Positions 1-34,443 of a stretch of DNA of 34,443 bases are shown here, piece by piece; position 1 is the stretch's first letter, and each line of letters opens with the position of its first letter. The stretch is taken from assembly GCA_018670095.1 (NCBI GenBank), contig JABHRR010000005.1, positions 1-34,443 on the forward strand. Direction: 5' to 3'. The position numbers and the translations under genes were made by a program. This DNA comes from Candidatus Woesearchaeota archaeon (GTDB lineage: Archaea; Nanobdellota; Nanobdellia; Woesearchaeales; GW2011-AR9). The notes under the pieces are model-generated. The model was not told the DNA's origin. It saw only the letters and a list, made by a program, of their open reading frames with translations, and searched no databases.

Positions 1-135
1 ATCTGGTACTCCGCAAGCCTGGAAAGTTTGATTTGTTATTTCAACAATGAAAGCTTGTTGGCTTCGGCCTTTCCCGGTTCAAAAAGCAATTAAGAATTAT
101 CTTGTTGCTGGAACTTCCGGGCGTTGGCGCTTTTC
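1..135 (+). other. Unassigned structured segment, possible 3' end of an RNA gene
   Basis: This stretch is richer in G and C than the surrounding AT-rich intergenic DNA and has no convincing reading frame. It can fold: GGC at 60-62 and GCC at 67-69 close a TTCG tetraloop. A longer arm pairs 73-75 with 119-121, 77-80 with 111-114 and 85-89 with 105-109. It ends at a hairpin followed by a T-run. This is what the 3' part of a structured RNA looks like, but I could not match it to 5S rRNA, SRP RNA, RNase P RNA or a tRNA. A frame from ATG 47 gives only a 33-residue peptide of no recognisable type. Confidence 0.3.
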
Positions 136-141
136 TTTTTT
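121..141 (+). terminator. Hairpin plus T-run terminator
   Basis: GCG at 121-123 pairs with CGC at 128-130 around a TTGG loop, followed directly by a T-rich run (131-141). Archaeal termination mainly needs the T-run. It would end whatever transcript enters from the left edge of the window. Confidence 0.45.
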
Positions 142-186
142 ACATTAGAAACATTTATAAGAAAAAAAGATTTAATAATAGTTAAG

Positions 187-417
187 ATGTTAATGTATGG
201 GATAGAAATTCCTTTGGTGGAAATTATTTTTGTTTTAGCTATTGTTATTTTTGTTCTAATGATTGAATCAATAATTCTAATCTTATTGTTAATTAAACAA
301 CTTAATAAAACTAAACAATTATCTCAATTGACTGAAAAACTTTCTGAAACTATCCTTTCTGTGAAAAAAGCCGAAATTCATGAATTGGATAAGTTAAAAA
401 TTAAAAGAAAAAGATAA
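187..417 (+). CDS. Small single-span membrane protein with charged tail
   Basis: This is a 76-residue hypothetical protein. A strongly hydrophobic helix spans roughly residues 8-36, rich in Ile, Leu and Val, followed by a Lys/Glu-rich tail that could form a short coiled coil on the cytoplasmic side. I chose ATG 187 over the upstream in-frame ATG 124. The sequence around 150-160 contains a TATA-like TTTATAAG, which places the transcript start close to 187, and residues coded by 124-186 lie in the preceding terminator and promoter. ATG 193 is an equally possible start. No ribosome binding site is visible, so the transcript is probably leaderless. It converges on the L11 gene. Function unknown. 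Confidence 0.5.
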   Translation: MLMYGIEIPLVEIIFVLAIVIFVLMIESIILILLLIKQLNKTKQLSQLTEKLSETILSVKKAEIHELDKLKIKRKR

Positions 418-487
418 AAAGATAAAAAAAACATTCTAGTCTTTATTTTCTTTAATAATAAAATAAAAATTAAAAAAAAAAGAAATT

Positions 488-1207
488 CTACTTGGCAGGT
501 GCTGCGCCTTCAGCTTTTTCTTCTGGAGCTAACTCGTTAATTATCGGCATTGGTATTCCTGCTTCTTCCATTGCTTTTCTAGACTTCTTAGTGTCTTCTT
601 TAAACTTAGCAAGGATATCTTTACCTTTAGCTTCAAATTCTGAACGTCTTTTCTCCATTTCTTCCTGAAGTCTTATCTTCTCTTCTTCTTGTGCTTTAAG
701 TTCTTCTTCAGACAATTCAGTTTTTCCAGAAGTAATCTTTTCATCAAATCTGCCATCGTCAATAGCTTGTAAAGCAGCTGTGGCATCCATTCCTTCAACA
801 AGAACGCCCATACTTTGACAAGTACCAACAATTTCTTTTGCTCTTGCTTTATTATCTGCTCCTAACAAAGCAGATTCTTTGATTTTAGCAACTTTGATGA
901 TCTGTTCAATCTTTAAATCTGCAACTTTATCAGTTAACGGATTACTAGATCCTTTATCGATTCCAGCTTCTTTTCTAATTAAAGCTGCTGCTGGTGGTGT
1001 ACCAACTTCGATTGTAAATTCTTTAGTGTCAGTGTCAATTATAACTTTAATCGGAACTTGCATTCCTTTCAATTCAGCAGTTTTTTTGTTAATTTCTGCT
1101 ACTACTTCACCGATATTTAATCCAGTTGGACCTAAAGCTGGTCCTAATGGTGGTGCGGCTGTTGCCTTTCCACCTTCAATTAATGCTTCTACAGTTTGTT
1201 TTCCCAA
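488..1207 (-). CDS. rpl11: Ribosomal protein L11 (archaeal type) with long charged C-terminal extension
   Basis: This is large-subunit ribosomal protein L11, which binds the GTPase-associated region of 23S rRNA. The N-terminal domain has the conserved PPLGPALGPTGLN segment (about residues 19-31) with the usual proline-rich motif. The rRNA-binding C-terminal domain runs to about residue 160, where most archaeal L11 proteins stop. This protein continues about 75 residues further as a Lys/Glu-rich, probably helical or coiled-coil tail ending in an Ala/Pro/Glu-rich stretch. The start codon is TTG (1205-1207), supported by a GGTGA site at 1215-1219. A TATA-like CTTTATAAAG lies at 1265-1274. L11 commonly sits in a cluster with L1 and L10, but here it stands alone. 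Identification is firm; the role of the tail is unknown. Confidence 0.95.
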   Translation of the reverse strand: MGKQTVEALIEGGKATAAPPLGPALGPTGLNIGEVVAEINKKTAELKGMQVPIKVIIDTDTKEFTIEVGTPPAAALIRKEAGIDKGSSNPLTDKVADLKIEQIIKVAKIKESALLGADNKARAKEIVGTCQSMGVLVEGMDATAALQAIDDGRFDEKITSGKTELSEEELKAQEEEKIRLQEEMEKRRSEFEAKGKDILAKFKEDTKKSRKAMEEAGIPMPIINELAPEEKAEGAAPAK

Positions 1208-1302
1208 TTTGATTCACCTATAATTATTATATTTGTGCGTAACTTTAGTTAAAATGAATGTTTTCTTTATAAAGTTAATGTTCAAGAATTAACAAGTATT
1301 AC

Positions 1303-3171
1303 CTAATCTTTTGCTTCATCTGAATCATCAATGTCATTACTGGGATCATTATTTTCTTCAGGTTCTATAGGAGGAATAGAATTATATATTTGATACGAAT
1401 CATCTATTTCTTCAGATTCAGAGGTACAACTTTCATTGGAATCATCTCTTAAATCAGGGGAGAGATAAATTTCGTTTATTAATCTATGATTACTTTCGTC
1501 GCTACCTTCTCCTAAAATAAGTGATTCTAAAGAATTTGTAGATCTCTCTTCTCTTGGTTCTCTATTAGGTCTTTCGTTTATTGAGCTTAAATAGTTTATA
1601 GGTTCAAGTATATTATACATATTATTTAAATTATTTAAATTACGCTCGTTTAAAATATTATTGTTATAAATTAATGAGTCTAAGTCATTAAAATTGTTAT
1701 AACGAATTATCTCATTTATTGGTTCACTATTTAATTGATAAATTTCATTTATTGGTGATCTATATGTTTCATTCAATATCTCGTCCAAACTTCTTCTATC
1801 ATTATAATATCTATTTTCACTTGATATTTCAAAACGATTATTCAAATTAAGACTACTTAAAAGTTCATCACTTAAACCAAAATTATAAACAGAATCCCCT
1901 ATAGGCCTACTTGGTGGAGTTATTAAAGCACTTGGATCAGTAATGCCATACGATTTAAACAAAGCCAATTCTTGTGCTGAGAATTCTCTTTTTGCTAATG
2001 AAGCTAATAATTCAGGATGCTCTCTAACAATTTTGTCAAAAGCCACTAATTGTGTTTGAGGAACATTAAACGTAACAACCTTATTATCTTCGTCCCCATT
2101 TTTGTATTGAAAACCAATAGAATCCCAATCAACTGCTCTTGGTTTTAGTTCGTGCTTGCCAACTTTATATTCTTTAGCTGCTCTTCCAAAAGCACCGCCA
2201 AGACCACTCATCGCTTTTTCTTGATCAACTTCAGTAGTGTGAACATGTTTATATCCAATTGGTAAACCCTTAGAATCAATATGTAATAATCTTTCTCCAC
2301 TAATATGTTCCATTAACAATTTTTTTTCATCCTCAGAAAGAACTTGATCAACATAAGGTTCAAATAATTGAAAGTAATGTTCTAATAAACCCTGAGCACG
2401 CATAGTAATGTTTCTGCCATTTCTATCAACTAAATTTAATTTTGCATCTCTTCCATGTTTATTAATTTCAGGAGTTGGTAAAGCATAACCAGATCTAGAT
2501 TTTGCTGGATTAATTTGTCCTGGTAAAGTGTAACGAAACTGTTCTTCAATGTCTCTCATTGATGCGCCAAGTTTTAACATTTCATCAATTTTCTGAAACA
2601 TAATTAATTGAAATGCTAATGCAGAAGTAACATTTTCAACGCCTGGAATATATTCTCCACAAACTTCAACTCTTCCTTGTGGTCTGTATCGATACATTCC
2701 CCCTTTACTATCTCTATTTTGAATAAATAATCTTAATGCTGGATTAACTGTTTTTGTTAAAAGATGAGCAATTTCTGCAGTTTTCTGTTCTGTATGAGGA
2801 AATGTAAAATTAAAATGTCCAGAATGACCTTGCAAATGAACTTGTTCATGTTGATAAACGTTGGTATTATATGAATTAATTGCTTCAGTGACTAAATTAA
2901 TATTTGCAAAAAGATTATGTGCAGTTGCTTCAGCAGAACCAGGTTGAACAAAGAATGGTGCTGAAGTAACTTCTGGTGCGTCCCCATCAATATAAAAAGC
3001 ACCACCAGTAGAAAGTCTTAAAGCACTGTTTCCTCTTTGAAAATGTTCTCCTTGAAGTCTTTGAGCAAATTGTCTGAAATAATCATTTAATGTATAATGG
3101 TCAGAGATTTTTCTATCTTTTCCTATTAACAAAAACTCATTTTCTACACCCAATACAGCTTTTTTAGTCAT
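1303..3171 (-). CDS. Pup-ligase/Dop-like (glutamine-synthetase fold) protein with disordered tail
   Basis: This 622-residue protein resembles the PafA/Dop family, which attaches or deamidates Pup in actinobacteria. Family-like marks are GVENE at residues 8-12 (the metal/ATP-binding GxExE), TGGAFYIDGDAPEVTSAP at 55-72 (compare the YVDxxHPEYSxPE segment), GHSGHFNFTF at 115-124, GRVEVCGEY at 166-174, and a late WDS motif in VDWDSIGF at 347-354. The enzyme core ends near residue 420. The last 200 residues are low-complexity, rich in Asn, Glu, Ser, Ile and Tyr, with recurring INEI/INE words and an acidic end. Enzymes of this fold join a carboxylate to an amine using ATP, or reverse such bonds. The substrate here is unknown, and no Pup gene is visible. 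It is monocistronic and divergent from gpmA. A related carboxylate-amine ligase of another family is the main alternative. Confidence 0.6.
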   Translation of the reverse strand: MTKKAVLGVENEFLLIGKDRKISDHYTLNDYFRQFAQRLQGEHFQRGNSALRLSTGGAFYIDGDAPEVTSAPFFVQPGSAEATAHNLFANINLVTEAINSYNTNVYQHEQVHLQGHSGHFNFTFPHTEQKTAEIAHLLTKTVNPALRLFIQNRDSKGGMYRYRPQGRVEVCGEYIPGVENVTSALAFQLIMFQKIDEMLKLGASMRDIEEQFRYTLPGQINPAKSRSGYALPTPEINKHGRDAKLNLVDRNGRNITMRAQGLLEHYFQLFEPYVDQVLSEDEKKLLMEHISGERLLHIDSKGLPIGYKHVHTTEVDQEKAMSGLGGAFGRAAKEYKVGKHELKPRAVDWDSIGFQYKNGDEDNKVVTFNVPQTQLVAFDKIVREHPELLASLAKREFSAQELALFKSYGITDPSALITPPSRPIGDSVYNFGLSDELLSSLNLNNRFEISSENRYYNDRRSLDEILNETYRSPINEIYQLNSEPINEIIRYNNFNDLDSLIYNNNILNERNLNNLNNMYNILEPINYLSSINERPNREPREERSTNSLESLILGEGSDESNHRLINEIYLSPDLRDDSNESCTSESEEIDDSYQIYNSIPPIEPEENNDPSNDIDDSDEAKD

Positions 3172-3271
3172 ATTTTAACTAAAATAAAAGCTATTTATAA
3201 ACTTTTCGTTTGTTTCATCACTCGTTAGTTATTACAAACAATAATAAACTATTTTACTTTAATATCACATA

Positions 3272-3940
3272 ATGAAACTAAAGATCTACTTATTCCGGCA
3301 CGGGCAAACGTATTATAACAAGAAACATATCTTTACTGGCTGGAAAGATTCTCAGCTAACTCCCAAAGGAATTAAAGATGCTAAGAAAGTTGCCCAGAAA
3401 CTAAAAAACAAAAAATTTCAGGTAGCGTACCAAACAAGATTATCCCGTTCTAAAGACACATTGAAACATGTTCTTAAATTTCATCCAGAATGTCAGAAAA
3501 TCATCAAAGATAATCGGATGATTGAACGTTCTTACGGCAAATTGCAAGGGTTATCACATAAATCATTTGTAGAAAGAGAAGGAAAAGATAGTTATCAAAC
3601 TTTATTACATTGGCATAAGATTGACCATTTAAATGGTAAAGAACGGAAAGATTTTATCAAAAAAATGGGCGAAGCAGAATTAAAAATTGTCAGAAGAAGT
3701 TATGATGTCCCTCCACCGAAAGGTGAATCTGTAAAAATGGTCGAGAAACGAGTAAATTCTTTCATTAAAGATCTCTTAAAAAAAATGAAAAAAGAGAAAA
3801 TTAACGTTGCTATTTCTGCGCATGGTAATTCTATGCGTCCGTTTAGAAAATATTTCGAAAAGCTATCTAGAGAACAAATGATGGAATTAGAGAACCCTTG
3901 GGATGATTACTTCGAGTATACGATAAATATCAAGAAATAG
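3272..3940 (+). CDS. gpmA: 2,3-bisphosphoglycerate-dependent phosphoglycerate mutase
   Basis: This enzyme interconverts 3- and 2-phosphoglycerate in glycolysis/gluconeogenesis through a phosphohistidine. It is a 222-residue histidine-phosphatase superfamily member with the RHG motif (His10 is the phosphorylated residue), FTGWKDSQLTPKG at 21-33 (diagnostic for GpmA), the acid/base Glu85 in MIERSYGKLQG, and the second catalytic His184 in SAHGNSMR. Two points differ from bacterial GpmA: the usual ERHYG reads ERSYG, and the middle loop after DVPPP is shorter. Substrate range could therefore be broader than in classic mutases. An AT-rich TATA-like stretch near 3240-3250 lies about 25-30 nt before the ATG and no ribosome site is seen, so it is likely leaderless. 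Its 3' end overlaps the convergent winged-helix gene by 11 nt. Confidence 0.85.
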   Translation: MKLKIYLFRHGQTYYNKKHIFTGWKDSQLTPKGIKDAKKVAQKLKNKKFQVAYQTRLSRSKDTLKHVLKFHPECQKIIKDNRMIERSYGKLQGLSHKSFVEREGKDSYQTLLHWHKIDHLNGKERKDFIKKMGEAELKIVRRSYDVPPPKGESVKMVEKRVNSFIKDLLKKMKKEKINVAISAHGNSMRPFRKYFEKLSREQMMELENPWDDYFEYTINIKK

Positions 3941-4289
3941 TAGTCTGTAACTTCCGCTTCGGTTTCTTGACATCCCGGAAGTACTCTTTCACGTCGATAA
4001 ACTGTTTAACTTCTTTGTTAATTTTGTCCATAATTTTGACACCTTGTAAAGTGAATTTTATCATTCTTTTCTTGTATTCGATTAATTTCTTCTCTTCTAA
4101 AGTTTCCAGATTCTTATACAACGCACGTTCCTGTTTTCCCACGATTCCCGACGCTAAAAGTAGTTCAATAAACGCTATTTTCGACGTTCGAAGACGTAAA
4201 TGTTTATCAGATAGCGGCTGATTTAGTGAATGGTAAAACTGTCCTAAAGAATATAGGATTAACCGTTGAGTTTTAGTAATTTTGATCAT
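3930..4289 (-). CDS. Winged-helix DNA-binding protein, hypothetical
   Basis: This 119-residue protein is predicted to contain a winged helix-turn-helix. Helices occupy about residues 5-20 and 35-50, followed by a recognition-like segment ERALYKNLETLEEKKLIEY (54-72) that reads like the helix-3/wing junction of archaeal regulators, then a basic C-terminus. It may be a transcription regulator, but the target is unknown. The upstream sequence contains TTTTTATATTT around 4310-4320, about 27 nt before the start, which fits a leaderless transcript. Its 3' end overlaps gpmA by 11 nt in convergent orientation. Confidence 0.65.
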   Translation of the reverse strand: MIKITKTQRLILYSLGQFYHSLNQPLSDKHLRLRTSKIAFIELLLASGIVGKQERALYKNLETLEEKKLIEYKKRMIKFTLQGVKIMDKINKEVKQFIDVKEYFRDVKKPKRKLQTTIS

Positions 4290-4399
4290 TTTTAGAGTAA
4301 AAGACGTTGAAATATAAAAAGATTTAGAGGCTGAAGTAGAAATCTTTAAATAGTGTAATATAATGATAAAACTATCAATAAAAAATAGGTGATATTACA

Positions 4400-5107
4400 A
4401 TGAAAATAACTTTACTAAAAAAACCAAAAAATGTTACTCTTGTAGAAGGCTTTCCCGGTTTCGGATTAATCGGAACAATTTCCATTGAATTCTTAATGGA
4501 CCATTTGAAAACAGAGAAGATTGGCGTCGTAGAAATGGAAGAAATTCCGGCAATGATTGCTATCCATCAAAACAAAGTTATTGAACCAATTTCTATTCAC
4601 TATAACAAAGAATTTAACATGGTTTTAATCCATGCTATTAACGTTGGTAAAAATCTAGGTTGGAAATTAGCCGATATGGTAGAACAATTAGCTAAAGACT
4701 TAACTGCAAAACAAATTATTTCTTTAGAAGGTGTAGGTAGTCCTAATCCTGATTCTGGAAGAATATTTTATTATTCTACAACTAATGGAAATACTAATAA
4801 AAAACTTGAAGAAACTGCAAAACCTTTAATGGAAGGGATTATCGTTGGCGCTACTGGTGCTTTGCTTGCCAAACAAATGAAAATTCCTTTATTAGCATTA
4901 TTTGCAGAAGCTAAATCAGGTATGCCTGATAGTAAAGCAGCGGCAGAAATTATTAAAGCACTAGATGCTTTTACGGGTTTAAAAGTTGATCCTAAACCAC
5001 TTCTGAAACAAGCTGCTATGTTTGAAAACAAACTAAAATCTATTGTTGAGAAAGGTCAAAAAGCAGAAGACACACATCAAAAGAAAAAATTATCTTATGT
5101 TGGTTAA
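4400..5107 (+). CDS. PAC2-family protein, putative proteasome assembly chaperone
   Basis: This 235-residue protein belongs to the PAC2 family (archaeal PbaA/PbaB-like, related to eukaryotic proteasome assembly chaperones). The diagnostic N-terminal segment is VEGFPGFGLIGTISIEFL (about residues 15-32), and the central GVGSP and GATGALLA motifs also fit. Family members form oligomers and some act as chaperones or adaptors for the 20S proteasome. PbaA-type proteins use a C-terminal hydrophobic-Tyr-X tail; this one ends in LSYVG, where Tyr is third from the end, so a standard HbYX dock is not evident. The start is supported by an AGGTGAT site at 4387-4393. A TATA-like CTTTAAATAG lies near 4344-4353. 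It is followed after 1 nt by a small membrane-protein gene, so the two are probably co-transcribed. Confidence 0.85.
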   Translation: MKITLLKKPKNVTLVEGFPGFGLIGTISIEFLMDHLKTEKIGVVEMEEIPAMIAIHQNKVIEPISIHYNKEFNMVLIHAINVGKNLGWKLADMVEQLAKDLTAKQIISLEGVGSPNPDSGRIFYYSTTNGNTNKKLEETAKPLMEGIIVGATGALLAKQMKIPLLALFAEAKSGMPDSKAAAEIIKALDAFTGLKVDPKPLLKQAAMFENKLKSIVEKGQKAEDTHQKKKLSYVG

Positions 5108-5108
5108 A

Positions 5109-5372
5109 ATGGCTAAAAAAAAACAACCAAAAAAGAAAATAGAAGTCCCACAAACCCCTAAGAAAGAAAAACATAGTTACTTTCCTAAATTCTTGATAGT
5201 GTTTAGTTTGATTGTAATTGTTCTTGCGTTAAACAATTTCTTTGAATGGTATGTTCTTCCAGACTATGTTGTTTCTGTTATCTTGTTAATCTCTGGATTG
5301 TGGATGTTTAAAATTGGTTTAGGAAAAGGCATGTATAACAAACGCCATGAAATTATTAAGAAATATATTTAA
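5109..5372 (+). CDS. Small two-helix membrane protein downstream of PAC2 gene
   Basis: This is an 87-residue hypothetical protein. The N-terminus is very basic (Lys-rich, about residues 1-23), followed by two transmembrane helices at roughly 28-43 and 53-68, and a basic C-terminal tail. I chose ATG 5109, one nucleotide after the PAC2 stop codon, rather than the longer frame from 5043, which lies inside the PAC2 gene. The tight junction suggests translational coupling with the PAC2 gene. Function unknown. Confidence 0.65.
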   Translation: MAKKKQPKKKIEVPQTPKKEKHSYFPKFLIVFSLIVIVLALNNFFEWYVLPDYVVSVILLISGLWMFKIGLGKGMYNKRHEIIKKYI

Positions 5373-5397
5373 TTTCTTTATTTTTTTCTATTTTCTT
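5373..5397 (+). terminator. T-rich terminator after the PAC2 operon
   Basis: Repeated T-runs broken by single C or A residues follow directly on the stop codon. This fits archaeal intrinsic termination. No strong hairpin is seen. Confidence 0.45.
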
Positions 5398-5502
5398 CAT
5401 TCTTAAAATTCTAGTTATTTATTAAATCATTTAATAATTTAAGTTTTAATAAACACTCACTATTTTTAACGTAAAATTCGCTTAAAGATTGTAAGCACCA
5501 CC

Positions 5503-5522
5503 AGAATAAAACTTTCAATCAA
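5503..5522 (+). repeat. 20-bp direct repeat, left copy
   Basis: AGAATAAAACTTTCAATCAA matches 5900-5919 at 19 of 20 positions. The two copies bracket the Cys-rich gene and are 397 nt apart. The origin is unknown; it could be a duplication footprint or chance in AT-rich DNA. Confidence 0.4.
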
Positions 5523-5591
5523 AGACAGAAGTTTTTAGAACAGAATTTAGACAAAGAAAACATTTTTATAGTCTCAAAAAATAACAGACTT

Positions 5592-5906
5592 ATGATCAAA
5601 AAGTGGTTGATAAGAATAGCAATTGTAACAGGGATACTTATTTTCTTAGGGATGTTAACTTACGGGCAAGTATTCAACTTTGTTTTGAAACCTTTTTCAG
5701 AAGAATGCAGTTATACTTCTGGATTGCCAATAGAAGGATCAGAACAATTCGAAAAAGCATGTAGTTGTGATGGGTTCAGTTTTAATGAAGAAACAATAGG
5801 AAGCACCAACACTTATTGTTTAGGAACTTGTGGCGAATGTACTTGCAATGATTACATAAATGAAACTTGGCAAGAAGTAGATTGCGAACTACCAATCCAA
5901 GAATAA
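5592..5906 (+). CDS. Membrane-anchored or secreted Cys-rich protein
   Basis: This is a 104-residue protein with a signal-anchor or signal peptide (basic MIKKWLIR, then a hydrophobic stretch to about residue 25). The mature part has eight cysteines, arranged as one C, CxC, a C-x4-C-x2-C-x-C cluster, and a last C near the end. The even number and extracytoplasmic location suggest disulfide bonds or a small metal-binding fold. The TATA-like CATTTTTATA at 5561-5570 lies about 25 nt before the ATG, and no ribosome site is present, so it is probably leaderless. It stands alone and is flanked by a 20-bp direct repeat. I do not recognise a family. Confidence 0.6.
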   Translation: MIKKWLIRIAIVTGILIFLGMLTYGQVFNFVLKPFSEECSYTSGLPIEGSEQFEKACSCDGFSFNEETIGSTNTYCLGTCGECTCNDYINETWQEVDCELPIQE

Positions 5907-5919
5907 AACTTTTAATCAA
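5900..5919 (+). repeat. 20-bp direct repeat, right copy
   Basis: This is the partner of 5503-5522 with one mismatch (C to T). It overlaps the stop codon of the Cys-rich gene. Confidence 0.4.
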
Positions 5920-5993
5920 TTCTTGAATTTTCCATTATCAACATTACATCAAAAAAACCATTAAAAAAACGAAGTGCTTATTTCTTGCAAAAG

Positions 5994-6006
5994 GCCGGCT
6001 TTTTTT
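5994..6006 (+). terminator. GCCGGC palindrome followed by T-run
   Basis: A GCCGGC palindrome at 5994-5999 is followed by seven T residues. It stands out from the AT-rich surroundings and fits a terminator upstream of the recombinase promoter. Confidence 0.35.
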
Positions 6007-6032
6007 AACAAAAAGTACTAAAAGTCGCTAAA

Positions 6033-6108
6033 CGTAACACTTTATACAGAATGTTACGAAAAAAGTAATAAAATATGCTCAAAACGTAACATTTAAATAA
6101 TCCGTTAC
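6033..6108 (+). promoter_or_regulatory. CGTAAC inverted-repeat cluster around recombinase promoter
   Basis: There are four copies of a CGTAAC word as two inverted pairs. CGTAACA at 6033-6039 faces TGTTACG at 6052-6058. CGTAAC at 6085-6090 faces CGTTAC at 6103-6108. The second pair encloses ATTTAAATAA (6091-6100), a TATA-like box about 25 nt before the recombinase ATG. It could be an operator for autoregulation or a recombination site for the adjacent recombinase. The sequence alone does not decide. Confidence 0.5.
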
Positions 6109-6121
6109 CTTTTCTTCGAAG

Positions 6122-6742
6122 ATGAATAAAAAAGTGGTGAAGAAAGGACATAGCAGAAGCCAGTTTCATCTTTCTGAAGAACAGATCAAACAATTGATCA
6201 AACATACTGACAAACTAAGAGACAAAGTAATTATTAAACTTCTTGCATATTGCGGATTAAGACGTTTTGAATTAGCAAAAATAAAAATTGAAGATGTTAA
6301 TTTAGAAACTAACAAAATTAGCATTCGCGGCAAAAAAAATATTGATCGACTTGCCACCATGTTTTCTGATCAACTTGTTGAAGATTTAAAAATTTACATG
6401 CAATATGTATTAAACAACGCTAAACAAGGACATCTCTTTCCAGCAGTTTCTAGTTTGAATGATAAAGAACATATTACCCCAACGCAAATCAATCGGATCG
6501 TTGCCAAAGCTGGACATCGTGCTCAATTAAACAACCCTATCCCTGAATTAAAGAATATCAACCCCCATATTTTACGCCATAGTTGCGCCAGAATCCTCAA
6601 AGACAGAGGGCTTAGTTTAGAGGTAGTTCAACGTGTTTTAGGTCATTTATCGTTTAAAACCACCATGGATTTGTATGGTACGAAGAGTATTTCTGAAATG
6701 GATGACGAATTAAAAGAAAAAGCGGGCAATCTGTTTGAATGA
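6122..6742 (+). CDS. Tyrosine recombinase (Xer/integrase family), catalytic domain only
   Basis: This is a 206-residue site-specific recombinase. All expected catalytic residues are present: Arg47 in CGLRRFE, a lysine at 71 or 72 in the beta-hairpin, His149 and Arg152 in HILRH, His175 in VLGHL, and nucleophile Tyr185 in MDLYG. The N-terminal SAM-like core-binding domain of normal XerA/XerC/XerD proteins (about 90 residues) is missing; only a short basic leader precedes the catalytic domain. It may act with another protein or on short sites. Possible roles are chromosome dimer resolution or integration of a mobile element. The promoter carries inverted CGTAAC repeats. No ribosome site is visible, so it is probably leaderless. 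Confidence 0.85.
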   Translation: MNKKVVKKGHSRSQFHLSEEQIKQLIKHTDKLRDKVIIKLLAYCGLRRFELAKIKIEDVNLETNKISIRGKKNIDRLATMFSDQLVEDLKIYMQYVLNNAKQGHLFPAVSSLNDKEHITPTQINRIVAKAGHRAQLNNPIPELKNINPHILRHSCARILKDRGLSLEVVQRVLGHLSFKTTMDLYGTKSISEMDDELKEKAGNLFE

Positions 6743-6912
6743 TCAAAATTCTTCTAAAATTATTGATGAAAGATTCTTGTTTTGATTGTAAGTTGTTGGT
6801 TTTCTTCTTTTAGTTGTTTACTTAATTGTTTATGTTAAAATAAGCGAATAGTTCTTAATGATTGATTAATATGTCTGTAACTAAAACCTATAATCAGAAA
6901 CGATAAGTTTCA

Positions 6913-7632
6913 TTAAGCAATTCTGTCTGGAAAATTGCTATAAATCCCATCTACTGCTAAAAGTTTTAATCTATCAATTTTATTTTTAGAATTCGCCACC
7001 CACACATTAACTTTTAAATTGTTTTTATGTAAAAAATCAATCATTCCTTTCGTTGCTAAAGGTGATGTTAAATTAACTTCATTAACATTAGCAGCTTTTA
7101 CTCTTCTTAAGATCAATCTTTTTGTAATTGGCAAAATTAATAAACGAGATATATCAAATAATACTTGCCCCAAATCAGTTTTTGTTGACCAATAAATTAA
7201 CGCAGCATTAATACCGTTTTTCTTGGCCTCTAACAAACTTTCTTTATGGTTAGAAGAAATAATGGTTTGTTTAACAAAACGTTCTTTAACAACAATTTCT
7301 ATAACTTTCTTGACAGAATTAATTTCTTTTATTTCAATATTTAATTTACATTTATTTCTACAAACTTTTATCACTTCTTCTAAAGTAGGGATCTTTTCTC
7401 CTTTCCCTGCGTTTAGAGTTTTAATTTCTTTTAAAGTTAGTTCAGAAACTTTTCCTTTACCATTAGTTGTTCTGTTAACAGTTTCGTCGTGGATAACAAC
7501 CAACTTATGATCTTTTGTTAACTGTACATCTAACTCTATGGCGTCAGAATTAAGCTTTATCGCTTTTTTAAAAGAACGCAGTGTATTCTCTGGTTCATAC
7601 CCAGAAGCACCTCGATGAGCGATTTTAAACAT
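6913..7632 (-). CDS. Glycerophosphodiester phosphodiesterase (GDPD family)
   Basis: This 239-residue enzyme is expected to hydrolyse glycerophosphodiesters to glycerol phosphate and an alcohol using a divalent metal ion. Core motifs are HRG at residues 6-8 with PENT at 14-17, the metal ligands Glu33 and Asp35 in AIELDVQ, His48 in VIHDE, and a later NIEIKE segment. No signal peptide is seen, so it is likely cytoplasmic, as UgpQ is. Length is normal for the single-domain family. It is on the same strand as the BRO-N gene but starts about 20 nt beyond the tiny downstream ORF. Linkage is possible but unproved. Archaeal substrates are unknown. Confidence 0.88.
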   Translation of the reverse strand: MFKIAHRGASGYEPENTLRSFKKAIKLNSDAIELDVQLTKDHKLVVIHDETVNRTTNGKGKVSELTLKEIKTLNAGKGEKIPTLEEVIKVCRNKCKLNIEIKEINSVKKVIEIVVKERFVKQTIISSNHKESLLEAKKNGINAALIYWSTKTDLGQVLFDISRLLILPITKRLILRRVKAANVNEVNLTSPLATKGMIDFLHKNNLKVNVWVANSKNKIDRLKLLAVDGIYSNFPDRIA

Positions 7633-7654
7633 ACTAGAAGGAATGTTTTAGAAG

Positions 7655-7765
7655 TTATAAAGATTTCTTATTTGTAGGGTTTAAATGTTTTAAAATTGCC
7701 AGAACATGAACACCAAATAAATCTTCAAAGTTTTTAGTAAGTTTAGTAATGATTTGTTTTTCCAT
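7655..7765 (-). CDS. Tiny ORF coupled to the BRO-N gene
   Basis: This 36-residue ORF starts with ATG one nucleotide after the BRO-N stop codon and ends in TAA. The peptide begins MEKQIITKLTKNFEDLFGVH and looks amphipathic and helical. The near-touching junction suggests translational coupling. It has no recognisable family and may be a chance ORF. Confidence 0.35.
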   Translation of the reverse strand: MEKQIITKLTKNFEDLFGVHVLAILKHLNPTNKKSL

Positions 7766-7766
7766 A

Positions 7767-8606
7767 TTAATCTTTATGTTCTATCTTGTTCTTATCTTTA
7801 AAATGAATCTCTTCTGCATTTTTTTTGGTTACTACTTTTTCGCCCAATCTTTTTTCAATCCGATCTTTGGCAACTTTTGCAGTTGCTCCACCTTCTTTAG
7901 CAATATCTTTACTTTCATCAAAATTAGAAGGATCTTCTTTTTCAGAGATTTCTTTAGTTGCCGCTTCCGCTAACATGTTCAAGACTAGTTCTATATTAGT
8001 CATGTTATCACGCAGATTCTCTTTCTTCAAACCCTTAAACTGCTTATAATCTTTGATTGTCTTTCCAGACCAGGCTTTAGTAATCTCGTTAGTTAAAATC
8101 GCAAAATCTTTTTTCTTATCAATTCCAACACGATTCCATTCATCAGTTAATTCCTTACGAACTTCAATAGTTTTCAATCTCTGATTTATCCAATCTTTAG
8201 AATAACCTTTTTGTAAATATGTCTTCATGGCTCTATCAATAGTTAACTCTGGATCAGACATTTCATCAATTCTCTCATTACCAACTTTTGCCAGCCACAT
8301 CTTAAACGGTTCTGCTTTCTTAGAAGGTATTGACTGAATTAAACGAAGTAATTGTTCAGTATCAGCTACATCAGTGTTGTAAAATTTGCCATCAGAAGAT
8401 TCTAATTTCAGTTGACTACAATTTGTAGCCAACTGGCTTCCCTCGGCTTTTAAACGAGTTTTAAGAACACTCCAGTATTTTCTGGGATTAGGACTTTCAG
8501 TAAGAATAGCGACAATATCAACTATTGAGAAATACCATTTTTCCTCATCTTCATCCCATTTAGTTCTTATTTTATGATGTTCAAAGAGTTTTATAGCATT
8601 GTTCAT
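7767..8606 (-). CDS. BRO-N domain protein (phage antirepressor type)
   Basis: This is a 279-residue protein. Residues about 1-110 resemble the BRO-N domain, a DNA-binding module found in phage antirepressors and baculovirus BRO proteins, with a characteristic segment around WYFSIVDIVAILTES (24-38) and a later LLRLIQSIPSKKAEPFKMWLA block. The rest is helical with basic stretches and may serve in DNA or partner binding. Such proteins are common in mobile or phage-derived regions and also as chromosomal genes of unknown role. The start fits a leaderless transcript: the TATA box at 8629-8637 lies about 27 nt upstream. The promoter shares a CACTGGTCA element with the homing-endonuclease gene. Confidence 0.7.
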   Translation of the reverse strand: MNNAIKLFEHHKIRTKWDEDEEKWYFSIVDIVAILTESPNPRKYWSVLKTRLKAEGSQLATNCSQLKLESSDGKFYNTDVADTEQLLRLIQSIPSKKAEPFKMWLAKVGNERIDEMSDPELTIDRAMKTYLQKGYSKDWINQRLKTIEVRKELTDEWNRVGIDKKKDFAILTNEITKAWSGKTIKDYKQFKGLKKENLRDNMTNIELVLNMLAEAATKEISEKEDPSNFDESKDIAKEGGATAKVAKDRIEKRLGEKVVTKKNAEEIHFKDKNKIEHKD

Positions 8607-8625
8607 ATTAAACTTAATAGTAGAA

Positions 8626-8659
8626 CTTATTTATATATCTTGTCCAGACCTGACCAGTG
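8626..8659 (-). promoter_or_regulatory. BRO-N promoter with CACTGGTCA upstream element
   Basis: Read on the minus strand, CACTGGTCA (8651-8659) is followed by a 13-nt spacer and then TATATAAATAAG (8626-8637). The TATA box is about 27 nt upstream of the ATG. The same 9-mer at the same 13-nt distance precedes the TATA box of the homing-endonuclease gene (23063-23093). Confidence 0.55.
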
Positions 8660-8701
8660 CGGGAGTGGGTACTAAATGCACCTTTTTAGAATCTATTTAT
8701 T

Positions 8702-10060
8702 TTACTTCTTCTCTAATTTTTCAATCTTCTTATCTCGCATACCAAGTTTTTCATCAAGCTTATCATTTTCATGGCTAAGCTTGATTATTTCCTTTTGTTT
8801 TTCTTTACTTTCAGCTTCAGTTTTCTTAATAGAATATTCTTTTCTTTCAATCTCTGCGTTTAGTTTGGAAATTTCTTTTTCCAACTTTTTAATTTCATTT
8901 TCTTGATCCTGATTTGAAACTTCTAAAGCTTTATACTTATCTTTTTCCTTCTTAATCCTTCTAAGCTCTTTATTAAAATAATCTGCACGTTCTTCTTCAT
9001 CAAAGTTTTTTACAATTTCTTTGTATTCTTTCCGATCTTTAACAGGAGTAATTTGTATTTGTTCAGTTTCATCTTTTGAAGAGAACAAATAGTAACCTAA
9101 CCCTGCAGTTTTTAATTTTTGAAAATTAACTTTAGGTATCCTTAATTGTTTTGAGAGGAAGACTGCATCTTTGTCTAATGATTCTTGGAAAGCAATAATA
9201 GTTCCGGCATTAGCCAAAATAGTTTCTGAGAAGTCTGTAGGCCTCTGTGAAGCTAGAATAATACCAACACCATACTTTCTAGACTCTCTCAATAATAATT
9301 CAACAGGAGAGCCCGGATACATCATTCGATGTGCTTCATCAATGATAATGTAAAGCCAATAATCTTCACACTTTCCTTTAATGTACAGAAAGTTAACTAG
9401 TTTTTTTAATAATAAATCTGCTACCAATGCTTTAACTTCATCTGTAGGAAAATCTAATAGTTCAATTACACTTAGATTTTTTATGATAGTGTCTAATGAT
9501 AAAGAAGTACCATCAGCTTCCATGAACAGATCAACATCGAATAAAACTGAGATTTTTGCTAATAGTTTTGGTACGCCTTGATTCTTTATTGGCGTATCGA
9601 AAATAATATCTCTGAAAAATGAGAATGGTAACAATTCGATATCGCCGTTGTTTGCTTTTTTAATATCTTTAATACCTGACTTTAAGTAGAATGCTTTAAT
9701 CGCTTCCCTAATAATAGCTTCTTGCACATCTCCTAAAGAGAAAACACTAGCAATCATTTTAGAAACTTTATAACAAACATCTAACGGCTTTTCATTAATT
9801 TGTACTTCTAACGGATGTAAAGTTGCTTTATCTATCTGTACTAAATTGTCTGCGAAAACTTTGAAATCATTATGAAAGTCTAGAATTATTGAATTGATCT
9901 TACTCTTCTTTAATTCCAACATAATCGCTTTAAGAGTTTCTGTTTTCCCTGATCCTGAACCGCCTACAGTGATTAGGTGCGGGTTCTTTTCTTGCTTCGG
10001 ATTCCAGAATACTTTGTTTTTATTGCTAGTTCCCAAGTATACAGACATATCTTTATTCAT
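8702..10060 (-). CDS. HerA/VirB4-like hexameric ATPase with C-terminal coiled coil
   Basis: This 452-residue P-loop ATPase belongs to the HerA-FtsK group. Walker A is GGSGSGKTE at residues 33-41, Walker B with catalytic acid is IIIDEAH at 238-244, and an ASQRP sensor-type motif lies at 270-274. From about residue 350 to the end it is Lys/Glu-rich and predicted coiled coil. The N-terminal HAS-barrel of classic HerA is absent. HerA proteins usually pair with the NurA nuclease to resect DNA ends, but no NurA is visible here. The nearest downstream gene encodes a BRO-N protein. It could instead pump or remodel DNA in a mobile element. Divergent from the methyltransferase gene. Confidence 0.8.
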   Translation of the reverse strand: MNKDMSVYLGTSNKNKVFWNPKQEKNPHLITVGGSGSGKTETLKAIMLELKKSKINSIILDFHNDFKVFADNLVQIDKATLHPLEVQINEKPLDVCYKVSKMIASVFSLGDVQEAIIREAIKAFYLKSGIKDIKKANNGDIELLPFSFFRDIIFDTPIKNQGVPKLLAKISVLFDVDLFMEADGTSLSLDTIIKNLSVIELLDFPTDEVKALVADLLLKKLVNFLYIKGKCEDYWLYIIIDEAHRMMYPGSPVELLLRESRKYGVGIILASQRPTDFSETILANAGTIIAFQESLDKDAVFLSKQLRIPKVNFQKLKTAGLGYYLFSSKDETEQIQITPVKDRKEYKEIVKNFDEEERADYFNKELRRIKKEKDKYKALEVSNQDQENEIKKLEKEISKLNAEIERKEYSIKKTEAESKEKQKEIIKLSHENDKLDEKLGMRDKKIEKLEKK

Positions 10061-10232
10061 TTTAGCTATATACTCGAATAGCGGGGTTTAAGAATCTTTT
10101 GGTTTTAAGAGAAATATTGCTTAGTTTGCTCGATAGGTGTTAAATTCAATAAATTTAAAGCCCTAAAAATAGAAAAGGCAATCTCTAAAATGTTTTAGTA
10201 ACATTTATTAACTAATATAATGTTTTAATCAT

Positions 10233-10865
10233 ATGGCTTGGGAAGAAATCTTTAAAAAAAAAGAGGATCAATTTTTACGAAAACCTCATGAAGATTTAAA
10301 TAAACTGATTAAGTTATTCAAAAAGAATAAATTAAGTAAAATTCTAGATCTTGGTTGTGGTTCAGGAAGACACGTTGTTGATTTAGCAAAAAATGGATTT
10401 GAAGTGTATGGAATGGACAACGCACCCTCAGGATTAAAACAAACAAGAGAAAAACTTAAACATTTAAATCTCAAAGCAAAATTGAAGAATGCCAATTGCT
10501 ACAAAACCTTCCCTTACAAAAATAATTTTTTTGATGCAATAATTTCTGTTCAAGTTATTCATCATGCAAAAATCAAAGATATTAAAAAATGTATTTCTGA
10601 GATTGAAAGAGTTCTTAAACCAAATGGGTATGTGTTTATTACAATAACAAAATGCAAACACCATAAATCAACTAAAACAAAAATGAAATTGATCGAACCA
10701 AGTACCTACATAATGTTAAGTGGTTTTGAGAAAGGTGTCCCACACCATATTTTCAACAAAAATAGACTCAAACAATATTTCAATAAATTTAAAATAATTG
10801 ATATTTGGACAGACAAAGCAGACCATTTTTGCTTACTGGGTAAACTTAAAGCGATTGCCCCTTAA
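10233..10865 (+). CDS. Class I SAM-dependent methyltransferase
   Basis: This 210-residue protein has a Rossmann-like SAM-binding fold. Motif I is ILDLGCGSGRH at about residues 37-47, followed by an acidic residue in VYGMDNAPSG (the ribose-binding position) and a motif near SVQVIHH. The length fits a single catalytic domain. The substrate cannot be named. The upstream AACATTTATTAA (about 10200-10211) is a TATA-like box some 25-30 nt before the ATG and there is no ribosome site, suggesting a leaderless transcript. It is followed by GIY-YIG and kinase genes on the same strand, each with its own promoter-like spacing. Confidence 0.8.
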   Translation: MAWEEIFKKKEDQFLRKPHEDLNKLIKLFKKNKLSKILDLGCGSGRHVVDLAKNGFEVYGMDNAPSGLKQTREKLKHLNLKAKLKNANCYKTFPYKNNFFDAIISVQVIHHAKIKDIKKCISEIERVLKPNGYVFITITKCKHHKSTKTKMKLIEPSTYIMLSGFEKGVPHHIFNKNRLKQYFNKFKIIDIWTDKADHFCLLGKLKAIAP

Positions 10866-10917
10866 TTCTTGTTCATCAACAACAAACAATTATAAACCCC
10901 AAATATCTAGTAACAAG

Positions 10918-11187
10918 ATGATAAAAGAACCCTGGTTTGTTTACATCTTAGAATGTCATGACGAATCTCTGTATACAGGAATTACAAACAATCTAGAAAA
11001 ACGTATGCTTACCCACAAAAATGGTAAAGGAAGTAAATATGTCCGTGCAAAAGGGTTTAAACAAATTCTGCATGTTATAACTGTTAATAATAAAAGTGAA
11101 GCTGCAAAAATGGAATATCAAATTAAACAGTTAGAAAGGAACGATAAAATAACTTTTTTTATGAAACATTTAGACTTGCTATATTAG
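10918..11187 (+). CDS. GIY-YIG domain protein (UPF0213/YhbQ-like)
   Basis: This 89-residue single-domain protein of the GIY-YIG nuclease superfamily has FVYILEC at residues 7-13, LYTGITNNLEKR at 18-29 (the GIY-YIG core reads VYI..YTG), then a basic helix and a late Glu in KMEYQIKQLE that fits the metal ligand. Small stand-alone members are structure-specific or uncharacterised nucleases. I chose ATG 10918 because the N-terminus is then a normal family start and ATTATAAAC at about 10889-10897 lies about 25 nt upstream. The longer frame from 10798 runs into the methyltransferase gene. Confidence 0.8.
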   Translation: MIKEPWFVYILECHDESLYTGITNNLEKRMLTHKNGKGSKYVRAKGFKQILHVITVNNKSEAAKMEYQIKQLERNDKITFFMKHLDLLY

Positions 11188-11223
11188 TAATTATTATAAA
11201 CTAGCAACAAAATTTTACTAATT

Positions 11224-11715
11224 ATGAGCCATTTCATTATTATTAGGGGAGCTGCAGGAGTAGGTAAATCTACGATAACAAAAGAACTTGCAGAGATTAC
11301 TACTGCTAAAGTTTACCAGTATGATCAAATCATGAAAAGTTTAGGATTCAATTTTATCCAGGGAGAAAAATGGATTCCATTACACAAATATTTAGAAGCA
11401 GATAAAGTTATGATCCCTAAGTTTCAAAAGGAACTAGCAGAAAATGTTTCTTTAATTTTTGACGGAAATTTCTATCATTATGAACAAATTGATCAACTAA
11501 TAAAACAGTTAAATTGTCCCCATTACATTTTCACATTGAAAGCAAATTTAGAAGAGTGTATTAAACGTAACAAAACCAGAATTGGAAAATTAGCTGATGC
11601 AGCAGTAAAAGAAGTTTTTGAGATTACTAAAGATCAGAATTATGGGATTATAATTGAAACAGATAATAAAACAACTCAAGAAGTTGTTGAAGAAATTATT
11701 AAACAGATTAATTAA
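11224..11715 (+). CDS. P-loop kinase-like protein
   Basis: This 163-residue protein has a Walker A motif GAAGVGKST at residues 9-17, followed by the layout of small phosphotransferases (AAA_33/zeta-toxin/nucleoside-kinase-like). There is a substrate-binding DQIMKSLG region, an IFDGNF strand (Walker B-like), and a lid-type segment with ECIKRNKTRIGK. It likely phosphorylates a small molecule. The substrate is not predictable and no antitoxin partner is evident. Its last 4 nt overlap the convergent J-domain gene. Confidence 0.65.
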   Translation: MSHFIIIRGAAGVGKSTITKELAEITTAKVYQYDQIMKSLGFNFIQGEKWIPLHKYLEADKVMIPKFQKELAENVSLIFDGNFYHYEQIDQLIKQLNCPHYIFTLKANLEECIKRNKTRIGKLADAAVKEVFEITKDQNYGIIIETDNKTTQEVVEEIIKQIN

Positions 11716-12251
11716 GTAAGTTCTCTTTTCAACATTTTGTGAGCTTTATTAACTTCTTTAAATTTTTCTGTACTACCGCCTTCAACATCAGGATGAGATT
11801 CTTTAGCCATCTTTTTGTAATGTTGATTAATCAATTCTAAGTCATTACAATCTTCTTCAACACCTAAAAGTTTTCTTGATTCTTTACGTTTCTCTTCAAC
11901 ATCACGATCTTCAGAAAAATCAATAATAAATTGTTTAACAGTTTTTTCTTTATTCAAAATTAAATTCACTTCACATTCAATTACTTTAAACACAACATAA
12001 ATGTTTTCAACAAATTTTCTAGATAAAGTATAACTATAATAAAGATTTTGACCTTCAAAATACCAAGAAACAGAAGCTCTTCCTCGCTTATACGCAACAG
12101 GTTGTAAAGGCACATCAATGTCATCTTCAACAACACCAATTTTTTTAAGTAAAGTGATGACATTATTCTTGAATTGTAAAGCCCTTCTGTCGAAAGAATC
12201 TCTAATTAATGGAGCGTTAAATTCATGTCCTTTTACTGTCATTTTAGCCAT
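11712..12251 (-). CDS. C-terminal J-domain protein
   Basis: This 179-residue protein has an unfamiliar N-terminal domain (about residues 1-115) and a DnaJ J domain at the C-terminus (about 124-179). The Hsp70-activating HPD tripeptide is at 153-155, in KESHPDVEGG, and helix III follows in FKEVNKAHKML. It should stimulate an Hsp70 (DnaK) ATPase, with the N-terminal part recruiting a client or partner. No dnaK lies nearby. It is a single gene, convergent with the kinase gene by a 4-nt overlap. Confidence 0.75.
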   Translation of the reverse strand: MAKMTVKGHEFNAPLIRDSFDRRALQFKNNVITLLKKIGVVEDDIDVPLQPVAYKRGRASVSWYFEGQNLYYSYTLSRKFVENIYVVFKVIECEVNLILNKEKTVKQFIIDFSEDRDVEEKRKESRKLLGVEEDCNDLELINQHYKKMAKESHPDVEGGSTEKFKEVNKAHKMLKRELT

Positions 12252-12328
12252 TTTTTATTGTGATTATACGAAATTTAATTACCTGTTTATAAATGTATAC
12301 TACAGAATATAGATTTTATAAAAAAACT

Positions 12329-13873
12329 CTAAAATTTTTCCAAACTCAACTGTCCTTTCCGCGTCCCTTTTGGAATTTCCTTTACTTCTAATCCCAATTG
12401 TTTGTAAACATCAACAGCGAGTTTGCTTCCCAAAATCTGGGCCAATGAAGTTAAATCAGTTCTCTTCAAATCACCTAAATCTTTCAATCCGTTTAGAACT
12501 AATTTTCTAGCACGAACACGACCGACCCCTTTCAACTTCAATAATGGAAGAAGTTCTTCTTTCACCCCATTCTTAACTCGAATTCTTAATTTGTGAATCT
12601 CTTTGATCAAATTATTACTCATCATACTTACTCTGGCTAATTCCGAAGAAGCATACAATAACCAGTCAGCAATTTCAATCTTTACTCTAATTTCTCCCGG
12701 ACGAATATCATAATTCTCTAACAAAAAATCCTCATTAGTTTCGTTAATCCAAGCATCAAAGAACAACGTTGTCTTAATAGAATTGATAAATTCATCATAT
12801 TCTAAGTCAAAAGCAGAAGGTTCATCTTGCAATAATTTATCATAATTCTTAACCAATTCTTCTTGAATTCTTTCTTGTTCTTTAGCTCTGACTCTCAGTA
12901 ACGGACGCATTTCTAACGTATGAGAAATAGTTTGTAAAATAGAAAAACTATCTTTCTCTTCATTAAATCGCTGTAAACAATCCAATAAATGTCTCGCCGT
13001 TAATGGATCTAAATACAATTCAGAAACTCTTTTCCCCAACAAAGTTGCTTTTAATTTTCTAATTTCCTGATTATCTTTATTTAAATCTTTAGCGACAATA
13101 AAATCGTCTTGAATCCTATCTGCACCAGAAATGGTTACAAATTTCCATTCATCTAATAACGCTAACATTTTGTCCATAATCATTTCTAATTTCTTAAAAT
13201 CTCGAAACTGAGATGCCCAGAATGTTTTTGAAAAGAATTCTTTCATGTTTTTCTCGTCAGTAATTATCCCTGAAGCAATTAATGAAAGTAAATAAGTCCT
13301 AAGAACCGGTTCGACTGCTAATTTGGAATAGATCTCTTCCGGTTCGCCTAAAATATAGCGATCGTAAATCTCTTCTTTATCTTTTTCATCTTTTGCGATC
13401 ATAATCGCTTCTCCAAAAGATTCAAATTCAGGTCTGCCTGCTCTGCCTGCCATTTGCATATATTCTAAAACCGGAATCCAATCCATCCCCCATTTACCAG
13501 AAAACCTTTTAAGAGATTTGATAATCACACGATAAGCAGGCAAAGACATCCCTGCCGCTAAAGTGGGAGTGCAACAGATAACTTTTATTTTCCCACTTCT
13601 AAACTCATCTTCAATCAAATCTTTTTGTTTCTGTACTAAACCAGCGTGATGAAAAGCAATTCCTTTCCTAACACAACGTGATAATCTTCTGCACTGTTTT
13701 GTTGATGAAGAAGCTGCTTTGAGAACCACTTCTTCCATTTCAGGATGTTGAAAATTTGTTAGTTTAGAAATCTCTTCAGCAGTTTTTTCTGCAGAAGCTC
13801 TAGATTGAACAAAAACTATTGCTTGTTTGTTTAGTTTAATAGTTTCTACTGCTAATCGCTGAATATCATCCAT
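12329..13873 (-). CDS. hel308: Hel308/Ski2-like helicase, C-terminal half only
   Basis: Hel308 helicases (about 700 residues) unwind DNA at stalled forks. This 514-residue protein begins at the second RecA domain: AIVFVQSRASAEKTA at 18-32 (motif IV), GIAFHHAGL at 71-79, TPTLAAGMSLPAYRVII at 102-118 (motif V) and QMAGRAGRP at 140-148 (motif VI). Winged-helix and ratchet regions follow, then a helix-hairpin-helix near KLKGVGRVRARKL. The first RecA domain with Walker A and Walker B (about 200 residues) is absent. An in-frame TGA lies 9 nt before the ATG, so the frame does not extend upstream. TTAATAAAT about 25-30 nt upstream could be its own TATA box. It is either one half of a split gene or a decayed copy, and alone it cannot hydrolyse ATP. 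Confidence 0.8.
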   Translation of the reverse strand: MDDIQRLAVETIKLNKQAIVFVQSRASAEKTAEEISKLTNFQHPEMEEVVLKAASSSTKQCRRLSRCVRKGIAFHHAGLVQKQKDLIEDEFRSGKIKVICCTPTLAAGMSLPAYRVIIKSLKRFSGKWGMDWIPVLEYMQMAGRAGRPEFESFGEAIMIAKDEKDKEEIYDRYILGEPEEIYSKLAVEPVLRTYLLSLIASGIITDEKNMKEFFSKTFWASQFRDFKKLEMIMDKMLALLDEWKFVTISGADRIQDDFIVAKDLNKDNQEIRKLKATLLGKRVSELYLDPLTARHLLDCLQRFNEEKDSFSILQTISHTLEMRPLLRVRAKEQERIQEELVKNYDKLLQDEPSAFDLEYDEFINSIKTTLFFDAWINETNEDFLLENYDIRPGEIRVKIEIADWLLYASSELARVSMMSNNLIKEIHKLRIRVKNGVKEELLPLLKLKGVGRVRARKLVLNGLKDLGDLKRTDLTSLAQILGSKLAVDVYKQLGLEVKEIPKGTRKGQLSLEKF

Positions 13874-13935
13874 ATTTATTCAGGAGAGAAGGTGATTTAT
13901 TAAGTTAATGGTGATAAAATATAAGAAAGAAAATA

Positions 13936-14430
13936 TTACTTCTTTCTTCCTTTCGGAGCTTTGAACACGAACCAATCATCTTTAGTTATCGGATGAAAGT
14001 GATCTACTTCATTAATTAAAATACGAGCAGTTGTTTCTTTAACCGCGGCTATTTCTACTCTTACCCCTTCCGATTTCAAATGTCTTACCAGTTCCACGTA
14101 ATCTGAATCTCCAGACATGATAATGATTGAATCCACTTTGGAAGCTAGTTGTGTAGCTTTAATCGATAACGGAATGTCAGCAGATTTGTGACAGGGTATA
14201 ACTGAACCGTAATATTGATTGTGTAATCTTTCAGCAAGTTTGTCAGAAATATTTTTCCCTTCTCTGAAATAAATTAATCGATTCAAACCCCGATTACCTA
14301 ACAATTTTGGAATAAGTTTGTCAAAGTTGATCATTGCACTAGTATTCTTAGCAATATCATGAATACTTCTTTCGATATTGTTTCCATCACAGAGAATTGC
14401 TACAGATTGATTAATTAATAATTGTGTCAT
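13936..14430 (-). CDS. NYN-domain protein (LabA/DUF88-like, PIN fold)
   Basis: This 164-residue protein has the acidic residues of NYN/PIN-fold ribonucleases: LCDGNNIE at residues 13-20 (Asp15, Asn17), KSADIPLSIKA around 83-93, and MSGDSDYVELV about 104-114. Many LabA-like NYN proteins bind or cleave RNA, but the target is unknown. The start is supported by a GGGTGATG site on the minus strand at about 14436-14443. It is upstream of the helicase fragment on the same strand, separated by 62 nt. Confidence 0.75.
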   Translation of the reverse strand: MTQLLINQSVAILCDGNNIERSIHDIAKNTSAMINFDKLIPKLLGNRGLNRLIYFREGKNISDKLAERLHNQYYGSVIPCHKSADIPLSIKATQLASKVDSIIIMSGDSDYVELVRHLKSEGVRVEIAAVKETTARILINEVDHFHPITKDDWFVFKAPKGRKK

Positions 14431-14565
14431 TTATCATCACCCATTTTTTCATGGGTACCAAAAAATTTAAATTTTTTCAGTACCTACTTTTAATTTTAAT
14501 AGTAAAAGAGAATTCATAAAAGTATTTAAGCGTTATGTTTTATAATATAAATTTTAATTAAGAAA

Positions 14566-14703
14566 TTATTCTTTTTCTTTTTCTTTCTGATACTTTTCGT
14601 AATTCTTTTTACACTTATCACAAATAACTGGCTGCCTACTCTCAACTAGAACCCATACGTCTTTACAGACTCTACATTTCTTCTTAAATTGCAATTTTGC
14701 CAT
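14566..14703 (-). CDS. 45-residue zinc-ribbon protein
   Basis: The short ORF starts MAKLQFKKKCRVCKD and has two CxxC pairs (C10/C13 and C28/C31) spaced like a zinc ribbon, followed by a Lys/Glu-rich tail. The basic N-terminus and size resemble small archaeal zinc-ribbon nucleic-acid-binding proteins. Upstream on the minus strand a TATATAAA-like box around 14723-14730 fits a promoter. No ribosome site is seen. The specific role is unknown, but the cysteine pattern makes it likely to be real. Confidence 0.65.
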   Translation of the reverse strand: MAKLQFKKKCRVCKDVWVLVESRQPVICDKCKKNYEKYQKEKEKE

Positions 14704-14859
14704 ATTAAATAAAAGTTGGCTGTTTATATAAGCTTTTGTGTTTTTTATTGATTATAAGTGGTGAATTAAATATTATAAGTACAAATAAACCCATAGCATA
14801 AAAAACCAATATATGTAACTATTTCCAAAAGCTTACAAAAACCATAAATGATTTTTTAG

Positions 14860-14912
14860 GTTCAAGAAAATTAAAAATTTTCTGAACAAAAATTAAGTAT
14901 TAACTTAATTTT
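14860..14912. promoter_or_regulatory. Two tandem palindromes upstream of cspA
   Basis: The first palindrome is GTTCAAGAAAATT (14860-14872) against AATTTTCTGAAC ending at 14887, perfect except for one bulged base. The second is AAAATTAAGT (14889-14898) against ACTTAATTTT (14903-14912), a perfect 10-bp stem with a 4-nt loop. They lie about 20 nt upstream of the cspA TATA box. They could be operators or the ends of transcripts. The rest of 14704-14859 holds only AT-rich DNA and the zinc-ribbon promoter. Confidence 0.5.
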
Positions 14913-14931
14913 CTGATTCTTAACAGAAACC

Positions 14932-15017
14932 TTTATAAAACAAAAGAGTAATTCATTGATATAATTTAATACCACAAGTAAGAGCACAACTCTTTCTTAG
15001 TATTATTTAATTTGGAG
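14932..15017 (+). promoter_or_regulatory. cspA promoter and structured leader
   Basis: The TATA box TTTATAAA is at 14932-14939. A transcript starting about 25 nt later would have a leader of roughly 65 nt, long for this genome. The leader contains a hairpin, AAGAG (14980-14984) with CTCTT (14990-14994), and a strong GGAGG at 15013-15017. This could be a temperature- or growth-responsive leader. Confidence 0.55.
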
Positions 15018-15028
15018 GAAAATATCAA

Positions 15029-15220
15029 ATGGAAGGAACAGTAAAATGGTTCAATGGCCAAAAAGGCTTCGGTTTTGTACAAGGCGAAGACGGAAAAGAT
15101 TACTTTGTTCATTTTAGCGCAGTACCAGAAGACGTACGACTAAATGAAGGAGATAAAGTAACTTTCGATGTTGTTGAAACAGAAAAAGGCGAACAAGCAC
15201 AAAACATACAACTAGCATAA
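15029..15220 (+). CDS. cspA: Cold-shock domain protein (CspA family)
   Basis: This is a 63-residue single cold-shock domain that binds single-stranded RNA and DNA and melts RNA secondary structure. The domain is complete: GTVKWFNGQKGFGFV (residues 3-17) includes RNP1 (KGFGFV), and YFVHFSAV (25-32) includes RNP2. A GGAGG ribosome site lies 11 nt before the ATG. Csp proteins are common in bacteria and sporadic in archaea, so lateral acquisition is plausible. It is a single-gene unit with a structured leader and a T-run terminator behind it. Confidence 0.95.
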   Translation: MEGTVKWFNGQKGFGFVQGEDGKDYFVHFSAVPEDVRLNEGDKVTFDVVETEKGEQAQNIQLA

Positions 15221-15267
15221 GATTTTAAGTTATAATTATTATTATATTTATAATCCTTAAATGCAAA

Positions 15268-15295
15268 ATTTCTTTTTTTTTTTATTCTTTTTTTA
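15268..15295 (+). terminator. Long T-run terminator after cspA
   Basis: A near-continuous T-run, interrupted by ATTC, follows the cspA gene and would end its transcript. Confidence 0.6.
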
Positions 15296-15334
15296 ATCAA
15301 TAATTATTTATAATAAAACAAATTCTTTTTATTT

Positions 15335-16315
15335 ATGAAACAAACAATCCTCAATACTCTTAAATATAATCTGCAATACCAAGAAGGAGAGAAGGTAGCT
15401 ATTATTTATCAAGAATTTTCAGATTCTTTTGATTCCGAACTAAAACAATTCTTCAACAACTCTAAAGAAATTTCTGAAGAACTCTACAAAGTTTTCAAAG
15501 AAAACAATATCAATGTAGAACTTCTCTCATACATTCCAACAGAAGCAAGAAGTGGGGTAGATGCTCCGAAAGAGATTTATGAAAAAGCAAAAGATAAAGA
15601 TATCATCTTCATGCCAACAGTATTTTCTTTAACTCATACTGAATTTACGAAGAAACAATGTGAGAGAGGAGCAAGACTTGCTAGTATGCCCAAATTTACT
15701 TTGCAATGGTTTGAAAAGTCTGGGCCAATGGACGTTGATCAAGATAAAATAATTGCTCTTAGTAAAGAATACAGCGATAAAATGAAAAATTCTTCTCAAG
15801 TGATAATCAAAGCACCAGAAACAGAAATTACAATTGAAATAAATCAAAATCTCGTACACGAAAGTACAGGAATTATTCCAAAAGGAGATTGTGGTAACCT
15901 TCCGGGAGCAGAAGTTTTCTGTGTTCCCAAAAATGCAAATGGATTTTTTACAATTTTCAAAGATTGGGGCGGACCTTTTCCTTTAGAACATGATGTTAAG
16001 TTTGTAGTAGAAAATTGTAAAATCACAAACTTAGTTGGAAAAACAAAAGAAGCTAACAAATACATTGAAGAAAAAGTCAAACCATTAATCTTCAAAGAAA
16101 AAAACTTCAATGTTCTAGCAGAATTTGGTATCGGCACGAATCCAAACGTAACTAAAGATTCTTTAAAGAAATATGGCTGGTCTGGATTACTTGCAGAAAA
16201 AATCTACGGAACAGTTCACTTCGCTAATGGCAATAGTTTCGGTATGGGCGGCGATAACAATGTGCCTGTGCATCTCGATTGGGTTATAGAAAACGTTAAA
16301 CTTGAATGGGACTAA
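15335..16315 (+). CDS. M29-type metallo-aminopeptidase (AmpS/AmpT-like)
   Basis: This 326-residue protein resembles thermophilic aminopeptidases of family M29, which remove N-terminal residues using two metal ions. Matching sites are NLPGAEVF at residues 188-195 (Glu193), LAEFGIGTNP at 261-270 (Glu263), GTVHFANGNS at 292-301 (His295), and VHLDWV at 312-317 (His313, Asp315), which together fit the metal-binding and catalytic positions. Length is a little shorter than the usual 370-410, mainly in the N-terminal part. It probably acts in cytoplasmic peptide recycling downstream of the proteasome. TATA-like TTTATAATAAAA lies about 25 nt before the ATG, and there is no ribosome site. Confidence 0.8.
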   Translation: MKQTILNTLKYNLQYQEGEKVAIIYQEFSDSFDSELKQFFNNSKEISEELYKVFKENNINVELLSYIPTEARSGVDAPKEIYEKAKDKDIIFMPTVFSLTHTEFTKKQCERGARLASMPKFTLQWFEKSGPMDVDQDKIIALSKEYSDKMKNSSQVIIKAPETEITIEINQNLVHESTGIIPKGDCGNLPGAEVFCVPKNANGFFTIFKDWGGPFPLEHDVKFVVENCKITNLVGKTKEANKYIEEKVKPLIFKEKNFNVLAEFGIGTNPNVTKDSLKKYGWSGLLAEKIYGTVHFANGNSFGMGGDNNVPVHLDWVIENVKLEWD

Positions 16316-16326
16316 TAAAATAAATT

Positions 16327-17589
16327 CTAAGAAAATATTTCCTCAACAAAATGGGGTTCAATTTTAGTTAATATCAATTTGTTTCTAATGATTTTACTGT
16401 TAATTGGTTCGTCAATATTTTTGTTTTTGTATATTTCAATAAAAAGAGCATCATTTTTTCCTTGTTGTCCTGTAAATATCATAATTTTAGTTACTAATCT
16501 TACTAATTCTTTGTAGGGAGCAGAATGTTTGAAAGTGTATGATAAACTATCATAGAATATGGAATTTGATTCAATAATAAGAACATCTGACCATGCACCA
16601 TTATGTTCCAGATCTGATTTTTCAACAATTTTGTTTAAATCATTATAATTAAAATCTGATTCAACTAGAGATAATATTTCTTTATCTTCTTCACTTAATT
16701 CTTGTATAGTAAACTCAGAAGAGTCAACTTTTTCTTTTAGAATTTTTGAATAATCTTCTAATGTGTTGAACTCAGGTTTAAATTTTTCTTCATTAATCAA
16801 TGTTAATTCTTCATTTGCTTTTTCTATGTTGGATTGAATAAACATAAAATTAACCACAATGGTAATTAGGTGATATGCTTTGTCTACAACATTTTTGGCA
16901 CATTCATTAGTAAAGCATAATTTTTTGTCAAATGTTTGGAATGCTAATTTTTCTTGATTGGCATTCGCTAGAAAATCATCTTGGTAAGTTTTAATCTCAT
17001 TAAAGATTAGTAAATTATCTGAATAAAGATTTTGAGTTTTTTCATTAAATTCAGAAATTTCTTTATCATAACCCCAATTGTAAATCTCTGTTCTCTCATT
17101 ATAAACATAATTACTAAATGAAATTAACCCAATAGAAATCACTACAGAGAGGATTATTGTTATTATAATTGATGATTTTATTAAGTGTTTATATTGGATT
17201 TTTTCTTTTTTTATTAAATAATTAAAGATATATAATGATGCAAAGAAAATTAGTAATATTGGAAGAACATAAATGTATTGGATAACAAAAATGTTGATAA
17301 AAGAATTATGAAAAAGCAAATAAGGAAGAATTATGGAAAAAATCATTATTGTAAAAATTGAAAAAGAAAGAACATAACTAGTCTCTTTCATTTTTATAAT
17401 TGAATTTAGATTGAACGATTTTGTTTTAATAATAGAGTAAACAGATGAAATGATTAGAATTGGAATGAGAATTAGTAAGATTGTTAAAAAAATATTTCTT
17501 ATAAGAACAGCAATTAAAATTATTGACAAAAAGAATAAAGGAAGAAGTATTTTATCTTTACTTGATAATAAAACCTCTTTTTGTAACAT
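16327..17589 (-). CDS. Polytopic membrane protein with large soluble domain, unknown
   Basis: This 420-residue protein begins with about five hydrophobic helices (roughly residues 14-34, 36-53, 70-92, 98-122 and 139-162), followed by a 255-residue hydrophilic domain that is acidic and mostly helical and contains a close Cys pair (KLCFTNECAKN). With five spans and a positive N-terminus inside, the domain would sit outside the membrane, but the topology is uncertain. I do not recognise a family. It converges on the aminopeptidase gene, with 11 nt between the stop codons, and is downstream of the MATE gene on the same strand. Confidence 0.7.
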   Translation of the reverse strand: MLQKEVLLSSKDKILLPLFFLSIILIAVLIRNIFLTILLILIPILIISSVYSIIKTKSFNLNSIIKMKETSYVLSFSIFTIMIFSIILPYLLFHNSFINIFVIQYIYVLPILLIFFASLYIFNYLIKKEKIQYKHLIKSSIIITIILSVVISIGLISFSNYVYNERTEIYNWGYDKEISEFNEKTQNLYSDNLLIFNEIKTYQDDFLANANQEKLAFQTFDKKLCFTNECAKNVVDKAYHLITIVVNFMFIQSNIEKANEELTLINEEKFKPEFNTLEDYSKILKEKVDSSEFTIQELSEEDKEILSLVESDFNYNDLNKIVEKSDLEHNGAWSDVLIIESNSIFYDSLSYTFKHSAPYKELVRLVTKIMIFTGQQGKNDALFIEIYKNKNIDEPINSKIIRNKLILTKIEPHFVEEIFS

Positions 17590-17649
17590 AGATTAAAGTA
17601 ATGTTAATATGTTTTTAAAAGTATCGGAGAGGACCCTAAAAATTAACTC

Positions 17650-18999
17650 CTAGACCAATTCTTTCTTCAACCAATCTTTTCTCCAGTAGAAATAATATGC
17701 AATTCCTGCAGAGATCACATTAGAAATCGGATAAGCAACCCAAATCCCTAATTGTTGCATCCCAACAATTGATGATAAAACATAACTAATCACAAATACC
17801 ATAATTGTATTAAACAAAGCTAGAAACATTGCAGTTGTAGTTTTTCCAGCTGCTTTTAATGTTCCAAAAATCACCATTTGCATTCCAATAAAACCAAACG
17901 TTAATGCCATTATTCTAATAAAGAAAGCAGCTTCTAAAACCAATTCAATTTCATTCGGAACAAAGAAAGCTGAAATTGGTTTAGCAAAAATAAATAATAA
18001 AACTCCTAATCCAGTTAAAGTTAAGAAAGCAATCTTCATTCCCGTTTTAACAATTCTTTCTGCTCGTTCATGCTGTCTTGCACCTAAATTATTACCAACA
18101 ATTACGGAAGTGGCAATAGAAAATCCAACTCCAGGAATAATAACAAACATAAATATTCGCATTCCAATTCCAAAAGAAGCGATGGTTAAAGTTCCAAATA
18201 ATGAAGCTACGAAAGTCATTAAGATCATTCCAAAAGAACGTGAACCCATTTCTAAAGATGACGGCAATCCTAACCTAAAAATTCTTTTCACCCAAGAAAA
18301 CTTCATTTTTAAATCAGACCATCCCAATTTAATACCATAAGTTCCTCTAATCAATATAATAATCCCAATAATAGCTGATAAGTATTCTGTAATCAGTGTT
18401 GCCAAAGCAACCCCAGAAACTCCCATTGCGGGAATGAATCTCCAACCAAACATTAATACTGGGTCTAAAAAGAAATTCAAGACTACGGTAATAGAAATGA
18501 TGATTAACGGAACTTTTACTTCTCCCACTCCACGTAAAGAAGATTGAAATAAGATGTAAACAAAAATTGCTATGATTGCTAAAAAAGAGATTTGTAAATA
18601 AGAAGTGGCTTGTTGTAAAACAGTTATATCTTTGGTAAGAAGTGATAATAAATAATGTGAAGAAAAATATCCAATGACCGAAAGAATTATTGCTAAAATA
18701 ATTATTAAACTTAAACTTTGCCCAACAGTAGATGAAACTTTATCATGATCACCTTTACCATTATACTGTGCAACAAGAATCGATGAAGCTGTTAATAGAC
18801 CCATTGCTAAGGACATTAAGAAAAATAATATTGGGAAACTTAACGAGACTGCTGCTACTGCCTCTACCCCTAGCCGACCAACCCAAAAGGTATCAATTAA
18901 TTGATAAACTGTGTGTAAAATATTAGCAAAGATTATCGGCACAGCAACCATTAATAATGATTTTGTAATTGAACCATTAAGTAACTTCTCTCTGTTCAT
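17650..18999 (-). CDS. MATE-family multidrug/Na+ antiporter
   Basis: This is a 449-residue, 12-helix transporter of the multidrug and toxic compound extrusion family (NorM/DinF-like). The N-terminal ITKSLLMVAVPIIFANILHTVYQLIDTFWVGRLG layout is typical (helix 1, a short loop, then the DTFWVGRLG signature), and the second half repeats the fold. It should export cationic drugs or metabolites using a sodium or proton gradient. Size is normal and no truncation is seen. It is upstream of the unknown membrane protein on the same strand, separated by about 60 nt. Confidence 0.92.
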   Translation of the reverse strand: MNREKLLNGSITKSLLMVAVPIIFANILHTVYQLIDTFWVGRLGVEAVAAVSLSFPILFFLMSLAMGLLTASSILVAQYNGKGDHDKVSSTVGQSLSLIIILAIILSVIGYFSSHYLLSLLTKDITVLQQATSYLQISFLAIIAIFVYILFQSSLRGVGEVKVPLIIISITVVLNFFLDPVLMFGWRFIPAMGVSGVALATLITEYLSAIIGIIILIRGTYGIKLGWSDLKMKFSWVKRIFRLGLPSSLEMGSRSFGMILMTFVASLFGTLTIASFGIGMRIFMFVIIPGVGFSIATSVIVGNNLGARQHERAERIVKTGMKIAFLTLTGLGVLLFIFAKPISAFFVPNEIELVLEAAFFIRIMALTFGFIGMQMVIFGTLKAAGKTTTAMFLALFNTIMVFVISYVLSSIVGMQQLGIWVAYPISNVISAGIAYYFYWRKDWLKKELV

Positions 19000-19051
19000 A
19001 TCAAAAGAATTATGTTAGTGGTTTATAAAATTAGTTGTTTGGAAATTTTAA

Positions 19052-19477
19052 TTATATTTTCTCCCGCTGGATTTTTATTCGTGAATAAGAACCAATATTT
19101 CTAGGAAAATTTTTATACATAAAACCGGTTAGTTTATCATTAAATTCAAATGCAGTTTCAGTAGCCTCCGAATCAACAGGTATTTTGGAACATTTTGGAT
19201 TTTCTTTAACTAGTTCTTCAAGTACATCTGGATGTGTTGATAATCCTGAAGCATCAAATTGTTCACACCCTTTATTTCCTGGAATATAATCAATCCCTGC
19301 ATTCTTCCAGTCTTCATCAGGTTCACCCAAAACAACATATGCATACTCCCCTTTATCATTTTGTACTAATCCACAACCATCTAGTTCTCCATCTCTATTA
19401 GTAGAACGCATTAAGCTTTTACAATATAAACAAACGATAGAATTAATATTAGTAAAAGTTGGTTTTTCATCAGCCAT
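19052..19477 (-). CDS. Cys-containing hypothetical protein
   Basis: This 141-residue acidic protein has a CLYC pair near residue 16 and further single cysteines in DGCGL, KGCEQF and PKCSKI, consistent with a small metal site. No signal peptide is present. It starts 3 nt after the stop codon of the large Ig-repeat gene, so it is probably co-transcribed with it and the lipoprotein gene. Function is unknown, but the context hints at a link with the surface proteins. Confidence 0.6.
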   Translation of the reverse strand: MADEKPTFTNINSIVCLYCKSLMRSTNRDGELDGCGLVQNDKGEYAYVVLGEPDEDWKNAGIDYIPGNKGCEQFDASGLSTHPDVLEELVKENPKCSKIPVDSEATETAFEFNDKLTGFMYKNFPRNIGSYSRIKIQREKI

Positions 19478-19480
19478 TGT

Positions 19481-21832
19481 TTACCCTTCAATAACCCAGA
19501 CTTTAACAGTAAATGGTTGATCTTCAACAACATCTCCAGAATCGTCAACAATAACTTCTTCTTCAACAACATCTGCATAAACATTTACGTTCCATTCTTG
19601 AGTAATTGAATCACGACCATCGGAAATAACAACTTTAACTTTCTTCTTTCCAGGAGAAGTAAATGTTCTTGTGATTGTGTCTGTACCTTTAACTTTCTGC
19701 TGTCTTAAACCAAGATTCCATTCATATAATAATTTATCGTTATCTAAATCTTTAACCGCAACATGGAAAACTGTTTTCACACCAGCTTTAACTGTAAGTT
19801 CTTCTTCAGGCAAATAATCAATGATCTCTGGCTTTTGATTAACATTCTTCACAACAACTTCAACTGGATGAATTACTTCTAAAGAACCATCAGAAGCAAC
19901 AAAACTCAAAAATACAGTTTCCTGTTCTTTGTTGAACTTTCTATTCCAAGATGATGAGCTGCTTACAAAATTATTCAAGAAACTATCTATCTTCTCAACA
20001 ACAGTACTATATGCTGGAGTCCAAGTAAATTCACCATCATTAAAAGATGCCCCGAAAGGAATATTATCTAATCTAATTTTAAGTTCATCATTATCAGGAT
20101 CAGTTGCTGAAACCCAGAAACTAAACTCTTCACCCTCGTTAACAATATGTTTGTCTTTCTTAATCACTAATGAAGGTTCACGATTATTTTTCTTAACTGT
20201 TAAATAAACTGTTTCAGTACTACTTAGTTTACCATCAGTAGCAGTAAGTGTAATTGGATAAATGTCTTGATCATCATAATCAGTAGTCCATTCACCTGAC
20301 CTTTTGTTTAGAGGCCAACCATAATAAACTTTAACTTTATCGCCGTCTGGATCAACCGCTTCAACATTAAAATCAACAGCTTCTAATTCTGTAATTGTTA
20401 AATTTTCAAAACTTGTAAATTGTGGCATTCTGTTAACATTGTAAACAACTAGTTTAACTTCATTAGATGTACATAACTCTTTACCACAAGCAGTTACTGT
20501 AAACGGAACAGTTCTTTTATTCAAGAAATAATGTTCTAACTTTAACGAACTTAGTAAGTTACTAACAAAATTGCCCTTCCTTTTAATATAATCATAACTT
20601 GGCGTCCAAGAGAAGACATTATCTTTTTGATCAAATTCAAAAACTTCTGGAAAGCCAGCAAAACTAACTTCGATTTTATCATTATCAGGATCAGAAACAT
20701 CAATTTCCCATAATAATTCTTCATTTTCATTAACATAAATTTTTTCAGGAATGTTTAACACTGGTGCTAAGTCAACATCAACAATATTTATTTCAACATC
20801 TCTTTCAACACTAAACTCACCATCTGAAGCAACAATCTCTAAAACATACTTACCAGCATCATTAAAATTAGTTTGCCATTCACCCTCAGAATCAAGTGGT
20901 GATTCGAATGAATAAGATAATACCTCTCCATCTAAATCAACATCTGGTAAATCTAAATAAACCATTTCTCCTTCTTTAACAGTTACTGGTAAAACAGTCA
21001 AAATTGGTTTTCGGTTAACATTCTCAATATTTATTGTCCATTCTTTTTCTGTACTTAAAGTGCCATCGGAGACAACTAATTCTAACAAATGTTCGCCAGC
21101 AGAATCATAATCTAAATAATAATCGCCGGAATTTTCTTCCCCTACAATCTCACCATCAAATTTCCAAACAAAAGATAATTCTTCTTTATCGCCATCAACA
21201 GCTTCAACATTAAATTCTAAATCCTCATCTTCTTCAAAATCAACAATTGTTCCGTCTGAAAAAGTACTAATTATTTCTGGAACCTGATTAGTATTTAATA
21301 CAGAAACTTCAACTCTAAATTTTTCAACAAATTCTCCGTCACTACTTTCAAACACAGTTACAAAACTTCCTTCATTATTATAATCAGGTGTCCACTCCCC
21401 ATTATTATCAAATGGAGCGTTAAACTTAAAATTGATTGGATCATTATCAGGATCACTAACCAGTTTCTTTAAATCGATAGTTTGAGTTTCTTTGATAGAA
21501 ATTTTATTCTCAGATAAAATAGGAGGTTGATTTTTATTATCAACAATAACTTTAACTTGCTGTTTAACTTGATTAACACCATCAGAAGCAGTAATCTCGA
21601 AATCATGTTCACCAGCATCATCATAACCAGTTTGCCATTCGCCTTTATCATCTAACGGCGGAGAATAATAATAAACAATCTTATCATTATCTAAATCAGT
21701 TGCTTCAGCTTTAACTTTAACTAAATCAGTTTCTTGAACATGAAAAGTTTTTACAGCTGCAAAAGAAGTATTAACTAACAAAAATAGAGTCATCAGTCCA
21801 ATCAGAACTAAAATTATTTTTTTATTGTTCAT
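19481..21832 (-). CDS. Large secreted surface protein with eight Ig-like/cadherin-like repeats
   Basis: This is a 783-residue secreted protein. A signal peptide (MNNKKIILVLIGLMTLFLLV) is followed by eight repeats of 75-115 residues, each with a D-P-D-N/G-D type calcium-like loop, a GEWxTxYxDAG or FxWTPxY strand, an ASDG turn and a NxxP linker, as in putative Ig/cadherin-like bacterial surface repeats. The second kind (repeats 5 and 7) carries an inserted loop with FVSNLLSS or FLNNFVSSSSS segments. It is likely a cell-surface or adhesion protein. I chose ATG 21832 over the in-frame ATG 21850 because TAGGA lies just upstream and the signal peptide then begins normally. It is the second gene of a three-gene unit. 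Confidence 0.8.
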   Translation of the reverse strand: MNNKKIILVLIGLMTLFLLVNTSFAAVKTFHVQETDLVKVKAEATDLDNDKIVYYYSPPLDDKGEWQTGYDDAGEHDFEITASDGVNQVKQQVKVIVDNKNQPPILSENKISIKETQTIDLKKLVSDPDNDPINFKFNAPFDNNGEWTPDYNNEGSFVTVFESSDGEFVEKFRVEVSVLNTNQVPEIISTFSDGTIVDFEEDEDLEFNVEAVDGDKEELSFVWKFDGEIVGEENSGDYYLDYDSAGEHLLELVVSDGTLSTEKEWTINIENVNRKPILTVLPVTVKEGEMVYLDLPDVDLDGEVLSYSFESPLDSEGEWQTNFNDAGKYVLEIVASDGEFSVERDVEINIVDVDLAPVLNIPEKIYVNENEELLWEIDVSDPDNDKIEVSFAGFPEVFEFDQKDNVFSWTPSYDYIKRKGNFVSNLLSSLKLEHYFLNKRTVPFTVTACGKELCTSNEVKLVVYNVNRMPQFTSFENLTITELEAVDFNVEAVDPDGDKVKVYYGWPLNKRSGEWTTDYDDQDIYPITLTATDGKLSSTETVYLTVKKNNREPSLVIKKDKHIVNEGEEFSFWVSATDPDNDELKIRLDNIPFGASFNDGEFTWTPAYSTVVEKIDSFLNNFVSSSSSWNRKFNKEQETVFLSFVASDGSLEVIHPVEVVVKNVNQKPEIIDYLPEEELTVKAGVKTVFHVAVKDLDNDKLLYEWNLGLRQQKVKGTDTITRTFTSPGKKKVKVVISDGRDSITQEWNVNVYADVVEEEVIVDDSGDVVEDQPFTVKVWVIEG

Positions 21833-21871
21833 TTTATTCCTACCATTCAAATAAAAAAAGATAAAAAAAAA

Positions 21872-22888
21872 TTAATTTAAATCCAACGAGATGTCAGTAA
21901 TCACTGGTGGCATGTTTATGTCTTCAACAGTTACAGTGACTTTCTTGGTAACTTTATTTTTACCATCATCAGCAACAATTGTAATTACATAAACTCCATG
22001 GTCAGTATAACCAGTTTCCCATACTCCATCATTACCTACAGGGTCAGAGATAGTTAAAGTAATTTTATCTTCATCTAAATCTGTAATTGCTGGATTTAAT
22101 TCAACAACTTCTCCTTCTTTAATAGTAACGTCTTCTAAGCCAGAGACAATAGGTAATTCATTAACATCATTAATAGTTAGTTTGAACACTTTCTCAGTAT
22201 CTAATTCACCATCACTAGCAACAACTTTGATACTATACTCGCCAGCAGAAGTGTGGTCAGATACAAAAGTTCCAGACTTTAATGGTTCTGAGATTGATAC
22301 TGAAACTGCATCGCCATTAGGATCATTAACTTTAGGTTCGAAATTAATTTGTTCACCCTCACTAACAGTAATGTCTTTAATCCCATCAATAGTTGGTGGT
22401 ACATTAACTCTTCCAACAACAATTTTAACTTTCTTTTCTGTTGTTAGTTTTCCATCAGTTGCAGTTAAAGTAACTACGTACTCACCAGCATCACCATAAT
22501 TAGTTTGCCATTCACCCAATTTGTTTAAAGGTTTAGTAAAGGCGTAAGTAACAACATCTTTATCAGGATCACTTACTTTAACATTAAGTTTTACTAATTC
22601 GTTTTCTTTAACATTGATAACTTCTAAATCTCCTTCATTAACATCAACATTTTCAACATCTTCAGTTAAATCTGGAAGAACAATATCTTCAACTTCAGCT
22701 AAATCTTCTCCCGCTAAATCTTCTTCTAAATTCAATTGCTCTTCAATATTAGCAATCTCATCTATTAAGCTTAAATCTTCCTCAGTAACATCATCTGCTG
22801 GAACATCATAAGCTTTGTAATCTAAACATCCTACTAAAAACACAAACATAACTAAAACTGTTAAACTCACCATAACTTTTTTTATCAT
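21872..22888 (-). CDS. Lipoprotein with three Ig-like repeats
   Basis: This 338-residue surface lipoprotein has a signal peptide ending in a lipobox (FLVGC), so the N-terminal cysteine would be lipidated. An acidic linker of about 70 residues rich in Glu, Asp and Leu follows, then three repeats of the same family as the next gene, with GEWQTNYGDAG and ATDG marks. The last residues (MPPVITDISLDLN) look like the beginning of a fourth repeat cut short. ATG 22888 is chosen because a GAGGGGG ribosome site lies 9-15 nt upstream (22898-22904). The upstream in-frame ATG 22924 would put 12 extra residues before the signal peptide. The gene leads the three-gene unit. A TATA-like stretch lies near 22967-22974. 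Confidence 0.8.
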   Translation of the reverse strand: MIKKVMVSLTVLVMFVFLVGCLDYKAYDVPADDVTEEDLSLIDEIANIEEQLNLEEDLAGEDLAEVEDIVLPDLTEDVENVDVNEGDLEVINVKENELVKLNVKVSDPDKDVVTYAFTKPLNKLGEWQTNYGDAGEYVVTLTATDGKLTTEKKVKIVVGRVNVPPTIDGIKDITVSEGEQINFEPKVNDPNGDAVSVSISEPLKSGTFVSDHTSAGEYSIKVVASDGELDTEKVFKLTINDVNELPIVSGLEDVTIKEGEVVELNPAITDLDEDKITLTISDPVGNDGVWETGYTDHGVYVITIVADDGKNKVTKKVTVTVEDINMPPVITDISLDLN

Positions 22889-22924
22889 TTTAATAATCCC
22901 CCTCTTAAAGACTGCAACATTCAT

Positions 22925-23062
22925 GAGCCTCTTTTCCTTGATTGAGTATTCTAGAATGATAACTCGTATTTAAAGATTTATACACAGGAAAGTATATTGT
23001 GCAGGAATGATGTTATGAGAATAATAAAAAGTGGCCCCGCCGATTTGAAAAAGCCACATACC
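22925..23062. other. Intergenic region between divergent lipoprotein and endonuclease genes
   Basis: This holds the lipoprotein promoter (TTTAAATA at 22967-22974, read on the minus strand) and an inverted repeat GTGGC (23031-23035) with GCCAC (23053-23057) around a 17-nt loop. I see no other gene. Confidence 0.4.
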
Positions 23063-23093
23063 CACTGGTCAAGTATACAAATTATTTATATAT
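23063..23093 (+). promoter_or_regulatory. Homing-endonuclease promoter with CACTGGTCA element
   Basis: CACTGGTCA (23063-23071), a 13-nt spacer and TTTATATAT (23085-23093) mirror the BRO-N promoter at 8626-8659. A second TATA-like ACTATAAATA at 23104-23113 is also present. Either would give a leader of about 120-140 nt before the ATG. Confidence 0.5.
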
Positions 23094-23118
23094 GGGTAAT
23101 AGAACTATAAATAACGAA

Positions 23119-23246
23119 AAAGAGCTAATGCAAAACTCTTAATAAAATTCTTTTGGTAGAACCAATAAGAAATTTAATGAGTTTCGCTGAACCTACCCTT
23201 TTCCTAAAAAACTCTTTGTTTTTTGAGGTGTGATAACAAAGAGGTG
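23119..23246 (+). promoter_or_regulatory. Structured leader with RBS-sequestering hairpin
   Basis: Three stem-loops are visible: AAGAG (23120-23124) with CTCTT (23136-23140); GGTAG with CTACC flanking about 23155-23197; and CTCTTTGTT (23212-23220) with AACAAAGAG (23235-23243), a perfect 9-bp stem. The last stem covers the first bases of the ribosome site GAGGTG (23241-23246). A second GAGGTG sits in its loop (23225-23230). This arrangement could restrain translation of the endonuclease. Confidence 0.5.
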
Positions 23247-23253
23247 AATTCAA

Positions 23254-23982
23254 ATGAATAAAATAAAACTTCCAAATCAAATGAGCCCATTGCTTGCAGA
23301 AGAGATTGGACTACATCTTGGAGATGGAAGTATGAATTATTACAAAAATAAAGGACTTTATCAATTAAGAGGGCATATTATCGATGACAGAGATCATTAT
23401 GATTTAAGAATTAAAACAATTTACAAAGAATTATTTGATCTTACTCTTAACTTAAGAGAAATGTCTTCTTGTGGGGTCTATGGGTTCCAAATTTGGTCCA
23501 ACAAGCTTGTTGATTACAAAAGCAAAATCCTCAATTTACCACTAGGTAAAAAAAATGATTTCTTAATCCCATTACAAATCGTTAGTAATAAAGAATTGTG
23601 TAAACATTTTCTTAGGGGATATTTTGATACTGATGGTTGCCTATATATAGAGAATAAAAAAGGTAAACCTTATCCAAGAGTTGAATTTGCTACCATTTCA
23701 CCTAAATTCACAAAACAACTTAAAGAAATACTTGTAATTCTTGAATTTAGGTTTTCTTTATATCGAGAAAAACGAAAAAAGTATGGTTGGAGTGATATTT
23801 ATCGTTTTAGAATAAATGGACATGAACAAACTAAAAAATGGTTCTTTGAGATAAAACCAAATAATCCAAAACACATCAAAAAATATTCTTCAATTACTCG
23901 ATATAATAAAAGTGGCGGGATATATAGGTTAAGGGTGTTTTTTACGCCTTTCCAATATATACTTTCGAGTGACCATAATTAA
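23254..23982 (+). CDS. Stand-alone LAGLIDADG homing endonuclease
   Basis: This 242-residue endonuclease contains two degenerate LAGLIDADG helices: LLAEEIGLHLGDGSM (about residues 13-27, with Asp24 the likely metal ligand) and HFLRGYFDTDGCL (about 118-130). Each is followed by the expected beta-sheet, so it probably acts as a monomer. Such enzymes cut long asymmetric sites and spread themselves or introns. No intein splice motifs or group I intron core surround it, so it is a free-standing gene. A GAGGTG site lies 7-8 nt before the ATG but is partly paired in a hairpin. The gene sits at the border of the nuclease-rich island. Confidence 0.82.
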   Translation: MNKIKLPNQMSPLLAEEIGLHLGDGSMNYYKNKGLYQLRGHIIDDRDHYDLRIKTIYKELFDLTLNLREMSSCGVYGFQIWSNKLVDYKSKILNLPLGKKNDFLIPLQIVSNKELCKHFLRGYFDTDGCLYIENKKGKPYPRVEFATISPKFTKQLKEILVILEFRFSLYREKRKKYGWSDIYRFRINGHEQTKKWFFEIKPNNPKHIKKYSSITRYNKSGGIYRLRVFFTPFQYILSSDHN

Positions 23983-23988
23983 AATGCC

Positions 23989-24001
23989 CTTTTTTTCTTT
24001 A
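23989..24001 (+). terminator. T-run terminator after the endonuclease gene
   Basis: GCCC followed by a T-run lies 6-18 nt past the stop codon, fitting archaeal termination. Confidence 0.45.
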
Positions 24002-24104
24002 TAAAACCCTAAAATCCTTAGAAGTATTTAAAAAAAATAGTTTATCTAAAGAAGTAAACGTGAATTAATTAAGTTAGAAAAATAAAAACTAAGTTGGATA
24101 AATA

Positions 24105-25520
24105 ATGGAAGATAATATTGAATTTCAAAACAGGCAGTTTGATTTTGATAAATCAATTGGCAAACTGAGATTTTTCCAGTCTTCTGATAATACAATAGTT
24201 ACTTCATCAACATGGGGTTCTAATGAAGTTAAAATTTACAAAAATGATTGTGTTTTTATTCTTAATCCTGAAAATGAAGAAATAATAAGATATAACTTTA
24301 ATGATGAAGGGACTATTGATGAAAATACTGCCTACAAATTTATCCTACAAAATGGTTCATTAAAGAAGTGGGGTGGATCTTCTTCACAAAACTTAAACAT
24401 AAATACTTATTGGTTTAATAGTGAGGCAAAAGATAAAGAGGGGATGTATGAAGAAGATATAAAATATTCCGTGAAATATACCCCTGAAGAATTAAGAGAA
24501 TTTGTTAATAGTATTTTCAAAAATCTAACAAACCCTTGTTTTGAAATGACAACATTAATCCGATTCTTTAGAGATGGTGGAAAAACAGAGGATAAAAATA
24601 AAATAAATGATAATATTTACAGATATGTTCTTTTACCCAATAAAAAATATGATGATTTTAAACTTCCAGAAGATTCCGAGAGAAAACATATCAATACCAT
24701 AAAGAAAAAGGATGTAATAATATATGAGGACCATACAAAATATTATCCCCCAAAAAAATACTCACTAGATGCAAAAGAACGATTCAAACAAAATTTGGAT
24801 TGCTATCGAATATATCAAGGGACAATATTTTATGAAGAATATTTAAAAACAAAGAACAAAATCTCAATAAAGAATCTTATAAGCAAACCTGAAGAATTAA
24901 CATTTAAGGAATTTCTTCTTAATAATCAAACTAAAAAGCTGAGAAAAAGCAATAAGTTTGCAGAAGAATACGCATTTGGAACATTTCAAGAAGAGTATGA
25001 AAATAATAAACAAACATACAATGATGACCTGTCAGTAAAAGAATTATCAAAAGAGGAATATATTGAATGCTTGGAGAATACATTTTTTTTCTATAAAGAT
25101 TATTCTGAATTAAAGAAATGGATTGAAGAAACAAAAGTCAAAGAACCAAGAGGATATGGATTAACCATTGGAACTCACTTAGAACCAAATTTTAAAAGAT
25201 ACTTTTCAGTTAATGCAAGCGGATACTATTTCTACAAGGATATGGTTATAATGTTTTCTGTAGATGGTTACGGGGATGACTTTATCTATGAGTTTAAGAC
25301 ATGCATAGCACGAAGGGTTGAACATAATCTAAAATTTGCCCGAGAACAAGCAAATTTATATGCTCATTTAACAGGTAAAAAAATGATTATAATAGAAGTC
25401 TACTCTTATGAGGAGGATAGAATATATTATTATGAATTTCCTGTGGATGATAAGAAAGCAAATGAGCAACTTGAGAAATTCTACGAACGATATAAAGAGT
25501 ATCTTGATTCTTTAGCTTAG
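24105..25520 (+). CDS. RecB/Cas4-type PD-(D/E)XK nuclease domain protein
   Basis: This is a 471-residue protein with an unfamiliar N-terminal part (about residues 1-345, acidic and aromatic-rich). The C-terminal domain has RecB-family nuclease marks: His358 in IGTHLE, Asp387 in SVDGYGDD, Glu396 and Lys398 in YEFKT, then Gln415 and Tyr419 in REQANLY (motif QxxxY). This fits an active metal-dependent DNase. The N-terminal region may bind DNA or a partner. It has its own promoter (TATTTAAAAAAAATA near 24025) and is convergent with the five-gene nuclease-helicase operon, with only 12 nt between stop codons. It may belong to the same defence island but is regulated separately. Confidence 0.7.
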   Translation: MEDNIEFQNRQFDFDKSIGKLRFFQSSDNTIVTSSTWGSNEVKIYKNDCVFILNPENEEIIRYNFNDEGTIDENTAYKFILQNGSLKKWGGSSSQNLNINTYWFNSEAKDKEGMYEEDIKYSVKYTPEELREFVNSIFKNLTNPCFEMTTLIRFFRDGGKTEDKNKINDNIYRYVLLPNKKYDDFKLPEDSERKHINTIKKKDVIIYEDHTKYYPPKKYSLDAKERFKQNLDCYRIYQGTIFYEEYLKTKNKISIKNLISKPEELTFKEFLLNNQTKKLRKSNKFAEEYAFGTFQEEYENNKQTYNDDLSVKELSKEEYIECLENTFFFYKDYSELKKWIEETKVKEPRGYGLTIGTHLEPNFKRYFSVNASGYYFYKDMVIMFSVDGYGDDFIYEFKTCIARRVEHNLKFAREQANLYAHLTGKKMIIIEVYSYEEDRIYYYEFPVDDKKANEQLEKFYERYKEYLDSLA

Positions 25521-25532
25521 AAAACACCAGAT

Positions 25533-27230
25533 TTATTTAGATAAAATCTCTTTTTTCTTTTTATCATATAAGAAGTATTTAGACTTTAGAAGCCCTTTTA
25601 CACGTGCTAGGGCCCAAAAACTATTTTCATTGAACTCAACCCTGTTTTTCTTAATTACTTCCTTTAAATGAGAGTATTTGATGTTTTTTGTATCTATCTC
25701 TTTTAATCCTGTAACTAATTTTGATGTTCCCTCATCGCTCATCTCATTTTTAACAAATGTGAGACCCGTGAATTTACACTTTTCGATATATTTATTTGCA
25801 ACAGTCTTTCTACTCCCCGTTGTTTTAGAGACCTCATTTAATAAATAATATTCATTAGAAAAGATACATTTAGTAACTTCGTCTGGCTTAAAATAAGCAT
25901 TATGCTTTTTTGAGAAAATTGCATCCTTTTTATTTATTATATCTCCGAAATAGGTTTTAATTAAACACAATGGGCAAGTTCTTTTTCCAAGAACATCTTT
26001 TTTAAATAGGCTTTTATCAAAATATTTTTTACATGTTAAACATTGGTTATTTACTTCTTTCTTAATGAAATTACCAGTGATAATGCATTTTTCTACATTA
26101 TCTCTTTTGCATAAAAAACCCTTATCTTTTTCTTGATAAGTAGAACAAGAAGGGCAACAAAAATATCCGTTAATACTAATATTAAAACTATTAGGTGTTT
26201 TTTCACAGGTGGGACAAACATATTCTTGAATTGAATTTGAAAGAACATTGTAAGTTAAACTTACTTCTTCTCCCGATTGTGTTTCCTGTAAAATTAGTTT
26301 TTTCACATTATATTCAAAAACAATTGATCCAGAAAGATACACGTTGATATCAAAATCATATTGGTTTTTAATATCTTTAATACGAGATTCAGTATTTAAG
26401 AAATTTAAATTCGTTTTCGATTCATTTTCTTTTTTAAATTGCTCTAATTTTTCTTCAGAAGCTTTCAAACTATTTCTATATTCTCTTTCTTTTGGGATTG
26501 TTCTGGACGCTTTAATTCTTTCTCGCCAATACTTACACCTATCCTCTTGTTTGGAAACTTCCATTTTACATTCACGTTTAAACTCGTCATGTCTTGACTC
26601 CATCTCTTCAATTTGTTTATTAAGTAAAGCTTTGTTAACAATACCAGATTCTTCATATTTATTATTAAGATATTTTTCTAAGGTTTCGTATGCAACAGAA
26701 TGTGATTTTACAACATTATTTGGATTAAATTTGAATCTTGCTTCTTTAAAATCAAAATTATGAAATTCCGAAGATATTTCTTCAGGAAAAACAGTGCCGT
26801 TTTCATAATCTACTATCACAAATTTCAAAAATTCTGGTTGATTTTCATGAGTATTTGTAGAACTTACTTTGAACATGAAACATATTGCGATTTCTTTCTT
26901 TTCTTCTTGTTTTTTAATTTTTATTGTTTCTGGAAGATTTAATTTATCCTTTATTTTTACTGGAAAATCTAACACAGCTTTGACAATCTGTCCTTTATCC
27001 AAACTATCACGTAATAAAAATTTTGTTAAATCACTATGGATTGAAAGATAATCAACACCATGGTCATCTGAAATTTCTCGATTAAATGTAAACTTTCTTT
27101 CTATACCAAGTTTATTAGCTAAAACTTCTTTAAAATAAACTGTATGGATATTATTCTTATCTATACTAAACTTAATTTCATTTGATTCTAAATAATCTAG
27201 TACAAATTTCTTAATTGAGGATTGTTTCAT
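25533..27230 (-). CDS. Multi-zinc-finger partner of SNF2 helicase, unknown family
   Basis: This is a 565-residue protein. The N-terminal 180 residues (with DDHGVDYLSIHSDLTKFLL, 55-73) resemble, loosely, the region that follows the motor in large SNF2/RapA-type helicases. A long helical, coiled-coil segment covers about 200-290. From about 338 the chain is rich in metal-binding cysteines: CPTC (339-342), CCPSC (358-362), C374, CLTC (397-400) and CPLC (419-422). A small motif of the form KCxx[ST][GN]xx[FY] recurs at 381, 454 and 484. The start ATG overlaps the SNF2 stop as ATGA, so the two proteins are probably made in similar amounts. I infer a DNA-recognition or regulatory subunit of the helicase. 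Nothing in it looks like a nuclease. Confidence 0.65.
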   Translation of the reverse strand: MKQSSIKKFVLDYLESNEIKFSIDKNNIHTVYFKEVLANKLGIERKFTFNREISDDHGVDYLSIHSDLTKFLLRDSLDKGQIVKAVLDFPVKIKDKLNLPETIKIKKQEEKKEIAICFMFKVSSTNTHENQPEFLKFVIVDYENGTVFPEEISSEFHNFDFKEARFKFNPNNVVKSHSVAYETLEKYLNNKYEESGIVNKALLNKQIEEMESRHDEFKRECKMEVSKQEDRCKYWRERIKASRTIPKEREYRNSLKASEEKLEQFKKENESKTNLNFLNTESRIKDIKNQYDFDINVYLSGSIVFEYNVKKLILQETQSGEEVSLTYNVLSNSIQEYVCPTCEKTPNSFNISINGYFCCPSCSTYQEKDKGFLCKRDNVEKCIITGNFIKKEVNNQCLTCKKYFDKSLFKKDVLGKRTCPLCLIKTYFGDIINKKDAIFSKKHNAYFKPDEVTKCIFSNEYYLLNEVSKTTGSRKTVANKYIEKCKFTGLTFVKNEMSDEGTSKLVTGLKEIDTKNIKYSHLKEVIKKNRVEFNENSFWALARVKGLLKSKYFLYDKKKKEILSK

Positions 27231-28972
27231 TTTTTTACAACAGAGAGGTCAAATAAACTTAATGTTTTATCATCAAATGCTTTAACATCTTCTTGAAATT
27301 TTTTTGATTCTTTCACTTTTTTAAACAATTCATCTAACTTCTTCTTGAAATCAATTTTCTTTCTATTTTCCATTAACATTTCAAAAACAGTTTTTTCAAA
27401 TGAGGTTTCATCAACTACTTTAGTAATTATATCTGCCATTTCACCTATCGCCATGTGAAATAAATCAACTTTTTTGTATAACCTTTGTAAAATATACTCT
27501 TCTATTGTTCCTTTAACTGAAAGATTGTAAATGTTAACGTCAAACTCCTGCCCAATTCTGTGTATCCTGCCAATACGTTGCTCAACTCTCATTGGATTCC
27601 ACGGCAAATCATAATTTATTAAATTATGACAAAATTGGAGGTTTAAACCTTCACTTCCAGATTCAGTGCATATCAGAACGTCAATCTTTCCTCTCTTTAA
27701 TTTCTTAATAGAATATGACTTTTCTCCTGTGCTCATACCCCCTTTAATGATATCTACTTTGAATCCTTCTTTCTCAAGTCTATCCATCAATGCTAATTGA
27801 GTGTCCAGAAATTGTGTGAATATAATTACTTTTTCATTTATTTTCTTAACTAATTCTATTGCTGTTGTGAATTTATTATTCTCTGGAAGTTTATCATTTA
27901 TTTCCAATATCTGTTTTGCTTTTTCTTGATTCCCAAGTTCCAATTCATTTTTCTTAACGTATCTTCTTAGTGAATTTGCGAATGCATGACGACAACTACA
28001 TAACATTCTTGTTAAACTCATGAGTTGTAATGTTCCCACTCCTTTGAGTTGTGATTTTTTTTCATCCATTCCCTGATATTGCCCTTGGATGAAATCAATT
28101 GCTAAATCAGCTAAAGTGTTTTCTTCATTTGTTGCTTCTATTAATGTAGTGTAAACATTTCTTTTTGTAAAATCCAAACCAGTATCTTTCCTTGTATCAC
28201 GCTTCATAATTGATTTTAATTTATGATTTAGTGATTCTTGATTCATAATTTCTAATCCTTTGTTATCTGCAATGTAACTTCTTTTAAATTCGGATAGTGT
28301 TCCCAAAGAACCAGGATCTAACAAGTCTATAACATTATACAATTCTATCAAACTGTTTTGCATAGGTGTTGCAGTTAAAAAAAGACGATTCTGAGCTCTT
28401 ATTTTAGCCATTGCTTTGTAGGCTTTTGTTTTCTTATTTTTTAGCTTATGTGCCTCATCAATCAATAATAAATCCCATTGAATTGCTTCTATTTGTTGCA
28501 TATGTTTTGGTGATTTTGCAGTATCAATGGAAGCAATAATTTTATCGCACTTAGCCCAATTATGAACACTTTTATTAACCTCAAAATGTAATCTGAATTT
28601 ATCTCTCATCTCCTCTTGCCATTGTAATGTTAACGACGCGGGACACAAGATTAATACTGTTTTAACTTCTTCTCTTGCAATTAACTCTTTCATTATCATT
28701 CCAGCTTCAATTGTTTTTCCAAGTCCAACTTCATCTGCAATTAACATTCTCCCATTCATTTCATTTAGATATATCAAAGCTGTTTTCACTTGATGAGGAA
28801 AAAGAGTAATCTTTCCTTTAAGGTCTTCAATTATCATTAAATCTTCACGCTTACCTTTAAGAAGTAACATATTTGCCAGGTAATTCAATGAAAAATACTT
28901 TGGATTTTGAAATTTACCCTCTTTTAATTTACCTAAAATACTCTTTGAATCATAATAATTTATTTTAGTCAT
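27227..28972 (-). CDS. SNF2-family ATPase/helicase
   Basis: This 581-residue SF2 motor of the SNF2/RapA type moves along double-stranded DNA using ATP. Motifs in order are DEVGLGKTIEAG (residues 80-91, Walker A), LCPASLTLQW (109-118), IDEAH (171-175, Walker B), TATPMQN (200-206), a FTQFLDTQLALMDRL strand, TESGSEGLNLQFC, and QRIGRIHRIGQ (motif VI). It ends soon after the motor. Larger relatives such as RapA and DrmD continue with a C-terminal region, here possibly supplied by the next gene. The ATG lies inside the end of the Mrr gene (8-nt overlap), indicating translational coupling. SNF2 motors occur in DISARM, Zorya and Dpd defence systems. Confidence 0.92.
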   Translation of the reverse strand: MTKINYYDSKSILGKLKEGKFQNPKYFSLNYLANMLLLKGKREDLMIIEDLKGKITLFPHQVKTALIYLNEMNGRMLIADEVGLGKTIEAGMIMKELIAREEVKTVLILCPASLTLQWQEEMRDKFRLHFEVNKSVHNWAKCDKIIASIDTAKSPKHMQQIEAIQWDLLLIDEAHKLKNKKTKAYKAMAKIRAQNRLFLTATPMQNSLIELYNVIDLLDPGSLGTLSEFKRSYIADNKGLEIMNQESLNHKLKSIMKRDTRKDTGLDFTKRNVYTTLIEATNEENTLADLAIDFIQGQYQGMDEKKSQLKGVGTLQLMSLTRMLCSCRHAFANSLRRYVKKNELELGNQEKAKQILEINDKLPENNKFTTAIELVKKINEKVIIFTQFLDTQLALMDRLEKEGFKVDIIKGGMSTGEKSYSIKKLKRGKIDVLICTESGSEGLNLQFCHNLINYDLPWNPMRVEQRIGRIHRIGQEFDVNIYNLSVKGTIEEYILQRLYKKVDLFHMAIGEMADIITKVVDETSFEKTVFEMLMENRKKIDFKKKLDELFKKVKESKKFQEDVKAFDDKTLSLFDLSVVKK

Positions 28973-31304
28973 TTTGTTTTGCTTTTTTCAACAATTCTTT
29001 TAATTTGTTCCTTTCCCATAATTGAACTCCATTTTCCTTAGCTTCTTGTCTGGCATCAACTGAGAACTTCATGGCTGTTGTAAGAACAACTAAATGACTT
29101 GCTTTATATTTATCTTTCTTTGAGAAAACATCTCTTACCGCACTTACTCCAACTGTGGCCGATAATTGGTATCTTTTTGCTTGTATAAGTGTTATTTCAT
29201 CATTTCTTTTTAGTATCAAGTCAATACCGCCGTCTCTCGACCTTTTTGTTTTAGAAACCGTATAATTTAGTTTTTCAAATAGATTTTCAAGATATTCTTC
29301 AAATTCATCTCCAGACATATTATCAATCTCTTTAAGGTCGTTTACTAAATTAGCACTTAACTTTTTCACTGCTTGATTATAGAGAGTGTTAATATTTTCC
29401 CTAACAAATTCTTCGTTAGTTCCCCCAGTAGATTTTACAAGATAACTAATTAAATCTTTTAAATTTTCTTTATCTTTACCAAAAATTGAGATGTATACCT
29501 CAATATATTCTGGCCAAGATTCACAATCTTTTGCTTTCTCTTTGAATTTTTTAATGAATTCCTCATAAGATTTAGCTGATTTTTTTTGTATTATTGGTTT
29601 ACTATCAATTAGTGTTTTCTTTTCATTTAGAATAATTTCATCAATTGATTTTTCTTTCTCAAGAACTCTTTTTTCTACTTCTTTTATTTTTGAGATTTCT
29701 TTTTGAGATTCTTTTATTCTATCAAGAGATTTTTCTATAGTATTATTTATTACTTCTTTAGATTCTTCATAATCTTCTTTTAAACCAGTTAATTCAGTAT
29801 TCAGTTCTTCACCAGAATACTTCTTTTTTGCTTCTTTAACACTTTCTTGATATAATTTTTTTATTCTATTGGATTCTTTTCTTTTTTCCTCTGTAACAAT
29901 CTCTTTCTTTATCTTCTCTTTACTAAGTTCTATGTTTTGCTCATTTAACAAAGCTATTTCTCTTTCCAGTTTGATTTTTTCTTCTAATTTTTTAGAATAT
30001 ATATCATTTTTGTTGATAGTTTCTTTCTCAATTTGATCAATTGCTTTATTTAATCCTATTTCTTTATCTCTAAAATAATTTAAAATTTCGAGTTGTTTTT
30101 TTGATTTCTCTTCTTTGCTTATTTTTGATTTTTCTAATTCAGATAAAGCTTTCTCCTGTTCTTTAAATAATACTCTTTTCTCTTTCTTTATTTCTTGGAA
30201 ATCTTGAGAAAATTTTTTAATTGGAATTTTTAAGTTTGGACGATTCTTTTTTCTTTGGTTACGTTTGTATATCCAGAACATGGCAGAACCAAATAATATT
30301 AAGATTATAAAATTAAAGAATCCCCCTCCCGAACTGTTCTGGTTTTTAGACGCATTATCTGTTTTGTTTTCTACAGTTGTTTCTGGTTGAACTTTTTCTA
30401 TTGTTTTTTCCACTGCAGGAGAATTATTAATAATCACTTCTTGTTTAGTTTCAGGTATTGGTAGTAATTCTTCAGGCTCGATGGGAGCCATCTGCGAATC
30501 GTCAATTAACCCATCATCTAAGAATTTTTGTTTAGTTAAATCATAATTTGCGGATTCACCAAAATTAATATAATACATCTTAGGATTATTTGATTGAATT
30601 CCAATTGCCAAAGCATTGAGCATAGAATGTCCAAAACCACCATCCTCCCTAAAGTCAAAATCTTTTTCAAGATAAGCTGTAAAAGAACCCAGGATTAAAT
30701 TTAATTCATTGTCATCAATACAGGATTCAGTTTCAAAATCAATAAATTCGCCTTTTTCATTATATTCATATTGGTTGATGATTTTTCCTTCAATTTCTAA
30801 ATAATGGGGACCTTGTGCGTATCCTAAATCTCCATGATATGTTTGTATAACATAACACCCATTTTTTATTGGAATTGCAATTTCAAGAGGTTTTCTTAAT
30901 GTAAAAATAAATGATTTTAGAGAATCTCCTTCTTTGGTTCTAACCCTATTTTCATATGTTCCATTTTTAATCCACGCTGGATTAAAGTCCATGAAAGGGT
31001 CAGAAAGTGAATATTCTTCATTTGTAAATGAATTGTTGTTGTCACCATTTGAGGTACTAACATTTAAACCAATACATTGACCGTCTTTACAACCATCATT
31101 ACAAGGCATATAAAAAGCCCATATCTTTTCACAATTAGTTTTTTGAAATTCTTTCATTAATGCGTCTCCTTGACACTTTGTTTCTTCAAGGAACATAGAA
31201 GCACAAGTCTCTGACACACTACTAGCTAATATATTTGAAGGAAGAAGTAAAACAACTAAAATAAATAGCAAATAAATTTTTATAAGATTTTTTGACATTT
31301 TCAC
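28965..31304 (-). CDS. Membrane-anchored Mrr-type nuclease with extracytoplasmic domain
   Basis: This is a 779-residue protein of unusual architecture. Residues 1-27 form a signal peptide, followed by an extracytoplasmic region (about 28-325) with several Cys (34, 44, 58, 68, 72, 77, 150, 195), a Gly/Asn/Ser linker, one membrane helix at 329-346 and a long Lys/Glu-rich coiled coil (about 365-600). A C-terminal Mrr-type PD-(D/E)XK domain (about 660-775) carries RDGGIDLI (Asp695) and IQAK (Gln708, Lys710), the D-QxK triad of Mrr enzymes. The nuclease would face the cytoplasm, tethered to a sensor outside. The frame starts at GTG 31304; ATG 31298 is equally likely. It lies 2 nt after the upstream stop. 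Mrr enzymes cut modified or foreign DNA. Confidence 0.8.
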   Translation of the reverse strand: MKMSKNLIKIYLLFILVVLLLPSNILASSVSETCASMFLEETKCQGDALMKEFQKTNCEKIWAFYMPCNDGCKDGQCIGLNVSTSNGDNNNSFTNEEYSLSDPFMDFNPAWIKNGTYENRVRTKEGDSLKSFIFTLRKPLEIAIPIKNGCYVIQTYHGDLGYAQGPHYLEIEGKIINQYEYNEKGEFIDFETESCIDDNELNLILGSFTAYLEKDFDFREDGGFGHSMLNALAIGIQSNNPKMYYINFGESANYDLTKQKFLDDGLIDDSQMAPIEPEELLPIPETKQEVIINNSPAVEKTIEKVQPETTVENKTDNASKNQNSSGGGFFNFIILILFGSAMFWIYKRNQRKKNRPNLKIPIKKFSQDFQEIKKEKRVLFKEQEKALSELEKSKISKEEKSKKQLEILNYFRDKEIGLNKAIDQIEKETINKNDIYSKKLEEKIKLEREIALLNEQNIELSKEKIKKEIVTEEKRKESNRIKKLYQESVKEAKKKYSGEELNTELTGLKEDYEESKEVINNTIEKSLDRIKESQKEISKIKEVEKRVLEKEKSIDEIILNEKKTLIDSKPIIQKKSAKSYEEFIKKFKEKAKDCESWPEYIEVYISIFGKDKENLKDLISYLVKSTGGTNEEFVRENINTLYNQAVKKLSANLVNDLKEIDNMSGDEFEEYLENLFEKLNYTVSKTKRSRDGGIDLILKRNDEITLIQAKRYQLSATVGVSAVRDVFSKKDKYKASHLVVLTTAMKFSVDARQEAKENGVQLWERNKLKELLKKAKQND

Positions 31305-31306
31305 TT

Positions 31307-32743
31307 TTATTCTTTAATTAATTTATTTAATTCATCGACCATCCAAATCATAGCTTCTGTGTCTAATTCACAATATTTCAATAAATCTTTTCTTACTTTA
31401 GGATTTAACCCATCTTTAGTAAATAGAATACTAGCTGTTTCACCATCTGATATTTCTAAACCTTCATATCCTTTTCCTGTCATAGCTGGAAGAACTTTCT
31501 TTAAAGAACAGCTACCCTTTTGTTTAGGGTTGTAATAATCAAAATTTTGAAATGGAACAATTAAATCGACAATTCTCTTAATAATTCCATTAACCCATTT
31601 TTTATATTCTGGGAAAGCTTCAGCTAATTCTTTTAATCTTCCAATTTCAAATGATTGATAGAATACAATGATACTTCCAGAATCTCCTAGAACTTTCTTC
31701 ATTTCTTCTAACAAAATCTTTCTTTCGTCTCCGGGATTTGCTAGAAACTCATAATGCTTAATTTCTTTCCCGTCATCAACATGGAGACTAAACTGAAATG
31801 GGATTTGTTGGTATGACTTAGTGCCATCATAAAGAGGTATAGCTGTCGCAAACGTTTCAAAATCAAAGTAATACAAAGGATATTGTAAAGTTGCCAAGAA
31901 TCTCTTTATTTTGCCTTTATTTACATGGATTTCATTGTTAATATCACAATCTCGTTGAATGCCTTGTTTATCATTCAATTTGAAAGTTTCAGGAATATCA
32001 TTTAGATTTACAACACCATCCTCAAATAACTGGAATGATTTTGCTCCACCCCTGTATAAATCAAAAACACTTGCTTCAGGTAAAAAACCCCAACATTGGT
32101 CTTCTAAAGGGCAACCGTAAGGGTCTCTACAGTGTTTACCAATGTCAATATCTGGACAAACATCGGCTTTCATAATACTAAGTATATTAGAGATTTCTGT
32201 TTCAATTCCTTCAATTGCTAAATATACTTGTACTGTGATGTCTTCTTTTGTGAAAAATTCTTCTGGGTTAATTTCTCCCTTCTTAACAAATTTATTGTTG
32301 ATATGTAGTAGGAAGCATTTTCTTATTTTCAAACCAGCTTTTTCATAAACATGTTTTTGGAACGCAACATCATGAATATTTACTTCTTTAATTTTAGTTG
32401 CACTTTTAACTTCAATAATATCCCATTCGTCTTTTCCAACAGGAACAAGGATATCTGCTCTACTATAAAGATTATCAACCATAAAAGCAACTTCAAATAA
32501 AGGTTTCCTTTGTTTAATAAGTTCCTTACTTTTTTCTAGATTCTCTTTGAAATTTCCTTCAGGAATGTCAATACCTTCTGGGAATAATTTTTTAGCAAAC
32601 TGTCCGACTTTATGACCTTCGTCAAATCTTTGTTGTGTTACTAAACCATGTTCAGAAATTTTATTGGATTCATGTAACATAATCCAGAAGTATTTAGGGC
32701 ATTGAAGTCCGATTAAATATTTTGATTTGGATAGTAGTGCCAT
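31307..32743 (-). CDS. Cas4-like nuclease/DEDD exonuclease fusion (DUF2779 type)
   Basis: This is a 478-residue two-domain nuclease. The N-terminal half is Cas4/RecB-like: Asp97 in SRADILV, Glu111 and Lys113 in IIEVKSATK, and four cysteines (C15, C205, C211, C217) placed as in the iron-sulfur cluster of Cas4. The C-terminal half is a 3'-5' exonuclease of the RNase H/DEDD fold: YYFDFETF (Asp294, Glu296), a FYQSFEIGRL segment (361-370) and YCELDTEAM (457-465, Tyr457/Asp461). No CRISPR array or other cas genes are nearby. Its AGGAG ribosome site is formed by the last codons of hsdR, 6 nt upstream, so translation is probably coupled. Predicted to process DNA ends. Confidence 0.82.
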   Translation of the reverse strand: MALLSKSKYLIGLQCPKYFWIMLHESNKISEHGLVTQQRFDEGHKVGQFAKKLFPEGIDIPEGNFKENLEKSKELIKQRKPLFEVAFMVDNLYSRADILVPVGKDEWDIIEVKSATKIKEVNIHDVAFQKHVYEKAGLKIRKCFLLHINNKFVKKGEINPEEFFTKEDITVQVYLAIEGIETEISNILSIMKADVCPDIDIGKHCRDPYGCPLEDQCWGFLPEASVFDLYRGGAKSFQLFEDGVVNLNDIPETFKLNDKQGIQRDCDINNEIHVNKGKIKRFLATLQYPLYYFDFETFATAIPLYDGTKSYQQIPFQFSLHVDDGKEIKHYEFLANPGDERKILLEEMKKVLGDSGSIIVFYQSFEIGRLKELAEAFPEYKKWVNGIIKRIVDLIVPFQNFDYYNPKQKGSCSLKKVLPAMTGKGYEGLEISDGETASILFTKDGLNPKVRKDLLKYCELDTEAMIWMVDELNKLIKE

Positions 32744-32749
32744 TATAAC

Positions 32750-34443
32750 TTACTCCTTATTAGATATGTCAAAAAATCTATCAAAAAATCTGGTGAATTT
32801 TTCAAGAATATTCTCTCGCTTTTTAGTACGTTCGCCTGTTTTGGAAAAACGGGATCCTGGGGGCAAAACCTTAGTTATCGCTGTACCTGTTGTTGGTATA
32901 CTACCATCTCTGAATGCATTTTTTATAAATGTATATGTTTTCTCAGAATTAAGATTTTCTTCGCTAATAATTTTTTCTAATTCTTCAATTTTCTTTTTCT
33001 CTACAAAATTTTGCCAATCATCATCAACTACGGATTGCATATCAAGAGAATCAATAAATTGATCAATAAGATCTTTTTTATTACGTAATTCAAGACTTGA
33101 GTCTATTGCTTTGTTGATATCCATCAAAAGCTCTTTATCTTTGGTATTACTTTCATGAAATTTTTTGATTAAAGTAATAATATAATCAATATTAATTTCT
33201 ATTTGCTTGATAAGTTCCATTTCAAAAATAATATCATCATTAATATTTTCTTTCTCAGTATTTTTACTTTTTCTAAATTCATTATAAAGGTCTATATACA
33301 AACTATGATAATCCTGAATATCACGCTCAGTTAATAGTTCATTATCTATGAATTCGTCAAAAGTGGTCAAAATATTACGCACACGCAAAATACCACTATA
33401 AAGCTTAATAAAATCTTTTTGATTTTGCTCACCAAGTATTCTTTCTTCTATTGGGAATTTTTCTTGTAATTCTTTGACTAAAATTTTATATCCTTTCACA
33501 TTCTTTTTATTATCCTTATATCCATTGTAATACTCATCATAAGTTTTTAATAATACAATCCCACTTGCTTCTTTATCTCCAAAAAGTGAAAGAGATTTAT
33601 TCGTTGCTTCTTCCAAATTACGAAAGCAAACAATATTACCAAAAGTTTTTATGCTGTTTAAAATACGGTTAGTACGAGAGAATGCTTGAAGTAAGCCATG
33701 TAATCGTAAGTTTTTGTCTACCCATAAGGTGTTTAATGTGGTGGCATCAAATCCAGTTAAAAACATATTCACCACAATCAGAATATCTATCTCTCTGTCT
33801 TTTACTCGTTGGCTAACATCTTTATAGTAATTTTGAAACTTATCAGATGAGGTGTCATATGATGTACCAAACATTTTATTATAATCTTTGATGGCATTCT
33901 CTAAAAAGTCTCTCGAACTTGCAGTAAGTCCGCTTGTGTCTTCCGAGTTTTCATCAATAACTCCATCAACAGATTCTTCTTCATTTACACCAAAACTATA
34001 AATTGTTGCTACTTTGAGCTGTTTATCACTTGGTAAATCTTTAAGTTGTTTTTTGAATTCAGCATAATATTCTTTAGCCATATCGATAGATGAAACCGTA
34101 AAAATAGAATTAAATCCAGCTAAACGACGATCTTTAAGTTTATAATAACTATTTCTCTTTGTTTTTTGATCAAAATGTTCACGAATATATTTCACAATAT
34201 TTGTTAATCTTTTAGATCCAGAAAGTACTGCTTCCCTATCAATACTACTTATTTTTTTATCTTCAATGTTTTCTTCTTTTTTCATTGTGGAAACATAATC
34301 TACCCTAAATGGTAAAACATTCTTGTCAGCAATTGCATCTACAATAGTGTAAGTGTGTAATTTATCTCCAAAAGCTTGTTCTGTTGTTTTTAGGTCTACT
34401 CTTCCACCAGAAGATGAGTTAGCAGCAAAAATAGGAGTTCCTG
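32750..34443 (-). CDS. hsdR: Type I restriction enzyme R subunit (HsdR), partial
   Basis: This is the C-terminal part of the motor-nuclease subunit of a type I restriction system. The frame stays open to the window edge: residues encoded at 34286-34442 read GTPIFAANSSSGGRVDLKTT, then the conserved FGDKLHTYTIVDAI and NVLPFRVDYVSTM, typical HsdR sequence after motif III (TGTP). Further on are LTGFDATTLNTLWVDKNLR and LLQAFSRTNRI (motif VI). The nuclease domain and first motor lie outside the window. No hsdM or hsdS is in view, so they may be upstream or absent. It is the first visible gene of the five-gene operon, and its 3' end supplies the ribosome site of the next gene. The ATG at 34285 is internal. 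Confidence 0.93.
   Translation of the reverse strand, partial: GTPIFAANSSSGGRVDLKTTEQAFGDKLHTYTIVDAIADKNVLPFRVDYVSTMKKEENIEDKKISSIDREAVLSGSKRLTNIVKYIREHFDQKTKRNSYYKLKDRRLAGFNSIFTVSSIDMAKEYYAEFKKQLKDLPSDKQLKVATIYSFGVNEEESVDGVIDENSEDTSGLTASSRDFLENAIKDYNKMFGTSYDTSSDKFQNYYKDVSQRVKDREIDILIVVNMFLTGFDATTLNTLWVDKNLRLHGLLQAFSRTNRILNSIKTFGNIVCFRNLEEATNKSLSLFGDKEASGIVLLKTYDEYYNGYKDNKKNVKGYKILVKELQEKFPIEERILGEQNQKDFIKLYSGILRVRNILTTFDEFIDNELLTERDIQDYHSLYIDLYNEFRKSKNTEKENINDDIIFEMELIKQIEINIDYIITLIKKFHESNTKDKELLMDINKAIDSSLELRNKKDLIDQFIDSLDMQSVVDDDWQNFVEKKKIEELEKIISEENLNSEKTYTFIKNAFRDGSIPTTGTAITKVLPPGSRFSKTGERTKKRENILEKFTRFFDRFFDISNKE

What the first reader, a model, noticed from the sequence alone, without database searches (positions are those of the whole stretch)
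25533..34443. Five-gene operon HsdR / Cas4-DEDD / membrane Mrr / SNF2 / zinc-finger protein: candidate undescribed defence system
Five same-strand genes are joined by gaps of 6 and 2 nt and overlaps of 8 and 4 nt. Three are nuclease or restriction-type proteins, one is a DNA motor and one a probable recognition subunit. SNF2 motors and Mrr nucleases occur together in Zorya (ZorD) and SNF2 in DISARM, but ZorA/ZorB, DrmA/B/C, methylases, and cas genes are not visible. Tight coupling of the last three genes (Mrr, SNF2, zinc fingers) suggests a core module, with hsdR and the Cas4-like gene as neighbours or accessories.
Basis: partly seen in the sequence, partly recalled or inferred. Interest (0 to 1): 0.85.

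Follow-up and report, generated by a model that had tools for sequence, protein, structure and literature searches.

The report
Membrane Mrr nuclease with split-RapA motor
Three tightly coupled archaeal genes pair a two-piece DNA motor of the RapA type with an Mrr-family DNA-cutting enzyme, here anchored in the cell membrane; the same partnership recurs in salt-loving archaea, and it looks like a DNA-restriction (defence) module that no catalogue we could search names.

Summary
All five genes are present at the stated positions. They are not one system. The last three, membrane-anchored Mrr nuclease, short SNF2 motor and coiled-coil/zinc protein, form the real unit. It recurs intact, with 8-nt overlaps, in a second genome of the same order (G380), near an integrase/tRNA-Pro and without hsdR or Cas4. 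An SNF2-zinc-Mrr version with 4-nt Zn/Mrr overlaps occurs on three haloarchaeal plasmids.

The SNF2/zinc pair is a diverged YqhH-YqhG pair: 110 of 118 related SNF2 genes are paired with a YqhG-like partner, and a YqhG model matches E. coli RapA. It is therefore probably a split RapA-type motor, and Mrr is what was added.

hsdR is a truncated Type I R subunit at the contig end, with no HsdS and no convincing HsdM elsewhere in the 84%-complete assembly. The Cas4-DEDD gene is an exchangeable gene in 76 of 343 genomes of the phylum.

PADLOC has no model for the zinc protein; tested defining parts of Zorya, DISARM and BR/Hma are absent. Best reading: a restriction-type defence module (probability about 0.55), a new variant of the SNF2-plus-nuclease kind. 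No activity has been shown, and the intact triplet is known from two genomes of this phylum.

The parts
28965..31304 (-). Membrane-anchored Mrr nuclease, 779 aa: signal-like segment (12-30), ectodomain, TM (327-345), long Lys/Glu-rich segment read as coiled coil, Mrr_cat domain (660-772) with D...QAK motif
   Evidence: Pfam Mrr_cat 4.6e-28; hydropathy; 30% identical relative in G380 with LamG ectodomain, TM and intact motif
27227..28972 (-). Short SNF2 (YqhH/HepA-type) translocase, 581 aa, Walker A DEVGLGKT and DEAH box intact; overlaps Mrr by 8 nt
   Evidence: nearest PDB relatives are a Snf2/Rad54-family helicase (1z63) and RapA; tree
25533..27230 (-). Zinc protein, 565 aa: YqhG-like N-terminal region, coiled coil (170-291), beta region, cysteine-rich region from residue 339 (16 Cys in all, 4 CxxC), poorly predicted C-terminus; overlaps SNF2 by 4 nt
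   Evidence: homology of YqhG and partner profiles, hhalign 98.9%, E 1.3e-17; AlphaFold pLDDT 82.9; Cys counts
31307..32743 (-). Cas4-DEDD (DUF2779) protein, 478 aa: adjoining, exchangeable gene, probably not part of the core
   Evidence: present in 76 of 343 genomes of the phylum, near various restriction-type genes; absent from the G380 locus
32750..34441 (-). C-terminal part (563 aa) of a Type I restriction R subunit (EcoR124 type), cut by the contig end; separate system
   Evidence: PADLOC REase_I 5.8e-174 to profile 406-973; contig ends at 34443; no HsdS and only a weak N6-MTase match in the assembly

Best explanation
A three-gene restriction-type module. The SNF2 protein and the zinc protein together rebuild a RapA-type motor split over two chains: SNF2 supplies the ATPase, the YqhG-like protein the accessory half plus a coiled coil and zinc-binding modules that probably choose the substrate. 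The motor moves on DNA and brings it to the Mrr nuclease, which cuts it. Here the Mrr is tethered in the cell membrane with a domain outside and the nuclease inside, so DNA would be inspected at or near its point of entry. Shown by computation: homology, domain make-up, conserved gene coupling, predicted topology, recurrence. Inferred: complex formation, DNA translocation, cutting, action against viruses or plasmids, and what marks the target.
For: Intact triplet in G380 with 8-nt overlaps at both junctions. SNF2-zinc-Mrr operons in Halorhabdus, Halocatena and Haloferax plasmids with 4-nt Zn/Mrr overlaps. Both membrane Mrr proteins keep signal segment, TM and D...QAK motif while their ectodomains differ. 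SNF2 and partner are paired in 110 of 118 loci; the YqhG profile matches the partner profile; a YqhG model matches RapA. Restriction-type or mobile contexts: hsdR/Cas4 here, integrase beside tRNA-Pro in G380, plasmids in haloarchaea. Other RapA-like motors serve defence (BrxHII and BR/Hma helicases, PMC12839542; ArmA, PMC12458937).
Against: No activity data. Only two genomes of about 370 sampled in the phylum hold the triplet. The Mrr-free pair sits beside ordinary genes in most related genomes and is a chromosomal gene pair in Bacillus, where YqhH is linked to UV survival and RNA polymerase (PMC10054049, PMC7385302), so repair is possible. Mrr motifs look degenerate in Halorhabdus and Haloferax. 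Gene order differs between the two groups, and the tree allows two separate Mrr recruitments. Self/non-self discrimination is unexplained.
Confidence: 0.55

Rival explanations
1. DNA repair or RNA-polymerase clearing. The SNF2/zinc pair does what YqhH/RapA does (clears stalled polymerase or remodels DNA), and Mrr cuts damaged or blocked DNA of the cell itself.
For: YqhG model matches RapA; B. subtilis YqhH is also called HepA/RapA and listed as RNAP-interacting (PMC7385302); B. thuringiensis yqhH knockout is UV-sensitive (PMC10054049); Mrr-free pairs lie beside housekeeping genes in related genomes.
Against: The Mrr-linked forms are rare and lie on plasmids, near an integrase or near hsdR; a membrane tether and variable ectodomain fit repair poorly.
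Confidence: 0.2
2. DNA uptake and digestion at the cell surface: the ectodomain touches a partner cell or surface sugars, and the cytoplasmic Mrr and motor break down imported DNA for nucleotides in a small-genome symbiont.
For: Predicted topology with an outside domain, a LamG (lectin-like) ectodomain in G380, genome of only 1.2 Mb.
Against: Haloarchaeal versions have no TM or signal segment; no import channel is encoded in the operon; rare in the phylum.
Confidence: 0.1
3. One five-gene system in which hsdR and Cas4-DEDD are working parts.
For: Gaps of only 6 and 2 nt on one strand.
Against: The G380 locus and the haloarchaeal loci show neither gene beside the module; Cas4-DEDD is common without the module; hsdR is a Type I R subunit with its own expected partners.
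Confidence: 0.08
4. Chance adjacency: a stray Mrr gene next to a housekeeping SNF2/YqhG pair.
For: The pair usually occurs without Mrr.
Against: Overlapping reading frames in two genomes of different families and a second arrangement in three haloarchaea.
Confidence: 0.05

Closest known systems
YqhH-YqhG gene pair (HepA/RapA-like helicase plus PF11079) of Bacillus and relatives
   Same: Short SNF2 protein followed by a YqhG-like partner; homology by profile and gene order
   Different: No Mrr, no zinc region in YqhG proper, chromosomal; function of YqhG unknown
RapA of Escherichia coli
   Same: SNF2 motor; YqhG model aligns to RapA structures with E 7e-6 to 1.5e-5
   Different: One chain, bacterial RNA-polymerase recycling factor, no nuclease
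Zorya (ZorD: SNF2 plus Mrr-like nuclease)
   Same: SNF2 motor, Mrr-like nuclease and a membrane link; Mrr domain matches ZorD at 2.6e-19
   Different: ZorD is one protein and the membrane part is the ZorA/ZorB motor; no MotA/ZorA-type gene found in this assembly
DUF499-centred BREX-related (BR/Hma) systems
   Same: RapA-like SNF2 motor with nuclease; short-partner relatives of the pair lie beside DUF499/DUF1156 genes on haloarchaeal plasmids
   Different: No DUF499 in this assembly and no DUF1156 methylase seen among the window proteins scanned
DISARM (DrmD)
   Same: SNF2 resembles DrmD (NCBIfam 302 bits)
   Different: Far below the DrmD cut-off of 610; no DrmB, DrmC or methylase among the searched window proteins
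Type IV restriction enzymes (Mrr)
   Same: Mrr_cat domain with D...QAK motif
   Different: Known Mrr acts without an SNF2/YqhG motor (own knowledge); this one is fused to a membrane anchor

Membership tests
Zorya | ZorA/ZorB membrane motor (MotA/MotB-like) | tested here: not met
   No PF01618 match in the 84%-complete assembly; control rings in 8 genomes; MotB/ZorB not searched
Zorya | SNF2 and Mrr in one ZorD chain | tested here: not met
   Two separate genes; SNF2 scores 108 bits against a ZorD cut-off of 1500
DISARM | DrmD equivalog | tested here: not met
   302 bits against a cut-off of 610
DISARM | DrmA/DrmB/DrmC and methylase | tested here: not met
   17 window proteins scanned with PADLOC show no DrmB or DrmC; SNF2 hits to DrmA/DrmD are shared helicase matches. 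Not searched in the whole genome
BR/Hma | DUF499 ATPase | tested here: not met
   No PF04465 match in the assembly; control rings in Thermotoga only
Type I restriction-modification | HsdR | tested here: met
   C-terminal 563 aa, 5.8e-174; applies to the neighbour, not to the core
Type I restriction-modification | HsdM and HsdS | tested here: inconclusive
   No HsdS; one N6-MTase match of 21 bits on another contig; the contig ends inside hsdR and the assembly is 84% complete
YqhH-YqhG pair | Short SNF2 followed by YqhG homologue | tested here: met
   hhalign 98.9%, E 1.3e-17 between family profiles; tree and gene order. The window protein itself gets no PF11079 match at E 0.01
RapA-type motor | Accessory half with RapA fold | tested here: inconclusive
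   YqhG model matches RapA; the window zinc protein model has no PDB match with E below 0.001
Any PADLOC-named system | Models for all three core genes | tested here: not met
   Zinc protein: one weak SduA match (1.2e-4); other two match only at domain level. DefenseFinder not available
Anti-phage defence | Protection against phage or plasmid | not testable with these tools
   Needs an experiment

The most novel reading that the evidence does not exclude
An undescribed archaeal defence system in which a split RapA-type motor with expandable zinc modules (4 to 48 CxxC motifs) hands DNA to an Mrr nuclease, with a lineage in which the nuclease is built into the membrane and carries an interchangeable ectodomain, restricting DNA at the point of entry.
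Probability: 0.35. Interest if true: 0.8.

Novelty: new variant of a known kind. Interest (0 to 1): 0.6.

Why it matters
It joins an uncharacterised, very widespread gene pair (YqhH-YqhG) to RapA by structure and shows archaea coupling that pair to a nuclease. This gives a testable function for PF11079, a concrete membrane-tethered nuclease to compare with Zorya, and a candidate defence module for genomes of the small symbiont type.

Tried and rejected
Collection scans with the zinc protein alone found nothing; the one G046 match covers only the C-terminal 118 residues and was not followed further. Shared ancestry of the C-terminal domains of the long zinc proteins looked likely by eye but was not supported (best hits were shuffled sequences; hhalign probability 0.1%). 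The window zinc model gave no PDB match. A viral-contig scan returned SNF2 relatives at 26-46% identity, none as close as the cellular YqhH-type loci (their partners were not checked). No att repeat of tRNA-Pro was found in the 14.4-kb G380 contig stretch, so an integrated element is not shown. Related Mrr proteins in other genomes of the phylum lack SNF2/partner neighbours in the fetched stretches; some have TM segments of other layouts. Archaeal 16S was not found in the assembly, so assignment to DPANN archaea is inference from gene content (PAC2, Hel308 domain) and the SNF2 tree.

Full report
Observation. Five minus-strand ORFs are present with the stated coordinates and spacing. Pfam, NCBIfam and PADLOC give a Type I R subunit C-terminal part, DUF2779 with a weak Cas4 match, Mrr_cat, SNF2/Helicase_C, and no significant family for the 565-residue zinc protein. 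The assembly has no HsdS match, one weak N6-methylase match on another contig, no MotA/ZorA-type match and no DUF499.

The core recurs. A search of 371 genomes of the phylum with the SNF2 protein found 22 with matches at 1e-60 or better. The closest, G380 (51% identity, another family of the same order), has Mrr (657 aa), SNF2 and zinc protein in the same order with 8-nt overlaps at both junctions (L033 7819-9792, 9785-11548, 11541-13235). hsdR and Cas4-DEDD are not in that stretch. A phage-type integrase gene lies directly after a tRNA-Pro, about 4 kb before the module; no att repeat was found. The two Mrr proteins share signal segment, TM and catalytic D...QAK motif, while the outside domains differ: LamG in G380, no recognised domain here.

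Haloarchaea. Plasmid searches led to SNF2 proteins of about 580-595 aa in haloarchaea. In Halorhabdus (L003), Halocatena (L005) and Haloferax (L008) these are followed by long zinc proteins of 1095, 676 and 1245 aa (38, 16 and 48 CxxC motifs) and then by an Mrr gene whose start overlaps the zinc gene by 4 nt; in L003 and L005 this uses an in-frame start upstream of the annotated one. L003 and L008 share a further downstream gene and a divergent helicase pair. These Mrr proteins have no TM; the catalytic motif looks intact in L005 and degenerate in L003 and L008 by inspection of the alignment. Haloarchaeal relatives with short partners (about 390 aa) show no Mrr and often lie beside DUF499, DUF1156 or PD-(D/E)XK/UvrD genes.

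What the pair is. Among 118 related SNF2 genes in the fetched loci, 110 have a partner-profile match next to them; several of the other eight are fused, cut by contig ends or distant. The set was gathered by SNF2 similarity, so it is not a random sample. In Bacillaceae the partner is YqhG (PF11079, 3e-127). YqhG and the archaeal partner profiles align over their length (hhalign 98.9%, E 1.3e-17), although coiled-coil content may add to the score. An AlphaFold model of YqhG (pLDDT 94) finds E. coli RapA as its four best PDB matches (E 7e-6 to 1.5e-5, probability 1.00, TM about 0.35 by query length). The next match is at 0.17. I read this as a RapA motor split over two genes. The window protein model (pLDDT 82.9) gave no significant PDB match, so for it the link runs through the profile comparison.

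Evolution. In an SNF2 tree the five Mrr-linked sequences form two supported groups, window+G380 (100) and the three haloarchaea (98), each next to Mrr-free relatives within one archaeal group (97); the Mrr label needs two changes. Two recruitments or one origin with two losses fit equally well. The tree was a quick one with several long branches.

Neighbours. Cas4-DEDD occurs in 76 of 343 genomes of the phylum, mostly at 39-66% identity. Among 20 fetched loci, several place it beside restriction-type or DUF262-like genes (most of these labels are my reading of the sequence, a few were checked by Pfam). It is best seen as an exchangeable gene. hsdR belongs to a Type I system whose other genes are not in the assembly.

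Function. Published data on the pair come from Bacillus: YqhH is grouped with RNAP-interacting helicases (PMC7385302), and its knockout in B. thuringiensis lowers UV survival (PMC10054049). RapA-like motors are also used in defence: BrxHII and BR/Hma helicases (PMC12839542), ArmA of ARMADA (PMC12458937). The added Mrr, the plasmid/integrase/hsdR contexts and the membrane tether favour restriction of incoming DNA, but repair remains open. I put restriction-type defence at 0.55.

Novelty. No PADLOC (2023) or NCBIfam (2026) model covers the zinc protein or the set, and the paper searches gave no description of it. The library lacks most subscription papers, and DefenseFinder could not be run. I file it as a new variant of the SNF2-plus-nuclease kind, not as a member of Zorya, DISARM or BR/Hma.

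Noticed in passing
L003 11305-14592, L005 8798-10828, L008 8671-12408: Haloarchaeal zinc proteins with 38, 16 and 48 CxxC motifs in long, regularly spaced cysteine arrays; array length differs greatly between relatives.
   Followed up: partly
window 24105-25520 (+): 471-aa protein convergent with the zinc gene; no Pfam family, weak DpdC match (7e-4), C-terminal D...EFK-like motif by eye suggesting a PD-(D/E)XK nuclease.
   Followed up: no
window 7767-8606 (-): BRO-N protein with a strong match (444 bits) to PADLOC candidate PDC-S13, about 17 kb from the module.
   Followed up: no
window 12329-13873 and 13936-14430 (-): Hel308-type archaeal helicase C-terminal part with a separate 164-aa ORF upstream; possibly a split or frameshifted gene.
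   Followed up: no
L041-L051: One family of the class (f105) carries the SNF2+partner pair without Mrr in many genomes, often with zinc motifs in the partner.
   Followed up: partly
L129 3756-7190: Single-chain SNF2 protein matching RapA_C (9e-5) and the partner profile (E 0.0016), a possible fused form of the pair.
   Followed up: partly
window 23254-23982 (+): LAGLIDADG-domain protein near the convergent 471-aa gene.
   Followed up: no
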